In this document: positions 1-64,000 of the stretch, in pieces
Position numbering within the stretch: position 1 is the stretch's first letter
Layout: the number at the start of each line of letters is the position of its first letter
Source: Salinadaptatus halalkaliphilus
GTDB lineage: Archaea; Halobacteriota; Halobacteria; Halobacteriales; Natrialbaceae
Length of the DNA stretch: 64,000 bases
Direction of reading: 5' to 3'
Assembly: GCF_006543045.1 (NCBI RefSeq)
Contig: NZ_RBZW01000008.1
Span: 1 to 64,000, forward strand
Program-made: the position numbers and the translations under genes
The notes under the pieces: generated by a model
What the model was told of the DNA's origin: nothing
The model's input: the letters and a program-made list of their open reading frames with translations, nothing else
Database searches by the model: none

Positions 1-375
1 GAGCAGATCGGCCAGAGCGACTCGACGACGTTCGTCATGCCCCAGGAACTGACCTCGATGGTCGGTCGGTACGGCAAACACCTCTCAGGTAGCGACGTCA
101 AAGACGACGGCGACGCCCTCGAGAGCCTGGACTTCGACGAGGAGACCCGCGAACTGATTGGCCTCGACGACATCGCGGAGATCATCGGCGAGATCGACGA
201 AGAAGCCGAAATGGATCTCGAAAAGATGGAACAGGAGGCCCAGGCGATCAAGGAGGGCAAAGACGCCGGAACCATCTCCGATCCCGACGAAGTTATCGAG
301 GAGATGGATCAAGACTTCCAGACTGACGGCGGACCGGAGCCGACCGACGCCGAAGAGCCACAGTCCGAACACTGA
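1..375 (+). CDS. SPFH/band-7 (stomatin/prohibitin-like) membrane protein, C-terminal part
   Basis: Only the last 124 codons are present and the reading frame is open from base 1. The visible part begins with a short stretch (SDSTTFVMPQELTSMVGRYG) resembling the end of the SPFH coiled-coil region in haloarchaeal stomatin-like proteins, followed by a strongly acidic tail with repeated EE and DP pairs. Known of the family: these membrane-anchored proteins oligomerise and often accompany a membrane protease. The N-terminal membrane segment and SPFH domain lie outside the window, so the assignment rests on the tail alone. It converges with the orc gene. Confidence 0.7.
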   Translation, partial: EQIGQSDSTTFVMPQELTSMVGRYGKHLSGSDVKDDGDALESLDFDEETRELIGLDDIAEIIGEIDEEAEMDLEKMEQEAQAIKEGKDAGTISDPDEVIEEMDQDFQTDGGPEPTDAEEPQSEH

Positions 376-433
376 CGTCCGCGCCCGGCCCACTCGGGTT
401 CGGTCGCGGTCGCGATCGCGGTTTCGGGCCTCA

Positions 434-491
434 TACGGATTGTTGTAGCGTTTTACCGGTGATCACCGGTAAAGAACTACAACGGTCCGTA
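434..491. repeat. TACGG-family palindromic element, short form (58 bp)
   Basis: The ends are TACGGATTGTTGTAG and CTACAACGGTCCGTA, and the centre is the palindrome ACCGGTGATCACCGGT. The element is flanked by TCA at 431-433 and TCA at 492-494. The second TCA is, on the minus strand, the TGA stop codon of the orc gene. It fills the gap between two convergent genes. It lacks the GC-rich core of the 80-bp copies. Confidence 0.75.
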
Positions 492-1622
492 TCAATCGAG
501 ACGATTCAGAACTGCGTCTTTCTCGTAGGATAACGAGAGCGACCGCGAGCGACCGCGGCCGTCGACGCTCGTGTAGTCAGCGTTGATCAGACCGAGCTGG
601 TCGAGCTTGTTGACGATTTCGGAGTACCGAGTGTATCCCAGATTCGTTTCGTCGTGGAAGGCATCGTAGACGTCACCGGCTTGCTCACCGTCGTGGTGGG
701 CGATCACCTCGAGCAGGCGCCGTTCGGTGTCGTTCAGACCCGAGAGGCTTTGCGAGAGGCTGATGTATTTCGATTTGTCGTAGGCCTCGGTGACATCCTG
801 GCGCTCGACGGTTCGACTCGCCCGCATCTCGGCGTTGAGTCCGGCCCGGTGTAACAGGTCGATGCCGACGCGCAAGTCGCCGGTTTCGGCGGTCAGGGTC
901 GCGACGTAGTCGAGGATTTCTCGACCGATGACACCCTCGTGGAAGCCACGTTTGACCCGTTCCTCGAGAATGTCGACGATTTCGGGGCTGTCGTAGACGG
1001 GGAAGTAAACGTCTTCCGGGCGGAAGACGCTTTGGACCCGGGAATCGAGTTCTTCGATGACATCGAGTGCGGGGTCCGACGAAACGACGATGACGCCGAT
1101 TTTCGCGCCGGGGTACTCCTCGTGAGCACGCAAGAGTGAGTACAGCGTATCCGAGGCCTCGTTCTCGTAGAAGAGGTAGTTGACATCGTCTAGGGCGACG
1201 ACGAGGACGCGGTCGTCTTCGACGAGTTTGTCGGCAATCTGGCCGAACAACTTCTTAAACGAGATACCCGAAGAGGGCGGTTCGTAGTCGAAGGTCCCTT
1301 CGAACAGCCGGGAGAAGACCGAGTAGCGAGTCGCGTTGACCTGGCAGTTGACCCGCAGCGTCCGCACGTCGGCCGTCTGGGCACCGACTTCGTCGAAGAG
1401 TTTCTGAATGGCCGTCGTCTTGCCGGTTCCGGGTGGTCCTCGAACCATGACGTTCAACGGCCGTGAGCCCCGAACCGCGGGACGCAGTGCGTACGTGAGA
1501 CTCTCCATCTGCCCCTTGCGGTGTTTGAACGTCTCGGGAAGATAATCGATCTCGAAGACGTGTTCGTCCCTGAACACGGATTCGTCCCACGACAGCATCC
1601 CCTCTTCGGGGTCGTCTCCCAT
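492..1622 (-). CDS. Orc1/Cdc6 family replication initiator
   Basis: A 376-residue AAA+ ATPase of the archaeal Orc1/Cdc6 family, which binds origin repeats and recruits MCM. The Walker A motif GPPGTGKTT is near residues 62-70 and Walker B (VLVVALDDVNYL) near 139-150, followed by a sensor strand (IGVIVVSSDP). The C-terminal 90 residues look like the winged-helix DNA-binding domain. ATG at 1622 is preferred over the GTG at 1631 three codons upstream. The TGA stop coincides with the flank of the palindromic element at 434-491. Haloarchaea carry several orc paralogues and many are not beside an active origin; no clear origin repeat cluster is seen in the 107 bp upstream. Confidence 0.9.
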   Translation of the reverse strand: MGDDPEEGMLSWDESVFRDEHVFEIDYLPETFKHRKGQMESLTYALRPAVRGSRPLNVMVRGPPGTGKTTAIQKLFDEVGAQTADVRTLRVNCQVNATRYSVFSRLFEGTFDYEPPSSGISFKKLFGQIADKLVEDDRVLVVALDDVNYLFYENEASDTLYSLLRAHEEYPGAKIGVIVVSSDPALDVIEELDSRVQSVFRPEDVYFPVYDSPEIVDILEERVKRGFHEGVIGREILDYVATLTAETGDLRVGIDLLHRAGLNAEMRASRTVERQDVTEAYDKSKYISLSQSLSGLNDTERRLLEVIAHHDGEQAGDVYDAFHDETNLGYTRYSEIVNKLDQLGLINADYTSVDGRGRSRSLSLSYEKDAVLNRLD

Positions 1623-1729
1623 CACTTTCACCCTGCTTCCGCAGCGTCTTAATGCTTCGGTCGCCCAGAATTCGCCGAAACCGTCGTTTCCGCTACCTTC
1701 ATTGTTGATAATGATGATATTTAACTACG

Positions 1730-2041
1730 ATGCCGCCGGAGTCACCAGCCGAGATACCCGAGTTTTTGGTCGAACGGTTCACTGACTACTCTCCGGAGAC
1801 GCTGCGGGCAATCGGTGAGTACGTCCGGACGGATAACCGCGGTGCTGCCGAAGACATTCCGGATACAACCGTCGAATCCCTCGCCTTACAGTCGGACTCG
1901 ACGCTCGAGGCGATCGAACGGTACGTCGAGGGGGTTGCTACGGAACTCGAACAGCACGACGCCGAGTCGGTGGCGGCGCTAGATGATGACGACGGTCGGC
2001 CGTGGGGACACCAACAGATTCTCGACTGGCACGGCGGGTGA
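1730..2041 (+). CDS. conserved haloarchaeal-type hypothetical protein
   Basis: A 103-residue acidic protein that I do not recognise as a named family. It is predicted largely helical, has no membrane segment or signal peptide, and ends with a WGHQQILDWHGG stretch. An AT-rich stretch (GATGATATTTAAC) lies just upstream and probably contains promoter elements. It is transcribed divergently from orc. The codon use is typical of the window, supporting a real gene. Confidence 0.65.
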   Translation: MPPESPAEIPEFLVERFTDYSPETLRAIGEYVRTDNRGAAEDIPDTTVESLALQSDSTLEAIERYVEGVATELEQHDAESVAALDDDDGRPWGHQQILDWHGG

Positions 2042-2056
2042 GACATTCGTTGCCCC

Positions 2057-2224
2057 TTAGGCCAGTTCGACGCGTTCGATCCCGCGGTCCACGTCGACGG
2101 GATCGATCCGGGTATTATGAGTCATTCGGACGTGGGCACGAACGAGTCGTTCGACCTCCTCGTCGCTGCTCGAGCGGACCAGAAACTGACAATTCCCTCG
2201 CGAACACGAGAACTGATAGGGCAT
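2057..2224 (-). CDS. DUF1059-type small protein
   Basis: A 55-residue protein beginning MPYQFSCSRGNCQFLV. The paired cysteines (residues 7 and 12) and later histidines (H30, H36 region) match the DUF1059 pattern, a family of unknown role suspected of metal binding. The open frame extends upstream to 2341, but that part has no family resemblance and atypical composition, so the internal ATG is chosen. It lies just downstream of the MutS-like gene on the same strand. Confidence 0.65.
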   Translation of the reverse strand: MPYQFSCSRGNCQFLVRSSSDEEVERLVRAHVRMTHNTRIDPVDVDRGIERVELA

Positions 2225-2343
2225 ACCATCACATGGGGCGGGGACGGCGGTAGGTGTTGTACTTGCAACGTCCGGTTCCGACACCACTATCACCCAATTT
2301 CGACGGTCTGTTCTCGGCGCCCGCTCACAGCCACTGGTCACGA

Positions 2344-4404
2344 TCAGTCGAATTTCTCGAGGAGTCGCTCGTAGAAGTGAGGTGGTGATTCTGTGGTTGT
2401 TTCCCGACCACCGTTCGTCGCCGTCGATTCGACTGCCCCAGCGTCGGTCGCCAGTTTCTCGACGATCAACTCCGGGGTCGACCGTGCGAGATGATTTTTG
2501 ACTGGCGACCGATTCACCTCGAGTTCACCCTCGATCAGCCCCACCGCCTCGATGCCGTCGACGGTGACCTCGTAGTCGGCCATCTCGCGTATCTCGTCGG
2601 CCAGGTGCGAGACGAAGACCGCCGTCGCGCCGTTCTCGGCAAGCGCCTCGAGGATGCCAGCGATGATCTTCGCGCTGGCACCAGGTTCGGTTATGCTCTC
2701 GAGTTCGTCGACCAGGACGAGCGAGCCCGAACCACCCTGGGCGAGATCGGCGAACTCCCGGACCGTCGATTCGAAGGCCCCCGCGTCGAGGGTTCCCTGA
2801 CTCTTGGCGTGATAGTGTAGGTCGTCGAACCGCCGCAAATAGACGTCTTCGGCGGGAACGGGTAGTCCCATGTGTGCCAATACGACGACGCTCGCGACCA
2901 GATCTAGCGTCGAGGTCTTTCCCCCGCTGTTGACCCCCGAAAGGAGGGCAACGCCCTCGACGTCGTAATCGACGGGATCGATTTGCTCGAGTGGCTCCTC
3001 GAGGACGGGTGAACGCCCGCCCTCGATCGAGAAGCCAGTCTCGGTCGGCGCAGCATCCTCCTCGGTCCAGACGAACGTCGGCATCGTACACGCATACGCC
3101 GTGCTGAACCGGGCGATCGCGAGTTCGACATCGAGCTCGAGGGCGTCTCGAACCAACGTTTTCGCCGCCTCGCGTTGATCCGCGAGGTCGGCGGCAAGTT
3201 CTCGCTTGAGCCGGCCAGCCCGTCGGTCTTTCGCCGCCGTCAACTCTTCGCGTAGCCGCGAAACAGCGTCGTCGTCACGGTCGACCGGGAACGTCGGCTC
3301 CTCGCCGAAGATTCGGCGGCCGATTTCGGCCTCGCCGGCGTCCAGTGCCAGCGCTTCGATCAGGTGGTTTCGGGCAGTCTCGACGGCGCCGGCGTACTCG
3401 TCGGCTAGCTCCCGCGAGAGCAGCGAGTCGACACCGGCGCCGCGTTCGACCAGCGAGAGCAGATCCGATCCCTCGATGGTGACGTCCTCCTCACGAATCG
3501 CCGCTCGAAGTTTGTCGTTGGCGACGCTTTCGGCCGTACTGACCGCCGCGTCGAGGTCGTCGACTGCCGTCGTCAGCCGGTCGAGTTCGTCGTCGCCCGC
3601 GACGGTTCCGTCGGCCTCGAGGCGCGCGAGCCCGTCCTCCAGGGCCGCGAGATCGCAGTCACCGTCGGGCTCGAGGCTGCTGACGCGGTGCACCTCGATC
3701 GCGGCGCGGATCCGGTCGCGATTGCGCGCGAAGAAAGCGAGCGGCCGTTCGGGAACGATTTCGGCGGGTTGCTCGAGCGCGTCGGGCCTGACCTGAACGT
3801 CGCCCTCGACCGTGACGCCGGCGAAGGACTCGTCGAGGGCGATCACCGTCGCGTAGCCTCTGGCGAGTTCTGCCAGTCCCTTGGCGTCCTCGACGACTTC
3901 GACGGAGAGTTCCGGAATCGCCTCGCGAGCCTCGTTGTAGCGTTCGGCGTCGGTCGTCGCGAGACATCGCTCGCGAACCCGGATGTCACCGGGCGTCTCG
4001 AGCGGTTCGACGCCGTCGAGGGCCTCGAGAACCGCAGGGTCTGGATCGCGCTCGATAGCCTCGCGGGCGAACGCCCGAACTTCTTCGATGCGCGACCGGC
4101 GCGGGCTCGGGTACAGCGTCTCGAGGCGCTGTGCAGCGTAGTCAGTCACGGTGCGTTCGGTGAGCAGCGCGAGCACCTCGCGGTAGATCTCGCGTGCCCG
4201 GTCGGTCGCGAGAAACCCGCCGGGATCGTCGTGTTTCAGTCTGATCGCTCCGCGGGCGATCCGGGCGGCACGACCCTGGCTGATTCCGGGGGCGCTCGCG
4301 ATCGTCGCCACGTCGCCCGAACGCAGCGCGCGCTCGGGCGCTTCGAGCGCCGACAGCGCCTCTGCCGTCTTCGCACCGACGCCCGGAATCTCCTCGATCT
4401 CCAT
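2344..4404 (-). CDS. MutS-like DNA-binding ATPase with N-terminal helix-hairpin-helix
   Basis: A 686-residue protein. The first 60 residues are a helix-hairpin-helix pair (IPGVGAKTAEAL, then APGISQGRAARIA). A long helical middle region follows, then the MutS-type ATPase: P-loop GVNSGGKTS near 490-498, Walker B LVLVDELES near 562-570 and the FVSH motif near 597. There is no MutS domain I mismatch-reading module and no Smr domain at the end, so it belongs with archaeal MutS2/MutS5-like proteins, whose role (recombination intermediates rather than mismatch repair) is uncertain. ATG 4404 is chosen because the hairpin motif starts there; an in-frame ATG at 4425 is possible. Confidence 0.85.
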   Translation of the reverse strand: MEIEEIPGVGAKTAEALSALEAPERALRSGDVATIASAPGISQGRAARIARGAIRLKHDDPGGFLATDRAREIYREVLALLTERTVTDYAAQRLETLYPSPRRSRIEEVRAFAREAIERDPDPAVLEALDGVEPLETPGDIRVRERCLATTDAERYNEAREAIPELSVEVVEDAKGLAELARGYATVIALDESFAGVTVEGDVQVRPDALEQPAEIVPERPLAFFARNRDRIRAAIEVHRVSSLEPDGDCDLAALEDGLARLEADGTVAGDDELDRLTTAVDDLDAAVSTAESVANDKLRAAIREEDVTIEGSDLLSLVERGAGVDSLLSRELADEYAGAVETARNHLIEALALDAGEAEIGRRIFGEEPTFPVDRDDDAVSRLREELTAAKDRRAGRLKRELAADLADQREAAKTLVRDALELDVELAIARFSTAYACTMPTFVWTEEDAAPTETGFSIEGGRSPVLEEPLEQIDPVDYDVEGVALLSGVNSGGKTSTLDLVASVVVLAHMGLPVPAEDVYLRRFDDLHYHAKSQGTLDAGAFESTVREFADLAQGGSGSLVLVDELESITEPGASAKIIAGILEALAENGATAVFVSHLADEIREMADYEVTVDGIEAVGLIEGELEVNRSPVKNHLARSTPELIVEKLATDAGAVESTATNGGRETTTESPPHFYERLLEKFD

Positions 4405-4618
4405 TGCTTCTCGAGAGAGTATCAAACCGAAGTGAGAAAAAGTTCCCGCCCGGCTTTGTCAGCTGTCGCGTGATAACAGTGAACATGGATGTCTGAGCCA
4501 CTCGAGTACCACGAACGGACGACCCACTCGATCCTCGAGCGTCAACCGCCGTCGGACGGCTGTCTCTCCTTGCGAGGTCCGGCGCCGCCGTTATCCCGTC
4601 GGCTCGCGTCGGACGGAT

Positions 4619-4843
4619 ATGGCACTCACAAAATTGCTCGGTTCGAAAGCGACGCGGTCGCTTACCGTCGTCTCAGTACTGCGAGAAGCCAAACGAGCGT
4701 TCAGCCACGGCAACCGGACGCGTGCACTCCTGTTTCTCGGTCTCGCCGTCGTCGCCTGGAAGTGGACGGTCATCGGGCTGGCCGCACAGGGGCTCGTCAC
4801 ACTCCTGCGCGGGAATCGGTCGCCGGGCTCGAGCCCGGCGTAA
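4619..4843 (+). CDS. small single-pass membrane protein, unknown function
   Basis: A 74-residue basic protein with one hydrophobic segment (ALLFLGLAVVAWKWTVIGLA, about residues 36-55). No family is recognised. It converges with the MOSC gene. Its basic composition is unlike the acidic soluble proteins around it but normal for a small membrane protein. The 214 bp before it (4405-4618) holds no recognised gene. Confidence 0.5.
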   Translation: MALTKLLGSKATRSLTVVSVLREAKRAFSHGNRTRALLFLGLAVVAWKWTVIGLAAQGLVTLLRGNRSPGSSPA

Positions 4844-4930
4844 ACATCGAATACTCCTCGGTAAGTGCGAGGTACAGGCTCGCGTTCGAGACGAGACCCT
4901 CGAGTGACTCGTTCTCGTGAGCCAGTCGTC

Positions 4931-4965
4931 GCGGTTGCATCGGCAACGACTGCTCCCAATCCGTA
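4931..4965. repeat. TACGG-family element, right-half relic
   Basis: GCGGTTGC at 4931-4938 followed by a degenerate arm and AATCCGTA matches the right half of the full 80-bp copies (compare GCGGTTGCGCCGGTAAATCG and CAGCAATCCGTA). The TCA after it (4966-4968) is the TGA stop codon of the MOSC gene read on the minus strand. The left half is not recognisable. Confidence 0.5.
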
Positions 4966-5739
4966 TCAGTCGTCGACGATCTCGACGGTATCGCCAATCT
5001 GAAGCGTCTGTTCGCGGTCGGCGTCCGGAATTCGGGCGATCAGCATGAGCGTGTAGTAGTGATCGAAGGCATCCGCGTCGGCCCACGCGGGGAAGGTTTC
5101 CTCGCGCTTGCGGACGAATCGCTCGCGAAAGTCGGGCGTCGGTTCGCCCGTCTCGGGATCGCGTTCGGGGACGACACACCGGCCACAGGGTGTGACGCCC
5201 TCGAGGGTCACGCCGCCGATCGCGAACGAAGGCGCCTCCTCGCCGACGAATCGATCCTCCCAGAACGCCGGCACGCCCGACACCTCGAGGTTCGCCCGCA
5301 TGCGTCGGCGCACCCCATCGACGGTCACGTCGTCGAACCACGAGGCGACGGTTTCGAGTGTCGCTGTGGCGATCACCGACGGCCCCATCTCGCGACGATC
5401 GACGTAGCCACGCGTTCGGTCGCGCTCGAGGGTGACCGATTCGTCGAAGTAGTCGCCGAACCAGGCTTCGGCCCGCTCGCGGTCGGTCTCGAGGTCGAAT
5501 TCGACCCCGTCGCCGTCGGGGGTCGTCACGACAAGCTCGGTCGTCTCGGGATCGAAATCGGTCTCGATGTCGTGGACGAGGGCCGTTCGTTTGCCGTTTA
5601 TAACCTCGCCGTCGGTGTCGAACAGCGCAAACTCCCGGTCGTGTGCGAGCGTACCACCCTCGAGGATCGATGCGGCTGTCAGCTCGATGCCGTCGAGCCC
5701 CTTGACGGGATAGGCTGTGAGTCGCTCGAGTCGTGCCAT
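4966..5739 (-). CDS. MOSC domain protein (molybdenum cofactor sulfurase C-terminal type)
   Basis: A 257-residue protein with an N-terminal MOSC beta-barrel region (ARLERLTAYPVKGLDGIEL, residues 2-20) and a C-terminal MOSC domain with the conserved cysteine motif GVTPCGRCVVPERD. The family transfers sulfur or handles molybdopterin-bound metals in enzymes such as YcbX and mARC. The internal ATG at 5739 is used because the family begins at this point; the longer open frame adds only arginine-rich sequence. The stop codon is formed at the edge of a palindromic repeat relic. Confidence 0.85.
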   Translation of the reverse strand: MARLERLTAYPVKGLDGIELTAASILEGGTLAHDREFALFDTDGEVINGKRTALVHDIETDFDPETTELVVTTPDGDGVEFDLETDRERAEAWFGDYFDESVTLERDRTRGYVDRREMGPSVIATATLETVASWFDDVTVDGVRRRMRANLEVSGVPAFWEDRFVGEEAPSFAIGGVTLEGVTPCGRCVVPERDPETGEPTPDFRERFVRKREETFPAWADADAFDHYYTLMLIARIPDADREQTLQIGDTVEIVDD

Positions 5740-5855
5740 TACCAGGACGTTTCGTCGCCGACGACGTATACGTACCCGTTCCAACGGCGGTCGGTGGGCA
5801 CCAGACTCGAACGGCTCGACGAACGTCCGTCGCGTGGACACCGTTACCGGAGTCG

Positions 5856-6815
5856 CTACCGCGACGTCGCCGAGACGCGTTCGGTGTCGATGGGGTTGCC
5901 GATCGCTCGGCGGTAAATCTCGAGTAACCTGTCGACGACGGCGTCCTGACTCACCGCTCTGACGGCCTCGCGACCGTTCGAGCGCTCGCCTCGCTCGAGG
6001 ACCTCGACGAGGCCCCTAACGAGTTCGTCGTCCGACTTCGCGACGCTCGAGGGATCGACTGCCTCGAGTCTGGTCCGGACATCGCCGACGTCGGTTGCGA
6101 CGACCGGCAGATTACACGCCATCGCCTCCTTGACCGACGTTGGCGACCCTTCCCGCCAGGAGGTCAGAAAGAGCGCGTCGGCGGCGTTCATGTACGTCGA
6201 CACCCGATCGTGATCGACGCCGTGAACCACCTGGAGGTTTACGGGACGCTCGAGCAAGTTGTCGACGGTCCTAACGAGGCGTCTGGCTCGCGGATAGTCC
6301 TTGACGGTGCGTTCGGGCGGGTACGGAAAGAGAACGTGGTGCTCGTCAGAATCCCAGTCGACCCGTGCCTGGGCCTGCGACTGCGGCGCTGGTTGGAAGC
6401 GCTCGAGGTCGATCCCGAACGGCAACACGGTACAGTCGGTGCCGAGGCGTCGCTTCATCCCCGGCGTCATCACGATTACCTCGTCGCAAAACGGCGCACA
6501 GGCTCGCGAAATCGGACGACCCGGTCCCTCGAGGTCGGTCCCCCACAGCGAGCACACGACGGGAAGACGACGCTGTGGGAGTGCCATCGGCACGGTCAAT
6601 CCGTAGTGGGCGTGGATCAGGTCGTAGTCCTTCCGGGCCTCCCGCATCACCGCCGGAAAGAACTCGAGGTAGTCGCGAACGCTCCGGGACTCGCCCGCCT
6701 CGACGTGGCCGGGAACCGTTCGCAGAGTAGGAGAGACGCCGCGATCGGCGAGGGACTCGAGTTGCTGGAGCAGAAACGGCGACTCGTCGTACGTCGTGAG
6801 CACGAGGATGTCCAT
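5856..6815 (-). CDS. glycosyltransferase family 4 (GT-B)
   Basis: A 319-residue GT-B enzyme. The N-terminal Rossmann half begins MDILVLTTYDESPF. The C-terminal nucleotide-sugar half contains ADALFLTSWREGSPTSVKEA, the usual E-x7-E donor-binding region, followed by CNLPVVATDVGDV. Such enzymes build glycans from nucleotide sugars on the cytoplasmic face of the membrane. It is divergent from a pair of sugar-nucleotide SDR genes, suggesting a role in S-layer N-glycan or surface polysaccharide synthesis. ATG 6815 is chosen because the Rossmann strand starts there. Confidence 0.88.
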   Translation of the reverse strand: MDILVLTTYDESPFLLQQLESLADRGVSPTLRTVPGHVEAGESRSVRDYLEFFPAVMREARKDYDLIHAHYGLTVPMALPQRRLPVVCSLWGTDLEGPGRPISRACAPFCDEVIVMTPGMKRRLGTDCTVLPFGIDLERFQPAPQSQAQARVDWDSDEHHVLFPYPPERTVKDYPRARRLVRTVDNLLERPVNLQVVHGVDHDRVSTYMNAADALFLTSWREGSPTSVKEAMACNLPVVATDVGDVRTRLEAVDPSSVAKSDDELVRGLVEVLERGERSNGREAVRAVSQDAVVDRLLEIYRRAIGNPIDTERVSATSR

Positions 6816-6842
6816 CGATTGCGTGAGCGATCGGTCGTCGGC

Positions 6843-6848
6843 TATATT
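6843..6848 (-). promoter_or_regulatory. TATA element of the glycosyltransferase gene
   Basis: AATATA on the minus strand is centred about 30 nt upstream of ATG 6815, the spacing of a leaderless archaeal promoter. The divergent SDR gene has an A/T-rich box, GAATTACAAAG, at 6943-6953, about 31 nt upstream of its ATG. Confidence 0.45.
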
Positions 6849-6979
6849 GTTAATGCCGACACACAGGCCAACGCTTGCAAACACGATCCGGGTCGCCAAT
6901 GGGGTACGGTCGCCAAACGACGACTGCCTTCGTGTAGCGTTCGAATTACAAAGGCCGGACAGCGGGTAGCCACGGCGAC

Positions 6980-8068
6980 ATGACCTCACTCGAGGGAGCG
7001 AACGTACTCGTGACGGGCGGGTGTGGCTCGATCGGTTCGACACTCGTCGCCGACATCCTCGATCGTGACCCCGCCATGGTCCGGATCGTCGACAACAGCG
7101 AGCAACGGCTGGCGGCGTTCGTCGGCACCTACAGCGACCGTCGGCCGGAGATCGATTCCGTCCTGGCAAACGTTCGGGACAAGGATCAACTCGCCGTCGC
7201 GATGAGCGACGTCGACGTCGTCTTTCACGTCGCGGCGATGAAACACGTGCCGATGGTCGAGGACAACCCCTACGGCGCCGTCCAGACCAACGTCGCCGGC
7301 ACGCGAAACGTCGTCGAGGCGGCTGCGGAGGCCGGCGTCGATCGGCTGCTCGGCGTCAGCACCGATAAGGCGGCCAATCCTACCTCGACGATGGGTGCAA
7401 CGAAGCTGATCGGCGAGCGAATCATCTCTTCGTTCGACGCCAATCGGCCCCCCGACGCGCTCACGCTTGGCTCCGTCCGCTTTGGCAACGTCGTCGGCAC
7501 CGACGGCTCGGTCGTCCCGCTGTTCTACGAACAGCTCAAACGCGGCGGTCCGCTTACCGTTACCGACCCCGAGATGACGCGATTCGTTATGGGCCCCGAC
7601 GACGCCGCCCGCTTCGCGGTCGACTCCTGCCTCGAGATGGACGGCGGCGAGGTGTTCGTCAAGAAGATGCCCGCACTCCGCATCGGCGACCTCGCCGAGG
7701 CGATGTCTGCACACTATGCCCCCACATTCGGATTCGATCCCGCCGAGATCGACATCGAACTGCTCGGTGCGAAACCCGGCGAACGCTACCACGAAAAACT
7801 GGTTGCCGAGGACGAACGTCGGTATGCTGACGAACGGGACGATCGCTTCGTCCTCTATCCCCAGTACGACGATCTCGAGATCACAAACGATCTCGAGGCC
7901 GAGTACACATCGAAACACGCCCGCTACTTGTCACAACCCGACATAATCGACCTCGTCGAATCTGTGCTCGAGGATCCAGCGCCGGCGTCGAACGGGGACG
8001 GATCGACCGACAACCCACCCAGTACGGATACGCGTGCAGACGGGCGTGGACGGGACGCCGATGAGTGA
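6980..8068 (+). CDS. SDR-family sugar-nucleotide enzyme, CapD/FlaA1-like (polysaccharide biosynthesis)
   Basis: A 362-residue extended short-chain dehydrogenase. The NAD-binding glycine motif VTGGCGSIGSTLV is at residues 10-22, followed by the KHVP segment typical of UDP-GlcNAc 4,6-dehydratases, STDKAANPTSTMGATKLIGE with the catalytic Ser/Thr and Lys (the usual Tyr position reads as Met in TMGATK, as in this family), and the FGNVVGTDGSVVPLF motif. Likely reaction: dehydration or epimerisation of a UDP-sugar for surface glycans. The last 8 bases overlap the next gene, showing translational coupling. Confidence 0.85.
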   Translation: MTSLEGANVLVTGGCGSIGSTLVADILDRDPAMVRIVDNSEQRLAAFVGTYSDRRPEIDSVLANVRDKDQLAVAMSDVDVVFHVAAMKHVPMVEDNPYGAVQTNVAGTRNVVEAAAEAGVDRLLGVSTDKAANPTSTMGATKLIGERIISSFDANRPPDALTLGSVRFGNVVGTDGSVVPLFYEQLKRGGPLTVTDPEMTRFVMGPDDAARFAVDSCLEMDGGEVFVKKMPALRIGDLAEAMSAHYAPTFGFDPAEIDIELLGAKPGERYHEKLVAEDERRYADERDDRFVLYPQYDDLEITNDLEAEYTSKHARYLSQPDIIDLVESVLEDPAPASNGDGSTDNPPSTDTRADGRGRDADE

Positions 8069-9023
8069 TCGCGTCGGCGTCCTCGGTGCAACCGGCTACG
8101 TCGGCAGTGCGATCACGACAGTCCTGCGTGCGAACGGGTACGACGTGTCTCCGGCAGCCGGGTCGACACACGAGACGTATCCGACCGTCGATGTCAGGAA
8201 CCGGATGGCCGTCTCTACGTTCCTCGAGGATGTCGACTACGTCGTCAACGCAACTGGCGTCGTCGGTATCGATGCGTGTGCCGACCGGTCAGGGTTGGCC
8301 TTCGAGATCAACGCCACCGGCGCGGCGACCGTCGCGTGGGCTTGTCGCCGCCAGAACGTGGCGCTGGTCCACCTCTCGAGCGTCGCGACGATCGGTACCC
8401 CCAAGCGCCAGCCGATTACGGCCGACACCCCTCGCGAGCCGGACACGATCTACGGCGAGACCAAGCTCCTCGGCGAGCGTGCGGTCCAGACGATCACCGA
8501 CGGCGAGGTGCCATCGATCACGTTCTGCCCGACCAACGTCTACGGCGCACACGAGTCGTCCAGCGCTCGAGACGCTCGCAACGCCGGCAGCAGTTCCGTC
8601 GTCGACTTCTTCCTCGAGCAGGCCATCACAGCCGACATCCTCCCGGTTCACCGACCGGGAACCCAGCAACTCGATCTCATCCACGTCAGCGACGTCGCCG
8701 ATGGCGTCGCGACGGCCATCGACCGACTCGGCGAGCTAGAGAGGACGGCCCGCTCGTACGTCCTCGGACGCGGCGAGGCCTACAGCGTGCTCGAGCTGGC
8801 GGGGTTCATCCTCGCCCAGTGTCACGACACGAGTGGCTGGGCACCAGCGCTCGAGCTCCGTGACCCCCCAGCGGACGAACTACCACCCATCGATCGGTTC
8901 GACGTCGAGACGACGCCCCTCGCTTCCGACCTCGACGTCAGCCCAGACCGTGATGTCACGACCTGGATCGAGACGGTACTCGAGGGGGCAAAGGCTGAAA
9001 TACGTCTTGCATCCAGTACGTGA
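8061..9023 (+). CDS. NAD-dependent epimerase/dehydratase (SDR, RmlD/GalE-like)
   Basis: A 320-residue protein starting at an ATG inside the end of the preceding SDR gene. The dinucleotide motif GVLGATGYVGSAI is at the N terminus, an LSSVATIG strand follows, and the catalytic YGETK (Tyr-x3-Lys) is at about residue 130. Extended SDRs of this type reduce or epimerise nucleotide-linked hexoses. Together with the upstream CapD-like gene and the divergent glycosyltransferase it forms a small glycan module. The substrate cannot be read from sequence. Confidence 0.82.
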   Translation: MSDRVGVLGATGYVGSAITTVLRANGYDVSPAAGSTHETYPTVDVRNRMAVSTFLEDVDYVVNATGVVGIDACADRSGLAFEINATGAATVAWACRRQNVALVHLSSVATIGTPKRQPITADTPREPDTIYGETKLLGERAVQTITDGEVPSITFCPTNVYGAHESSSARDARNAGSSSVVDFFLEQAITADILPVHRPGTQQLDLIHVSDVADGVATAIDRLGELERTARSYVLGRGEAYSVLELAGFILAQCHDTSGWAPALELRDPPADELPPIDRFDVETTPLASDLDVSPDRDVTTWIETVLEGAKAEIRLASST

Positions 9024-9076
9024 ACGGTGTTCACTCGGCGCTATCGCTCGTCGCGAGTAATTGTTCGAAAACGAAG

Positions 9077-9149
9077 CGCCGAAGCCAGGACTCGAACCTG
9101 GGACAACCTCGTTAACAGCGAGGTGCTCTACCATCTGAGCTACTTCGGC
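9077..9149 (-). tRNA. tRNA-Asn (anticodon GTT)
   Basis: A 73-nt cloverleaf. Acceptor GCCGAAG pairs with CTTCGGC, discriminator G. The anticodon stem CCTCG/CGAGG encloses CTGTTAA with anticodon GTT. The T arm contains GGTTCGAGTCC. No intron; CCA is not encoded, consistent with the nearby cca gene. Confidence 0.95.
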
Positions 9150-9170
9150 TCACTTTCTGGTAATCGGGTG

Positions 9171-9188
9171 TATTTGATAGGGCTTTCG
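9171..9188 (-). promoter_or_regulatory. BRE and TATA of tRNA-Asn
   Basis: On the minus strand CGAAAGCC (BRE-like) is followed by CTATCAAATA, centred about 26 nt upstream of the tRNA 5' end. tRNA-Arg has a similar arrangement. Confidence 0.65.
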
Positions 9189-9244
9189 TTTTGCCCGCTC
9201 CGTGTTCGATACCCTTTCACGCACCGCACGTGAAAGGGACACCG

Positions 9245-10720
9245 ATGAGCGACGCGGACACCGACCACGACGAGTGCGACGACGGATCGAACGGGTCGAC
9301 CGAGGACGGGAACGACACCGACGCCTTCGCGACCGTCGTCTCTCGAGTACGAGACCGCGTCGACCCCGACGACGATGAACGGGCCCGACTCGAGCGCGTC
9401 GCGAACCAACTGCTGGAGCGAGCGGCGGCTGCCGCGACCGACCGCTGTGCGGACGCCGACGCGATGCAGGTCGGCTCGTCTGCTCGCGGTACCTGGATCA
9501 GCGGCGACCGCGATATCGACATCTTCGTTCGTTTTCCGCCTGACCTCGAGCGAGAAACCCTCGAGCGATACGGCCTCGAGGTCGGTCACGCGGCGGTCCC
9601 CGATGGCCACGAAGAGTACGCCGAACACCCCTACGTCAAGGGCGAGGTCGAGGGATTCGACGTCGACATCGTCCCCTGCTACCGTCTCGACTCGGCGATT
9701 GACATCCAGTCTGCGGTCGATCGCACCCCCTTTCACGATCAGTATCTCCAGGCCCGACTCGACGACGAGCTCGCCGCCGACGTTCGGCTCACGAAAGGCT
9801 TCATGAAAGGGATCGGCGTCTACGGCAGCGATCTGCGGACCCGCGGGTTCAGCGGCTATCTCACCGAACTGCTCGTCTGTGAATACGGCGGTTTTCGAGC
9901 ACTGCTCGAGGCAGCCGTCGACTGGCAGCCGCCGATCGAACTCGATCCCGAGAGCCACGGCAAGCCACGGGAGACGGCGTCGCCGTCCCGAAGCGAGAAG
10001 GCAGGCGACGCCGGCCTCCCATTCGACGATCCGCTCGTCGTTATCGACCCGACTGACCCCGACCGAAACGTCGCGGCCGTCTGTTCGGCCGAAAACGTCG
10101 CTCGCCTCCAGCACTACGCTCGCGAGTTCCTCGCCGAACCGACGGTCGAGTACTTCGAGCCGTGTTATCCCGACCGGCTCTCGAAGTCGCAACTGCGTGC
10201 CCACCTCGAGCGCCGGGCCACGACGCCCGTGGCACTCCGATTCGACGCGCCGGATCTCGTCGCGGACCAACTCTATCCTCAACTCTACAAGTCGCTGTCG
10301 GGCATTTCACAGGGGCTCGACGACCGTGGCTTCGACGTTTTCCGTGGGACGACGTTCACCGACGAGACGGCCGTGATCTTCGTCGAACTGGCCGTCGCCG
10401 AGCGTCCCGCGGTCGAACGACATCAGGGTCCGCCGGTCCACGTGCAGGGTCATGCAAAGGGCTTCTACGATGCCTACGCCGACGACGAGGACACCTACGG
10501 TCCCTTCCTCGAGGGGAATCGGTACGTCGCCGAACGCGAACGGACGTTTACGACGGCCCGGGCATTTCTCGAAAGCGATCGGCTGTTCGAAGTCGGGCTC
10601 GGTGCCCACGTCGAAACTGCCCTCGAGGACGACTACGACGTGCTCGTCGGTGAGGAGAGTATCGGATTGCTCGAGGAGTTCGGAACCGAACTCAGGCGCT
10701 ACTTCGAGCCACGACCGTGA
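9245..10720 (+). CDS. cca: CCA-adding tRNA nucleotidyltransferase, archaeal type
   Basis: A 491-residue class I nucleotidyltransferase that adds or repairs the 3' CCA of tRNAs. The polymerase motif GSSARGTWISGDRDIDIF carries the catalytic DxD (near residues 95-97) with a third carboxylate in GFDVDIVPCY. The downstream PAP/archaeal CCA substrate-binding region is present (VRLTKGFMKGIGVYGSDLRTRGFSGYL begins with VRLTKGFMKGIGVYG). The start is set at ATG 9245, giving an acidic N-terminal extension of about 35 residues typical of halophiles. It is needed because the tRNA genes here lack encoded CCA. Confidence 0.95.
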   Translation: MSDADTDHDECDDGSNGSTEDGNDTDAFATVVSRVRDRVDPDDDERARLERVANQLLERAAAAATDRCADADAMQVGSSARGTWISGDRDIDIFVRFPPDLERETLERYGLEVGHAAVPDGHEEYAEHPYVKGEVEGFDVDIVPCYRLDSAIDIQSAVDRTPFHDQYLQARLDDELAADVRLTKGFMKGIGVYGSDLRTRGFSGYLTELLVCEYGGFRALLEAAVDWQPPIELDPESHGKPRETASPSRSEKAGDAGLPFDDPLVVIDPTDPDRNVAAVCSAENVARLQHYAREFLAEPTVEYFEPCYPDRLSKSQLRAHLERRATTPVALRFDAPDLVADQLYPQLYKSLSGISQGLDDRGFDVFRGTTFTDETAVIFVELAVAERPAVERHQGPPVHVQGHAKGFYDAYADDEDTYGPFLEGNRYVAERERTFTTARAFLESDRLFEVGLGAHVETALEDDYDVLVGEESIGLLEEFGTELRRYFEPRP

Positions 10721-10738
10721 TCGGACCGGTGGCCCGGA

Positions 10739-11764
10739 CTACGCGAAGTCGATGTCCAGTTCGTGTTCCTCGCACACGTCTTCGAGTGCGGACTCGGCTC
10801 GACTCTCGAGATCACCGTCGGGCTCGATCGGCTCGCGACCGTCGAACGTTTCGTGCACCAGCGCGACGCTGTCGGCCAACACGTCGAGTCCGTACCCGCC
10901 CTCGAGGACGAACGCCAGCGCAGCGTCGACGTCGTCGGCGAGCGTCCGAAGCCGGTCGGTCATCAACGCGTAGGCCTCCGTCGACAATCGAATCCGAGAA
11001 ATTGGATCGTGTCGGTGGGCATCGAAGCCGGCGCTGATTATCAACAGATCAAAATCGTACGCCTCGAGCGCGGTCGATATCGGTCCCTCGATCGCAGCGA
11101 GATAGGCCGCGTCGTCCGAACCGGCAGGCATCGGAATATTCAGCGTCGTTCCGCCACCCTCACCTTCGCCGGTCTCGTCGACGCTGCCGGTGCCGGGATA
11201 CAGTCCCTGTTCGTGAATCGAGACGAAAAAAACGTCGTCGCGATCGTAGAAGATATCCTGCGTTCCGTTGCCGTGGTGGACATCCCAGTCGACGATCGCC
11301 ACGCGATCGACATCGTAGGCGTCGTCGTCGAGTGCCTGCTGGGCTGCGACGGCGACGTTGTTTGCGAAACAAAACCCCATCGCGTCCTCGGGAACGGCGT
11401 GATGACCGGGTGGTCGGCCGATCGAAAACGGCGTCTTCCGTCCCGTTGCCCCCTCGAGAGCTGCTTCGACGGCCCAACAGGCGAGCCCGGCGCTCTGGCA
11501 GACTGCATCCCACGTTTCCTCGACCGCGATCGTATCCGGGTCCCAATTACCGCCACCGTCGACACAGAACTCCTCGACGGAGTCGACGTAGGCCCTGTCG
11601 TGGACGGTCGCGATTTCGGCTACGCCAACCGGATCGGCATCGACGTACTCGACGCCGTGTTTGGTCGCGAGTCGCTCCCGAATCGCTCGCAGCCGGTCCG
11701 GCGACTCCGGGTGGCGCGGACCGGGATCGTGTGCGAGACAGATCTCGCTGTAACCAAATTGCAT
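10739..11764 (-). CDS. histone deacetylase / acetoin-utilisation family deacetylase
   Basis: A 341-residue class II-like deacetylase. Zinc and charge-relay motifs are all present: GRPPGHHAVPEDAMGFC with paired catalytic histidines, DWDVHHGNGTQDIFY with metal-binding Asp and His, and GFDAHRHDP with the second metal Asp, plus an EGGY near the end. It hydrolyses acetyl-lysine or acetyl-amine substrates. Its ATG lies 1 bp after the stop of the histone gene, so the two are almost certainly co-transcribed. Whether it acts on the histone, on acetylated proteins generally or on polyamines cannot be told here. Confidence 0.92.
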   Translation of the reverse strand: MQFGYSEICLAHDPGPRHPESPDRLRAIRERLATKHGVEYVDADPVGVAEIATVHDRAYVDSVEEFCVDGGGNWDPDTIAVEETWDAVCQSAGLACWAVEAALEGATGRKTPFSIGRPPGHHAVPEDAMGFCFANNVAVAAQQALDDDAYDVDRVAIVDWDVHHGNGTQDIFYDRDDVFFVSIHEQGLYPGTGSVDETGEGEGGGTTLNIPMPAGSDDAAYLAAIEGPISTALEAYDFDLLIISAGFDAHRHDPISRIRLSTEAYALMTDRLRTLADDVDAALAFVLEGGYGLDVLADSVALVHETFDGREPIEPDGDLESRAESALEDVCEEHELDIDFA

Positions 11765-11765
11765 C

Positions 11766-12197
11766 TCACTCGAACAGCGAGAAGTACGTCTCGATGTCGT
11801 CGTCGGTGATCGTCCGGCGGTCGGCGTGCCGGGCGAGTATCGCCGCCGCCCTCGCGACGTTATCCGCATAATCCTCGAGGATATCGGCGAGGGCGATGCG
11901 AGCGTCCATCGAGACGCGATACGAGTTGTCGATCTCTAACCTGGCGATGCGGTCGACCGGCGCGACCGGGAGCTCGAGATCGTTCTTGGCGACGACGGTC
12001 TCGACCTCGAAATCCTGGGCCATCAACGTCTTTCGCCCGTCTTCGGTGGCCCGCTCGGCAGCGCCGATTGCGATTTCGCTCCCGTGTTCCTGGATTCGCG
12101 TCGCGAGTTCCTTCGACGCATCAGCACTCACCCGAAGATCACCCGCGTTCCGCCGGATGATCGTATCCACCGGCGCGAACGGGAGTTCGACGTTCAT
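11766..12197 (-). CDS. archaeal histone with two fused histone folds
   Basis: A 143-residue protein with two tandem histone folds (about residues 1-65 and 75-140). Each begins with the typical (E)LPxAPVDxIxRxxxxxxRVSxDA pattern, seen as ELPFAPVDTIIRR and ELPVAPVDRIARL. The doublet acts as an intramolecular dimer, as known in haloarchaea where it is acidic and behaves partly as a transcription regulator. It is the first gene of an operon with a deacetylase. Confidence 0.95.
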   Translation of the reverse strand: MNVELPFAPVDTIIRRNAGDLRVSADASKELATRIQEHGSEIAIGAAERATEDGRKTLMAQDFEVETVVAKNDLELPVAPVDRIARLEIDNSYRVSMDARIALADILEDYADNVARAAAILARHADRRTITDDDIETYFSLFE

Positions 12198-12220
12198 ACC
12201 ATGCTAGGCGAAGCTAACAC

Positions 12221-12229
12221 CCTTAACGC
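12221..12229 (-). promoter_or_regulatory. TATA-like element of the histone-deacetylase operon
   Basis: GCGTTAAGG on the minus strand is centred about 28 nt upstream of the histone ATG, with a purine-rich AGGAAAA just before it. The spacing fits a leaderless archaeal transcript. Confidence 0.45.
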
Positions 12230-12261
12230 TTTTCCTAAGCGCTCGAGGGGGTCTCGTCCGC

Positions 12262-13713
12262 TCAGAACACGTCGTTTGCCTCGAGACGGCCATCGCGGAC
12301 GATCCCTCGGGCGGTTACCTCCTCGCCCAGCCCCACGTCGACGTCGGTGGCGACGCTCATCGTCGTCTCGCCATCGTCTAAGACGACCGGGTCACCGGCT
12401 TGGACGACGACACCCGTAAACTCGACTTGCTCGCCGTCGGTCGGCTCGTCGGTATCAGCCTCACGCTCGCTGTCGGCCGCTGGCGTGGTCGACGAATCGT
12501 CAGTCGTGGTCTCACCATCCGCCTCGTCCTCGCTATCGTCGGCAAATGCCGAGAGACCGGTCGACGCCTCGGCGGTGGCGTCCCCATCACTGGTTTGGCT
12601 ACTGCCGGCGTCTGAATCGAGGACGGTGATCGTCGACTGCCAGCCCGCGGAGGCCTCGCGGTCGTCCTGCCAGCCGTCCTGAATCTCGACATCGCCCAGC
12701 GCGACCTCGTCGCCGGGGCCGATCTCGAGGTCCGCCTTTTCACCCCAGAGCGCGACGCGGATGTCGTCGGTCGCGTCCTGGACGCGAACGTTTCGAACCT
12801 GTCCCTCGGAGCCGTCGTCGCGGTCGAACGTACGTTTAGGATCGGCCGAGCGAACGACACCGGCGAGGTCGACGGTCTGACCGATTTCGGTCTCCTCGAT
12901 CGGTGTACTCTCCGGGACGTATTCGACCGCTTCGTCGACCTCCTCGATGGTGCCGCGGTTGCCGACGTGGAGCTCGAGGTTGCCGTCGCGGTCCTTGACG
13001 TAGCCGTCGACGACTTCGACGGTCGTCCCGGCTGCGAGGTCGTCGGCCAGATCGGCTTGCTCGTCCCACAGCGTGACGCGGATGCGACCGGTCGAGTCGC
13101 CAAGCGTCACGTTCGAGACACGGCCCTCGGAGCCGTCGTCGCGATCGAACGTTCGCACGGTATCGGTATCCAGAACGAGCCCGACGAGGTTGACGTTCGA
13201 GAGGCCAAGCGAGAGGTCCTCGACGGTGTGGGTGTCCGACACCGTCACCTCGATCTCGGTGTCGGGATCCGGTTCGACCTCGTCGACGCTGACTTCGACG
13301 CCGGAAAAGCCCTCCTTCGGACGACCCTTGATCCGCAGGACCTGTCCGTCCTCGAGTTCCTCGATGGCGGCTTCGGCGTGTTCGTCCCAGAAGGCCGCCC
13401 GGACGGAGCCGGTCTCGTCGGCGACTTCAACGTTGACGACGCGGCCGTCGTCGTCATCGCCGTCGCGGTCGAACGTTCGCATCTCGCCGATAGAGAGAAC
13501 CTTGGCGACGAACTTCGCTTCCTCCATCCCCGGTTCGATGTCGGCGATCCCGCCGACCTCGCTCTCACCGATCTCGTGAGCGACGAGCATCGCCGCCGTC
13601 TCCTCGTCCGCGAGTCCCCCCATCTGCTCGACTTTCGCTTCTACCGCCTCGCGAAACTCCTCGAGAGAGACGTCAGCCTCGAGGTCTTCGTAGACAGCCT
13701 CGATGTCGCTCAT
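12262..13713 (-). CDS. replication protein A-type single-stranded DNA-binding protein, multi-OB-fold
   Basis: A 483-residue protein with at least three tandem OB folds. Each repeats an RTFDRD....G.V.NV.V.D.TG.IR.A.W.E signature (RTFDRDGDDDDGRVVNV, RTFDRDDGSEGRVSNV, RTFDRDDGSEGQVRNV). A long acidic linker (about residues 350-425) and a final short OB-like segment (VEFTGVVVQAGDPVVLDD) follow. RPA coats single-stranded DNA in replication and repair. The start is ATG 13713 (MSDIEAVYEDLE) because the upstream frame is not conserved in character. The three near-identical cores point to internal duplication. Confidence 0.9.
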   Translation of the reverse strand: MSDIEAVYEDLEADVSLEEFREAVEAKVEQMGGLADEETAAMLVAHEIGESEVGGIADIEPGMEEAKFVAKVLSIGEMRTFDRDGDDDDGRVVNVEVADETGSVRAAFWDEHAEAAIEELEDGQVLRIKGRPKEGFSGVEVSVDEVEPDPDTEIEVTVSDTHTVEDLSLGLSNVNLVGLVLDTDTVRTFDRDDGSEGRVSNVTLGDSTGRIRVTLWDEQADLADDLAAGTTVEVVDGYVKDRDGNLELHVGNRGTIEEVDEAVEYVPESTPIEETEIGQTVDLAGVVRSADPKRTFDRDDGSEGQVRNVRVQDATDDIRVALWGEKADLEIGPGDEVALGDVEIQDGWQDDREASAGWQSTITVLDSDAGSSQTSDGDATAEASTGLSAFADDSEDEADGETTTDDSSTTPAADSEREADTDEPTDGEQVEFTGVVVQAGDPVVLDDGETTMSVATDVDVGLGEEVTARGIVRDGRLEANDVF

Positions 13714-13735
13714 GCTATACTCGTGCATGTATAGC

Positions 13736-13747
13736 CCGCGCATAAGC
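13736..13747 (-). promoter_or_regulatory. TATA-like element of the RPA gene
   Basis: CGCTTATGCGCG on the minus strand is centred about 28 nt upstream of ATG 13713, consistent with a leaderless transcript. Confidence 0.45.
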
Positions 13748-13957
13748 GTTGTCCATTCGGTGTGCTCGAGCGCCGTGGACCTCGACGTTCGATCCTTCGT
13801 CGGAGGGCGCAAGAGCGTGCGATCGAGTCGCCAGTTCGCCGCCGGTCATACCACCGTTGGCCGCCCCATCGCATATAAACTCGCGGCTATGGGGAATCGG
13901 TCGACTACTCGGCCTCGAGTTACGACAATGCGAGACAGCCACGTGGGCCGGCGGTTT

Positions 13958-13973
13958 CGAAAGGGCTTTAACT
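13958..13973 (+). promoter_or_regulatory. BRE and TATA of tRNA-Arg
   Basis: CGAAAGG followed by CTTTAACT, centred about 28 nt before the tRNA 5' end. The CGAAAG box is shared with the tRNA-Asn promoter. Confidence 0.65.
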
Positions 13974-13996
13974 ACTACTCGGCTACGTTGAGTTGA

Positions 13997-14069
13997 GTCC
14001 TGATAGGGTAGTGGACTATCCTCTTGGCTTGCGGAGCCAGGGACCGGAGTTCAAATCTCCGTCAGGACG
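13997..14069 (+). tRNA. tRNA-Arg (anticodon GCG)
   Basis: A 73-nt cloverleaf. Acceptor GTCCTGA pairs with TCAGGAC, discriminator G. The anticodon stem TTGGC/GCCAG encloses TTGCGGA with anticodon GCG. The T arm is GGAGTTCAAATCTCC. No CCA is encoded. The 3' end is repeated, more or less degraded, several times immediately downstream. Confidence 0.93.
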
Positions 14070-14450
14070 TTTTCCCGAACACAACAACGACGAGCGTAGC
14101 GAGTCGTCCGTGTTCGGGAAAACTCCAACGCGGAGATTTGAGCAGACCAGTGGCAGCCCGCACAGCCGAGCGAAGCGAGGCGAGCAGGAACCTCTGGGCG
14201 TGTTCAAATCTCCGTAACGTCTTCGACGTTACGTGCCTCACACTCACGCTGTTCGTGTGAGACTCCGTCAGGACGCTCACTCCTTGCGAGTGCTTCACGT
14301 TGTTCAGCACTCGCTGCGTCGTTCGGTCCTGACGTGCCTTACGCTCACTACGTTCGCGTAAGACTCCGTCAGGACGTTGCTGTCGACACAAATTCGCGAG
14401 CGAAGCGAGCAGGACTCTCTGACGGCGTTTAGATCCCGTTAGGACGCTCG
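14070..14450. repeat. array of tRNA-Arg 3'-end repeats and hairpins
   Basis: This 380-bp gap holds at least four further copies of the tRNA 3' segment: TTCAAATCTCCGT at 14203-14215, CTCCGTCAGGACG at 14263-14275 and 14364-14376, and a diverged GTTTAGATCCCGTTAGGACG at 14427-14446. Inverted copies lie at 14130-14140 (CGGAGATTTG) and 14325-14334 (GGTCCTGACG). Between them are hairpins: TTTTCCCGAACAC with GTGTTCGGGAAAA (14071-14123), and CTCACAC/GTGTGAG and CTTACGC/GCGTAAG pairs. No protein-coding gene is convincing. It resembles repeated integration at, or amplification of, a tRNA attachment site. Confidence 0.65.
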
Positions 14451-14467
14451 AGACCCACCCAATAGCG

Positions 14468-15226
14468 TTACTCCTCACCTGCTGGCTCGTCCTCGAGTGG
14501 CGTCCCGTCGATCCGTTTCGCGCCTTCCGAGTCGTGGACGACGACGGCTGCATCGGCGTCGGGGGCGGGTTCGTAGCTGTCCCGAACGCCGATGGCTTCC
14601 TCGAGTTCGCGAACGGCGCGCGTTTTCAGGGTCGCAGCGAGTTCGAGGGCGTCCTCGCGAGAAATGTCCCGGCCGAGGCCCTCACATTCGTGGGCGCGGA
14701 CGACACCGGCTTCGTCGACGGCCTCGCCCATGGGCTGGGTGGTGCCGTCCAGGGCGACGCTGAAGGGATAGGTCTGACAGATCAGCGGGCGATCGTCGTG
14801 GGCGGTACAGGCGCCAACGCCGTCTGCGTCCTCGTAGAACACGCAGTCACCACAGCCGTCGGTCTGGAGTGCCCACTCGAAGGTTTCGCCCTCGAGCTCG
14901 CCGTCTCGCTCCGCGAGGCCGTAGGGCATCGGGCGGGCGACGTCGCGCCACTCGTGTTCTGCCTCGGGCGGGACGTCGGCCGTGTCGTCGTCGGTGCCGG
15001 CTCCCTCGTCCGTCCGGTCGTCAGTGACGTCTCCGTCAGCCGTGTCGGCGTCGGTCAGCGTTCTGACCTCATCGGGAAAGACCGTCGCCGTGTGATCCTC
15101 GCTCCCGTGGCCGGTACAGCAGGCGCCACAGCGAGTACACTCGAAACCGATGGATTCGATGGCGTCCGCGAGCGTCTCGACCTCGAGTCTGCGGGCTCGC
15201 TCGAGGTCGTGCTCGAGTGATGTCAC
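14468..15226 (-). CDS. YkgJ-family cysteine-cluster protein
   Basis: A 252-residue protein with the metal-binding pattern of the YkgJ/UPF0153 family: CTRCGACC near residues 30-37, then CGDCVFY, GVGACTAHDDRPLICQTYPF. The cysteines are expected to bind zinc or an iron-sulfur cluster; the biochemical role is not established. An acidic DT-rich insert of about 40 residues sits between the first cluster and the rest. Translation starts at a GTG. It is the last gene of a same-strand run with a zinc-ribbon protein and a Trh regulator. Confidence 0.85.
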   Translation of the reverse strand: MTSLEHDLERARRLEVETLADAIESIGFECTRCGACCTGHGSEDHTATVFPDEVRTLTDADTADGDVTDDRTDEGAGTDDDTADVPPEAEHEWRDVARPMPYGLAERDGELEGETFEWALQTDGCGDCVFYEDADGVGACTAHDDRPLICQTYPFSVALDGTTQPMGEAVDEAGVVRAHECEGLGRDISREDALELAATLKTRAVRELEEAIGVRDSYEPAPDADAAVVVHDSEGAKRIDGTPLEDEPAGEE

Positions 15227-15256
15227 GGTCGATGGTGGGTGGTGGCGGGGGAAAAG

Positions 15257-15502
15257 TCAGTCGGTGTCGGGGTCTGTGGCGGTGTCAGTGGTACTGTCGG
15301 TGGTCGACTCGTCGTCGGTCTCGGCTTCGTCGGCTGCGGGAAATTTGTAGGTCGCAATTTCGGTGGCGTCACAGACCGGGCACTGATCGACCGGCTCCTC
15401 GAACTTGGAACCACAGTGGCGACACTCGTGTAACACCGCGTCGTCGGTGTCGGACTCGGGCTCACGCTGGAGGAACTCGGGGAGGAGTCGGTCGACCGGC
15501 AT
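15257..15502 (-). CDS. small zinc-ribbon protein
   Basis: An 81-residue protein with a two-knuckle zinc ribbon (CRHCGSKF...CPVCDATEIATYKF) at residues 27-54 and an acidic, threonine-rich tail. Its ATG lies 1 bp after the stop of the upstream Trh regulator, so both are likely on one transcript. The function is unknown; such ribbons usually mediate protein or nucleic acid contacts. Confidence 0.75.
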   Translation of the reverse strand: MPVDRLLPEFLQREPESDTDDAVLHECRHCGSKFEEPVDQCPVCDATEIATYKFPAADEAETDDESTTDSTTDTATDPDTD

Positions 15503-15503
15503 G

Positions 15504-16295
15504 TTACTCCCGAACGGTCTCCGTCATGGCTCCGTCTGGTCCCTGAAACCCTTTGAGCGCGGGGCCGCCGGCACCGTCGGGCGAAAACACCGTCACGACG
15601 TCGTTCGGGCGGATCTCGGTGTCGCCGTGTGGCGTGAGCACGGCGTCGTCGCGTTCGATCGCGACCACGAGCGTGCTGTCCTCGAGGATCCCCTCCGTCG
15701 CCGCCTCCTCGAGCGTGCAGTCCGCGATCGGGGCGTCCTCGTGGACGGTGACCTCGACGACTTCGGCACCGCCGGTCAGGCTGATGTAGTCTGCCAAGGG
15801 CTCGAGACGGCGGCGGTCGGCCGGGCCGTACGGCGCGTACGGAAAGTCGTGCTCGTTCTGGAGGAGAAACTCGTCTTCGATCTCGACGTCCGCGTTTTCC
15901 AGTTCGCGCCCGATCCGTCGGAGGTCGCTCGTGTCGGTGCCGACCGCGAGAACGTGGAGGTTCATCCGCCCGCCCATCAGCTCCCGGACGTTGATCACGC
16001 CGGGGATCGCACCGATCTGACGCGCAGCCCCCTCGACATCGCCGAAGGGTGCATGACAGCAAAAGAGGTTCATCAACGATCCGTCGGCGTGTTCGAAGTC
16101 AACGGTCGCGTGATAGCCCTCGATGATGCCGTGATCCTCGAGTTGTGCGATTCGATTGCGAATCGTCGCTCCCGAGACGCTGACCTCCGCTGCGATTGCC
16201 GGGGCTGAGGTGTTTCTAGCGTCGCTCATCAGCGCGTAGACGATGCGTCGGTCGATTTCGTCGAGGCGATAACTAGCACCGGTCCCGTCTCCCAT
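15504..16295 (-). CDS. Trh-type regulator: Lrp/AsnC helix-turn-helix fused to TrkA-C domain
   Basis: A 263-residue protein. Residues 9-60 are an Lrp-type helix-turn-helix (LDEIDRRIVYALMSDARNTS, then VSGATIRNRIAQLEDHGII), followed by the RAM-like middle region, and a C-terminal TrkA-C (RCK-C) ligand-binding domain (ADCTLEEAATEGILEDSTLV, IRPNDVVTVFSP). This fusion is characteristic of haloarchaeal Trh regulators. It may sense ions or nucleotides through the TrkA-C domain and control genes including its own operon. ATG 16295 is chosen at the start of the conserved region. Confidence 0.88.
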   Translation of the reverse strand: MGDGTGASYRLDEIDRRIVYALMSDARNTSAPAIAAEVSVSGATIRNRIAQLEDHGIIEGYHATVDFEHADGSLMNLFCCHAPFGDVEGAARQIGAIPGVINVRELMGGRMNLHVLAVGTDTSDLRRIGRELENADVEIEDEFLLQNEHDFPYAPYGPADRRRLEPLADYISLTGGAEVVEVTVHEDAPIADCTLEEAATEGILEDSTLVVAIERDDAVLTPHGDTEIRPNDVVTVFSPDGAGGPALKGFQGPDGAMTETVRE

Positions 16296-16432
16296 ACGCG
16301 CGACTTCGTTATCGTGGGACAAATAGGTATGGTTCTTCGTCTTCCGGACCGAAATCGGATTACAGTTCCGTATCGAAAATATTCGGCCCTGTAGACGCGT
16401 CTCGGCCGCGGGTACGCTGTCGTCGATCGCGG

Positions 16433-17215
16433 TTAGACCGGGTTTGCCCGCTTGCCGTCCCACTCGAGTCGTCCCTCGACGGCGAGTTTCTCGAGGTGAG
16501 CAACCACCGTCGCCGCGGCCAGTTCGCGGACGCCGGTGAGGTCTTTGTCGTAGGCGTCATCGAGGATCTCCGTCCGGGTTCGGGCGCCGGTATCGACCGC
16601 CTCGAGAACTCGTCGCTCTCGCCGGTATCGGTGGTCGATGAGTCGTTCGAGCGTCTCTCGAGGGGTCTCGATCGCCGGGCCGTGGCCAGGGTAGAGCACG
16701 GGTGGGTCGATCGCATAGAGGCGACGAAGTGAAGTGAGATACGCGCGCATATCTCCCTCCGGGGCGCCGACGACGACACTACCCTCGCGGACGGCCACGT
16801 CACCACAGCAGATCGGGCCGTGGGGACCGACTTCGAGCGCAATGTGGTCGGGTGCGTGTCCGGCCGTCCCGAGAATCCGCACGGAGCCGTCTGCCGTCTC
16901 GATGGTCGTTCCCGGCGAGAGTGTCCGATCGGGGTCGTGGCCCGTCGCCTCCCGAAATCGGCTCGTGTGTCCGTATCGAGCCCAGACTGTCGCATCCGTC
17001 TGGGTCGCGTAGGCCCTAACGGCGCCGACGTGGTCAGGGTGGGTGTGGGTCACGAGTATGTGCTCGACGGACCGGTCAGCGACCGCCCGGTCGAGTTCGT
17101 CGGTGCGTGCGGCCGGGTCGACGAGAACCGCTGCGTCGGTTCCGAGAAGATACGCGTTCGTAGTGCCACCGGGGGCGTACGAGCCCGCCGGGAGCGTGAA
17201 GCGACTGACATCCAT
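16433..17215 (-). CDS. metallo-beta-lactamase-fold hydrolase (LACTB2-like)
   Basis: A 260-residue MBL-fold protein with the zinc motif THTHPDHVGAV (residues 56-66), GHAPDH and the CGD strand supplying further ligands, YPGHGPAI, and a C-terminal winged-helix-like region (LIDHRYRRERRVLEAV...LEKLAVEGRLEW), which is the layout of LACTB2-type endoribonucleases and other hydrolases. The substrate is unknown. It is followed on the same strand by the Trh operon. Confidence 0.85.
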   Translation of the reverse strand: MDVSRFTLPAGSYAPGGTTNAYLLGTDAAVLVDPAARTDELDRAVADRSVEHILVTHTHPDHVGAVRAYATQTDATVWARYGHTSRFREATGHDPDRTLSPGTTIETADGSVRILGTAGHAPDHIALEVGPHGPICCGDVAVREGSVVVGAPEGDMRAYLTSLRRLYAIDPPVLYPGHGPAIETPRETLERLIDHRYRRERRVLEAVDTGARTRTEILDDAYDKDLTGVRELAAATVVAHLEKLAVEGRLEWDGKRANPV

Positions 17216-17256
17216 ACGACGACGTGTGGCCGTATCGAAAAGTGCCTATCGGCGAG

Positions 17257-17538
17257 CTAGTGCTTGAGGAAGTAGACCTGTTTGCGTGCGTCGCGGAAAC
17301 TGTATCGTGAGCCGACGAGACCAACGTCCTCGAGACGATTCAACGCGTAGCGAACGGTTCGGTCCGGAAGCAGCGACTCCTCGGCGAGTTGACCCTGCGA
17401 GAGCGGGGAATCGGACTCGAGAACTTTCGCGACGAGTTTGGCGCTTGGTGGGAGGTCGCGAAGGCGGTCGCGGTATTCGTCCTCCGAGAGCGTTTCCTCG
17501 GTGGTGGTGGTGCGGTCCTCTGCGGTACTCGTGCTCAT
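17257..17538 (-). CDS. winged helix-turn-helix transcription regulator (MarR/TrmB-like)
   Basis: A 93-residue DNA-binding protein. After a Ser/Thr-rich start, residues 29-90 form a winged helix (LPPSAKLVAKVLESDSPLSQ, LPDRTVRYALNRLEDVGLVG, then a basic wing RYSFRDARKQVYFL). It has no effector domain, and such stand-alone wHTH proteins are common in haloarchaea. The 160 bp upstream is AT-rich and holds its promoter. It is divergent from the methyltransferase gene. Confidence 0.8.
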   Translation of the reverse strand: MSTSTAEDRTTTTEETLSEDEYRDRLRDLPPSAKLVAKVLESDSPLSQGQLAEESLLPDRTVRYALNRLEDVGLVGSRYSFRDARKQVYFLKH

Positions 17539-17701
17539 ACCAGTTCCAGTGGAATCGGTGATGGTAAAGCTTCCCTATATGTGGATACGAATAATCCAGT
17601 TTGTATAAGGTATATGCATAACGTATTAACACAGAAACCAGCGCCAGTGTGAGCAGACTCCAGTATCGTTTTATCCCACGGGGACAGTAGGTTCGCCCAG
17701 T

Positions 17702-18409
17702 GTGAAAGGACAGGAGTGGTACCAGGCCGACGAGGTCGCCGAGGAGTACGACGACAAACGGTTCTCGAAGGGCGGCCAGCTCATCGATCGCCGGGAAAAA
17801 GCAGCGGTTCTCGAGGCCATCATGCCCGTCGAGGATCGATCGATCCTCGAGATCGCCTGCGGAACGGGGCGATTTACGGTGATGCTCGCCGCACAGGGTG
17901 CCGACGTCGTCGGGCTGGACATTTCGACAGCGATGTTACAGCAGGGTCGGCGAAAGGCCCAGGGTCGTGAGCTCGCGGGGACACTCGAGTTCCTGCGTGG
18001 CGACGCTGGCCGGCTGCCGTTTCCGGACGATCACTTCGATACCGTCATCGCGATGCGATTTTTCCATCTAGCGGACGATCCCGAAGCGTTCCTCCGGGAG
18101 ATGCGACGCGTCTCCCGTGATCAGATCGTCTTCGATACGTTCAATCGCTTCAGCGCTCGAAGTATGTACAACTGGGCGCTGCCGATGGGTTCGCGACTCT
18201 ACTCGAAGAGTGAAGTCAGCGAGTTGCTCGCGAAGACGGATCTAACGCTCGTCGAGGTCGAGGACGACTTCCTCGCTCCCTACGGACTCTACCGGTCGAT
18301 TCCGAACGCGCTCGCCTCGCCGATTCGGGCGTTAGATACGACGGTTGGTGGTAGCCCGGTCACCGATCACTTCGCCTCGGTTTCTTACTGGAACACGAGA
18401 CTTCGGTGA
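17702..18409 (+). CDS. class I SAM-dependent methyltransferase
   Basis: A 235-residue methyltransferase with GTG start. Motif I is ILEIACGTGRFTVML (about residues 48-62), motif II VVGLDIS, and a FPDDHFDTVIAMRFFHLADD segment resembling UbiE/COQ5-type enzymes. The substrate is not evident. It is followed 93 bp downstream by a GT2 glycosyltransferase on the same strand, so a role in glycan modification is possible but unproven. Confidence 0.82.
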   Translation: MKGQEWYQADEVAEEYDDKRFSKGGQLIDRREKAAVLEAIMPVEDRSILEIACGTGRFTVMLAAQGADVVGLDISTAMLQQGRRKAQGRELAGTLEFLRGDAGRLPFPDDHFDTVIAMRFFHLADDPEAFLREMRRVSRDQIVFDTFNRFSARSMYNWALPMGSRLYSKSEVSELLAKTDLTLVEVEDDFLAPYGLYRSIPNALASPIRALDTTVGGSPVTDHFASVSYWNTRLR

Positions 18410-18502
18410 CCCACGCGGCCGTAGACGCTCGTTCTCCGAACCGACCGCCGACGGACGGTCATTCCACCCCTTTTTTACGCTCGGACCGCTCTACAGTACC
18501 CT

Positions 18503-19402
18503 ATGAAGCTCTCGGTAGTCGTCTCGACGCTGAACGACCGAGAGCAGTTACTCTCCTGTCTCGACGGGCTGGCAGCCCGAACGCCCGACTCGACGGAAGT
18601 AATCGTCGTCAACGGCCCCTCCTCGGACGGGACGACCGGCGTCGTCCGCGACCGAACCGACGTCGACGTTCTGGTCGAAATCTCCGAGAGAAACCCGAAC
18701 GTCTCGAGAAACGCCGGTCTCGAGACCGCAACCGGCGATATCGTAGCTTTCCTCGACGGTACCTACGAGGTCGAACCCGGCTGGTACGACGCCCTCACCG
18801 AGACCATTGCGGGCGACGCATCGGTCGCAACCGGCCCCGTCACGGGTGACCAACGCCTCGACGTCGACCCTCGGACGCCACGGACGATCGCCGGCCGACG
18901 AGTACGGCTGTTCGACGGCGCCAACGTTGCGTTCGACCGGACCGTCCTCGATGCACTCGAGGGGTTCGACGAGTATCTCGAGGTCGACGGGGCTCGGGAT
19001 TGCGCCCATCGGGTCGCCGGACTGGGGTTCGAGGTCGAGTGGACGGGCGAGATGGCCGTCCGAAGCGATGTCGGTGCCGACGGTGGACGGAGCGACGACT
19101 GGGGGACCGTCTATCGCTCGTTGTCGTACCGGCTTTCGAAGAACTACGGTCCTCGGCCGACCGTCGTCGCTCGAATCCTCGGCAGTGCGATCCGGGACGG
19201 ACTTACCGGTGCCAGACGGATCGGATCCGGTGATGTCGCGCCGACGGAGTGGGTCGCCAACGGGCTCGCGGTCGTCGCAAACGCAGCCGGCGGATTCAGA
19301 GACGGTGTGCTGGCGCGTTACACCGATCGGTCGGCCCAGCGAAATCCCAACGGCGTCTCGGTGAGACACGACCGAGCCGTCAGAGTGTACGATCGTCGAT
19401 AG
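18503..19402 (+). CDS. glycosyltransferase family 2 (GT-A)
   Basis: A 299-residue GT-A enzyme beginning with the nucleotide-binding strand MKLSVVVSTLNDREQLLSCL, NGPSSDGT, then VSRNAGLETATGDIVAFLDG, where the usual DD/DxD is reduced to FLDGT. There is no obvious transmembrane region. It transfers a sugar from a nucleotide or dolichol-linked donor; the acceptor is unknown. The weakened DxD could indicate altered metal use. Confidence 0.82.
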   Translation: MKLSVVVSTLNDREQLLSCLDGLAARTPDSTEVIVVNGPSSDGTTGVVRDRTDVDVLVEISERNPNVSRNAGLETATGDIVAFLDGTYEVEPGWYDALTETIAGDASVATGPVTGDQRLDVDPRTPRTIAGRRVRLFDGANVAFDRTVLDALEGFDEYLEVDGARDCAHRVAGLGFEVEWTGEMAVRSDVGADGGRSDDWGTVYRSLSYRLSKNYGPRPTVVARILGSAIRDGLTGARRIGSGDVAPTEWVANGLAVVANAAGGFRDGVLARYTDRSAQRNPNGVSVRHDRAVRVYDRR

Positions 19403-19483
19403 CGACGGCTCGAGATCACCGACGGTGAAAGCCGTGTTTCAGCTTGGCGAACGACCATTATGCTCTCGTTCGAACGATCCGAC

Positions 19484-20248
19484 ATGGAGCGACGACAGTT
19501 CCTCGCAACATCGGCCCTCGCCGCAACCGCGATCGCCGGCTGTACGAGCACCGCAAGTCAGGATCGGGACCCAGCACGCGGTATCGACGGGGCAGTACCG
19601 GACGGACGAACCGATCGGACCATCGAAGTGAGCGCCAACGGCGAAGTCGAAGCCGAACCGGACGAAGCGAGCGCACGCGTCGGCCTCGAGGCGACCGGCG
19701 ACAGCGCCGAAGATGTCGAACGTGAACTCGCCGAGCGCGCCGAGGAACTCCGGGCGACGTTCGACGAACTCGGCATTCGAGACGAGAACGTCGAGTCTGG
19801 TCGGTACAATATCCGCCCCGAGCGCGACGGAAACGGCTATCGGGGGTCACACAGTTTTCGACTCGTTATCGAGGATGTCGACCGGGTTGGAGACGTCATC
19901 GATGCCCTCGCGCGAGCCGGTGCCGACGATATCGGACGAATCAATTTCGGCCTGAGCGACGCTCGGCGGGTCGAGCTTCGGGAGGAGGCACTCGACCACG
20001 CTTTCGAGAACGCCGACGAGGAAGCGAGACACATCGCCGACAATCGCGGCGTCTCGATCACGGGTACGAAATCGGTCTCGACGAGAAGCGTCGACGTCGT
20101 CCCCGCTCGAGCGGAGGCATACGACGTGGCAGCCGAGGCCGATGTCGCCGACGACGCCGCCGCTCCTGCGACCGACATCGATTCCGGTCCCGTTAGCGTA
20201 AGCGCCGCCGTCGATGTCGTCTACGGTTTCGAAGACAGGGGCACGTAG
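19484..20248 (+). CDS. SIMPL/DUF541 domain lipoprotein with Tat signal
   Basis: A 254-residue exported protein. The N terminus MERRQFLATSALAATAIAGC is a twin-arginine-like signal (ERRQF) ending in a lipobox cysteine at residue 20. The SIMPL (DUF541) domain follows (TIEVSANGEVEAEPDEASA at the start). The domain resembles BP26/periplasmic proteins of unclear stress role. The ATG at 19484 is preferred over 19460 because it places the RR motif normally. The C-terminal 50 residues are acidic and alanine-rich. Confidence 0.85.
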   Translation: MERRQFLATSALAATAIAGCTSTASQDRDPARGIDGAVPDGRTDRTIEVSANGEVEAEPDEASARVGLEATGDSAEDVERELAERAEELRATFDELGIRDENVESGRYNIRPERDGNGYRGSHSFRLVIEDVDRVGDVIDALARAGADDIGRINFGLSDARRVELREEALDHAFENADEEARHIADNRGVSITGTKSVSTRSVDVVPARAEAYDVAAEADVADDAAAPATDIDSGPVSVSAAVDVVYGFEDRGT

Positions 20249-20295
20249 CGTCGCGGTCACCGGCCGACTCGAGGCGTCTCACACGAATCCGTCCG

Positions 20296-20952
20296 CTACA
20301 GGGTGACGTCGACGGTCTCGTCGACCCCCGAGAGCCCGGAAACGGTCAACGTCGCATCGGTCCGACCGGTCACCTTGATGTCGATACGGGCGGAAAACGA
20401 CGTTTCCATCCCGCTGATCATACTGTTGATGTCGGTCTCGAGGTCGGCGCTGGTATCGATTGCACAGACGCCGATCCCTTCGCCGCGTCGTAGTTCCGTC
20501 AGGAAATTGGTGTTGAGAAACCGGAATACCGATCGGGTGTCCTCGACTTCGCTACAGATCGTCGAACAAAGGAAGATTCCGGCCCGAAAGCGTGCCGTCG
20601 ATTGCTGTGACGCAGCGACGAGACTCGAGAACTCCATACCGAGACGAGTGAGATCGCCGATGTCGTCGACGGTCGTGACCGCGTCGTCGTGATCGGGCCC
20701 TTCGCAGGTCAGAACCGACGCCCTGTCTCCGGCGCCCGATTTCGCGTTTCTCAGCGTTCGCCGGACGGCCCGGCCCCCGGCGTTCGTCGCGAGAACGATG
20801 CTTCGCTCGTCTTCGTCCGCGGCGACGATTCGCGAAAAGACGGTCTTCAACGCCTCGGTGTCGTCGCCGGTCAACAGGATCGAAGTGCCGTCGTCGACGC
20901 GGTCGATCGGTAGTGTTTCGACATCGAAAGCCGTCGATCCGGAGACGCTCAT
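20296..20952 (-). CDS. DUF7504-like haloarchaeal protein (RecA/KaiC-fold without a P-loop)
   Basis: A 218-residue protein resembling a family common beside haloarchaeal signalling genes. It starts like a KaiC-fold ATPase (GTSILLTGDDTEALKTVFSR) but the P-loop Lys-Thr is absent, so nucleotide hydrolysis is unlikely. Its ATG overlaps the stop of the upstream response-regulator/GAF gene by 4 bp, so they are translationally coupled and probably act together in sensing. The family assignment is from memory of the pattern. Confidence 0.6.
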   Translation of the reverse strand: MSVSGSTAFDVETLPIDRVDDGTSILLTGDDTEALKTVFSRIVAADEDERSIVLATNAGGRAVRRTLRNAKSGAGDRASVLTCEGPDHDDAVTTVDDIGDLTRLGMEFSSLVAASQQSTARFRAGIFLCSTICSEVEDTRSVFRFLNTNFLTELRRGEGIGVCAIDTSADLETDINSMISGMETSFSARIDIKVTGRTDATLTVSGLSGVDETVDVTL

Positions 20953-21842
20953 TGGGCCACCTCCGGCGGTCGCGCCTCGAGTACCGACTGTCGCAACTCG
21001 AGAATCTCCATCGCGGTTTCGGCGTACTGCTGGAGGGTCTCGCGTTCGGCGGGCGAGTAGCTTCGTGACTCGTGATCGAGCACGCAAACCTGCCCGATGA
21101 CCTGTCCGTTCGGTGCGGTCATATTAGCGCCGGCGTAGGAGACGATACCGAGGTTCTCGAGCTGTTCGTTCTTGTTGAATCGCTTGTCGTCGGCGATGTC
21201 TTCGACGACCATGACATCTTCCTGAAGCATGCTGTGCGTACACATCGTATCTTCGCGGGTCAACGAATCCCAGTCTGCGCCGGAACACGCGAGGAAGTTC
21301 TCCTCGTCTTTCTCGATCAGGCCGACGAACGAGACGGCGACGTCGAAGTGATCGGCGATGAGGTCGGTGAGACGGTCGAAGCTCTCGTCGATCGGTAGCT
21401 CGTCGATATCGTATTCGGCCAGCGTCTCGAGCCGCTCGTCCTCGTCTTCGGGTGCCAGGAAGCCGACTTGCGCGCTGTGATCGATCACGTCGTTGACGAC
21501 GAACTCGAGGCGATCGGTCGCGTCGGGGAGGTCCCGATTGAGATACTCGACGATGAGTTCTTCGAACGAACTCGTCTCGATGTCTCCTGGCGAGACATCG
21601 GTAAACAAGACACACGGCGTCTGTGGCGTCTCGGATCTGATCGTCTCGACGATCTCGAGTCCGGTTCCGTCGGGAAAGTCGTAGGCCGTCACGACACAAA
21701 CGACCGGTTCGTCCTCGAGCAACTGCGTTGCCTCGTCGACTGACGTCGCTTCGATCGCGGTCAAATCCTCGTGGTCCTCGATAGCCGAGGAGACTGTGGC
21801 GATCCGCTCCGGCGAATCGACACAGAGAATTGTACGTTCCAT
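20949..21842 (-). CDS. pseudo-receiver plus GAF domain signalling protein
   Basis: A 297-residue protein. Residues 1-115 are a response-regulator receiver (MERTILCVDSPERI...), but the phospho-acceptor position reads VTAYDFPDGTG, with Ala53 where Asp is expected. The partner acidic pair is a single Asp9 and the conserved Lys site reads LNRD. Residues 150-285 are a GAF domain (FDRLTDLIADHFDVAVSFVG, CTHSMLQEDVMVVEDIADD). There is no kinase domain. It is coupled with the DUF7504-like gene. A ligand or redox signal through GAF, not phosphorylation, is the likely input. Confidence 0.85.
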   Translation of the reverse strand: MERTILCVDSPERIATVSSAIEDHEDLTAIEATSVDEATQLLEDEPVVCVVTAYDFPDGTGLEIVETIRSETPQTPCVLFTDVSPGDIETSSFEELIVEYLNRDLPDATDRLEFVVNDVIDHSAQVGFLAPEDEDERLETLAEYDIDELPIDESFDRLTDLIADHFDVAVSFVGLIEKDEENFLACSGADWDSLTREDTMCTHSMLQEDVMVVEDIADDKRFNKNEQLENLGIVSYAGANMTAPNGQVIGQVCVLDHESRSYSPAERETLQQYAETAMEILELRQSVLEARPPEVAQ

Positions 21843-21970
21843 CCATAACCGAGACGGGTAGCAACGACCATATGTGATGTGGCCAACGATCACTCGAGAA
21901 ACACTATCTGCGGCGAATATGTTCGACCGTCCGGGCTGTTACTCGTCGGGAGGCCCAACAGGAACTGTGC

Positions 21971-23047
21971 TCAATCGTCGGCGGGCACCGCTGGCTGGTG
22001 CTGACCGTCGACCATCCCGAGCACGTCGTCGAAGAAGTCGAGCGTGTCCTCGGGCCCGGGATTCGCTTCGGGGTGATACTGACGAGTGATGATGTCGTAC
22101 TCGTCGCCGTCGAGTCCTTCCGGCGTCTCGTCGTTGACGTTGATCTGCGTTACCTCGAGGTGGTTGCCCGGCTCTGCAACCGTATAGCCGTGGTTCTGGG
22201 TAGTCATGACGACCTGGTCCGACTCGAGATCGAGGACGGGCTGGTTGACGCCGCGGTGACCGAACGTCATCTTCTCGGTGGTGCCGCCAAGCGCCTCGGC
22301 GACGATTTGTTGGCCAAGACAGATGCCGGCGACGGGCGTGTCCTCGACGAACGCCTGGACGAGGTCGATTGCCTGCTCGTAGTTGGCGGGGTCGCCAGGA
22401 CCGTTCGAGACGAACAACACGTCTGGGTCGACATCTTCGACGTCGGCGGCCGTCGCGTCGTAGGGTAGGACGTGGACCGTCGCGTCGCGAGCGAGCAGCG
22501 AGTCGACGATCGAGCCCTTCGCACCGCAGTCGACCAGCGCAACGTCGGGACCATCGTTGTCGGCGCCGTGGACGACCGCTTCCTCGACGCTGACCTGGGA
22601 ACCGATATCGGTATGCTCGCTCATCGTTTTGCAGGCCTCGAGTTGTTCCAGCGCGTCGTCCTCGGTAACGTCCTTGCCGACGGCGATCCCACACTTCATC
22701 GCGCCGCCGTCGCGGATATCGGTGACGACATCTCGGGTATCGAGGTGATCGACTGCCGGCACGCCTTCGCTTGCGAGCCACTCGGCGACGTCGTCGGTCA
22801 GTTCCTTCGCGAGTACCGCTCGTGGGTGGACGCGGTCGTCCTCGAAGCGTTCTTCTCGGACGCCGTAGTTACCGATCAGTGGATACGAGAACGTCAGAAC
22901 CTGTTCCTCGTAAGAGGGATCGGTCAAGCTCTCCTCGTACCCGGTGTAGGCCGTCGTGAAAACCAGTTCGCCACGAGCTGTTCCCGGAGCACGACCACGT
23001 CCCTCGAGTACGTGGCCGCCTTCCAGTGCAACGTAGGCCGCTGTCAT
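21971..23047 (-). CDS. carA: carbamoyl-phosphate synthase small (glutaminase) subunit
   Basis: A 358-residue protein that supplies ammonia from glutamine for carbamoyl phosphate in arginine and pyrimidine synthesis. The N-terminal CPS domain (YVALEGGHVLEGRG) and C-terminal class I amidotransferase (SNGPGDPANY, catalytic GICLGQQ, GHRGVNQPV, and QYHPEANPGPED with the catalytic His-Glu) are complete. carB is not in this window. It is divergent from an Lrp-type regulator, with a palindrome between them. Confidence 0.97.
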   Translation of the reverse strand: MTAAYVALEGGHVLEGRGRAPGTARGELVFTTAYTGYEESLTDPSYEEQVLTFSYPLIGNYGVREERFEDDRVHPRAVLAKELTDDVAEWLASEGVPAVDHLDTRDVVTDIRDGGAMKCGIAVGKDVTEDDALEQLEACKTMSEHTDIGSQVSVEEAVVHGADNDGPDVALVDCGAKGSIVDSLLARDATVHVLPYDATAADVEDVDPDVLFVSNGPGDPANYEQAIDLVQAFVEDTPVAGICLGQQIVAEALGGTTEKMTFGHRGVNQPVLDLESDQVVMTTQNHGYTVAEPGNHLEVTQINVNDETPEGLDGDEYDIITRQYHPEANPGPEDTLDFFDDVLGMVDGQHQPAVPADD

Positions 23048-23069
23048 TACGATCTACGTATTGGATACA

Positions 23070-23080
23070 CGATCATAAGT
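23070..23080 (-). promoter_or_regulatory. TATA-like element of carA
   Basis: ACTTATGATCG on the minus strand is centred about 28 nt upstream of the carA ATG. Confidence 0.5.
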
Positions 23081-23098
23081 GTTGTCTTCGAAGCTGAG

Positions 23099-23113
23099 TT
23101 ACGAAATTCGTAA
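23099..23113. promoter_or_regulatory. palindromic operator candidate between carA and lrp
   Basis: TTACGAAATTCGTAA is a perfect inverted repeat with 7-bp arms around one A. It sits 37 bp upstream of the lrp ATG and about 20 bp upstream of the carA TATA, in the only shared intergenic DNA. Lrp-family proteins bind such short palindromes as dimers, so autoregulation and control of carA is a reasonable inference. Confidence 0.55.
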
Positions 23114-23149
23114 TCGGTAAGTAGCCGCCAATCGAACTGACGGATCTCC

Positions 23150-23563
23150 ATGGACGAGTTGGACCGACAGATCCTCGATATCCTCCGACGGGATTCCCGG
23201 ACGCCCTACACGGAGATCGCCGACGAGATCGGAACGAGCGAGGGGACCGTCCGCAACCGCGTCGAGCGTATGATGGACGACGACGTCATCGAACGGTTTA
23301 CGATTTCGACGCGGACGGGCAACGTCAAGGCCATGATCGAGGTCGGCGTCGCCGTCGATGTCGACACGAACGCCGTCGCCGAGCGGATGGCCGAGTGGGA
23401 GGAAGTCGACTTCGTCTGGATCGTCTCGGGCGAACAGGATATCGTCCTCGTCGTCGACGCGGCCGATACTCGCCGGGTCAACGATCTCATCACGCAGGCG
23501 CGCGATCAGGACGAAGTCGTGAGCACGAAAACCAGACTGATCCTCGACGAGGAACTCGGCTGA
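23150..23563 (+). CDS. Lrp/AsnC family transcription regulator
   Basis: A 137-residue protein. The N-terminal helix-turn-helix (MDELDRQILDILRRDSRTPY, SEGTVRNRVERMMDDDVIE) is followed by the RAM/AsnC ligand domain, with VWIVSGEQDIVLVVDA. Such regulators bind amino acids and act as dimers to octamers. Location opposite carA suggests control of nitrogen or carbamoyl-phosphate metabolism. Confidence 0.92.
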   Translation: MDELDRQILDILRRDSRTPYTEIADEIGTSEGTVRNRVERMMDDDVIERFTISTRTGNVKAMIEVGVAVDVDTNAVAERMAEWEEVDFVWIVSGEQDIVLVVDAADTRRVNDLITQARDQDEVVSTKTRLILDEELG

Positions 23564-23596
23564 GCCGATTTCGAGTGTACAGCGACGTGGCAATCA

Positions 23597-23676
23597 TACG
23601 GATTACTGTACCGATGTACCGGCGCACCCGCCGCCCGGGTCGCGGGTGCACCGGAACTGACGTACAGTAAACCGTA
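23597..23676. repeat. TACGG-family palindromic element (80 bp)
   Basis: Left end TACGGATTACTGTACC, right end CGTACAGTAAACCGTA, with a GC-rich core (CCGGCGCACCCGC and GCGGGTGCACCGG) forming a long hairpin. Flanked by TCA at 23594-23596 and TCA at 23677-23679. The latter is the TGA stop of uspA. It lies between convergent genes. Confidence 0.85.
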
Positions 23677-24135
23677 TCAGAGGTCGTCCTGTGGTACGGC
23701 GACGACGGGACAGTCCGCGTTCAACAACAGCGCCTGCGTGACGCTGCCGAACAACGCCTGGCCGAGCGGCCGTCGCTTGCGACCGCTGACGACGATGTAC
23801 TCGGCGTCTTGCTCCGACGCGTAGTTTCGAATCACCTCTGCCGCGTCACCGACGAGACCGACCGCTTCGTACTCCTCGAGGCCGTCGACGTACTCGGCGG
23901 ATTCGGACGCGATATCGGCTGCCGTGTCCTGGGCTCGTTCCATGATCTCGTCTGCGACTCGACTCGCTCGCAGCGCGTTTTCCGAGACGTCGGTAAACTC
24001 CTCCCGAAAGTCGACGGCCGGATCCGCGACGTGGACGATGTGAAGGGAGACATCGTACCTGTCGGCCAGTTCGTTTGCCTGTTCGAGGACTGCGACCGCT
24101 CGCTCGGAGTCGTCGATCGCCGCAACGATTGCCAT
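23677..24135 (-). CDS. universal stress protein UspA family
   Basis: A 152-residue Usp-fold protein: MAIVAAIDDSERAVAVLEQA at the start, and the C-terminal ATP-loop-like segment GRKRRPLGQALFGSVTQALL, near the G-2x-G-9x-G-(S/T) nucleotide-binding signature. It probably binds ATP and acts in stress adaptation; targets are unknown. Single gene unit. Its TGA stop is the flank of the palindromic element at 23597-23676. Confidence 0.9.
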   Translation of the reverse strand: MAIVAAIDDSERAVAVLEQANELADRYDVSLHIVHVADPAVDFREEFTDVSENALRASRVADEIMERAQDTAADIASESAEYVDGLEEYEAVGLVGDAAEVIRNYASEQDAEYIVVSGRKRRPLGQALFGSVTQALLLNADCPVVAVPQDDL

Positions 24136-24341
24136 ATCACTCCGTGGGAGTGTTACATATTCAAACTACGGCTTCGTCGTCGATGCCTGGTACGCTCTCT
24201 GTCGTCGGGGACGGATATCGGCCCGATCCCGACGGGATCAACAACGCGGGCGAGGGACGGAGGCGGCCAACGCATCGATCGCACATTCGGCGCCCGTCGA
24301 GAGGCGATACTGGTTTTACGGGCCGTTTCGATTGTGGCTGT

Positions 24342-24902
24342 ATGACCACGCCACAGAACGACGACCGCCACGAGAACGCGAGCCAAGATGTCGTTGCCGT
24401 CGACGAACACGATACCGCACTCGAGACGGTCAACCGACTCGAGGCGCATATGGGCGACGGCATCCGTCATCGAGCGTTCACCTCGTTGGTCTTCGACGAG
24501 GACGACAATATCCTTCTCGCACAACGAGCGCCGGATAAGCGCCTCTGGGGCACCTACTGGGACGGCACTGTCGCTTCGCATCCGGTCGATGGGCAGAGCC
24601 AGGAAGACGCCACGAAAGCGCGCCTCGAAGAGGAACTCGGCATCAGCCCCGATCAGTACGACGACCTTCGCTTGACCGACCGCTTCGAGTACAAGCGCTA
24701 CTTCGAGAACGCGGGCGTCGAACACGAGGTCTGTGCCGTCCTGAAGCTGACGCTCTCGGATCGGCGCCTCGAGCCGAACGAAGCGGAAGTCGCCGGCCTC
24801 ATGTGGGTTCCCTACGAGCGACTGCAAGAAAACCCCGAGTGGTACCGCCAACTGCGTCTCTGTCCGTGGTTCGAGATCGCGATGCGGCGGGATACCCGGT
24901 AG
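24342..24902 (+). CDS. idi: isopentenyl-diphosphate delta-isomerase, type 1 (Nudix fold)
   Basis: A 186-residue Nudix-fold enzyme converting IPP to DMAPP for archaeal isoprenoid lipids. Visible motifs: RHRAFTSLVFDEDDNILLAQ, LWGTYWDGTVASHP, the degenerate Nudix box with RLEEELG, and EHEVCAVL with the metal/catalytic Glu residues (E127, E129). The motif that carries the catalytic Cys in the E. coli enzyme (SVCGHP) reads TVASHP, so Ala78 replaces Cys. ATG 24342 begins the halophilic N-terminal extension. Confidence 0.88.
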   Translation: MTTPQNDDRHENASQDVVAVDEHDTALETVNRLEAHMGDGIRHRAFTSLVFDEDDNILLAQRAPDKRLWGTYWDGTVASHPVDGQSQEDATKARLEEELGISPDQYDDLRLTDRFEYKRYFENAGVEHEVCAVLKLTLSDRRLEPNEAEVAGLMWVPYERLQENPEWYRQLRLCPWFEIAMRRDTR

Positions 24903-25046
24903 GCGGACCGTGGCGTCTACGGGAACGACCGGCGATGGTGGGTGTCGCAGTCGCCGCTCTTGTCACGTGATATCATGCACCAATGTTTATTACCCCCTGC
25001 TTCGTACTGTCCCTCGTGGGCCGACAGAACCGGTCCGTGTGACGAT

Positions 25047-25364
25047 ATGAGCTCCCCATCACCGGAAACCGAGACGCACGAAGTCTCGCTCTCGACCGAA
25101 GAACAGTGGGTCGTCCACTACGCGCTTGGTACCCACATCGACGACGCCCTCGACGACGGCGAAACACCACCCGAGTGGACGCTCGAGGTATTCGACGCGA
25201 TCGAGGACGCCGACGAGACGGAGACCTTCACCCGCCGACAGACGCGCCGACTCGTCGAACTGCTCGATACGTACCTCGAGACCGAGGAGGCGCCGTATCG
25301 GGACATCGTCCACGGAACGAACGTACAGGAACGACTCGAGGAGACGCTGGACGCTCGGGCCTGA
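25047..25364 (+). CDS. haloarchaeal hypothetical protein, acidic
   Basis: A 105-residue acidic, helical protein without cysteines, membrane segment or recognised domain (VSLSTEEQWVVHYALGTHID near the start). An open frame extends upstream to 24942, but ATG 25047 begins the compositionally typical part. It converges with a membrane-protein gene. Confidence 0.6.
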   Translation: MSSPSPETETHEVSLSTEEQWVVHYALGTHIDDALDDGETPPEWTLEVFDAIEDADETETFTRRQTRRLVELLDTYLETEEAPYRDIVHGTNVQERLEETLDARA

Positions 25365-25397
25365 CGACGGACGGTTCAACGTCAGACCGCTCGCTTT

Positions 25398-25739
25398 TTA
25401 CGGCCGCGTCGTCGCCCAGACTGCAGTGACGGCCAGTATTAGCGCCGGCAGAAGCGGTAAGATCAACAGTGCGACGAAGTAGTTGAGACCTGGCGGCCAC
25501 AACAAGATTGCGAGTGGTGAGAGAACAAAAGCGAAGACGATGACACCGACCAGCACCCATCCTCGCCAGTCGAACTCCCGTTGGGCTGCTGTCGGGTGGG
25601 TCGGGTCGTCGACCCACTCGTCGTCGCCCGAGTCGCCGGCCGTCTCCTGGCGGTCACCGTCCTCGTCGAACGCGGACGGATCGTGTACGTAACCGCCGTC
25701 GTCGCTCGAGGTCACGGGTGGGTGTTGCAAGCGCGCCAT
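25398..25739 (-). CDS. small two-TM membrane protein
   Basis: A 113-residue protein with an acidic cytoplasmic-type N half (DEDGDRQETAGDSGDDEW) and two hydrophobic segments, about residues 61-80 and 88-109. No family is recognised. The start at 25739 is chosen because the upstream open frame to 26306 is antisense to the aspartoacylase gene and lacks typical composition. Confidence 0.6.
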   Translation of the reverse strand: MARLQHPPVTSSDDGGYVHDPSAFDEDGDRQETAGDSGDDEWVDDPTHPTAAQREFDWRGWVLVGVIVFAFVLSPLAILLWPPGLNYFVALLILPLLPALILAVTAVWATTRP

Positions 25740-25934
25740 CAAAGCCCTCACGGTTCCAGACGCGCCGGACGACGGCCTGACAGTTTCTATCCACCGTTCG
25801 ACAGGTGTGTCGGTGTCGCCGGGATTTGGCCACCGAGACGGGGCGACGGCACACGGGCCCGTCGAAACGCGGCGATTGTCCAGACGTATGAGAGAACCGA
25901 ATCGCCTTTGAACGTACAGCCCAACTAGGACACA

Positions 25935-26732
25935 ATGAGAGTTGCACAGCTCGGGTCGGGAACGCCAGAAATCGCAGTCGTCGCCGGCGTTCATGGGGAC
26001 GAACCCTGTGGGGTTCGCGCCGTCGAACGACTGCTCGACGAGCGCCCGACGGTCGAACGACCCGTCAAGCTCGTCGTCGCCAACGAGGCGGCGCTCGAAC
26101 GACGGGTGCGGTTCGTCGACGAAGATCTGAATCGTGCGTTCCCGGGCGATCCGAACGCACAAACACACGAAGGGCAACTCGCAGCCGAACTCGTCGCGGA
26201 ACTCGAGGACTGTCTTACCTTCTCGATGCACTCGACGCAGTCGCATGCCGATCCCTTCGCCATCGTCAACGGCGTCAGTGAGACGGCACGCAACATCGTC
26301 CCACAACTCCCCGTGGCGGCGATGGTCGAGACGAGTAACTTCGCCCAGGGTCGCCTGTTCTCGAAGATCAAGACGATCGAAGTCGAGTGTGGGCTCCAGG
26401 GGTCAGAAACCGCAGCGCAAAACGCTGATCGGCTGACGCGGGCTTTCCTCACCGCCGTCGACGCACTCCCCGGTGATGCGATGCGACGGGAGCTCCCCGT
26501 CTTCGAACTGACGGACGTCATCAACAAAGAGCGAGCGGACACCTACGAAGTGTTCGTCGATAACTTCACCGAAGTCGATGCCGGCGAAACCTTCGCCGCT
26601 GCCGACGGCGACGAACAGGTCGCGGACCAACCGTTCTATCCCGTCCTCATGTCCTCGAATGGCTACCGGAACGTCTTCGGCTACGCCGCGAGGAAACTCG
26701 AGGTGCTGTCGGCACCACCGGCGGCCGACTGA
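25935..26732 (+). CDS. succinylglutamate desuccinylase/aspartoacylase family protein
   Basis: A 265-residue zinc carboxypeptidase-fold protein. Zinc ligands are in VAGVHGDEPCG (His20, Glu23) and the downstream FSMHSTQSH. The DLNRAFPG motif, typical of the family, is near residue 64, and KTIEVECG carries the catalytic Glu. It hydrolyses an N-acyl amino acid; the substrate is not readable. Its TGA stop is immediately followed by TACGGGTTGCTATC, a relic of the palindromic repeat. Confidence 0.85.
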   Translation: MRVAQLGSGTPEIAVVAGVHGDEPCGVRAVERLLDERPTVERPVKLVVANEAALERRVRFVDEDLNRAFPGDPNAQTHEGQLAAELVAELEDCLTFSMHSTQSHADPFAIVNGVSETARNIVPQLPVAAMVETSNFAQGRLFSKIKTIEVECGLQGSETAAQNADRLTRAFLTAVDALPGDAMRRELPVFELTDVINKERADTYEVFVDNFTEVDAGETFAAADGDEQVADQPFYPVLMSSNGYRNVFGYAARKLEVLSAPPAAD

Positions 26733-26750
26733 TACGGGTTGCTATCATTG
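26733..26750. repeat. TACGG-family element, left-end relic
   Basis: TACGGGTTGCTATCATTG directly follows the TGA stop codon of the aspartoacylase-family gene and resembles the left ends TACGGATTACTGTA and TCGGATTGCTGTAACG of other copies. No right end is visible before the next gene. Confidence 0.4.
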
Positions 26751-26821
26751 CTCTCGTCGGAGAACCCACGCATTGCCGCGAGTGCCAGCATTGATACGCG
26801 CGGATTCCCTTCGCTCGAACG

Positions 26822-27382
26822 ATGAGTACGACACTTCCACTCGCCGTGGCGATCCTCGCGGAGCTGTTTCCCAACGGGATCGGCCACTACGCGATCGGCG
26901 GGCTGCTCGTCGGTCTCGGGACCGCCGTTATCTACCTCGGGACCGGCATCCCGGCCGGTGCGAGTACGTTTCTCGAGTCGACGCTATCGTACGGCTCGAG
27001 CCTCTCGCGATTCCAGCAGTATCACCCCTCGCGTGACTGGCGCGTCGTCTTCACGCTCGGTATCGTTGCCGGCGCGGCCGTCTACGCGCTGACCTTCCAG
27101 TCCGGTCTCGTCTCGAGTTCGCTTCACCAACCCGCGACGACCGGCCAGCTGGTAGACATCGGCGGATTCACGGTCTGGCTGACGGACGTCCAGCCCTGGC
27201 GGCTGTTCCTCGGCGGTATCCTGATCGGGATCGGCACTCGCCTTGGGAAGGGCTGTACCTCGGGCCACGGCGTCTGTGGCGTCGGCTCGGCCTCGAGTGC
27301 CTCCTTCGTCGGCGTCGCGACCTTCCTGCTGGTCGCCATCGGCGTCGCACAACTGGTCCAGGCGGTGGGGGTGAGCCCATGA
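26822..27382 (+). CDS. YeeE/YedE family sulfur-compound transporter, first half
   Basis: A 186-residue membrane protein with about five hydrophobic segments and the conserved GTRLGKGCTSGHGVCGVGS motif, whose cysteine is used in thiosulfate or persulfide relay in the YeeE (TsuA) family. Here the transporter is split into two adjacent genes on one strand; this half carries the first cysteine motif. Likely imports thiosulfate or another reduced sulfur species. Confidence 0.88.
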   Translation: MSTTLPLAVAILAELFPNGIGHYAIGGLLVGLGTAVIYLGTGIPAGASTFLESTLSYGSSLSRFQQYHPSRDWRVVFTLGIVAGAAVYALTFQSGLVSSSLHQPATTGQLVDIGGFTVWLTDVQPWRLFLGGILIGIGTRLGKGCTSGHGVCGVGSASSASFVGVATFLLVAIGVAQLVQAVGVSP

Positions 27383-27470
27383 CCGCCGATCGATCGGTCG
27401 GGAGGCAAGCACCTACGGACAGCACACGATCACTCGGGAACACCACACGACTACTCGGGAGGTGTCAGCG

Positions 27471-27938
27471 ATGAGCGCCGACCACGAACAGCATCCGCTG
27501 TTCATGCCGCTGGTGTTCGTCGGCGGGCTAATCTTTGGCTTCGGGCTCGCATTCAGTCACATGGCTCAGCCAGAGATCGTACTCACCTTCCTGCAGTTCG
27601 CGGATTTCGGTCTGCTGTTCGTCATGTTCGGTGCCGCAGTGGTCACCGGCATCACGTTTTTCGGCGTGAAACTGGTCCGCAGCGACGCGCCACTGACGGG
27701 GACGCCGTACAGCCGGCGGCTGAAAACTCTCGACAGAAACGTCGTCGTGGGCGGCGGTATCTTCGGGGTCGGCTGGGGACTCTCCGGCATCTGTCCCGGT
27801 GCGGCCTACGCCAGCCTCGGCATCGGCAACGTGATCATCCTCTACGGTATCGCCGGGATGTTCGTCGGCGCCTACCTGCAGGGGTACTGGCGTTCGGCAC
27901 TCCTCGAGAGCGATTCGGCTGCGACGGCGGCCGACTGA
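27471..27938 (+). CDS. YeeE/YedE family (DUF6691-like) transporter, second half
   Basis: A 155-residue membrane protein with four hydrophobic segments and the second YeeE motif GWGLSGICPGAAYASLG. ATG 27471 is chosen over the GTG at 27462 because a strong Shine-Dalgarno GGAGGTG (27458-27464) is placed 8 nt before it; the GTG is part of that site. This is one of few clear ribosome-binding sites here, as expected for an internal operon gene. It forms a functional pair with the preceding gene. Confidence 0.87.
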   Translation: MSADHEQHPLFMPLVFVGGLIFGFGLAFSHMAQPEIVLTFLQFADFGLLFVMFGAAVVTGITFFGVKLVRSDAPLTGTPYSRRLKTLDRNVVVGGGIFGVGWGLSGICPGAAYASLGIGNVIILYGIAGMFVGAYLQGYWRSALLESDSAATAAD

Positions 27939-27955
27939 CGCTGTCGGTACAATCC

Positions 27956-28021
27956 AACCGAACTGTCGCCGCCATTCAGCCGAACTGTCGCAGCATTCTA
28001 GCCGATCTGTCAGCGCCAATA
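27956..28021. repeat. three tandem 22-bp direct repeats
   Basis: Units at 27956-27977, 27978-27999 and 28000-28021 share the pattern AGCCGAACTGTCGCxGCATTC. The period is exactly 22 bp, two DNA helical turns. They lie just after the stop of the transporter gene, before an AATATAATGG stretch. Confidence 0.7.
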
Positions 28022-28090
28022 TAATGGATCAGTCGGTCACCAAACGTTTCTGAAGCAGGAAGCCACTTTGGCTACAACCGTTACCCGTCA

Positions 28091-28170
28091 TACGGTTTAC
28101 TGTAAGTCATTGCCGGCGCAACCGCGATCCGGACGGTGGTTACGCCGGTACATCGGTACAGCAATCCGTA
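28091..28170. repeat. TACGG-family palindromic element (80 bp)
   Basis: Left end TACGGTTTACTGTAAG, right end GTACAGCAATCCGTA, core CCGGCGCAACCGC with GGTGGTTACGCCGG. Flanked by TCA at 28088-28090 and 28171-28173. It lies between convergent genes (YeeE half and the asparagine-synthase-like gene), not touching a stop codon. Confidence 0.85.
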
Positions 28171-28217
28171 TCACAGAACGGTTCACACACCTTCTCCGCG
28201 ACTCTCCGACTCTACTG

Positions 28218-29348
28218 TTACGCCTCGTCCTCGAGCAACGACCGGACGTACTGACCGACGTGGTCGTCCATCCGCCGCTTGTAGCCGGCCTGTCTGGCCA
28301 GTCGGTCGAGTTCGCGGGCGACGAGACTGCCGTACTGGACCGCCTTTTTGTCCCGCTGGGCGATTTCGTCGGGCAGGTAGTTGCTGGCAACCGTCCGAAA
28401 GCCGCGTTTTCTGGTTTCTCCGTCGGCGAGCAACGCGTCGGGGAGCCGGAGCGCCGCCTCGACCACCTCGTCGTGAAGGAGTGGTGCGACCGGCTCGAGA
28501 CCGGTCGCCTCGATCGTGAGCACGTCGCGGGGCAACTGCTCGGGAAGGCTTCGAATCTGCTCGCGGACGGCGCCACGGGTCGTCTCGGCCTCGACACGGT
28601 GATCGAGTCGGACGACCTTCTCGTAGCCGCCGAACAGTTCGTCGGCGCCTTGCCCGACCGCCAGCGCGTCGTAGCCGTCGGCCGCGACGCGCTCTCCGAC
28701 CAGGTACAGTGGCAGTGCGATCTGGACATCCATCGCGTTCGTCCGTCCGGTAGCGCGGACGATCTCCGGGACCACGCGCTCGAGGTCCGCCGGCTCGAGG
28801 TCGACGACCGTGAGCTCGCGATCCATCGCCTCGGCGGCCGATCGCGCGGCCTCGACGTCGTGGCTGTCCGGAAAGCCGACGACGTACAGGGGCGCATCGA
28901 GCAGCGCAGCGACGAGCGCGGAGTCGACGCCGCCCGAAAACGCGACCGCAATATTTCGGTCGACCGCCTGAACACCCTCGCTAGCGGACTCGATCGCACG
29001 CTCGAGGGTCGCAAGCGCGGCGTCGCGGTCGGTAGTCGGCTCGGGATCGGGAAGCGAGAATCGCCGCTCGAAGGAACGCTCATCGGTCGGTCGAATCGCC
29101 TCGAGGTCGGTAACGGTACCCGCCGGAACGGGAACCGGGTCCTCGAGGTCGGCAGGGGAAAACGCCCACGCTGGTTGCTCCGCGTCCGGCGATGCAGTGG
29201 CTCTCTCGACGGATAGTGGCACTCGACCGAGTACGTCACGCACCAGGGTCCCCTCGAGTTCGCCCGCGAAGCCGGTCGTGCCCGGTAACGGGTCGCCGGT
29301 CTCGAGCGCCTCACGAACGATCGCGGGATCGGCGCCTCGAATCGTCAT
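28218..29348 (-). CDS. asparagine synthase-like ATP-pyrophosphatase domain protein
   Basis: A 376-residue protein. The PP-loop is VAFSGGVDSALVAALL (about residues 132-147), then VGFPDSHDVEAA, GQGADELFGGYEK as in AsnB, and RDKKAVQYGS. The usual N-terminal Ntn glutaminase domain with Cys2 is absent; residues 1-110 are a different short region. It probably adenylates a carboxylate and amidates with ammonia or a partner; the product is not certain to be asparagine. Its ATG overlaps the stop of the PHP gene by 4 bp. Confidence 0.8.
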   Translation of the reverse strand: MTIRGADPAIVREALETGDPLPGTTGFAGELEGTLVRDVLGRVPLSVERATASPDAEQPAWAFSPADLEDPVPVPAGTVTDLEAIRPTDERSFERRFSLPDPEPTTDRDAALATLERAIESASEGVQAVDRNIAVAFSGGVDSALVAALLDAPLYVVGFPDSHDVEAARSAAEAMDRELTVVDLEPADLERVVPEIVRATGRTNAMDVQIALPLYLVGERVAADGYDALAVGQGADELFGGYEKVVRLDHRVEAETTRGAVREQIRSLPEQLPRDVLTIEATGLEPVAPLLHDEVVEAALRLPDALLADGETRKRGFRTVASNYLPDEIAQRDKKAVQYGSLVARELDRLARQAGYKRRMDDHVGQYVRSLLEDEA

Positions 29349-30031
29349 CCGAAGATCCCCACGAGTCCGTTTCGCACCCGGCGCGTGACGCCGCCGGCTG
29401 CCTGCCGAAAGCTGATGTGCCAGGGCGTTCGTTTGCCTTCGACCGACGTTCGTCCGTCGCGGACGGCCTCGAGGATCGCCTCGGCCGAGCGGTCGTCGGC
29501 GTCAACGCGCGTGACGGCCTGCCCGACCATTTCGCTGATGTGGGCATCACTTCCGGCAGTCATCGCCATTCCACGCTCCTCGGCGAATCGCCGCGCCTGG
29601 CGGTTCGCACGGCCCGTGAGGAGACGAGAGTTGTAGACTTCGATCGCGTCGCCCTTTCGCAGATCCTCCTGGGACACCCGTGCCAAGACCCCGTGTCGCG
29701 ACTCCTGGAACGGATGGGGGATCACCGCCAGCCCGTTTTGGGCATGAATCGCCTCGATCGTCGACTCGTAGGACAGTCCCGGCGGGACCGGCTCCTCGAG
29801 CCCGAATCCCAGGATATGGCCGGCTTTGCTCGAGATTTCCATGCCGGGAATGCCGACGAGGCCGTACTCCGGGGCTCGTCTGGCCGCCTCGAGACTCGCC
29901 TCGAGTTCGTCGTGATCGGTCACCGCGATGGCGTCGAGTCCGACGGCTTCGGCTTGCTCCAGAATGAGCTCGACGGGGTCGCGACCGTCGTAGGACAACG
30001 CGGAGTGAACGTGGAGTTCGACCGACAGCAC
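29345..30031 (-). CDS. PHP-domain metal-dependent phosphoesterase
   Basis: A 228-residue PHP protein: the metal-binding VELHVHSALSYDG motif at the start, AVTDHDELE, IPGMEIS, VIPHPF, and the C-terminal GSDAH. Such domains hydrolyse phosphodiesters or phosphomonoesters (for example pAp or histidinol phosphate). GTG 30031, giving MLSVELHVH, is preferred over the TTG at 30058. It is translationally coupled with the asparagine-synthase-like gene downstream. Confidence 0.85.
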   Translation of the reverse strand: MLSVELHVHSALSYDGRDPVELILEQAEAVGLDAIAVTDHDELEASLEAARRAPEYGLVGIPGMEISSKAGHILGFGLEEPVPPGLSYESTIEAIHAQNGLAVIPHPFQESRHGVLARVSQEDLRKGDAIEVYNSRLLTGRANRQARRFAEERGMAMTAGSDAHISEMVGQAVTRVDADDRSAEAILEAVRDGRTSVEGKRTPWHISFRQAAGGVTRRVRNGLVGIFG

Positions 30032-30077
30032 AGCCGCCAATTCGAGCGGGTCGATCAAAAGCGCCTCGATTGCGTCA

Positions 30078-30154
30078 GACGAACTGCTGAAACTCGTTGT
30101 CGGTGTGGCCGGTCGGGTCGCGGTTGCGCCGATAACCGGTTACAGCAGTCCGTG
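30078..30154. repeat. TACGG-family palindromic element, diverged (77 bp)
   Basis: Left end GACGAACTGCTGAAACTCG, right half GCGGTTGCGCCG, GGTTACAGCAGTCCGTG. Flanked by TCA at 30075-30077 and 30155-30157. The latter is the TGA stop codon of dnaK on the minus strand. It separates dnaK from the PHP gene. Confidence 0.7.
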
Positions 30155-32095
30155 TCAGTTCTCCTCGTCCTCGTCGTCGATATCTTCGAAGTCGGCGTCG
30201 ACGAACTCTTCGTCCTCGCCACCGGCAGCGCCGCCTGGACCGGGGTTGGGGCCACCGCCCATCCCGCCCATGCCGCCGGGTCCGGCGCCCGCGCCGGCAG
30301 CGCCACCCGGACCGGCACCGCCACCAGCGCCCGCTTCACCCTCGGCACCGGCTTGCTGGTACATCTGCTTGCCGATCTCCTGCAGTTCCGTGCTCAGTTT
30401 CTCGGTCGCGTCCTCGATGGCGTCGGCGTCGGCATCCTCGTCGTCGATCGTCTCCTCGAGGTCTTCGATTGCCGCGTCGATCGTCTCGCGCAGGTCGTCG
30501 TCGACCTCCTCGTCGTTTTCCTCGAGGAGTGTTTCCGCGCGCTGGATCGTCGCCTCGGCCGTGTTACGCGCTTCGATACGCTGGCGCTTCTTCTCGTCTT
30601 CTTCGGCGTGTTGCTCGGCTTCCTCCTGCAGTCGGTCGATCTCCTCGTCGGAGAGGCCGGCGCCGCCTTCGATCGTGATCTCTTCGCTCTCTCCCGTGCC
30701 TTTGTCCTCGGCGGAGACGTTGACGATGCCGTTCTCGTCGATGGAGAACGTGACTTCGATCTGTGGCGTTCCGGCGGGTGCCGGTGGGATGCCCGTGAGG
30801 TGGAACTCGCCCAGCAGTTCGTTCTCCTCGGCGATCTCGCGTTCACCCTGGAAGACCCGCACCTGGACCGAGGTTTGGTTGTCCGCGGCGGTGGTGAAGA
30901 CCTTCGACTCCTCGGTCGGAATGGTCGTGTTCTTCTCGATGAGTCGCTCGAAAAGGCCGCCCTTGACCTCGATACCGAGGCTGAGTGGCGTCACGTCCAG
31001 CAGGACGATGTCGTCGACATCGCCCGAGAGGACGCCGCCCTGGATCGCCGCGCCCAGCGCGACGGCTTCGTCGGGGTTGACGTTCTTCTGTGGGTCCTGG
31101 CCGGTCAACCCCTCGACCTTCTCGGCGACCTGTGGCATCCGGGTCGAGCCGCCGACCAGCAGCACCTCGTCGATGTCGTCTTTCGTGTAACCGGCGTCCT
31201 CGAGCGCCTGTTCGGTCGGCTCGACGGTGCGCTCGATGAGATCGCTGGTGAGTGACTCGAATTTCGCGCGGGTAAGTGACTCCTCCAAGTGGATCGGACC
31301 GTCGTCGGTTGCCGTGATGAAGGGGAGGTTGATCTCGGTCTCCTTGCGCGAGGAGAGTTCGATCTTGGCCTCCTCGGCGGCGTCTTTGAGCCGCTGGAGC
31401 GCCTGGCGGTCCTCCCGGAGGTCGGTCCCGTGTTCGGCCTCGAACTCGTCGGCGAGGTAATCGATGATGGCGTGGTCCCAGTCGTCCCCACCGAGGTCGT
31501 TGTCACCGTTGGTCGCGACGACCTCGTAGACGCCGCCGCCGAGGTCGAGCAGGGAGACGTCGAAGGTTCCGCCACCGAGGTCGTAGACGAGGACGGTCTG
31601 GTCCTGATCCTCGTCGAGACCGTAGGCCATCGAGGCGGCCGTCGGCTCGTTGATGATGCGTTCGACCTCGAAGCCGGCGATCTCGCCGGCGTCTTTGGTC
31701 GCCTGACGCTGGCGGTCCGAGAAGTACGCCGGGACCGTGATGACCGCGCGTTCGATCTCGTCGCCGAGATACTCTTCGGCATCGCGTTTGATTTTCTGGA
31801 GGATCATCGCCGAGATTTCCTGGGGCGTGTACTCCTCGTCCTCGACGTCGACCGTGTAGTCGTCGTCGCCAATGTGGCGCTTGATCGACGCGATCGTCTT
31901 CTCGGGGTTCTGGATCGCCTGGTTCTTCGCCGGTTTGCCGACCAGGCGCTCCTCGTCGTCGGTAAAGGCCACGACCGACGGCGTCGTCCGATCGCCTTCG
32001 GCGTTGACGATAATCTCCGGATCGCCACCTTCCATCACCGCGAACGCACTGTTCGTGGTGCCGAGGTCGATACCGAGAATCTTGTTACTCGTCAT
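30155..32095 (-). CDS. dnaK: Hsp70 chaperone DnaK
   Basis: A 646-residue Hsp70. The ATPase domain starts [20 protein letters not shown] and holds [12 protein letters not shown] and [13 protein letters not shown]; the substrate domain follows at about residue 370, with the lid and an unusually Gly/Ala-rich disordered region (residues 580-630) before an acidic tail [10 protein letters not shown]. It refolds proteins with GrpE and DnaJ. grpE lies 2.7 kb away on the other strand; dnaJ is not in the window. The TGA stop is the flank of a palindromic element. Confidence 0.98.
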
Positions 32096-32116
32096 TAGCG
32101 GACCCTTGTGCGCACT

Positions 32117-32127
32117 TTGTTTTAAAC
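32117..32127 (-). promoter_or_regulatory. TATA box of dnaK
   Basis: On the minus strand CGTTTAAAACA is centred about 27 nt upstream of the dnaK ATG, indicating a leaderless transcript. Confidence 0.6.
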
Positions 32128-32192
32128 GTTACTAGCTATAGTGATCAGCCGAATAAAACTCGAGGGACGCCGTATTGGCAGCTCGTTGTCAG

Positions 32193-33104
32193 CTACGTCA
32201 CCACCGAGATCAGGACGAACAGCGTCAGGACCGAAACGAGCGTCGTCGCGAAGACGTTCAAGGAGGCGAACTCCTCGTCACCGTCGAGTTCGGCGGCGAA
32301 GACGTACGTCGAGACGGCGGTCGGGGTTCCCAGCATGACGACCGAGGCGACGAACGTCGCGGTATCGACGGCCAGCGCGGAGAAGATAGCCCACGCGAGC
32401 ACCGGCATGGCGACGATCTTCAGCGCGACGACGGAGCCGGTCGCGCCGAAATCGACCGACGGCAGATCGACCTGCAACGATGCGCCCACACACAGCAGTG
32501 CTAGCGGGAGCGCTAGCGAGCCGACGATATCGAGGCTCGTTGCGACGGTCTCTGGCACCCCAATCTCGCTCGAGCCGACCGCGAGCCCGACGACCAGCGC
32601 GAGCAGGACGGGGTTTCGTACCAGGCCACGCAGCTCTTCGGCCAGCGGCGCGTCCGTGCTGTTGAACGTCGAGAGCACGATGATCGTCAGGGGGACCTGT
32701 ACCAGCGAGCAGACGCCGAGGACGACGCTCGCGATCGCCGTAATCTGATCGTCGAACGTCGCGGCCACGAGCGGCAGCCCGAGATAGCCCAGATTCGAGT
32801 GATAGGACTGGACGATCGCCACGCTCTGGCGCTCGTTGCTCGAGCCTTGCAATCGGTGCACGCCCCAGGCCAGTCCCGCCGTCGTAAACAACACGAGGAG
32901 CAATCCCGCGACCAGCGTGACGGTCAGTAACTCGTCGATCGCCTGGTCGTACGTCGAGACGAAGATCAGCGCCGGCAGCGCGACGTAGTACGCGACGGCG
33001 TTCAGTCGATCGGTTCGCTGCGGACCGAAGACGCCCGACAGTCGGAGCCCCGTTCCGACGAGAAGGATCACGAGCAACGCCAGCAACCGTCCGAGGACCT
33101 CCAT
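32193..33104 (-). CDS. AEC (auxin efflux carrier) family transporter
   Basis: A 303-residue membrane protein with about ten hydrophobic segments in two five-helix halves, and the Pro-containing broken helix YYVALPALIFVSTY typical of the AEC/bile-acid-sodium-symporter-like fold. Family members export or import organic anions such as malate. No substrate clue comes from neighbours (dnaK and a helicase). Confidence 0.85.
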   Translation of the reverse strand: MEVLGRLLALLVILLVGTGLRLSGVFGPQRTDRLNAVAYYVALPALIFVSTYDQAIDELLTVTLVAGLLLVLFTTAGLAWGVHRLQGSSNERQSVAIVQSYHSNLGYLGLPLVAATFDDQITAIASVVLGVCSLVQVPLTIIVLSTFNSTDAPLAEELRGLVRNPVLLALVVGLAVGSSEIGVPETVATSLDIVGSLALPLALLCVGASLQVDLPSVDFGATGSVVALKIVAMPVLAWAIFSALAVDTATFVASVVMLGTPTAVSTYVFAAELDGDEEFASLNVFATTLVSVLTLFVLISVVT

Positions 33105-33197
33105 ACAGCCGCCGAATCAGTCGAGACGTTTCTACCGTTCGAATTACGGCCACGTGAGGGGTCGTCCGGCAATCGACCACGTCGATGTCGCTCGCAA

Positions 33198-34682
33198 CTA
33201 TCTGTTTCCGTTTCGCCGACGCTTGGCGACGCGTTCCTCGCTCGTGTTTTCGGCGATGACTTCGTAGAGGATCGCCCGGGTGGCGTCTGCGGTCGGGCGG
33301 AGGATCCGTCCGAGTCGCTGGACGAACTCGCGTTCGCTGGCACTGCCCGAGAGGACGACTGCGACCGAGGCGTCCGGAACGTCGACGCCCTCGTCCAACA
33401 CGTTCGACGTCGCGATCCGCGTGTACGTTCCATCACGAAACCGCTCGAGGATCTCCCGACGTTCCGCGGCCCCGGTCTGGTGGGTGATCGTCGGGATCAG
33501 AAACCGTTCGCTCACGTCGTAGGCCAGGTCGTTGTGGGCCGTAAAGACGATCGTGCGCTCGCCGCGGTGATCCTCGAGGATGTCCGCGAGGGCTTCGAGT
33601 TTGGCGTCGCTACCGTAGATTATTTCGCGTGCGCACTGGCGTGCGAGAAGCGCTTCGCGCGCTTTGGGATCCGATCCCGAACGCTTGACGAGTTCCTGGT
33701 AGTCCGAGCCGCTTTGCATGCGGATGTTCGACTGGGCGAGATACGACGTGAAGGTGTCCTGGTTTTCCTCGTACGCCTCGCGTTCCTCGGGGGTGAGCGA
33801 GACTGCGAGGCGCTTGAGGTCGTAGGGAGCGAGGTGTTCGCCCGCGAGGTCGTCGGGATCGAGTCGGTGAACGACGGGACCGACGAGGTCGGAGACGATC
33901 TCGTGGGCGTCGTCCGGTCGTTCGAACGTCGCCGTCAGCCCCAGCCGAGCCGGCGCGGCGAGGACGCGAGCGATCTCGCGATAGCCCTCGCCGCCGAGGT
34001 GGTGAACCTCGTCGAAGACGACGAGGCCGAACCGATCGCCGACGGAATCGGCTTTCAGATACGCCGAATCGTACGTCGAGACGGTGATCGGCTCGAGACG
34101 CTGTTGGCCGCCGCCGAAGCGCCCGATCGGAACGTCGAACTCGCTCTCGAGTTCGCGTTCCCACTGCTCGAGTAAGTCGATCGTCGGGACGACGACGAGT
34201 GTCGGGACCCCGAGGCGTTCGATCGCCTTCAGCGCGATCACGGTCTTCCCGCTGCCGGTCGGTAACTCGAAGACGCCCGCGGGGGCTCGTCCCGCTTCGC
34301 CACGATCATCCGCCGTCCCGATCTCAGCCCACCGATCGGTCTCGAGCCAGTGAGATAGCGCTGCCTGCTGGTACTCGCGGAGTTCGTACGCTGACTCGAG
34401 AGTTGGGAGCGACTCGAAGCGACAGACGCGGTCGTCGAGACCGGTGTACGAATCGGTGTCGGACAGCTCGCGCCGCAGCGACGCGTATTCGTGGGCTGGA
34501 ACCCGGTAGTGGTCGGTTCGCGGGTCGAACTCGAGAGAGGGTATCGCCGTCTGCAGTGTCTGGACGGTCGACTCGGCGACGTGCTCGAGGCGGATCGTGC
34601 CGCTCTCGTACTCGAGGGTCACGGCTGGCGGATCGGAGATCGACGGCCGCGTCACGCCCGGATGTCGGTCCTCGATCGACAT
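33198..34682 (-). CDS. XPB/Rad25-like superfamily 2 DNA helicase
   Basis: A 494-residue helicase. An N-terminal damage-recognition-like region precedes LREYQQAALSHWL and motif I ELPTGSGKTVIALKA; motif II is VVFDEVHHLGG, III GLTATFERPDD, and the second RecA domain has IVFTAHNDLAYD, SNVLDEGVDVPDA and QRLGRILRPT (motif VI). Archaeal XPB-type enzymes act in repair and may pair with the nuclease Bax1. ATG 34682 is used; the upstream frame is arginine-rich read-through. It is divergent from grpE. Confidence 0.92.
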   Translation of the reverse strand: MSIEDRHPGVTRPSISDPPAVTLEYESGTIRLEHVAESTVQTLQTAIPSLEFDPRTDHYRVPAHEYASLRRELSDTDSYTGLDDRVCRFESLPTLESAYELREYQQAALSHWLETDRWAEIGTADDRGEAGRAPAGVFELPTGSGKTVIALKAIERLGVPTLVVVPTIDLLEQWERELESEFDVPIGRFGGGQQRLEPITVSTYDSAYLKADSVGDRFGLVVFDEVHHLGGEGYREIARVLAAPARLGLTATFERPDDAHEIVSDLVGPVVHRLDPDDLAGEHLAPYDLKRLAVSLTPEEREAYEENQDTFTSYLAQSNIRMQSGSDYQELVKRSGSDPKAREALLARQCAREIIYGSDAKLEALADILEDHRGERTIVFTAHNDLAYDVSERFLIPTITHQTGAAERREILERFRDGTYTRIATSNVLDEGVDVPDASVAVVLSGSASEREFVQRLGRILRPTADATRAILYEVIAENTSEERVAKRRRNGNR

Positions 34683-34729
34683 ATACGTACGCACGTTCGA
34701 TCGCCCATCGAGCGCCGACCTCAACCCTT

Positions 34730-34737
34730 TTATTACC
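34730..34737 (+). promoter_or_regulatory. TATA box of grpE
   Basis: TTTTATTA is centred about 24 nt before the grpE ATG at 34757, indicating a near-leaderless transcript. Confidence 0.6.
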
Positions 34738-34756
34738 GCTGGACCTTGACCCGAAC

Positions 34757-35887
34757 ATGAGCGAAGACGAGGGCACGAACGGACAGGCCCAGGGTGTCCC
34801 GTCCGACATCGATCCCGCGGACGGCGACGCGGCCGATGCTGACGGGACGAACGAGGCGGAATCGAGTTCGAGTGACGATGCCGGTCCCTCGGCTGCCGAC
34901 GTTGCGGATCCATCGACTGCCCCTACCGAGGACTCCTCGAGCGTCTCCGATGGGGCGCAGCCTCCCACCGGTGGTGACGACGGGGACGCCGAGTCAGCGG
35001 CCGAACTGGACACCGACGATGACCCGACGGTCGCGGCACCTATCGATGTGGACGACGCGGCCGAGATCGACGTTCCCGAGGCGGCCGTCAGCCTCGAGGA
35101 TGTCGTCGAGCAGGCCGCCGAGTACGACGACGAGCTGGCCGCGACCGTCGACTCCATCGTCGAGCAGGCTCGAGACCTCGCCGACACCGTCGATCACCAG
35201 CGTGCGGAACTCGAGGACATGAGCGAACGCGCCCAGGCCCAGGCCGAGACGATCGGCGAGCTACAGGACGAGCTCGAGGCGGCCAACGCCGAGGCCGAAG
35301 ACCTCGAGAGTCGGCTCAAGCGCAAACAGGCCGATTTCCAGAACTACAAGAAACGGGCCAAAAAGCGCCAACAGCAGATCAAAGATCGTGCGACCGAGGA
35401 CCTCGTCGAACGACTGCTCGACGTTCGAGACAACCTGAAACGTGCCCTCGAGGAGGACAGCGGCGACGCCGAGGGACTACGCGACGGCGTCGAGATGACC
35501 TTGCGGGAGTTCGATCGCGTCCTCGAGGACGAGAACGTCGCCGAGATCGATCCCGAGCCCGGAACCGAAACCGATCCCCAGCGCCACGAAGTAATGATGC
35601 GAATCGACAGCGACCAACCAGAAGGGACGATCGCCGACGTCTACACGCCCGGCTACGAGATGGGCGAGAAGGTCATCCAGACCGCACAGGTGACGGTCTC
35701 GAACGGGGAACTCGCCGACGCGGAAGCCGATGGCGAGGACGAAGACGATACAGCCGACGGCCCAGACGAGGCGACGACCGAGAGCGAGAGCGGTGACGAC
35801 GGTACGATCGAGCTCGGCGGCGACGTGGAAGACGACGCCGACGACCCCCAGGCGGCATCGGCGGACGACTCCTCGGGTGACGACTAA
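34757..35887 (+). CDS. grpE: nucleotide exchange factor GrpE with long acidic extension
   Basis: A 376-residue protein; the GrpE core is about residues 110-335. It has a long coiled coil (IVEQARDLADTVDHQRAELE... LKRKQADFQNYKKRAKKRQQ), the dimer head and the signature VYTPGYEMGEKVIQTAQVTVS. The first 105 and last 45 residues are disordered, Asp/Glu/Ser/Ala-rich, roughly doubling the length relative to bacterial GrpE. It exchanges ADP on DnaK. The TAA stop is followed directly by TACGGATG, a relic end of the palindromic repeat. Confidence 0.95.
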   Translation: MSEDEGTNGQAQGVPSDIDPADGDAADADGTNEAESSSSDDAGPSAADVADPSTAPTEDSSSVSDGAQPPTGGDDGDAESAAELDTDDDPTVAAPIDVDDAAEIDVPEAAVSLEDVVEQAAEYDDELAATVDSIVEQARDLADTVDHQRAELEDMSERAQAQAETIGELQDELEAANAEAEDLESRLKRKQADFQNYKKRAKKRQQQIKDRATEDLVERLLDVRDNLKRALEEDSGDAEGLRDGVEMTLREFDRVLEDENVAEIDPEPGTETDPQRHEVMMRIDSDQPEGTIADVYTPGYEMGEKVIQTAQVTVSNGELADAEADGEDEDDTADGPDEATTESESGDDGTIELGGDVEDDADDPQAASADDSSGDD

Positions 35888-35897
35888 TACGGATGCC
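35888..35897. repeat. TACGG-family element, left-end relic
   Basis: TACGGATGCC directly follows the TAA stop of grpE in a 19-bp gap between convergent genes. It is short, and taken as a relic only because the same TNA-TACGG junction occurs at several other stop codons here. Confidence 0.3.
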
Positions 35898-35906
35898 CGC
35901 GATCGA

Positions 35907-36761
35907 CTAGTCGTACTCGTAGAATCCCTCGCCGGTCTTTTTACCGAGATCGCCCGCTTCGACTTTGCGTCGTAACAGGTAGGCAGGGGTGTATCGGTCG
36001 CCGAGTTCCTCGGCGAGCGTTTCCGAGGCGTGCAAACAGATGTCGAGTCCGATATGGTCGGCCAACGTCAGGGGACCCATCGGGACGTTCGTTCCCAGTT
36101 CCATTCCCGTGTCGATGTCTTCCTTCGAGGCGACGCCCTCGTCGTAGGCGCGAATCCCCTCGTTGATCCAGGGCATCAGAATGCGATTCGTCACGAACCC
36201 GGGCTTGTCGTCGGCTTCCCAGGTCGTTTTCTCGAGTGACTGTGCGACCTCGTGGGCCAGCGAGACGGCCTCGTCGGTCGTCTTCTCCCCGACGATTACC
36301 TCGACGCCCTCCATGATCGGGACGGGGTTCATAAAGTGGAGGCCGACGACGCGTTCGGGATGCTCGAGGCCGGCAGCGATCGACGTGATCGAGATCGTGC
36401 TGGTGTTCGTCGCGAGCAAGATGTCATCGTCGCAGGCGTCCTCGAGGTCAGCGAAAACGTCTCGCTTGATCTTGAGTTCCTCCGGGGCCGCTTCGACGAC
36501 GACGTCACAATCACTGAGAGCCGCGGTGTCGGTCGTTCCCGTGATTCGCTCGCGAATCGTGTCGGGGGCTGCTGGAAGTGCGTCGCGTCCGGCGAGGCGC
36601 TCGAGGCTATCCGCGATGCGTTCGAAACCACCCTCGACGAAAGACTGCTCGACATCTCGCATGACGATATCGTAGCCGTAGGTAGCCCCAACCTGTGCAA
36701 TGCCGCCGCCCATTGTTCCGGCGCCGACGACGCCGATGCGGTCGATCTGATCGCGAACCAT
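35907..36761 (-). CDS. 3-hydroxyacyl-CoA dehydrogenase
   Basis: A 284-residue NAD-dependent dehydrogenase. The Rossmann motif GVVGAGTMGGGIAQV is at residues 10-24, followed by VVEAAPEELKIK, NTSTISIT, GLHFMNPVPIMEGVEV with the catalytic His, and the C-terminal helical domain (KPGFVTNRILMPWINEGIRA, PMGPLTLADHIGLD). It oxidises 3-hydroxyacyl-CoA in fatty acid or hydroxybutyryl-CoA metabolism. The single-domain form lacks an enoyl-CoA hydratase fusion. Confidence 0.95.
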   Translation of the reverse strand: MVRDQIDRIGVVGAGTMGGGIAQVGATYGYDIVMRDVEQSFVEGGFERIADSLERLAGRDALPAAPDTIRERITGTTDTAALSDCDVVVEAAPEELKIKRDVFADLEDACDDDILLATNTSTISITSIAAGLEHPERVVGLHFMNPVPIMEGVEVIVGEKTTDEAVSLAHEVAQSLEKTTWEADDKPGFVTNRILMPWINEGIRAYDEGVASKEDIDTGMELGTNVPMGPLTLADHIGLDICLHASETLAEELGDRYTPAYLLRRKVEAGDLGKKTGEGFYEYD

Positions 36762-36920
36762 GGCTCGAGTTATAGGGCGGGTGAGGTAATACTGCCGGAC
36801 GGACCCAAAAGAGACGTGTTGGGTCGGAGACACCTCGCGCTCTCGAGCCGAGACCGAAAACGCCTCGGGGACAAGCTTCAAGGCTGGCGGGTGAGAGGAT
36901 ATCGATGACTGGTGACCCGC

Positions 36921-37472
36921 GTGAGCGAAGAGAAGATCGTTGCGGACGCGGAGACAGCTCGAGCGCTCGAGACCGAGACGCGGACCCACCTCGAGGACGC
37001 CGGGATCGATCCCAACACCGTTCTGGACAAGGAGTGTTCGTACCGAGCGCTGCTCGATGCGGGCGTCGACGAGTCGGTCGCCGAACGACTCCGACGGCGG
37101 TTTTCGTTGCCGTGGTCGTTCGAGACCGACGGGGATTTGGGTCGCCGATCGGACGAAGTCCGCGGACTGGACGAAGCCGAGCGAGCCTGGATCGCCGCGA
37201 GCGAAGACGAAGAGTGGCAGGCGTTCGACGGTCCCTCGATTCAGATCACGATCGGGAGGGAGAAGCCAGCCGAACGGCCCTGGCCGCGACCGACCCCAGT
37301 AACGGCGGTCGCTGGCGTCGGCCCCGACGACGCCGAAACCTTGGCCGAGGGTGGGATCACCTCGGCCGAACGCTTGGCGACGATCAATGCGAGCGAAGTC
37401 GCCGACGTTCTCGAACTCGATGTCCGCCACGTTCGGATGTGGCGACACAGTGCTCGCACTCTGCTCGAGTGA
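36921..37472 (+). CDS. helix-hairpin-helix domain protein, haloarchaeal
   Basis: A 183-residue protein with an N-terminal acidic helical region (ETRTHLEDAGIDPNTVLDKE) and a C-terminal helix-hairpin-helix or Rad51-N-like pair (VAGVGPDDAETLAEGGITSA, VADVLELDVRHVRMW). GTG 36921 is preferred over GTG 36912 because GGTGA at 36911-36915 is a plausible ribosome-binding site for it. Possibly DNA-binding; function unknown. It is divergent from the hydroxyacyl-CoA dehydrogenase. Confidence 0.65.
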   Translation: MSEEKIVADAETARALETETRTHLEDAGIDPNTVLDKECSYRALLDAGVDESVAERLRRRFSLPWSFETDGDLGRRSDEVRGLDEAERAWIAASEDEEWQAFDGPSIQITIGREKPAERPWPRPTPVTAVAGVGPDDAETLAEGGITSAERLATINASEVADVLELDVRHVRMWRHSARTLLE

Positions 37473-37639
37473 CGGCCCCCAGTCGCCCGAAATCTGGCTG
37501 TGACTGCTCGAGACACGGCTGTTGCTATCGAGACGGGGCTGGTACTGTCGGCATTCGATGAGCTGTGCGGCGACGTTGCCTGCCCCGTAGACGATTTACT
37601 ACAGCTGTACGAAACTCAATCAATCCGGACCATCAGAGA

Positions 37640-37646
37640 TTTATAG
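37640..37646 (+). promoter_or_regulatory. TATA box of the fba-fbp operon
   Basis: TTTATAG is centred about 27 nt before the aldolase ATG at 37670, so transcription should begin at or next to the ATG (leaderless). Confidence 0.7.
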
Positions 37647-37669
37647 CGGCCTGTTGGACCCTCTAACAG

Positions 37670-38464
37670 ATGATCCCGATCGACGACTCTCCGATCGTTC
37701 GCGACGACAAGTCACTGATTCTCGCGATGGACCACGGCTTAGAGCACGGACCGGTCGACTTCGAGGCGGTCCCCGAGAAGCTCGATCCCGCGACGGTGTT
37801 CGAGACGGCGACCCACGACGCCGTCAGCGCGATGGCGGTCCAGAAAGGGATCGCGGAGGGATACTATCCGAGCTACGAAGACGACGTAAACCTCCTGTTG
37901 AAGGTCAACGGGACCTCGAACCTCTGGATGGGCGAGTACGACTCCGCGGTCAACTGCTCGGTCGACTACGCGGCCGAGATCGGTGCCGACGCGATCGGCT
38001 TTACCCTCTATGGCGGCTCGAACCACGAGGTCGAGATGGCAGAAGAGTTCCGCGACGTCCAGGAAGCCGCCCGCGAACACGATCTACCGGTCGTCATGTG
38101 GTCCTATCCGCGCGGTCAGGGGCTCAAAAACGACACCAAGCCGAGCACCATCTCCTACGCGACCCGCCTCGGCCTCGAGCTGGGCGCCGACATCGCGAAG
38201 GTCAAGTACCCAGGCAGTTCCGAAGCGATGGCACACGCTTGCAAGGCCGCCGGCGACATGAAGGTCGTCATGAGCGGCGGCTCGAAGACCTCCGACTACG
38301 AGTTCCTCTCGACCGTCGAGGCAGCCGTCAGGGCCGGCGCGAAGGGGCTGGCCGTCGGTCGCAACGTCTGGCAGCGCGAGAACCCGACCCAGATCCTCGA
38401 TGCGCTCGAGAAGGTCATCTACGACGAGGCAACTGCGGACGCCGCACTCGAGGCGACCCAGTAA
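37670..38464 (+). CDS. fba: class I fructose-1,6-bisphosphate aldolase, archaeal (DhnA) type
   Basis: A 264-residue TIM barrel of the archaeal class I aldolase family. AMDHGLEHGP is at residues 19-28, the Schiff-base lysine lies in ADIAKVKYPGSS, and the phosphate-binding MSGGSK and GLAVGRNVWQ follow. It condenses triose phosphates in gluconeogenesis or cleaves FBP. It is followed 2 bp later by a fructose bisphosphatase gene, forming a two-step operon. Some family members make aroma-type DKFP intermediates instead, so function is inferred partly from context. Confidence 0.9.
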   Translation: MIPIDDSPIVRDDKSLILAMDHGLEHGPVDFEAVPEKLDPATVFETATHDAVSAMAVQKGIAEGYYPSYEDDVNLLLKVNGTSNLWMGEYDSAVNCSVDYAAEIGADAIGFTLYGGSNHEVEMAEEFRDVQEAAREHDLPVVMWSYPRGQGLKNDTKPSTISYATRLGLELGADIAKVKYPGSSEAMAHACKAAGDMKVVMSGGSKTSDYEFLSTVEAAVRAGAKGLAVGRNVWQRENPTQILDALEKVIYDEATADAALEATQ

Positions 38465-38466
38465 GA

Positions 38467-39333
38467 ATGACGGTCTCCGATCCAGTCGTCGAAGATGTCG
38501 TCTCGACGATCAGCCGGACGGCAACCGAGATCAGACAGGGGCTGGTCGGACGACGCGGCACCGTCGACGAGGAGAACCCAAGCGGGGAAACCCAGGCCGA
38601 AGCCGACATCTGGGCCGACGAGTTGCTCGAGGGTCGACTGACCGAGATCGACGGGATCGGCGAGTACGCAAGCGAGGAGCGAGCGACGGTAGTCGACTGT
38701 GGCGCCGATCCGGACGGCGACGCCTACGCGATCGCGTGCGATCCGTTGGACGGCTCTTCGAATCTCAAATCCAACAACGCGATGGGGACGATCTTCGGCG
38801 TCTACGACGCCGCCTTGCCAGCGCGCGGAGACACCCTCGTTGCCGCGGGCTACGTCCTCTATGGCCCGATCACGACGATGGTGCTCGCGACCGAGGAGAG
38901 CGTCTCGGTCTACGAGATGAGCGGCGGTGAACGTCGCCTCGTCCAGTCCGACGTAACGCTGCCCGAGGAGCCAGTCGTCTACGGTTTCGGCGGCGGCGTA
39001 TCCAACTGGCCCGACGAGTTTGAAGCGTTCGCCCGCGAGATCGAAACCGAACTCAAGCTCCGCTACGGCGGTGCGATGATCGCCGACGTCAACCAGGTGC
39101 TCACCTACGGCGGCATCTTCGGCTACCCCGGTCTCGAGTCCCGTCCAGCGGGCAAACTGCGGCTCCAGTTCGAGGGGAACCCGATCGGCTACGTCGTCGA
39201 GCGGGCCGGTGGTCGGTCCTCGAACGGCCACCGATCGTTACTCACGATCGATCCCGACGACCTCCACGAGCGAACGCCGGTCCACGTCGGCAACGCCGAA
39301 TTGATCGACCGCCTCGAAGATCGACCGACCTAA
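38467..39333 (+). CDS. fbp: class I fructose-1,6-bisphosphatase
   Basis: A 288-residue FBPase: metal-binding IACDPLDGSSNLKSNNAMG (begins ACDPLDGSSN near residue 93), ADVNQVLTYGGIFGYPG and LRLQFEGNPIGYVVERAGG towards the C terminus are diagnostic. It removes the 1-phosphate from FBP, committing carbon to gluconeogenesis. The ATG is 2 bp after the aldolase stop, so translation is coupled. A class I enzyme rather than the usual archaeal bifunctional FBP aldolase/phosphatase. Confidence 0.95.
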   Translation: MTVSDPVVEDVVSTISRTATEIRQGLVGRRGTVDEENPSGETQAEADIWADELLEGRLTEIDGIGEYASEERATVVDCGADPDGDAYAIACDPLDGSSNLKSNNAMGTIFGVYDAALPARGDTLVAAGYVLYGPITTMVLATEESVSVYEMSGGERRLVQSDVTLPEEPVVYGFGGGVSNWPDEFEAFAREIETELKLRYGGAMIADVNQVLTYGGIFGYPGLESRPAGKLRLQFEGNPIGYVVERAGGRSSNGHRSLLTIDPDDLHERTPVHVGNAELIDRLEDRPT

Positions 39334-39428
39334 CGTCGTCGACTGCGCAATACCGAGCGCCGACCACCGTCACTCGAGGCATCGCGTCGGGGTCGACGTA
39401 TTCTGCGGACGGCTTCGGCGTGCAGTGG

Positions 39429-39677
39429 CTACCGGCCGCTCGTGGACCGCCCGCGAATCCACGGTACAGTTATCGAGACGTAGACCGCCACGCCGCCGAG
39501 TAACAGTCCGTAAAAGGCCCATCGCGGCCAGGCCGTCTCGAGAAAGACCAGCGTGAGGAAGACAACCCAGAGCGTGAGCACGAGGGCGTCGCCGACGAAA
39601 CGGACGACAGCGTCCCAGAGCGTTCGGAGCGGCCCGCCACGAGCAGCCCCGCGGTCGTCTGTCGATGACTCAGTCAT
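39429..39677 (-). CDS. small two-TM membrane protein
   Basis: An 82-residue protein with two hydrophobic stretches (about residues 29-47 and 53-72) after a charged N terminus. No family is recognised. It lies alone between fbp and the protease gene. Confidence 0.55.
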   Translation of the reverse strand: MTESSTDDRGAARGGPLRTLWDAVVRFVGDALVLTLWVVFLTLVFLETAWPRWAFYGLLLGGVAVYVSITVPWIRGRSTSGR

Positions 39678-39781
39678 CGGTATCGGTGTGGGTACCCTCG
39701 CAAGCGTCGACGACGGAGGTGAATCCGGCGGTGTGGGTCGATTCGACGCTCGGGGCGATACCAGTTCGCCAGTGTGGACAT

Positions 39782-40954
39782 TCAGAAGTGATAACCATGG
39801 GTTTCAGTCAATTTGTACGCGCCGATGCCCCAGACGTAGCTCTGGCCGGGCCACCACGTTCTGGCGTTGTTGAATCCCGCAACGAGGACATCATCCGCGG
39901 CTCCTTGCGGATCCTCGTGGAAGCTTACGGAGCCGCTATCGCCATCGGTGAGGTCCATCTCGCCGCCCCAACGAATCTGGCCGCGGCGGCAGAACGTGTC
40001 GGTAAAACAGGTCACGGCATCGATCCCCTGGATACGCCCGGTCGTGTGCCCGGTTAACGCACCGACTTTCTCGAGATATTCGTCGCGTGCGACGAGATCG
40101 GCGAGACCGAGTCTCGTGTACTGTCCGCGTACCCGTGCTGACGACGGCGTATCGATCGTGCTCGACGGTTCGAGGTCGCCGTTCGGCGTCACGACCGCCA
40201 CGTCTTCGACGGGGTAGGCGTATTCGACGGCCCCGAGTTGGGCCGGTTCCGCACTGTCGATCGGGAGTACGAGCGGTTCGCCAACCGGATCGGAAACCCC
40301 TTCGAATGCGTGTTCGGCCGTCACAAAGTACGATTGCTCGGTGTTCGGATCGTACAGCGCTGGCGCGAGCGTTGCCATACTCGAGGGCGTCTCACAGACG
40401 ACCCCGCTGGGGGCGACGCCGGAGTCGACGTTGGTGGCCACTCGCGGCTGTGTGGACGGTGGGCCGTCTTCCATCTCTTCGACTTCGACGATCGTTTCGG
40501 CATTGATCGAGATACCGTCGGCGATCTCCTCGATCATCTCGCGGGTCGATCGACCTTCGCTCGAGATACCGACCGAGACGGACGCCGTCTGGCTGCTGTA
40601 GGAGCCGGGCACCACGGCACTGCCGAGATAGCCGGTCATGCCGACGGTCGCCAGGTATTCGTTTATCTCGAGGGCTTTCGTGACGGCCGCGTACCACTCG
40701 GCGGGGACATCCCGAGTTCGTTCCTCGAGCGAGAACGGATCGTCCGGGTCGGACCGAACCAAGGCGGTGACGATCGGAACCTCGCCCTCGTCGGCCGAGA
40801 GGAAGTCCTCGACACCTAAATAGCTCGCTACCCCCAGGACGTAGCCGCCGCTGACCACGGTCCGAAGGAATTCGCGGCGGTCCATCCCCGGCTCGAGTCC
40901 GTCTCGAAGGTTGGTGAGTCGTTGGACGAGTCGTGCCGAATAGTCTCCTGACAT
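39782..40954 (-). CDS. Tat-exported trypsin-like (S1-fold) serine protease
   Basis: A 390-residue protein. A twin-arginine motif (DRREFL, residues 25-30) precedes a hydrophobic stretch VVSGGYVLGVASYLG. The C-terminal half has a complete chymotrypsin-type triad: His215 in VTAEHAF, Asp251 in PVEDVAVV and Ser340 in DGDSGSVSF. The middle (residues 60-165) is unassigned and may be a pro-region. ATG 40954 gives a 23-residue leader before the RR; ATG 40885 would place RR at the very N terminus. The cleavage target is unknown. Confidence 0.75.
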   Translation of the reverse strand: MSGDYSARLVQRLTNLRDGLEPGMDRREFLRTVVSGGYVLGVASYLGVEDFLSADEGEVPIVTALVRSDPDDPFSLEERTRDVPAEWYAAVTKALEINEYLATVGMTGYLGSAVVPGSYSSQTASVSVGISSEGRSTREMIEEIADGISINAETIVEVEEMEDGPPSTQPRVATNVDSGVAPSGVVCETPSSMATLAPALYDPNTEQSYFVTAEHAFEGVSDPVGEPLVLPIDSAEPAQLGAVEYAYPVEDVAVVTPNGDLEPSSTIDTPSSARVRGQYTRLGLADLVARDEYLEKVGALTGHTTGRIQGIDAVTCFTDTFCRRGQIRWGGEMDLTDGDSGSVSFHEDPQGAADDVLVAGFNNARTWWPGQSYVWGIGAYKLTETHGYHF

Positions 40955-41148
40955 GCCGTCGGCTGAATGCCGTCTGTCGGTCCACCCCGTTCGGTCAAAG
41001 CTAATATTCACCTACACCGGGCGGTCGAGAGTTACCGGTAGGTAGTACAAAACTCCAAAAAGAGATACTGCCTGCGAGTGCCGACACCAATGGCGGGACG
41101 ACAGCAGAATGAGGATGCTACAGCCGCCAGGAACGGGCCGATTACTTA

Positions 41149-41224
41149 TCGGATTGCTGTAACGATTACCGGCCAAATGGCCGTCCGGTCGCGGTTGCGC
41201 CGGCACTGACGACAGGAAACCGTC
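41149..41224. repeat. TACGG-family palindromic element, diverged
   Basis: TCGGATTGCTGTAACGATTACC at the left (read as TCGGATTGCTGTAACG then ATTACC) and GCGGTTGCGCCGG, GACAGGAAACCGTC at the right match the family with substitutions in both terminal pentamers. It shares the 790-bp gap 40955-41744 with the intact copy at 41468-41546. The rest of that gap (40955-41146, 41228-41420, 41550-41744) shows no gene I can support. Confidence 0.6.
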
Positions 41225-41420
41225 TCACAGTATCGACTATGCGATCGATACGAGGACGGCAACCGTTTAATAGACACACAACTGAACGCGAGCGTTTGTT
41301 TTCAACCGGCAGTGAGTCGTCACTGTCTCCGTGTTGGTGACCACGGAGGCAACGACTCCCCTCTCGAATGGGTCGTGCCACCGACCCCGAATGCGGATCG
41401 CTGGCTGGCGATGCCGTTCG

Positions 41421-41464
41421 GTCGCGGTATTGCGGTCGAATAGGCAGTCGGTCAGCAATCCGTC
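41421..41464. repeat. TACGG-family element, right-end relic abutting an intact copy
   Basis: GTCGCGGTATTGCGG and GGTCAGCAATCCGTC resemble the right half of the family and end with TGA, which is the left flank of the intact element at 41468. It appears that a second element inserted into the TGA flanking an older one. Confidence 0.4.
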
Positions 41465-41467
41465 TGA

Positions 41468-41546
41468 TACGGTTTACTGTAAGTCGTTACCGGCGAAACC
41501 GCGACCCGTCTGCGGTTTCGCCGGTAAATCGTTACAGCAATCCGTA
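41468..41546. repeat. TACGG-family palindromic element (79 bp), best hairpin
   Basis: Left TACGGTTTACTGTAAG, right TTACAGCAATCCGTA; the inner stem TTACCGGCGAAACCGC pairs perfectly with GCGGTTTCGCCGGTAA. Flanked by TGA at 41465-41467 and TGA at 41547-41549, the same triplet in the same orientation, so these are a direct duplication and not part of the palindrome. Confidence 0.88.
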
Positions 41547-41744
41547 TGACTCCCCCTCTCGTTCGTGGTCAGCCTCGAGTGACGGTGGTCGGCGCTCGGT
41601 ATCGCAGTGACACGTAGTCGCACGGACACGACCCGTTCACTCTCTCGCTGTGGTCACGGTAACGGGCAGTCGTCCGAAACGGGTGTCGTTCGGCCCGTCG
41701 AAAACGGGATATGGCTTTTTGTCGCCGCCGATACACCATCCGGT

Positions 41745-43535
41745 ATGAAGGTTCGTATCGCACAACAAGCGACCGAGGCGGAAGCCTCGGCGATCGCGAA
41801 CGCGCTGGCCGAACATCTTGGGACGGCAATCGAGGTGTACGTCGGCGAGGGAGACGATCCCACGGCAACCGCAGCCGGCGGTGACGAACAGCGACCAACC
41901 GACGCTGCGGACGAACGCCCAGCCACAACGACCGCCAATGACGAGGCCACAGCCGACGGCCCGACCGACCGCGAACGACGTCTGCGCGAAGAAATCGACG
42001 ACATTCTCGAGGGCGGGCCCCAGAAGTACAAACAGCAACTCGGCGAGGAGGGGAAACTGTTCGTTCGGGACCGCCTCGAGCTGTGGTTCGACGGCGAGGA
42101 CGATGCGTTTCTCTTCGAAGACGGGACGTTCGCGGCCTTCGACGACTGGCATCCCGAGGGTGTCGGCGAGGAAACCGACGATCGACTGCCGGCTGACGGC
42201 CTCATCACGGGCGGGGCGACGTTCGAGGGCCGGGACGTCCACTTCATGGCCAACGACTACACCGTCAAGCGCGGCAGTATGGCCGCCAAGGGCGTCGAGA
42301 AGTTCCTCCGGATGCAACAACGAGCGCTGAAGACCGGCCAGCCGGTGTTGTACCTGATGGACTCCTCTGGCGGTCGAATCGACCAGCAGACCGGCTTCTT
42401 CGCCAACCGGGAGGGGATCGGGAAGTACTACTACAATCACTCGATGCTCTCGGGCCGTGTCCCCCAGATCTGTGTCCTCTACGGTCCCTGTATCGCCGGC
42501 GCGGCCTATACGCCGATCTTCGCCGATTTCACCGTCATGGTCGAGGGCATGTCCGCGATGGCGATCGCGAGCCCGCGGATGGTCCAGATGGTCACCGGCG
42601 AGGAGATCAGCCTCGAGGATCTCGGGGGGCCACAAGTCCACGCCAGCGAGTCGGGTTCCGCGGACCTCGTCGCGGAAGACGAAGAACACGCCCGCGAACT
42701 GGTCGCCACGCTGATGAGCTACCTGCCGGACAACGCCGAGGAGAAGCCACCCCAGCGAGCGGGTACGAATCCGGCGAAACCGCCAGCCGGCATCGATTCA
42801 GTCGTCCCACAGGAACCGAACAAGGGCTACGATATGTTCGCCGTCATCGACCGCGTCGCCGACGACGGCTCGGTCCTCGAGTTGCGACCCGACTACGGCC
42901 CGGAGATCGTCACGGCGTTCGCTCGTATCGACGGCCGACCGGTCGGCATCGTGGCGAACCAGCCCGCACACCGTGCGGGAGCGATCTTCCCCGATGCCGC
43001 CCAGAAGGCCGCGGAGTTCATCTGGAAGGCGGACGCGTTCAATATTCCACTGCTCTATCTCTGTGACACGCCGGGCTTCATGGCCGGCTCGCAGGTCGAA
43101 AAGGAGGGAATCTTAGAGCAGGGCAAGCGGATGATCTACGCGACCTCGGCGGCGACGGTGCCCCAACAGACCGTCGTCGTGCGCAAGGCCTACGGCGCGG
43201 GCATCTACGCGATGGGCGGCCCGGCCTACGATCCCGAGAGCGTGCTCGGACTTCCCTCCGGCGAGATCGCCATCATGGGTCCAGAAGCCGCGATCAACGC
43301 CGTCTACGCCCGCAAGCTCGCCGAGATCGACGATCCCGACGAGCGGGAACGAACGGAGCAACAACTCCGCGAGGAGTATCGCGAGGATATCGACGTCCAC
43401 CGGATGGCGAGCGAGGTCGTCATCGACGAACTCGTCCCACCCAGTGCCCTCCGCGACGAACTGGCCGCGCGATTCGATTTCTACGCCGACCTCGAGAAGT
43501 CCGTCCCCGAGAAGAAACACGGCACGATCCTCTGA
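41745..43535 (+). CDS. biotin-dependent acyl-CoA carboxylase, carboxyltransferase subunit with extra N-terminal domain
   Basis: A 596-residue protein. Residues 85-595 are the two-crotonase-fold carboxyltransferase: MDSSGGRIDQQTG, GRVPQICVLYGPCIAGAAYTP (first half), and GIVANQPAHRAGAIFPDAAQ, YLCDTPGFMAGSQVEKEG, GAGIYAMGGPAYDPE (second half), as in propionyl/acetyl-CoA carboxylase beta. Residues 1-40 (MKVRIAQQATEAEASAIANA...) and a Thr/Ala/Asp linker are additional. It transfers CO2 from biotin carrier to acyl-CoA; biotin carboxylase/carrier partners are not in the window. ATG 41745 is chosen at the N-terminal domain. Confidence 0.9.
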   Translation: MKVRIAQQATEAEASAIANALAEHLGTAIEVYVGEGDDPTATAAGGDEQRPTDAADERPATTTANDEATADGPTDRERRLREEIDDILEGGPQKYKQQLGEEGKLFVRDRLELWFDGEDDAFLFEDGTFAAFDDWHPEGVGEETDDRLPADGLITGGATFEGRDVHFMANDYTVKRGSMAAKGVEKFLRMQQRALKTGQPVLYLMDSSGGRIDQQTGFFANREGIGKYYYNHSMLSGRVPQICVLYGPCIAGAAYTPIFADFTVMVEGMSAMAIASPRMVQMVTGEEISLEDLGGPQVHASESGSADLVAEDEEHARELVATLMSYLPDNAEEKPPQRAGTNPAKPPAGIDSVVPQEPNKGYDMFAVIDRVADDGSVLELRPDYGPEIVTAFARIDGRPVGIVANQPAHRAGAIFPDAAQKAAEFIWKADAFNIPLLYLCDTPGFMAGSQVEKEGILEQGKRMIYATSAATVPQQTVVVRKAYGAGIYAMGGPAYDPESVLGLPSGEIAIMGPEAAINAVYARKLAEIDDPDERERTEQQLREEYREDIDVHRMASEVVIDELVPPSALRDELAARFDFYADLEKSVPEKKHGTIL

Positions 43536-43743
43536 ACACCAGTCACTCGCGGGAAGGGCGGGACTCTCTTGCTGAATCAAGATAGCGCCGCGTTTTCTAT
43601 CCCCGGTATCGACCCATTCCCTCGAGGACCGCCAGGAGAAAGCAGTGTATACCACGCCGTTTCGACCGTCTAACCGACCGATACTGGAATCTATGACTGT
43701 CATAACAATACCCACGTTGCCTGTAGCCGAGCGTGCACTTCCC

Positions 43744-43792
43744 GGACTCCCGTTGGCACGACAGGTCGCCGGTTCGACTCCGGTGGGGAGCC
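43744..43792 (+). other. tRNA-like 3' relic
   Basis: GCCGGTTCGACTCCGGT (43768-43784) is a perfect T-arm followed by GGGGAGCC, which can pair imperfectly with GGACTCCC at 43744-43751. D and anticodon arms are missing. An alternative longer stem joins CCTGT and CGTGC (43720-43736) with GCACGACAGG (43756-43765). It ends 1 bp before the ATG of the following gene. It could be a deleted tRNA or an attachment-site remnant; it is not a functional tRNA. Confidence 0.35.
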
Positions 43793-43793
43793 T

Positions 43794-44144
43794 ATGAGCT
43801 ACGACGGCGCGTCGGTGTCTCATCGCCTCCCGATCGATCTCACACCCGCCGCCCTCGAGCGGGGCCTCTGGGTACTCGTCGCCCTGTCGCTCGTCGGCGA
43901 TATCGTAACGACGTTCGTCGGTCTCAACATGGGACTCGCGGAGTCGAACCCCGTCGCACGGAGCGTGATCGACGGCCACGGGGTGGTCGGGATGCTCGCG
44001 TTGAAAGGCGGGGCCGTCGCCGTCGCGTTGGCTTGCCGGCCACTGCTCCCGGAGGCATACCGACCGATCATCCCCGCCGGGCTCGCGATTCCCTGGACGA
44101 TCGCCGTCGGCATCAACCTCTACATGATCGCGATGATCGTGTAG
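43794..44144 (+). CDS. small membrane protein, DUF5658-like
   Basis: A 116-residue protein with three hydrophobic segments (about 24-45, 63-80, 92-115). The GDIVTTFVGLNMGLAESNPV region between the first two matches the general DUF5658 pattern (D-x3-T and E-x-NP). Function unknown. The ATG lies directly after a tRNA-like sequence. Confidence 0.65.
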   Translation: MSYDGASVSHRLPIDLTPAALERGLWVLVALSLVGDIVTTFVGLNMGLAESNPVARSVIDGHGVVGMLALKGGAVAVALACRPLLPEAYRPIIPAGLAIPWTIAVGINLYMIAMIV

Positions 44145-44168
44145 TCTTCGGGTCGGACTCCCAATCGC

Positions 44169-44936
44169 TCAGTCGGACGGTGGCTCGCTCGAGGTATCCG
44201 ACGCTCTCCGCTGCGCAGCCTCACTATCGCCGATCCTTTCGACGGTCGGTTCGGCGTCGGCAACGATCGCCGCTTCGAGCACCCGCCGAACGACGGCCGG
44301 ATCCGCCGGGCCGCCGGCAGCGCCGACGGTACCGACCGAGGCGGGGTCGAACGCCACCCCGAGACTGCCGTAGATGCCCTCGAGGATGTCCGCAAGTGCG
44401 TCGCGTCCGTCGACGAGAACGATACCCGCGGTGAGTGCGGCGTCCTGACGAACGCGCTGGGCGATACCGACGACCTTCTGTCGACTCCCCGGAGCCGTGC
44501 CGGCTGCGGACTCGGCCACCGACAGCGAGTGCGTTCCGGGACAGAACGAGTCTGCGGGCTCGCCGCGCTCGATCTCGAGTCCGCAATCGAGGAGTGCGCG
44601 TTCGACGGCCGCAGTCAGGCGCTCGTAGCGCTCGTCGGTGCCACGTCGAATGTCGGCGACGGGGTCGGCGCGAGCGAACGCCAGCGTCGTCTCCCCGTCG
44701 TAGGCGACGGCCCGGCCGCCGACGTCGCGTTCGACCGGCGTGAATCCGCCGTCCCGAGCGATTTCCCGGGCTCGGTCGTAACCCTCGAGGCGAGCGTCGC
44801 GACGGCCGAACGCGACCTGTCGGTGGGGCGTCCAGACTCGAACCGCCGACTCGCCGTCGGCAGCGATCCCGAGGAGTTGGTCACTGACGGCGCGGTCGGC
44901 GGCGATCGACGGCTCGCGGCCACGAACGACGCGCAT
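44169..44936 (-). CDS. lipoate-protein ligase A-like (BPL/LplA/LipB fold) protein
   Basis: A 255-residue protein with the LplA layout: VWTPHRQVAFGRRDARLEGY, RDVGGRAVAYDGETTLAFA (the usual RR.GGG region in a variant form) and the lysine segment RQKVVGIAQRVRQDAALTAG, where the Lys contacts lipoyl-AMP. It may attach lipoate or octanoate to 2-oxoacid dehydrogenase E2 or GcvH. Archaeal LplA is often split; the C-terminal accessory domain is not obvious here, so a partner may be needed. Confidence 0.82.
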   Translation of the reverse strand: MRVVRGREPSIAADRAVSDQLLGIAADGESAVRVWTPHRQVAFGRRDARLEGYDRAREIARDGGFTPVERDVGGRAVAYDGETTLAFARADPVADIRRGTDERYERLTAAVERALLDCGLEIERGEPADSFCPGTHSLSVAESAAGTAPGSRQKVVGIAQRVRQDAALTAGIVLVDGRDALADILEGIYGSLGVAFDPASVGTVGAAGGPADPAVVRRVLEAAIVADAEPTVERIGDSEAAQRRASDTSSEPPSD

Positions 44937-44999
44937 AGCTCGGCGTTCGGGTCGGTGGGGCTAAAGGCTCCCGGCACGGAGTCGAACGCGACGACAATA

Positions 45000-45989
45000 A
45001 TGACCGACGACCAGGGCTCGACGACCGACCGCGAGGACGACCGCATCGACGCGGCGCTGCCGGCGACCCTGCTCGAGCAGTACGCGCGCTTCTCGCTGTA
45101 CAACTCACCGTACCCGGCCCACGACGGCGGCTGTGCCGTCGACCTCTATCCCGGGACCCTCGAGAACGGGCGCACACACGTCGCACCGAGCCCGGTTACG
45201 GGGACCGTCCTCGAGACCGAGACCGTCCGCGCGCCGCCGAAACCGTACGCCACGGACCACGACCACCTGATTTTACTCGAGTGTGTCGCTCCGGCGCCAC
45301 TCGCAGGACTGGTCGCCCGCGTGCTCCACGTCGAGCCGGCCGTCGAAGCCGGCGACCGGGTCGAACGCGGCGACTCGTTGGGGCGACTCGTTCGAGCAGG
45401 GTTTTTCGCACCGTGGGTCGACAACCACCTCCACGTCGGCTTCCGGCGTCCGGACCAGCACCTCCATCGGGCGTCGGGCTCGCTGGCCCTCGAGTTGGGT
45501 GTCGACGTCCAGCCACTGGCCTGGGACGGGACCGGAACGGTCGTCGCGACCGGCGAAACCTACGCCGTCCTCGATTCCCCGCCCCACCCGAGGCCGGGCG
45601 AGCAGTTCGTCGGCCTTCGGGCGGAGTGGCGCTCGAGCGACCGCGGCGACGCCGACGGTCGCGTCGGTGATCGGACCGGTACTGGCGGCGTCGGCGTCCT
45701 CGACGGCGGGCTATCACACTACGACGGTGGCGGCATTCACACTGGCGGGCGGTCCGAACGGGTAGCCGAAAGCGTCGTCGTACTGAACGACGACCGACTC
45801 GGGGTCGTCGGTCCGGACGGCCGAACGATCGGCTGGGACGACGTCGTCGTGACGGCAAACGACGAGCCGATCACCGGCCTCTCGACGTTTTGCGCTCGAG
45901 ACGGGGACTTCGGTGCGAAGCTCATCTGTCCGGACCACGCGCTGGCGGTCGGCGACGACGTGTGCGTTCGCGTCCGGCCGCGCCAATAG
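45000..45989 (+). CDS. M23 (LytM)-like domain protein
   Basis: A 329-residue protein. Residues 30-160 resemble the M23/lysostaphin-like fold: GGCAVDLYPG (His/Asp zinc site, His not evident), VAPSPVTGTVLE, VEAGDRVERGDSLGRLV and NHLHVGF with the HxH. The incomplete first zinc motif suggests it may not be an active peptidase, and archaea lack peptidoglycan. Residues 170-329 are a second unassigned beta-rich region. No signal peptide is visible. It is divergent from the lipoate-ligase-like gene. Confidence 0.6.
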   Translation: MTDDQGSTTDREDDRIDAALPATLLEQYARFSLYNSPYPAHDGGCAVDLYPGTLENGRTHVAPSPVTGTVLETETVRAPPKPYATDHDHLILLECVAPAPLAGLVARVLHVEPAVEAGDRVERGDSLGRLVRAGFFAPWVDNHLHVGFRRPDQHLHRASGSLALELGVDVQPLAWDGTGTVVATGETYAVLDSPPHPRPGEQFVGLRAEWRSSDRGDADGRVGDRTGTGGVGVLDGGLSHYDGGGIHTGGRSERVAESVVVLNDDRLGVVGPDGRTIGWDDVVVTANDEPITGLSTFCARDGDFGAKLICPDHALAVGDDVCVRVRPRQ

Positions 45990-46049
45990 CAGTTGCTCCC
46001 GCGGCGGGTACTCGTGATCGGAATCGAACGATCGGGACAGGAATCCGTA
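45990..46049. repeat. TACGG-family element, relic
   Basis: The 60 bp between two convergent stop codons ends with GGACAGGAATCCGTA followed by TCA (46050-46052), which is the TGA stop of the methyltransferase gene. The left part (CAGTTGCTCCCGCGG) resembles the GATTGCTGTAA arm only loosely. Confidence 0.4.
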
Positions 46050-46898
46050 TCAGACGTTTCGCGCGATCGTCAGATACCCCGTGTGGCCGACGGGCGCCGT
46101 CGAGGGTCGCGAACCGCGGTCGTCGAACTGCATCTCGCGCTGGATCGTCTCCCGAGTGCGAACGTTCGAGAGGGCGGCCTCGCGAGCCGCCTCGACGACC
46201 TCGCGGGTCGACTCGATGAAGGGGCTGTAGACCGCCAGAAAGCCCCCGTCGACCAGCACGTCGGGTGCGTGCTCGACCACGGCCGCCGCATCGCCGGTAT
46301 CGAGAGTGAGCACGTCGAAACTCGAGGCCTCGAGGCGCTCGATCTCCGCGGTGAGATCGCCCGTCCGAACGTCGACGGCGTCGGCGACGCCACCGAGTTT
46401 CATGTTCTCCCGAGCGACGTCGGCGAACTCGTCGTTGCGTTCGTAGGTCACCACCGACGCGCCGGCGCGGGCCATCAGTGCCGAGAGAACGCCGGTTCCG
46501 GTGCCGGCGTCGAGGACGCGGTCGCCTCGTGAGATCCCCGTTTCGCCGATGACCAGCCCGATGTCGCGGGGCACCATCGGCGCGCCGGTTCGCTCGAAGT
46601 GATGAAAGAGATCCGGGCCGCGCAGCCGGCGAACGTCGAACGCCTCCTCGAGATGCGTCTCGATAGTCTCGCCCGGTTCGACGTCTGCTGGCACCTCGAG
46701 GACGCCGAGATCGGTACCCATCTCCTCGCCTGGCTGGACGAGAAACTCGCGGTCGCCGCGGACGAGCAAGACCGGCACTCGGTCGTCCCCAGCGTGGGAT
46801 TGGGCTCGGTCGTCGGCGGCATCGTTCGAGTTGCTCCCGCCGGCGTCGCTGTCGGCACTCGAGTCACGGCCGTCGGCGTCGGCATCGGGTCCACTCAC
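46050..46898 (-). CDS. tRNA (adenine-N1)-methyltransferase TrmI
   Basis: A 282-residue SAM enzyme. After an acidic N terminus comes a small beta domain (PVLLVRGDREFLVQPGEEMG), then RTGAPMVPRDIGLVIGETGI, SAM motif I VLDAGTGTGVLSALMARAGA and SSFDVLTLD. Archaeal TrmI makes m1A at tRNA positions 57/58. It starts at GTG 46898, 7 bp after the NAC stop, with GAGG just upstream. The TGA stop is the flank of a repeat relic. Confidence 0.92.
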   Translation of the reverse strand: MSGPDADADGRDSSADSDAGGSNSNDAADDRAQSHAGDDRVPVLLVRGDREFLVQPGEEMGTDLGVLEVPADVEPGETIETHLEEAFDVRRLRGPDLFHHFERTGAPMVPRDIGLVIGETGISRGDRVLDAGTGTGVLSALMARAGASVVTYERNDEFADVARENMKLGGVADAVDVRTGDLTAEIERLEASSFDVLTLDTGDAAAVVEHAPDVLVDGGFLAVYSPFIESTREVVEAAREAALSNVRTRETIQREMQFDDRGSRPSTAPVGHTGYLTIARNV

Positions 46899-46905
46899 GC
46901 GGCCC

Positions 46906-47286
46906 TCACTCGAGTTCGCCGATCGCGGCGGCCAGATCGCCGTCGTTCGCCTCGAGGGCGTCGCGGGCGTCGTCCTCGCTGACGTCGGCTCGCTGGGCGA
47001 CGAGTTCGACGTCCTCGTCGGGGATACCGGCGTCGCCGTCGTCGGACTCGCTGGCAGTTCCGCCGGCCGAACCGGCGTCGACCTGTTCGGGCGAGCCGAT
47101 GACCTGGTAGGTCTCCTGGCCGCGGGCGTCCATCTTGGTAACTTCCGCATCGTCGAAGACGAGGTCGTACTCGTCGGTCCGGATGATGACCTCCTCGGCC
47201 TCGATATCCTCGACGTCGATCCCCATCTGTTTCATCATCTGTTCCATCTTGCGCGGATTCAATCCGCCGCCGCCTCCTCCAAACAT
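46906..47286 (-). CDS. nac: nascent polypeptide-associated complex protein (NAC alpha)
   Basis: A 126-residue protein: a glycine-rich start ([20 protein letters not shown]), the NAC beta-barrel ([20 protein letters not shown]), an acidic linker and a C-terminal UBA domain ([20 protein letters not shown]). It binds nascent chains at the ribosome exit. It is co-directional with TrmI and a PUA protein, forming a translation-linked cluster. Confidence 0.95.
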
Positions 47287-47392
47287 AGCTGGACCGACGA
47301 CGCGGGCGACCTTTTACTCTGCGGTCTTCACCAATCGGTTGCGAGAAACGAACGAACTGCTGCTGGCTCGGTTCGGCGCGTTCGACGACCGG

Positions 47393-47875
47393 TTACGCCG
47401 CGGGCACACCCTCGCGGACGGCCACCGCCATTCCGGTGTCGAACGCCGTGATCGCCGCCGCATCGAGCTGGGCAGTCCCGACGGCCAGCAACTCGCCACG
47501 CTCGTGGACGACCAGGACCTCGTCGCCCGGTCGAATCTCGTCGCCCGCCTCGCGGACGAACTTCGCGAACACGTTCTTTTCGTCGCGGACGAAAGGCTCG
47601 CTCTCGTCGTCGACAACGACGCGGTAAGCAGGGGACTCGAGGCCGGCTGCGAGCCGGCGACCGCCCTCGATCCCCAGCGTGAATCGGCCGTCGGTCCCGA
47701 AGGAGACGAGACGGCCATCGTCGGCGTGGACCTGCTGGGGACGACCCGAGGACGTGCGCTTGATCGTCGGCGACTCCTCGAGGGGGAACAGCGCGGCGCC
47801 CGCCCCGGCACCGAACTGGTAGTCAGCGATCGTCCGCAGCGTCGACAGATCCGCATCGCCGTCAGCGTTACTCAT
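47393..47875 (-). CDS. PUA-domain protein, archaeosine-synthase/TGT C-terminal-like
   Basis: A 160-residue protein. Residues 1-75 resemble the C2 region of archaeal tRNA-guanine transglycosylases (LRTIADYQFGAGAGAALFP) and residues 77-155 a PUA domain (PAYRVVVDDESEPFVRDEKN, FVREAGDEIRPGDEVLVV). It probably binds structured RNA. It is the first of a likely pua-nac-trmI transcription unit. A stand-alone PUA protein rather than a complete TGT. Confidence 0.85.
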   Translation of the reverse strand: MSNADGDADLSTLRTIADYQFGAGAGAALFPLEESPTIKRTSSGRPQQVHADDGRLVSFGTDGRFTLGIEGGRRLAAGLESPAYRVVVDDESEPFVRDEKNVFAKFVREAGDEIRPGDEVLVVHERGELLAVGTAQLDAAAITAFDTGMAVAVREGVPAA

Positions 47876-48013
47876 CGGTCGGTGTTGGGCGGGGTGGGTC
47901 GAAAGCCCTTCGACCGACGGTCGCGTCGCTCGGTATCCGCGTGGTAGCCTCGTCGTAACCTGACGCCCTCGAGATCGACTCCGCAGACGCAGTGTTCGGC
48001 CCGCCGATCGCAG

Positions 48014-48691
48014 TCATCGCTCAGTCAGTCCCAATCCCTGTACTGTCGGAATCTCCCAGTTTTGCGTCACTGCGACCAGGCGTGTCCCGACAGTGACGAC
48101 GGCACAGGTCGCGGCAGCGGTACTTGCGCCCGCGCCGAGGGCGTCCGCGACCAGAAAGGAGAGTCCACCGAGGACGGCACAGCTCGCGTAGAAATCGTCG
48201 AACAGAATAAACGGCGACCGATCGAGGAGGATGTCGGCGAGTGCACCGCCGCCGACGGCATTGATCGTCGCGATGGCTACGATCCCGAATGCCGAGACGT
48301 TCGCTTCGGTCGCGACGATCGCACCAGTCGTCGCGAAGGCCGCGAGCCCGATCGCGTCCGCCACGAGCGTGAACGGATGCTCGTCGGGCGATCGTAACCC
48401 GATCCGCAACACGATCGCCAGGAGAACGCCACCGAGTGCTAGTACGATTTCGGTTGGGGTCTGCAGTACTAACGGGACGCGAGTCACGAAGAGGTCGCGT
48501 GTCACACCGCCTGCAAACGCCATCGCGAGCCCGACGATCGCGATGCCGAACAGATCGAATTCCTCGCGGATCGCTTTCGACGAGCCGACGAGTGCGAACG
48601 CGACCAACCCGATCGTATTCATGACGGCAAAGGGATCGCCCAGCAAGACGACGAACAGCTCTCGGAGTGCGACGACGACTTCCTGACTCAC
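48014..48691 (-). CDS. TRIC/UPF0126 family membrane protein
   Basis: A 225-residue protein with seven hydrophobic segments arranged as two repeats, each with a glycine-rich signature (FALVGSSKAIREEFDLFG...AFAGGVTRD and FATTGAIVA...INAVGGGALADILL). Bacterial and archaeal homologues are trimeric cation channels. Starts at GTG. No operon partner. Confidence 0.88.
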   Translation of the reverse strand: MSQEVVVALRELFVVLLGDPFAVMNTIGLVAFALVGSSKAIREEFDLFGIAIVGLAMAFAGGVTRDLFVTRVPLVLQTPTEIVLALGGVLLAIVLRIGLRSPDEHPFTLVADAIGLAAFATTGAIVATEANVSAFGIVAIATINAVGGGALADILLDRSPFILFDDFYASCAVLGGLSFLVADALGAGASTAAATCAVVTVGTRLVAVTQNWEIPTVQGLGLTER

Positions 48692-48873
48692 TATCCAAAT
48701 TTGGGATGTACGGCTCTTGAGTGCTACGTATCGAATCTCTCCCGCTCGAGGAGATACCGTGGAGAGGGGGATGCTACTGTCCGGTAGTTTCTCGAATTCG
48801 TGTCGCTCAGCAGTATCGATCGCGGACCAGACCGCGGTGGTTATATACGGTCGGTGGGAACTCGAGGACGAGT

Positions 48874-49047
48874 ATGGATTTTACCCAGATCGCGTTCGGA
48901 CTCGGTCTCCTCGCGATCGGTTCCCTCTCGTTCGTTTCGCCGTCGTCGCTCGATACCGCCGTCCTCTCGTTGCTGACCGGTATCGGGCTCGTCGCCGGAA
49001 TCGGACTGCTGTTTTCGACGCTCGCACGCGACGCTCGTGGTTCGTAG
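48874..49047 (+). CDS. small two-TM hydrophobic protein
   Basis: A 57-residue protein with two hydrophobic segments (residues 6-22 and 27-49). A TATATACGG-containing stretch (about 48842-48850) lies 27-30 nt upstream of the ATG and fits a TATA box. Function unknown. Confidence 0.55.
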   Translation: MDFTQIAFGLGLLAIGSLSFVSPSSLDTAVLSLLTGIGLVAGIGLLFSTLARDARGS

Positions 49048-49071
49048 GTATCGGTCGCGAGTAGTGCTTGA

Positions 49072-49151
49072 TACGGATTACTGTAACGATTTACCGGCGC
49101 ACCCGCCGCCCGGGTCGCGGGTGCGCCGGAAATGACTTACAGTAAACCGTA
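49072..49151. repeat. TACGG-family palindromic element (80 bp)
   Basis: Left TACGGATTACTGTAACG, right GACTTACAGTAAACCGTA; core CCGGCGCACCCGC with GCGGGTGCGCCGG. Flanked by TGA at 49069-49071 and 49152-49154. It lies between convergent genes. Confidence 0.88.
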
Positions 49152-49186
49152 TGAGGGCGTCCGTTTCGAAGCGTTCCGACGCCAGT

Positions 49187-49684
49187 CTAGAGGAGGAACG
49201 TCTCGTGGCGATCGCCGAGGTCGAGAAACGTATCGGCCGCTCCGATGAGTTCGTCGGCGGTCGACGATTGGAAGGCCATTACTTCCACGCGGACGCCCTC
49301 GTGGCGCAGGTGTGAACAGAGCCGCGAGAAGTCGCCGTCGCCCGTACAGAGGACGATCGTATCGACGTGGTTTGCGAGCGTCACCGCGTCGAGGCTCATA
49401 CCGACGTCCCAGTCGGCCTTTTTCGTTCCGTCGGAGAACGTCTTGATGTCTTTGATCTTGGTCTCGAAACCGATATCGACCAGGGCATCGAAAAAGCTCT
49501 CTTCTTCGGGTGCGTCCGCGCGGATGACGTAGGCGATCGCTCGCGTAAGTTGCCGGTCCTGCACCGCTTTCTCGAGCAGGGACGAATAGTCGATATTACG
49601 GCTGTGAAGACTCTGTGCCGTGTGATAAAGGTTCTGCGCGTCGACCTGCACCGCGACGCGCTGGTTCGGGTGGATGTCGGTCAC
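49187..49684 (-). CDS. NYN-domain (LabA/DUF88) putative ribonuclease
   Basis: A 165-residue PIN-like NYN protein: AVQVDAQNLYHTAQ carries the first acidic residue, KKADWDVGMSLDAV the second, and IVLCTGDGDFSRLCSHLRHEG the D-x-D catalytic/metal site. NYN nucleases cut RNA. GTG start. It lies directly downstream of the RNase P RNA gene on the same strand, an interesting but unproven link. Confidence 0.9.
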   Translation of the reverse strand: MTDIHPNQRVAVQVDAQNLYHTAQSLHSRNIDYSSLLEKAVQDRQLTRAIAYVIRADAPEEESFFDALVDIGFETKIKDIKTFSDGTKKADWDVGMSLDAVTLANHVDTIVLCTGDGDFSRLCSHLRHEGVRVEVMAFQSSTADELIGAADTFLDLGDRHETFLL

Positions 49685-49755
49685 AGTTGCCAGGTCGACG
49701 ACGAGACGTATAAATCGCCTCGTTCGCCATCGTCGTCACTCTCGAGGGAGAAATC

Positions 49756-50301
49756 GGGTGAGAGGAGTAAGCCCCCTTCTGTTCGACCCGGCATTCGGCT
49801 GAGCGTCCGCCCCGTCCGCGGCGAACCGCGGGTCGTTCGGGCTACCACGGGACGGACTTGCACCGGTGAGGATTCGCCGTTCCATCGATCCTCGGCCGTC
49901 TCTCCGCAGCCGACCGTGCCACGCGTTCGGCGGGTGTCCCGCCACGCGGTCTGTGTTCTCACATCGAGAACCGAACACGGTCTGCGGTTTCGAACCGCGG
50001 TGTTCGACTGCGGGAATGCGCGCGGTTGAGGCCGCTCGCGGTTCGCGGTCAGGAGACCGCGTCCCTCTGCGGGTTAGCTACCCTTCCTTGCGGTCGGGGT
50101 CGCACGCGTCATCGGTCGGGCCGAGACGTGTCGTTTCTGTTCCAGAGCCAGCGGTCTCGCGCTCCGGACTTGCGTCCGGTCACCTGCCCAAACGGGTGGG
50201 GGGACTTTCCTCGCGGGCGTGATGCACCCTGACGGGATGGATCACGTACGGTGGCCGGCCGTTGCCGGTCCGGCCATCGCGGCAGCCGGGCTCTCTCTCC
50301 C
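49756..50301 (-). ncRNA. rnpB: RNase P RNA, archaeal type A
   Basis: On the minus strand, CR-I GAGGAAAGTCCCCCCACC is near 50197-50214 and CR-V ACAGAAGGGGGCTTA near 49766-49781, with a GCTAACCCGCAGAGGGACGC segment between them resembling CR-IV neighbourhood. GGGAGAGAG at 50293-50301 pairs with CTCTCACCC at 49756-49764 to form P1, which sets both ends. The hairpin GTGAT...ATCAC (about 50226-50252) and CCGGACGCAAGTCCGG (50165-50180 region) are clear. It is about 546 nt, long for archaea, mainly from the P2-P3 region. Confidence 0.92.
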
Positions 50302-50323
50302 ACTTTCACTAGGGTCTCGCCTC

Positions 50324-50331
50324 GAATAAGT
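50324..50331 (-). promoter_or_regulatory. TATA box of RNase P RNA
   Basis: ACTTATTC/CTTATTCG on the minus strand is centred 26-27 nt upstream of the predicted 5' end at 50301, supporting that end. Confidence 0.6.
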
Positions 50332-50399
50332 CCCTCGGTCGGTACGGAACCGAGGAGTGTGGCGCCAGAGAGAGCCAAGCACCCCACTCGAGGAGCGTG

Positions 50400-51767
50400 C
50401 TACAGGTCGCCGAGCCACTCGGCGAACGGACCAGTCAGGAACTCCCAGTACTCGAGGATACCGAGGATCAGCGCGACGATCAACACGAGGATGACGGGAA
50501 TTCTGACGGCCCAGATCCAGGCGGTGCCGTACGCACCGAGATCGCCGGTCCCACGACCCAGTTCGGCAATCGCGAGGTCCGAGAGCGACCACCCGACGAG
50601 AATCGAAAGCAGGAGACCGCCGAGGACGAGCAGGATCTGATCGGCGAACAGGTCGAACAGGTCGAGCAAGACGAGGTCGGTCGCCGACGGAATCCCGAGT
50701 AGGAAGATCGCGCCGCCGATGGCGACGGCCGCAACCTTGCGGTCGACGCCGCGTTCGTCGATGACGTAGGAGACGACGACCTCCATCAGACTGATCGCAC
50801 TCGAGAGAGCGGCGATGGCGACGGTGCCGAAGAAGATGGTGCCGAGGAGCCAGCCGAGCGTGAGATCGCCGAAGGCAGCGGCCAGCGAGACGAAAATCGC
50901 CCCGGCGCCGGGATCGGCGGGGTCGATGCCGGCCGTAAAGAGGATCGGGAAGACGATGAGCCCGGTCACGAACGCGATCGCAGTGTCGAAGCCGATGATG
51001 ATCGCGCCGTCTTCGGCGAGGTTTCGGTCCTGGGCGAGATAGGAGGCGTAGGTGATCATCACACCCATCCCGAGCGAGAGCGTAAAGAAGGCTTGGCCGG
51101 CCGCGGCGGGCAGGATGCTTTGCCACTCAGCGGCGATCACGCCCCAATCCGGCGAGAGGTAGTAGGCGTAGGCCTCGCTGGCTCCCTCGAGGGTGAAGGC
51201 GTAGGCGGCCATCCCGACGGTGATGACGATGATCGCGGGGACCATCACCTTCACGGCGAGTTCGATCCCTCGTTGGATACCGTAGGCGACGATGCCGATG
51301 ACGACGGCCATGAACAGGGCATGCAGGAGGATCGCGTCGAGCCCGCTCGCGAGCGAGACGAACTGGCTTTCGGCTTCCCCGGCGTCGGCGAGGTAGCCGT
51401 CTTGCAAGCCCAGCAGCGTGTACCGGATCGTCCAGCCGGCGACGACGCTGTAGTAGGAGAGGATGATGAAGCCGGTCGCGATGAAGATCCAGCCGACGTA
51501 CGACCAGACGCCGCTGGCGATCTCTTCGAGTGCGCCGACGGGGTTGCGCTCGGTGTACCGGCCGACGACAAACTCAACGAGCATCGCCGGAAAGCCGATG
51601 ATCGCGATGAACAGCAGATAGATCAGCAGGAACGCGGCACCACCCTCCTGGCCGACCTGGAACGGAAACCGCCAGATGTTGCCGAGCCCCACCGCGCTCC
51701 CGACGGCGGCGAAGATGAACCCCACACGCGTCGCCCACTGCTCGCGTGGTGCATCAGCGATGCCCAT
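50400..51767 (-). CDS. sodium-dependent neurotransmitter-symporter (SNF/NSS) family transporter
   Basis: A 455-residue membrane protein of the LeuT fold. TM1 signature VGFIFAAVGSAVGLGNIWRFP, LSYYSVVAGWTIRYTL (TM3), and FFTLSLGMGVMITYASYL (TM6 unwound region) are clear. It imports an amino acid or similar solute with Na+. About 11-12 TM segments. ATG 51767 places TM1 normally. No accessory subunit is nearby. Confidence 0.92.
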   Translation of the reverse strand: MGIADAPREQWATRVGFIFAAVGSAVGLGNIWRFPFQVGQEGGAAFLLIYLLFIAIIGFPAMLVEFVVGRYTERNPVGALEEIASGVWSYVGWIFIATGFIILSYYSVVAGWTIRYTLLGLQDGYLADAGEAESQFVSLASGLDAILLHALFMAVVIGIVAYGIQRGIELAVKVMVPAIIVITVGMAAYAFTLEGASEAYAYYLSPDWGVIAAEWQSILPAAAGQAFFTLSLGMGVMITYASYLAQDRNLAEDGAIIIGFDTAIAFVTGLIVFPILFTAGIDPADPGAGAIFVSLAAAFGDLTLGWLLGTIFFGTVAIAALSSAISLMEVVVSYVIDERGVDRKVAAVAIGGAIFLLGIPSATDLVLLDLFDLFADQILLVLGGLLLSILVGWSLSDLAIAELGRGTGDLGAYGTAWIWAVRIPVILVLIVALILGILEYWEFLTGPFAEWLGDL

Positions 51768-51979
51768 ATCGGTGAACGCACGCCACGCCGACAAAACAGC
51801 CAGTGACCGTCCCGTCGAGTAATCCGCATTTGTCCCCGGTAGGCCGACGCTATGGTCGCCAAAGGGTAGCTACGGACACCACGTCGACTCCGCTCGAGGA
51901 CCGTCGCCGCTGGCCTCGAGTCAGACTCCCGCGAGCGAAAACCGGCGGGTTTTACGCTTGCCAGCGAAAGGTATCGAGT

Positions 51980-54154
51980 ATGAGCACCGACGAGTTTCCG
52001 ACGGATCGCCCGGCGGTCGTGACCTGCGGGTTGCCCTACGCCAACGGCGACCTCCACATCGGTCACCTCCGTGGCTATATCGGCGCAGACGCGTTCAACC
52101 GCACGCTCGAGACGCTGGGCCAGGAGACGGCCTACGTGTCGGGCTCGGACATGCACGGGACGCCGGTCGCCGTCAACGCCGAACAAGACGGCGTCGATCC
52201 GGCGGATTTCGCCCTCGAGTGGCACGACCAGTACGAGGAGACGTTCCCGAAGTTCAACGTCGAGTTCGACAACTACGGCCACACTCACGACGAGACCAAT
52301 ACGCAGCTGACCCAGGAGATCGTCCGCACGTTAGACGAGGAAGGCTACGTCTACGAGAAGGAGATTCAGGTCGCCTACGACCCCGACGCCGACCAGTACC
52401 TTCCCGACCGCTACGTCGAGGGGACCTGTCCCTACTGCGGCAAGAAGGCTCGCGGGGACGAGTGCGACGAGGGCTGTCAGCGCCACTTAGAGCCCGGGGA
52501 GGTCGAGGATCCCACGAGTACGATCACCGGTAACCCGGCCGAGTACCGCGAACGCTCTCACAAGTTTTTCGAGGTCTCGGCGTTTGCCGACTACCTGACC
52601 GACTTTCTCGACAACCTCGAGGGCACCTCGAACGCGCGCAACCAGCCGCGCCAGTGGATCGAAGACGGCCTGCAGGACTGGTGTATCACGCGGGACATGG
52701 ACTGGGGGATCGACTACCCCAACGGGACGGCCGACGGCGACGACGAGGACGATCTCGTCCTCTACGTCTGGGTCGACGCTCCCATCGAGTACGTCGCCTC
52801 GACGAAGCAATACAGCGAACGCGTCGGCACGGACGAGTACGACTGGGAACGCGTCTGGAAAGAAGACGGCGACATCGTCCACGTCATCGGCCGGGACATC
52901 ATCCAGCACCACACCATCTTCTGGCCGGCGATGCTCGAGGGCGCCGGCTACAACGCCCCGCGTGCGGTCGCCGCGACCGGCTTCATCACGATCAACGGCA
53001 AGGGGCTCTCGACCAGCCGGAATCGGGCCATCTGGGCGAAGGAGTACCTCGAGGAGGGGTTCCACCCGGACCTGCTGCGGTACTATTTGACGACGACCGG
53101 CGGCCTCCAGCAGGATGTCGACTTCTCGTGGGACGCCTTCCAGGAGACGGTCAACGGCGAACTCGTGGGGACGGTCGGCAACTTCTGGTACCGCTCGCTG
53201 CTCTTTGCGTACCGCAACTACGAAGGGACCCCGGAAGTCGACGTCTCGCCGGACGTCGCAGACCGCATCGAGGGCGCCATCGGCGACGTGCGCGAGAACG
53301 TCAACGACTACTCGCTGCGTGGCGTCGGCCAGGCGGCCGTCGAGCTCGCCCAGTTCGGCAACGAGTACATCCAGCGCAACGAACCATGGAAGCTCACCGA
53401 CGACGACAGCGAGGCGCGAAGCGCCTCGGAAGAGCCGAGCGGCGACGAGCCGCGAGGCCCCGAGCAGGCAGCCCAGGTCATCCGCGACTGTGTCCAGATC
53501 GCGAAAGCCGTCGGCGTCCTCCTCGAGCCGATCACGCCCGAGAAGTCCCAGCAGCTGTGGGCACAGATCGGTGAGGAGGGCACGGTTGCCGACGCCCACA
53601 TCGAGGATGCCCTCGAAGCCCCACCCCGAAACTTCGACGAACCCGGCGAACTCTTCGCAAAGATCGAGGACGACCGCGTCGACGAACTCAACGCGAAACT
53701 CGAGGAGCGCGTCGCAGCCGCCGGGGCCGACGCGGAGGAGTCCGACACCGAACACGACGACACCGACGGGGACGAATCCGCCGACGCGACGGACACGAGC
53801 GAGGCCGCCACGACCGACCTCGAGGCGCTGGCCGAGGACCGCATCGGATTCGAGGACTTTCAGGAACTGGACATCCGTGTCGGCCGCATCGAGACGGCCG
53901 AAGGTATCGAAGGGGCAGACGACCTCGCTCGCCTCGAGGTCGATATCGGCCTCGAGACGCGACAGGTCGTCGCCGGCATCAAGCAACTACACGATCTCGA
54001 GCAACTTCCGGGAACGAAGTGCGTGCTACTCGCCAACATGGAGCCGGCCGAGCTGTTCGGCGTCGAATCGAACGGGATGATCCTCGCCGCGGGCGAGGAG
54101 GCCGATCTGTTGACGACCCACGGCGACGCCGCGCTCGGCGAGAAGATCAAATAA
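51980..54154 (+). CDS. metG: methionyl-tRNA synthetase with C-terminal tRNA-binding domain
   Basis: A 724-residue class I synthetase. HIGH motif is LHIGHLRGY (residues 22-30), zinc knuckle CPYCGKKARGDECDEGC, catalytic RNA-binding motif ITINGKGLSTSRN (KMSKS replaced by KGLSTS, as in archaeal MetRS), the anticodon domain, an acidic linker (about 575-620), and an EMAP-II/Arc1p-like OB domain at residues 625-724 (FQELDIRVGRIETAEGIEG). It charges tRNA-Met. ATG 51980. Confidence 0.97.
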   Translation: MSTDEFPTDRPAVVTCGLPYANGDLHIGHLRGYIGADAFNRTLETLGQETAYVSGSDMHGTPVAVNAEQDGVDPADFALEWHDQYEETFPKFNVEFDNYGHTHDETNTQLTQEIVRTLDEEGYVYEKEIQVAYDPDADQYLPDRYVEGTCPYCGKKARGDECDEGCQRHLEPGEVEDPTSTITGNPAEYRERSHKFFEVSAFADYLTDFLDNLEGTSNARNQPRQWIEDGLQDWCITRDMDWGIDYPNGTADGDDEDDLVLYVWVDAPIEYVASTKQYSERVGTDEYDWERVWKEDGDIVHVIGRDIIQHHTIFWPAMLEGAGYNAPRAVAATGFITINGKGLSTSRNRAIWAKEYLEEGFHPDLLRYYLTTTGGLQQDVDFSWDAFQETVNGELVGTVGNFWYRSLLFAYRNYEGTPEVDVSPDVADRIEGAIGDVRENVNDYSLRGVGQAAVELAQFGNEYIQRNEPWKLTDDDSEARSASEEPSGDEPRGPEQAAQVIRDCVQIAKAVGVLLEPITPEKSQQLWAQIGEEGTVADAHIEDALEAPPRNFDEPGELFAKIEDDRVDELNAKLEERVAAAGADAEESDTEHDDTDGDESADATDTSEAATTDLEALAEDRIGFEDFQELDIRVGRIETAEGIEGADDLARLEVDIGLETRQVVAGIKQLHDLEQLPGTKCVLLANMEPAELFGVESNGMILAAGEEADLLTTHGDAALGEKIK

Positions 54155-54205
54155 CGCCGGCGACCGCCGAGTACGGTCGATCGAATTGCGAGTTCTGCTG
54201 GACAG

Positions 54206-54571
54206 TTAGAGCGGGATCGTGACGAGCTGTACCAGCACGAGTACCATCGCGATCGCGCCGAGGACGACGAACAGCACGTGCTCGAGATCCGGATTGCCGG
54301 CTTCGATCGGCGTCGAACTCGGTTCGGGGGCGTGGGGATCGTCTTCGGCGGCGTCCGATTCGTCGTCCGCCTCGGGGCGCAAATCGAGCGTGATTCTGTC
54401 CGACCCGTCGTCCGTCATCGACTCGCTCTCGGGATCGGCAGGCTCCTCGGCCGTGATCGGTCGCGTGTCGGGATGCCAGTCGGTCTCGGGGCCGGCGTCG
54501 CGTTCCGGAACGTCCGGCGTCGACGGCGTCGCATCGTCCCCCCGGTCGGGTGCGGACGAATCGTCTGTCAT
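54206..54571 (-). CDS. acidic tail-anchored membrane protein
   Basis: A 121-residue protein: residues 1-95 are disordered and rich in Asp, Glu and Pro, and a single hydrophobic segment (VLFVVLGAIAMVLVLVQLVT, about 98-117) ends the protein. It resembles a haloarchaeal family of unknown function (DUF7312-like); this is a weak match. Located between metG and pyk. Confidence 0.6.
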   Translation of the reverse strand: MTDDSSAPDRGDDATPSTPDVPERDAGPETDWHPDTRPITAEEPADPESESMTDDGSDRITLDLRPEADDESDAAEDDPHAPEPSSTPIEAGNPDLEHVLFVVLGAIAMVLVLVQLVTIPL

Positions 54572-54645
54572 AGCTCACCGTACAACCCGTGGACGCAAAA
54601 ATCCGCCGTCGTGAGCTGGCCTCCCAGAATCGAGACAGCCGTCGG

Positions 54646-56406
54646 TTATGGGGCGTCCGTTCCGTCGTCGTCGATCGCACCGCCGTAGACAACGCCGCGC
54701 TCGGCGTCGATCGTTACGACCGCTCCCTCCTCGGCCTCGGCAACGTCGGCGTCGCTGATCATCGGGAGCGAAAGTTCTCTGGCGACTAGCGCCGGATACC
54801 CCGTCATGCCACGCTGAGCGTTGACGATGCCGGCGATCTTCGAGACGTCGCCCGAAAACTCGTCGTCGAACTCGGTGCCCAACGCGAGGATCGCTCCCTC
54901 GGGAACCGACGAGAGGTCGCCATCGGTTACCCGCACGAGCGGTCCGGTCGCCCGCCCTTCGACGACGACTCGGCCGGTCGTCAGCGCCTCGGCGGCGACG
55001 TGGACTTTGAGCATGTTCGTCGTGTTTGCCCCCTCGAGGTCGGTCATCATCCCACAGAGGACGACGACGGTGTCGCCGCTCTCGGCGACGCCGGCATCGA
55101 GGGCGGACTGGACGGCGCGTTCGATGACGGCGTCGGCACCCTGATCCGAAACGTCGGCGTACAGCGGGGTGACGCCCCAGGAGAGGGCGAGTCGACGACG
55201 AACACGATGGCTCGGCGTCGAGGCGACGACCGGGACGCCCGGCCGGTACTTCGCGGTCTTCAGGGCCGTGTAGCCGGACTCGGTCGCGGCGACGACCGCG
55301 TCGGCACCGATGTCACGTGCGAGAAATCGCGCGGACCGGGCCAGTGCGTCGGTTCGGGCCTCGCCCGCGGCCGGGACGCGTTGTTCGAGCAGCTCGTCGT
55401 ACTCATCGGAACGTTCGACTTCCCGGACGATGCTGTCCATCGCGTCGACGACGGCGATCGGGTGGTCGCCGATAGCCGTCTCGCCGGAGAGCATCACGGC
55501 GTCGGTGCCGTCGAGGACGGCGTTTGCCACGTCAGAGGCCTCCGCGCGGGTCGGACGACGCGCCTCGACCATCGAGTCGAGCATCTCCGTGGCCGTGATC
55601 ACCGGGAGGCCGGCGTCGCGACACTCCCGGATGATACGCTTTTGAATCATCGGCACCTCCTCCATCGGACACTCGACACCGAGATCGCCGCGTGCGACCA
55701 TGATCCCCTGGGCTGCGTCGACGATTTCGTCGATGTTCTCGACGGCACCGGCCCGTTCGATCTTCGCGACGATCGGAATGTCGGCGCCCAGTTCCTCGAG
55801 GACCTCGTTGACCTCGTAGATGTCCTCGGCGTCGCGAACGAAACTCGCGGCGACGAAGTCGACCGACTTCTCGGCGGCGAGTTCGAGATCCTCGCGATCC
55901 GATTCGGTGACGATCTCGAGATCGAGGTCGACGCCGGGGACGTTGACGCCCTTCCGGCCGCCGAGTTCGCCGCCGGTGTCGACGCGCGCGTAGATATCCG
56001 AGCCGTCGCACTCGAGGACGGTCGTCTCGATCAGCCCGTCGTCGAGCAGGATGCGGTCGCCGGGTTCGACGGCGCCGATCGACAGCGACAGCGAGACGAC
56101 CTCGGGCGAGACCGTCTCGCCCTCCCGAAAGACGATTTCGGAGCCGGTCTCGAGAGACACCGTCTTCCCCGCTGGCAACGGTGCGGTCCGAACCTCGGGG
56201 CCTTGCATGTCGAGCATGACGGCGACGGGTTCCTCGCGTTCCTCGTCGACCGCACGCACGCGATCGATCAGTTCGGCCCGGTCTTGGCGACTGCCGTGAC
56301 TCGCGTTCAACCGCGCCACGGACATCCCGGCCTCGGCCAGCTCTCGAACCGTCTCTCGATCGCTCGAGGCGGGCCCCAACGTACAGACGATCTTCGCGTT
56401 TCGCAT
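54646..56406 (-). CDS. pyk: pyruvate kinase with C-terminal PEP-utiliser extension
   Basis: A 586-residue enzyme. The barrel starts MRNAKIVCTLGPASSDRETV; ARLNASHGSRQDR, VAKIERAGAVENIDEI with the catalytic Lys, ARGDLGVECP and TRAEASDVANAVLDGTDAVM follow. Residues 490-580 are an extra domain with the PEP-utiliser swivelling pattern (IVNAQRGMTGYPALVARELS), as in Bacillus pyruvate kinase, but the phospho-His is replaced (GMTGYP). It converts PEP to pyruvate. The upstream box CTATCTTTTTG is about 30 nt before ATG 56406. Confidence 0.95.
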   Translation of the reverse strand: MRNAKIVCTLGPASSDRETVRELAEAGMSVARLNASHGSRQDRAELIDRVRAVDEEREEPVAVMLDMQGPEVRTAPLPAGKTVSLETGSEIVFREGETVSPEVVSLSLSIGAVEPGDRILLDDGLIETTVLECDGSDIYARVDTGGELGGRKGVNVPGVDLDLEIVTESDREDLELAAEKSVDFVAASFVRDAEDIYEVNEVLEELGADIPIVAKIERAGAVENIDEIVDAAQGIMVARGDLGVECPMEEVPMIQKRIIRECRDAGLPVITATEMLDSMVEARRPTRAEASDVANAVLDGTDAVMLSGETAIGDHPIAVVDAMDSIVREVERSDEYDELLEQRVPAAGEARTDALARSARFLARDIGADAVVAATESGYTALKTAKYRPGVPVVASTPSHRVRRRLALSWGVTPLYADVSDQGADAVIERAVQSALDAGVAESGDTVVVLCGMMTDLEGANTTNMLKVHVAAEALTTGRVVVEGRATGPLVRVTDGDLSSVPEGAILALGTEFDDEFSGDVSKIAGIVNAQRGMTGYPALVARELSLPMISDADVAEAEEGAVVTIDAERGVVYGGAIDDDGTDAP

Positions 56407-56554
56407 ATCTCGGGCTACCGCGAGGACGGGCAAAAAGATAGTTGATTTACTCGGTGTCGAGTGATGTTCGGCCACATCCATCGGCCGATCGGTCGACGAC
56501 TCCGGTCGTGGCGACGGACGCCGTGAAACTGCGCTTCCCGTCTTGTGCCACTCA

Positions 56555-56634
56555 TCCGGTTTACTGTCAGCCATTTCCGGCGCACCCGCGACCCGGACGG
56601 CGGTTGCGCCGGTAAATCGTTACAGCAATTCGTA
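56555..56634. repeat. TACGG-family palindromic element (80 bp), diverged ends
   Basis: Left TCCGGTTTACTGTCAG, right GTTACAGCAATTCGTA; core CCGGCGCACCCGC and GCGGTTGCGCCGG. Flanked by TCA at 56552-56554 and 56635-56637. It lies 146 bp upstream of pyk, in a gap with another MITE. Confidence 0.82.
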
Positions 56635-56746
56635 TCAATCGTTTTCCGGATCTTCGTTGAGTCATCGACTATACCGACCTACCTTTCAACAGCGAGAGAG
56701 TCCCGCCCTACCCATGATTTTCTGCCCGCTGGGGTCGTGCCCATCA

Positions 56747-56853
56747 TACTGTCGGACAGAAGTCAGTAAAGCGTCGGTCGCGAATTCGCGGCCGTCCTTA
56801 CGGTGACGGCCGCAGTACTGCGACCGATCGTTGAATAGTTCTGTCCAACAGTA
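56747..56853. mobile_element. 107-bp MITE with 15-bp inverted ends and TCA duplication
   Basis: Terminal inverted repeats TACTGTCGGACAGAA (56747-56761) and TTCTGTCCAACAGTA (56839-56853) differ at one position. Internal inverted repeats nest inside: TCGGTCGC/GCGACCGA and GCGGCCGTC/GACGGCCGC around the loop CTTACGGT. TCA at 56744-56746 and 56854-56856 is a 3-bp target duplication. There is no coding capacity. Its ends differ from the TACGG family but the target triplet is the same. Confidence 0.82.
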
Positions 56854-56914
56854 TCAGTAACAACTCGGGAAACGTGGGTGTGGTTTGGCGTTCACCCGTC
56901 ATCAAAAACGCGAG

Positions 56915-57120
56915 CCTGCCCGAGTCAGACTCGGACGCAAGTCCCAGTCAGGCGGATGGCACCGCCCGCACGGGCCAAGCGGATACCCAAGCACACCACT
57001 CCCGCACGGGACTGACGGCTTGCGTGCAAACCGGAGTACCTGCAAGGGAAATCTTGCCTCCGGTGGTGTCGGACCGGCCAACCCCACACGAGAGGAAAGT
57101 CTCGGCGTTTACGCCGAGGA
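56915..57120 (+). ncRNA. candidate structured RNA / 5' leader of the GYD gene
   Basis: A run of strong local helices: CGAGTC-A-GACTCG (56921-56933), GGAC-GCAA-GTCC with a GNRA loop (56933-56944), CCCGCACGGG twice (56965-56974 and 57001-57010), ACCGGAG/CTCCGGT enclosing GCAAG/CTTGC (57030-57064), then two mutually exclusive hairpins CGAGA/TCTCG (57089-57104) and CTCGGCG/CGCCGAG (57101-57118) ending 9 bp before the next ATG. No convincing protein frame. It could be an independent sRNA, a switch-like leader, or the right end of a decayed IS200/IS605 (TnpB) element. Confidence 0.4.
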
Positions 57121-57126
57121 TGTCAT

Positions 57127-57402
57127 ATGTCGCTCATTCGTCTCGGCGATCGAGACGTTCAGAACGCCCAGGAGATGGCCGCCGTCTGGGGTGAGATTCG
57201 AACCGAGTTCGAACAACACAACGCGACCCTCGAGGAGTCTTACGCCATCCTCGGCGAACACGACTTTCTCATCATCTTCGAAGCGGACGATCACGAGGCG
57301 GGGTTCAAATCCGCGTTGACGCTGCGCCGACACGGGCTCCGAGGGCAGACGATGGAACTCGTCGACACCGACGACTTCTCGGATCTGGTCGACGAGATCT
57401 GA
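57127..57402 (+). CDS. GYD-domain protein
   Basis: A 91-residue dimeric alpha-beta barrel protein of the GYD family. FEQHNATLEESYAILGEHDF and IIFEADDHEAGFKSALTL match the pattern, with the family GxYD motif as LGEHD. Function is unknown. It is a single gene with a highly structured region just upstream. Confidence 0.8.
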   Translation: MSLIRLGDRDVQNAQEMAAVWGEIRTEFEQHNATLEESYAILGEHDFLIIFEADDHEAGFKSALTLRRHGLRGQTMELVDTDDFSDLVDEI

Positions 57403-57523
57403 TCGCGGAGAGCGCCCAGATCGCGCGGCTGGTTTCGGTTGGATATCGGTGGATTAACTGTCGAATACAATCTATTGCTCCAAATACATATATTGTGTCG
57501 GCGGGAATCGATAGCCGTTACCG

Positions 57524-59650
57524 ATGTCGAACGATCTACCCCGCAGACGGCTCCTTGCCGGAACGGCCCTCCTCGGGACGGCGTCGCTTGCCGGTTGTCT
57601 CTCCGAAACGCCGCCCCTCGAATCGACGGCCGCCACCGGGTCGCCATCTGCCGTTGGTCCCACAAATCGGTCCCAATCGAACAGCCCGCCACCCGATCTC
57701 GACCTCGAGAACCTCGAGTCGTTCGTCGACGAGCGGATGGCTGCACTGCTTGCGGCCCACGACATCGTCGGCGCGTCGGTCGCCGTCGTCCAGGACGACA
57801 CCGTCGAGCTCGTGACGGGGTACGGCGATACTGGCCTCGAGGACGGGACCGCGGTCGACGAGGAGACGGCGTTCCGGATCGGCTCGGTCTCGAAACCGCT
57901 GGTCTGGACAGCCCTCATGCAACTGATCGAGGACGGTCGGATCGATCCCGACGCAGACGTTCGGGAGTATCTCGAGTCGGTCTCGATCCCCGAAACGGGT
58001 GACGAACCGATCACCGTCGCCCACCTCGCGACGCATACGGCCGGGTTCGAAGAGCGGTTTCAGGGGACGTGGATCGACGATCCGGACGAGCGCCGACCCC
58101 TAGCCGACGTGCTCGAGGCGGAGCAGCCCGAGCGGGTTCGACCGCCGGGGGTGGTCGCTTCCTACTCGAACTACGGCACCGCACTCGCCGCCCAGGTCGT
58201 CGCCGACGTCACCGGCTCGAGCTTCGACGAGTACGTCGAGCAATCGGTATTCGATCCGCTCGAGATGACCGACGCGACGTTCAACTATCCGCGGCCCGAC
58301 GACGACACGACGGTCGCCAACGGCTATACGGCTGCCGCGGGGACGATCCAATCGGTTCCGGAGATCTTCCTCGAGATCTGGCCCGCCGGCAGCGCAACGG
58401 CAACGGCGACGGACATGGCCCGATTCGTACGTGCTCACCTCGGCGACGGGAGCGTCGCTGACGGGCGGATCCTCGAGCCCGAGACGGTCGCGACGATGCA
58501 CGACCAGTGGTTCACACACCACGGCGCGCTGCCGGGCACCGCGTTCGGGCTGCTCGAGGGTGAGCGACAGGGCACGCGCGTGCTCGAACACGACGGCGCA
58601 CTCCCGGGCTCGTTCTACAGCTACCTTCTCTTTGTCCCCGAGTACGATCTCGGACTCTGGCTCGGATACAACACGAACACCGGCGCGGTCGCAAACGCCG
58701 AGTTCCTCGACGCATTTTTCGAGGAATTCCTCCCTGCGGGCGCCGACTCACGACCGTCGGAACCCGACGGCCGACCCGACCAGGGCGAGGCGCTCGAGGG
58801 GACGTATCGTGGCGTCCGGGTTGCGGAATCGACCCACGCGAAACTTTCCTCGTCGCTACAGGCCGGGACGATCGAGGTTACCGTCGACGAATCGGGCTAT
58901 CTCGTCACCGACGCCGGCGCCACCATCGAGCGGTGGGTCGAACGGGAACCGCTCGTCTTCGACGCCCTCGAGGGCGACGACACCCTCGCCTTCGGCGAGA
59001 CCGGCGAGGATATCACGCACCTCTTTACCGGCTTTCACGCCTACGAGCGGATCGGTTGGCAGGATTCAATGTCGGTACAGGGCACCGTCGCCGGCCTCGC
59101 CTCGCTTGGGATGCTTTCGGGCGTCGCCGGCTGGCCCCTCGCGTGGGCCGGGCGGCGGGTACTCGCCGGGGACGACGATACCACGATGGATACCGACTCG
59201 AGTGCAGCGGCGTCGGAACGTGGCAACGTGGATGCCCAAGACGCCGGATCGGCGGATTCAAACGAACGAGCGCATTCGGACGGCGGTGGTGAATCGTCCA
59301 CGGCCGGCTTCAGGGATCGGTTCCGAATCCCCGCACCGCACGCCCGCCCGCGGTGGGTCGCCGGCGGCGCGAGTGCGTGTTTGTTCGGCTTCGTCGCCGG
59401 CACGATCGGTCTGTTGTTGATGTTTCCCTACACGCTGTTGAGCGATCCACCGCTGTCGTACACCGTCCTCACGATTCTCCCGTTGCTCGGTACTGTTGGC
59501 GCAGTCACCGCCCTTGGCTATGCGATCGTCGCCTGGCGTGACGGGTACTGGGGCCGGTGGTCGCGACTGCATTATACCATCGTCGTAGCCAGCACCATCG
59601 CCTTCTGCTGGCTGCTGTATTACTGGAACTTCCTCGGACTACCGGTTTGA
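57524..59650 (+). CDS. membrane-anchored serine hydrolase (beta-lactamase class C/PBP4* fold)
   Basis: A 708-residue exported protein. A Tat signal (RRRLLAGTALLGTASLAGC) ends in a lipobox Cys at residue 25. The hydrolase domain has SVSK (Ser121-Lys124), YSN (Tyr214) and a third-motif HDG near 347. A beta-rich region (about 410-520) follows, and five hydrophobic segments: one at about 527-545 and four near 600-705. Such proteins hydrolyse D-amino-acid peptides, esters or beta-lactams; an archaeal substrate is unknown. Lipidated N terminus plus multi-TM C terminus is unusual. Confidence 0.85.
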   Translation: MSNDLPRRRLLAGTALLGTASLAGCLSETPPLESTAATGSPSAVGPTNRSQSNSPPPDLDLENLESFVDERMAALLAAHDIVGASVAVVQDDTVELVTGYGDTGLEDGTAVDEETAFRIGSVSKPLVWTALMQLIEDGRIDPDADVREYLESVSIPETGDEPITVAHLATHTAGFEERFQGTWIDDPDERRPLADVLEAEQPERVRPPGVVASYSNYGTALAAQVVADVTGSSFDEYVEQSVFDPLEMTDATFNYPRPDDDTTVANGYTAAAGTIQSVPEIFLEIWPAGSATATATDMARFVRAHLGDGSVADGRILEPETVATMHDQWFTHHGALPGTAFGLLEGERQGTRVLEHDGALPGSFYSYLLFVPEYDLGLWLGYNTNTGAVANAEFLDAFFEEFLPAGADSRPSEPDGRPDQGEALEGTYRGVRVAESTHAKLSSSLQAGTIEVTVDESGYLVTDAGATIERWVEREPLVFDALEGDDTLAFGETGEDITHLFTGFHAYERIGWQDSMSVQGTVAGLASLGMLSGVAGWPLAWAGRRVLAGDDDTTMDTDSSAAASERGNVDAQDAGSADSNERAHSDGGGESSTAGFRDRFRIPAPHARPRWVAGGASACLFGFVAGTIGLLLMFPYTLLSDPPLSYTVLTILPLLGTVGAVTALGYAIVAWRDGYWGRWSRLHYTIVVASTIAFCWLLYYWNFLGLPV

Positions 59651-60191
59651 GGGAGGTGCCGTATCGATGTCCCGGTGCACCCGAAAGGCGGCCATGGTTG
59701 AATCAGCCGACACAGTTCGTATGCGGCGATAGCCACGAGGTCGCCGGTACGGATTCGGTCGTTGCAGTTAGCGGTGATATTTGCACCGCCTGCAGCGATA
59801 GCTCCGGATCGGTCACCTTGATCGAAGATGTGGAGGTATGAACTTTCTTCCTCGTGATATCGACACATTAAACTCGGTTTAAACCCACGACAACTCGTCG
59901 TAAGAACGGTATACCGTCATCCCCGTTCAAGTAGTTCTCCCCACTATCAACGGATGGAGGTCGACGGGTAGACCCCACCGAGGCACGAACGCCTGTTCCC
60001 GTGACTTCCAGCAATCCCACCACAGCACCCTTCCCCCCACCATTGCCACACCGTCTCCGACGCGGGCGAGGCTGCACCCGCCTGCGTCGAACCCTGCGGT
60101 TTTGGCATCCCGGGGCGCGATTTCGCGCCTCGGGGCGATTTTCACTCTCGAGCGACTGCGTCATCGGTTACTGCTGTCTCGAGTGACGACG
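59651..60191. other. 541-bp gap without a supported gene
   Basis: Several short open frames exist on the minus strand (59620-59868 and 59868-60164) but none resembles a known family; the first, with a CRYHEEE start, has moderately gene-like codon use and could be a small protein. A hairpin GGCGCGA-TT-TCGCGCC is at 60114-60129. GTTTAAAC (59877-59884) is palindromic. The stretch may be a decayed mobile element. Confidence 0.4.
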
Positions 60192-60929
60192 TCACCGCTC
60201 ACGAAGCCGCTGTAAGACCGGAATCTCCTCGAGACGATCGTCCTCGAGCAGCGACCACTCGATCCCCGACGGTCGCTCGTGACCGTCGGGTTCGGGACGA
60301 ACGATGCGGTCGGGTGTGGCGATCAGGTCCATCGGGACGTCGTGAGCACCGACCGGTAGTTCCTCGTCGACGACTTGGCGCTCGTGGACCGTCGTCGCGA
60401 CGGGTGTCGTCTCGTCGACCAACTCGAGTTCCCGGAGGATGGCGTACTCGAGATCGCTGTAGCCTTCACCCTTGCCGATCCGGCCGCCGTCGGCCGAGAC
60501 GGCGACGCTGCCAGAGACGATCAGATCGATCGAGTCGACATCCTCGGGGCCGACCTGCGTGCCGTACTCGGCCGATCCCGACACCGTCGTCGCGGCGTCG
60601 TAATCCTCGAGGTCGTCGGGGTCGAGTTTCAGGAAACATCGCTCGTCTCGCAACCGGGGGACGGCCATGTAGACGGTCTTTCCCGCGCGCAGCGCCCGCC
60701 GTCGGACGGGGAGCTGTGGCGCGTCGGGATTGGCCTTGATCGTCGCTGCCTGTTCCCACTCCGGCTGCTCTGCCAGCCGCTCCGCGGCCACCTTGGCGTC
60801 CGCAAAATTGGGGATCCGGCCGTGTGGCGGGAACGGAAACCGGGCGACGCCGCTGCCCTCGAGGTCGTCCCAGACCCGTTCGCGAATCGTCGGTTTGTCG
60901 GGGTTCGCCGCGGGCGTCTTTTCACTCAT
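60192..60929 (-). CDS. 5-formyltetrahydrofolate cyclo-ligase family protein
   Basis: A 245-residue protein with RERVWDDLEGSGVARFPFPP at the start, KANPDAPQLPVRRRALRAGK (substrate Lys/Arg), and the ATP-loop DLIVSGSVAVSADGGRIGKGEGYSD. It converts 5-formyl-THF to methenyl-THF in bacteria; haloarchaea use folate, so this is plausible. It overlaps the moaB-like gene by 8 bp, indicating an operon. Confidence 0.88.
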   Translation of the reverse strand: MSEKTPAANPDKPTIRERVWDDLEGSGVARFPFPPHGRIPNFADAKVAAERLAEQPEWEQAATIKANPDAPQLPVRRRALRAGKTVYMAVPRLRDERCFLKLDPDDLEDYDAATTVSGSAEYGTQVGPEDVDSIDLIVSGSVAVSADGGRIGKGEGYSDLEYAILRELELVDETTPVATTVHERQVVDEELPVGAHDVPMDLIATPDRIVRPEPDGHERPSGIEWSLLEDDRLEEIPVLQRLRER

Positions 60930-61440
60930 CGTCGTCCTCCGATCCGTCGTCCGATTCCGCGGGTTGGGCTAGATCGACGAGTCGGTTCGCTTCCGGGCGG
61001 AGGATCGATTCGGCCGCGAGTCGTGTCGTCTCGGCGTTGCCCGGCAAACAGCAGATGACCGTCCCCTCGGCGACCCCGGCGAACGTGCGCATGGCGACGA
61101 TCTCGGTCCCGATCTCCCGGGCGGCGAGGGTGGTAAATAGCTCGCTGAACGTCGGCAGCGTCTTGTCCAGCAACGGCTCGACGGCTTCGATCGTGACGTC
61201 GTCGGGTTCGATGCTCGTCGCCCCGGCCGTGAGGACGACCTCGACGTCGTCGCGTTCGATCATCCGTAAGACGATCGACTGGACGCGGTCGTGTTCGGCG
61301 ACGACGTGCTCGCGTGTCGCCACCTCGTGGCCGTCCCCTTCCATCGTTTCTCTGATCGCCTCGCCAGCAGCGTCGGACTCGAGCGATCGATCCGTCGCGA
61401 TCGTCACGACACCGATACAGAGCGCATCCGATTCGTCCAT
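60922..61440 (-). CDS. MoaB/MogA family molybdopterin biosynthesis protein
   Basis: A 172-residue protein of the MoaB/MogA fold: CIGVVTIATDRSLESDAAGE, VVLTAGATSIEPDDVT (the usual TGGTG.. region in a variant form), and VICCLPGNAETTRLAAESIL. It should adenylylate molybdopterin; the altered TAGAT motif leaves activity uncertain. First gene of an overlapping pair with the folate enzyme. Confidence 0.88.
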   Translation of the reverse strand: MDESDALCIGVVTIATDRSLESDAAGEAIRETMEGDGHEVATREHVVAEHDRVQSIVLRMIERDDVEVVLTAGATSIEPDDVTIEAVEPLLDKTLPTFSELFTTLAAREIGTEIVAMRTFAGVAEGTVICCLPGNAETTRLAAESILRPEANRLVDLAQPAESDDGSEDDDE

Positions 61441-61554
61441 AGCCGTCTCTCGTCGGCCACCCAGGTAAAACGTACGAGAGCACCATCTGGGCTACCGGTC
61501 TAATACCCAGGCTAGCCCAACTGTTATGGCCGCCGTTTCCGTCTACAGCCCTGT

Positions 61555-62583
61555 ATGCAGGCAGTCCAAATCACCGAGCACGGCGATACCGACGTCATCG
61601 AATACGACGAGTACCCCGACCCCGACGTTGGCCGCGACGAGGTGCTCGTCGACGTCAAAGCAGCGGCGCTCAACCACCTCGATATCTGGACGCGACGCGG
61701 GATGCCGGGGCTGGACCTCGAGATGCCCCACATTCCCGGCAGCGATGGCGCTGGTATCGTTGAGGATGTCGGCGACGGCGTCACTCGGTTCGAGGTGGGC
61801 GACCGCGTCGCCCTCTCGGCCGGCGTCGGCGACCTGCGGATGGACGATCCGACGCTCGATCCCCGCTATCACATCATCGGTGAGCACGTTCCCGGGATCC
61901 ACGCCGAGTACGCCGCGATTTCGGCGGACAACCTGATTCCAGTGCCCGACGATGTCGACTGGACCGTCGCAGCCTCGAGCTGTCTCGTCTTCCAGACTGC
62001 CTGGCGGATGCTGATCGAGCGGGCCGAATTGGAGGCCAGCGAGTCCGTCCTCGTGCTGGGTGCAAGCGGCGGCGTCGGCCACGCGGCACTCCAGATCGCA
62101 GACCACGCTGGCGCGGAGGTGTATGCGACGGGCAGCACGGAAGCGAAACTCGAGTACGCGAAAGATCACGGCGCCGATCACGTCTGTAACTACGAGACGG
62201 AGAACTTCGCCGACTGGGTTCGCGAGGAGACCGGCGGGCGCGGCGTCGATGTCGTCGTCGAGCACGTCGGCGCGCCAACCTGGCAGGACTCGCTCGCGAG
62301 TTTGACCAAGGGCGGCCGGCTCGTCACCTGTGGCGGCACGGCCGGTGGCAACCCCGAGACGGACATCCCCCGCATCTTCTGGAATCAACTCGAGATCATC
62401 GGCTCGACGATGGCCACGCCGGAGCAAGTCGACGACGTCATGGAACTCGTCTGGGACGGGACGTTCGAACCCGCGATCCGTGAAGAATTGCCGATGAGCG
62501 AGTCTGCTCGCGCTCACGAAATCATCGAGAACCGCGAAGGCTTCGGGAAGGTCGTCGTCCGGCCCGATAGCGAACTCCAGTAA
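61555..62583 (+). CDS. zinc-type alcohol dehydrogenase / quinone oxidoreductase family
   Basis: A 342-residue MDR oxidoreductase. GroES-like domain with HIPGSDGAGIVEDVGDGV and the Rossmann segment VLVLGASGGVGHAALQIA (about residues 163-180). NH2-terminal AALNHLDIWTRRG replaces the catalytic zinc Cys with Asn, so it is likely a zinc-free quinone/enone reductase. Uses NADPH. Substrate unknown; single gene. Confidence 0.9.
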   Translation: MQAVQITEHGDTDVIEYDEYPDPDVGRDEVLVDVKAAALNHLDIWTRRGMPGLDLEMPHIPGSDGAGIVEDVGDGVTRFEVGDRVALSAGVGDLRMDDPTLDPRYHIIGEHVPGIHAEYAAISADNLIPVPDDVDWTVAASSCLVFQTAWRMLIERAELEASESVLVLGASGGVGHAALQIADHAGAEVYATGSTEAKLEYAKDHGADHVCNYETENFADWVREETGGRGVDVVVEHVGAPTWQDSLASLTKGGRLVTCGGTAGGNPETDIPRIFWNQLEIIGSTMATPEQVDDVMELVWDGTFEPAIREELPMSESARAHEIIENREGFGKVVVRPDSELQ

Positions 62584-62865
62584 CCCCTCTCGCGACGACC
62601 GTCGTGGTCGTCTCCCATCTCTGTGTCTCTTCGCCACCGCCGGCGCCGACAGCAGTTTCAACCAGTCTCACTTAAAATACATGCTTTATATAGTAGTATT
62701 TTACCAGTATGATATTATTGCTATCCGTATCTACGATCAGCCTGCTGCAGTACGTTTCAATTGGCCAATAACTATTTATCAGTAGCCGTACGACTGCTGC
62801 GGTACGGTGAGCATACAGCTGTGAAGGCCAATCTTTATTCCGACACGATCCCAGCTACTACTCAT

Positions 62866-63003
62866 ATGAACCACCCCTACGGCAGGTGTCAGAATTGTGG
62901 GGAACGCCTGTACGAACACGTCGAGGGGGGCTACCAGTGTCTGAACTGTGACAGCCGATATCCCGAGGACGAACTCGAAGCGCCCCTCGTGGACGGAGCG
63001 TAA
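62866..63003 (+). CDS. micro zinc-finger protein (45 residues)
   Basis: A 45-residue protein with two CxxC knuckles: CQNCGERL and CLNCDSRY, at residues 8-11 and 26-29. Haloarchaea encode many such proteins; some affect swarming or biofilm formation. An internal ATG is chosen; upstream sequence is AT-rich, with CTTTATTCC (about 62831-62839) as a likely TATA box 30 nt before it. Confidence 0.75.
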   Translation: MNHPYGRCQNCGERLYEHVEGGYQCLNCDSRYPEDELEAPLVDGA

Positions 63004-63105
63004 CGAACTCGACGCACTCGGTTTCGCGTTACTGCGGTTCGCCAGCCGTTGACACCCCAGTCGCTATCTCGCAACGCTTTTGACGTGTGGGTTCGGACGG
63101 TTTAC

Positions 63106-64000
63106 ATGGCGAACGACGTTCCCGAGCACGAGCCTTATTCTTCGAAACTCGAGGTACCGGAAGCGCTAACCTTCGACGACGTCCTCCTGCGACCCAAGGA
63201 GAGTCGTGTCGAACCCGACGACGCCGATCTGACCACCCAGGTCTCGACGAACGTCGAGGTCTCGGTCCCCATCCTCTCGGCGGCGATGGATACCGTTACC
63301 GAGAGCGACATGGCGGTCGCGATGGCCCGCCACGGCGGTCTCGGCGTGCTTCACCGAAACATGACCATCGACGAGATGGTCGAGGAGATCGGCCGCGTCA
63401 AAAGCGCCGACGAACTCATCATCCCCTTCGACTCGGTCGTCACCGCCGACCCGGAGATGTCCGTCCGCGAAGTCGACGATCAGATGGCCCGCGAGGGTGT
63501 CGGCGGCGCGCCCGTCGTCAACACCAACGGCGAAGTGCTCGGCATCATCTCGAGTACGGACATTCGACCGCACCTCGAGGTCAACGAGGACGATCCGGTT
63601 ACGGAGGCGATGACCGACGAGGTCATCACCGCCTCGGAGGACATTGATCCGCGTGCTGCGTTCGATCTGATGTACGAACACAAGATCGAACGCGTGCCCG
63701 TCGTCGACGACGAGAACCTGCTCGTCGGTCTGGTGACGATGCAGGGAATTCTCCAGCGCCGCGAGTACGAAGAAGCCGTCCGCGACGAGGACGGTCGCCT
63801 GCGCTGTGGCGTCGCGGTCAGCCCGTTCGAGGCCGACCGTGCGGAAGCCGCCGACGAAGCCGGCGCGGACATCCTCTTTATCGACACCGCCCACGCCCAC
63901 AACAAGAACGTCATCGAGGGCGCTCGAGAGATCGCATCCACAGTACAGGCCGATGTCGTTGTCGGTAACGTCGGGACTCGGGAAGCCGCCGCGGAACTCG
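63106..64000 (+). CDS. guaB: IMP dehydrogenase, N-terminal part
   Basis: The first 298 residues are present and the gene runs off the window. EALTFDDVLLRPKESRVEPD is near the start, SAAMDTVTES and HGGLGVLHRNM follow, with two CBS domains at about residues 105-220. VVVGNVGT near the cut end is the IMP-site strand before the catalytic Cys loop. It converts IMP to XMP, the committed step to GTP. Confidence 0.96.
   Translation, partial: MANDVPEHEPYSSKLEVPEALTFDDVLLRPKESRVEPDDADLTTQVSTNVEVSVPILSAAMDTVTESDMAVAMARHGGLGVLHRNMTIDEMVEEIGRVKSADELIIPFDSVVTADPEMSVREVDDQMAREGVGGAPVVNTNGEVLGIISSTDIRPHLEVNEDDPVTEAMTDEVITASEDIDPRAAFDLMYEHKIERVPVVDDENLLVGLVTMQGILQRREYEEAVRDEDGRLRCGVAVSPFEADRAEAADEAGADILFIDTAHAHNKNVIEGAREIASTVQADVVVGNVGTREAAAEL

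Follow-up and report, generated by a model that had tools for sequence, protein, structure and literature searches.

A TnpB-free IS200/IS605-type element with a probable omega-RNA right end in a GYD-domain gene of Salinadaptatus halalkaliphilus, and its relatives across haloarchaea

Introduction

The PATEs of Haloquadratum walsbyi, such as HqIRS71, are short, transposase-free elements with IS605-like hairpins at their ends and no target duplication, and HqIRS71 looks like a lengthened terminal segment that includes part of the 3' coding region of tnpB (PMC3119063). Elements of this type are often struck by small mobile repeats (PMC3119063). In ISDra2, the right end gives a reRNA, or omega RNA, whose scaffold derives from the tnpB 3' end (PMC8612924, PMC10097598) and in which a 5' hairpin loop forms a pseudoknot with the last bases before the guide (PMC10097598). 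The guide comes from the flank, and the motif on the other flank is the insertion target (PMC8612924, PMC10097598). The sotRNAs of Halobacterium salinarum, now counted as omega RNAs, are expressed RNAs from IS200/IS605 right ends (PMC12558985).

Here we describe a locus in a window of 64,000 nucleotides from Salinadaptatus halalkaliphilus (RefSeq assembly GCF_006543045.1, contig NZ_RBZW01000008.1, positions 1 to 64,000). A strongly folded segment of this window very probably forms the omega-RNA right end of a mini-transposon of the PATE type, a TnpB-free IS200/IS605 element that occupies 56683-57126. It is like the PATEs in being short and transposase-free, with end hairpins, no duplication, a piece of the tnpB 3' end, and an inserted mobile repeat. 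It is unlike the PATEs as described, which are treated as non-coding DNA (PMC3119063), in that its family has an omega-RNA scaffold, covarying helices, a pseudoknot, a 5' domain, and a promoter-like box; the separation from HqIRS71 is one of description. With ISDra2 it shares the right-end scaffold, the pseudoknot, and the flank-derived guide opposite a target motif, but it has no tnpB, carries an extra 5' module (P1 and P2), and has the target YTAY instead of TTGAT. Like the H. salinarum omega RNAs it is haloarchaeal and has a right-end hairpin and a pseudoknot with the terminal bases (TEM) (PMC12558985), but those RNAs overlap tnpB genes, whereas the family of the window stands alone.

Results

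The element lies exactly between codons 4 and 5 of a GYD-domain gene, with the junction CTAC / element ending TCAT / ATGTCGCTC. In 12 orthologues (L031-L042), where the element is not present, the gene starts ATG-CC(G/A)-AC-TAC-(GCN or ATG)-TCN-CT, with minor variations; in the window, ATA-CCG-ACC-TAC comes before the element and ATG-TCG-CTC after it. With the element taken out, the two flanks join as IPTYMSLIRLGDRDVQNAQ and the frame is restored. The original start codon (56671-56673) is now ATA, a decay that presumably followed the insertion, and the ATG further downstream has taken over. The nearest relatives of the GYD gene are from Natrialbaceae, and the host genome is 4.5 Mb in size, with the window on its contig C73. 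Adjoining the GYD gene is a pyruvate kinase gene with a C-terminal PEP-utilisers domain (54646-56445, minus strand), and similar sequence also lies upstream of the GYD gene in several relatives.

The limits of the element are based on the end of homology to other copies on both sides, on empty orthologous sites, and on the absence of a target duplication. A BLAST search of 195 genomes from the order with this segment returned dispersed relatives of 90%, 86%, and 78% identity that end at or beside the same base (..GGATGTCAT), and one genome (G144) has two copies with identical ends at unrelated sites. These common ends place the element at 56683-57126. The preliminary description, made from the sequence of the window, had put the structured segment at 56915-57126; this was too short, as it left out the start of the RNA module, near 56864, and that of the element, at 56683. 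That description had also remarked on a hairpin close to an ATG. P9 does end at 57119 and the ATG begins at 57127, a spacing that arises because the insertion sets a transposon end against the gene. The features are collected in Table 1.

Table 1. Features of the element and its insertion site, in window coordinates
Feature	Position	Strand	Basis or remark
Remnant of original GYD start, ATA(ATG)-CCG-ACC-TAC	56671..56682	+	GYD orthologues L031-L042
CTAC insertion target, presumed TAM	56679..56682	+	Homologous copies at unrelated sites have YTAY before the left end
Whole TnpB-free IS200/IS605-type element (PATE-like), nested second element included	56683..57126	+	
Left end, damaged, with guide-type GAGAG and the LE hairpin's 5' arm	56683..56712	+	Aligned against 12 further left ends
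AT-rich promoter-like box (TATA position in relatives)	56714..56723	+	AT peak over 60 copies
Nested MITE-like element, 109 bp, inverted repeats ATACTGTCGGACAGAA / TTCTGTCCAACAGTAT	56746..56854	+	Between promoter-like box and RNA
5' RNA module, stand-alone copies only	56864..56948	+	A1/A2 alignments, covariation, model R1
P1	56875-56880/56893-56898	+	Within 5' RNA module; conserved CAAAAA in same module
P2	56929-56933/56944-56948	+	Within 5' RNA module
P3 hairpin, GGCGG-AUGGCA-CCGCC	56951..56966	+	100% pairing in A3, with a double change from CG to GC
P3 loop, pseudoknot strand	56956-56961	+	
P4 long-range helix	56968..57027 (56968-56976 with 57017-57020 and 57023-57027)	+	98.2% paired
P8 helix, CCUCCGGUGG.../...CCAC.CGAGAGG	57057..57095	+	Double changes in 10/14 pairs (A1)
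P9 / right-end hairpin, CTCGGCG-TTTA-CGCCGAG	57100..57119	+	Covarying hairpin; DNA fold z -3.97
TGTCAT, last bases of element (TEM)	57121..57126	+	Pairs with P3 loop AUGGCA
Predicted 16-nt guide (ATGTCGCTCATTCGTC), start of GYD reading frame	57127..57142	+	Directly after TEM
GYD-domain gene, start now at former codon 5	57127..57402	+	PF08734, E 1.2e-18; orthologues L031-L042

The window copy is the only one in its genome and is probably crippled for movement, based on three defects. The 3' arm of its LE hairpin is deleted (the GGGCGGGCGTGAATCGCG block in relatives), and the left-end DNA fold has a z of 0.13 versus -2.41 for another left end (L112). At the right end, where the pre-hairpin guide GAAA sits just 5' of P9 and TCAT is the cleavage site, the GAG between P9 and the TEM has been lost (3 nt). 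The third defect is the nested element, which also alters the spacing between the RNA and the promoter-like box. With 43 matches in its own genome, 26 of them at 95-100% identity, this MITE-like element must recently have been very active. Despite the damage to these movement features, the RNA helices of the window copy are intact.

The 3' ends and right ends of nine tnpB loci align with the window, sharing the blocks (G)GGTCGATGGCACGGCC ... CAAACCGGAGTACC ... CTTGCCTCCG ... GGAGGATGTCA. A C-terminal TnpB peptide is left in the window as a vestige (RANRSTCKGNLASGGVG versus RTNRSTRKGKLASVGAA). The part containing P3 is in a different frame from this peptide, so the segment no longer codes for protein. 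The window, itself a training sequence of covariance model R2, scores 160.8 bits with it (E 4.7e-45). The P1/P2 module does not occur in the TnpB-coupled copies.

The strong helices of the preliminary description exist, on comparative rather than thermodynamic grounds. The minimum free energy, -84.7 kcal/mol, is by itself unremarkable (z = -1.58), as 14 of 200 shuffled sequences fold as well. In a MAFFT alignment of 15 stand-alone copies spanning six helices, however, 94.8% of the cells at 45 consensus pairs are paired and 23 pairs have changes on both sides; none of 500 shuffles reached this value, and sliding the partners lowered pairing to 37-49%. When stand-alone and TnpB-coupled copies are aligned together, pairing reaches 100% in P3 and 98.2% in P4; double changes are frequent, positions in P4 show as many as four pair types, and again 0/500 shuffles do as well. 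Two model-fitted alignments of 74 and 64 rows agree (0/500 each), although such alignments lean towards the model. The expected GNRA-type loop is GCAA at 56937-56940, the tip of P2. The sequence CCCGCACGGG, which had been taken for a duplicated hairpin, does occur twice (56965-56974 and 57001-57010), but the first copy forms no hairpin and instead runs from the 3' strand of P3 into the 5' strand of P4. A further stem of the minimum-energy fold, CCGGAG/CTCCGG, was unsupported in the conservation test.

The pseudoknot diagnostic of omega RNAs is present and covaries: the P3 loop AUGGCA pairs with the terminal UGUCAU, the last bases before the guide. In a strict motif scan its variable position is canonical in all 63 cases (A-U 59, C-G 3, U-A 1), and in model alignment A5 it is A-U in 58, U-A in 2, C-G in 1, and unpaired in 2. 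The window element thus combines scaffold homology to the tnpB 3' and right end, this pseudoknot, a flank-derived guide, and a conserved structure. The proposal that the segment is a TnpB omega-RNA right end with a guide reading into the GYD gene is borne out by the strong covariation, by the homology to haloarchaeal IS200/IS605 right ends, and by the position of the predicted guide (57127-57142) directly after the TEM; the added phrase that it was left after loss of tnpB proved incomplete. Strict and loose Rfam searches gave no credible match in 56700-57400 and none at the gathering score.

The relatives form a dispersed, multicopy, TnpB-free family with its own 5' domain. Covariance model R1, built from the 5' module and P3 of the 15 stand-alone copies, matches 75 of the 392 genomes of the order and 44 of its 96 genera, the weakest matches (near E 1e-3) being less certain. 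Only 6 of 76 copies examined with their flanks lie within about 2 kb of any TnpB frame, and no such frame is fused to the RNA. Well-preserved copies have the order YTAY target, LE hairpin, AT-rich box (about -48 from P1), RNA, RE hairpin, GGATGTCA(A/T). The target before homologous left ends takes the forms TTAC, CTAC, or CTAT, and over 60 copies the AT content peaks at 0.63-0.82 between -51 and -45 relative to the P1 anchor. As in PATEs, there are subterminal hairpins at both ends, an IS605-type target without duplication, no transposase gene inside, and multiple copies at unrelated sites. Several genomes hold two or three copies at such sites (multicopy genomes are G268, G116, G100, G144, G368, and G300). 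Near-identical copies carry differing 3' flanks and hence different guides. With its own ends, a promoter-like box, and a site-specific 3' guide in each copy, this is a dispersed mobile family of stand-alone omega RNAs and not a single relic. Six matches were found in haloarchaeal plasmid records and none in the phage records searched.

The right ends also follow a code. In those ending in TCAT the hairpin is preceded by GAAA or GAAC, in no case by GAAT (14/14), and those ending in TCAA nearly always have GAAT (p = 1.6e-10 for the code, ignoring kinship). This pairing resembles the guide code of IS608, in which site choice is set by a tetranucleotide at the base of the hairpin (PMC7290912).

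The host genome has 27 TnpB-domain matches and three Y1 transposases. An intact TnpA-TnpB element (C45:20218-21899) gives a strong scaffold match and has TTAC/TCAA ends, unlike the CTAC/TCAT of the window. The CTAC/TCAT type was found in this genome only as a relic nearby (L178, C45:19016-19215, minus strand), which has lost most of tnpB and keeps its left end, scaffold, and right end; it is plausibly an intermediate in the birth of stand-alone elements. Elsewhere, TnpB-coupled and stand-alone right ends are both TCAT in G109, G268, G244, G243, G144, and G198 and both TCAA in G138, G116, G100, G237, and G047, and they are mismatched in some genomes (e.g., G300, G321, and G106). Other strong TnpB-type scaffolds occur in about 18 of 19 carriers and 14 of 20 non-carriers, a weak difference.

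Discussion

We propose that these are non-autonomous IS200/IS605 elements whose cargo would be a stand-alone omega RNA, laid out as a 5' domain (P1 and P2), a TnpB-type scaffold (P3, P4, P8, P9, and the pseudoknot), and a guide from the adjoining DNA. A Y1 TnpA would mobilise the element in trans. The RNA would be transcribed and loaded by a related TnpB, also in trans, and the complex would cut the restored empty site, CTAC+ATGTCGCTCATTCG, favouring copy-back of the element. That the RNA is transcribed and serves TnpB in trans is extrapolated here from established TnpB biology (PMC8612924). The P1/P2 domain may serve stability, loading, or regulation. Haloarchaea would then hold a widespread class of mobile genes that make nothing but a guide RNA, an omega RNA equipped with a promoter of its own and an extra 5' domain; these genes would borrow TnpA to spread and TnpB for site protection, with end types often matching those of TnpB elements in the same genome. 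We put the probability of this reading at about one half.

The chief alternative is that the locus is a DNA fossil only, a tnpB-deleted IS605 right end with a fold inherited from the parent element and no function in itself. The origin of PATEs by internal deletion has been described (PMC3119063, PMC7290912), the same genome holds a clear tnpB-deletion relic in L178, and the window copy is single and damaged. The family as a whole fits this account less well. Its conserved 5' module and promoter-like box are not found in TnpB-coupled copies, compensatory changes have been kept in P1 and P2 although the tnpB parents have neither helix, and several genomes hold two or three copies at unrelated sites. 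We therefore regard a mere fossil as unlikely, if still a serious contender.

Another account is that the guide RNA has been domesticated: in the manner of TldR repressors, a TnpB-like protein would use the guide on the GYD side to control a host gene. An RNA fold that is intact although the transposition features are broken would suit this account, as would the many TnpB proteins of the genome. But the predicted guide has no second perfect match in its own genome, the best other match there (C41:223311) has one mismatch and no CTAC motif, and the search gave no convincing targets elsewhere. The insertion is not common to the GYD orthologues compared and gives no sign of retention, which leaves domestication very improbable.

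A cis-acting leader that switches the GYD gene through alternative hairpins, as the preliminary description had offered, is just as hard to credit: the segment does stand directly before the new ATG and the competing stem CGAGA/TCTCG (57089-57104) can be drawn, but that stem is not conserved (66.7% paired versus 67.3% in shuffles, 390/500 at or above the observed value), the whole segment is missing from the GYD orthologues, and homologous RNAs adjoin unrelated sequences. The further option of a free small RNA misses the transposon.

Compared with known PATEs and omega RNAs, what appears to be new is that stand-alone omega RNAs form a dispersed family with a 5' domain of their own. No earlier description of such a family turned up in the literature searched, which was mainly open-access. 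Altae-Tran et al. are said to have described stand-alone (trans) omega RNAs in IscB systems in 2021; these are likewise guide-RNA loci with no adjoining nuclease gene, but the nuclease family differs and we claim no homology. The scatter of relatives among haloarchaea suggests that guide RNAs have spread separately from their nuclease. If our mobile guide-RNA reading is confirmed, guide RNAs of the Cas12 ancestor are not bound to their nuclease gene; they would make up a separate mobile family and draw on nucleases in trans, a step comparable to the separation of tracr/crRNA from the effector in CRISPR. It would also bear on why haloarchaea hold many PATEs and many tnpB genes without a linked tnpA. 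A model of the R1/R2 type could serve to annotate about a fifth of the sampled genomes of the order, where Rfam offers nothing at this locus.

Two more stand-alone omega-RNA-like loci occur in the same genome (L186, C28:337783-337979, and L187, C17:35279-35425). They apparently come from a different TnpB clade (like L047 and L056) and have another 5' sequence in common, which suggests that stand-alone guide RNAs arose more than once. Elsewhere in the window, the archaeal RNase P RNA (49756-50301, minus strand) is 546 bases long against a model of 288 positions, which suggests an insertion or long additional arms.
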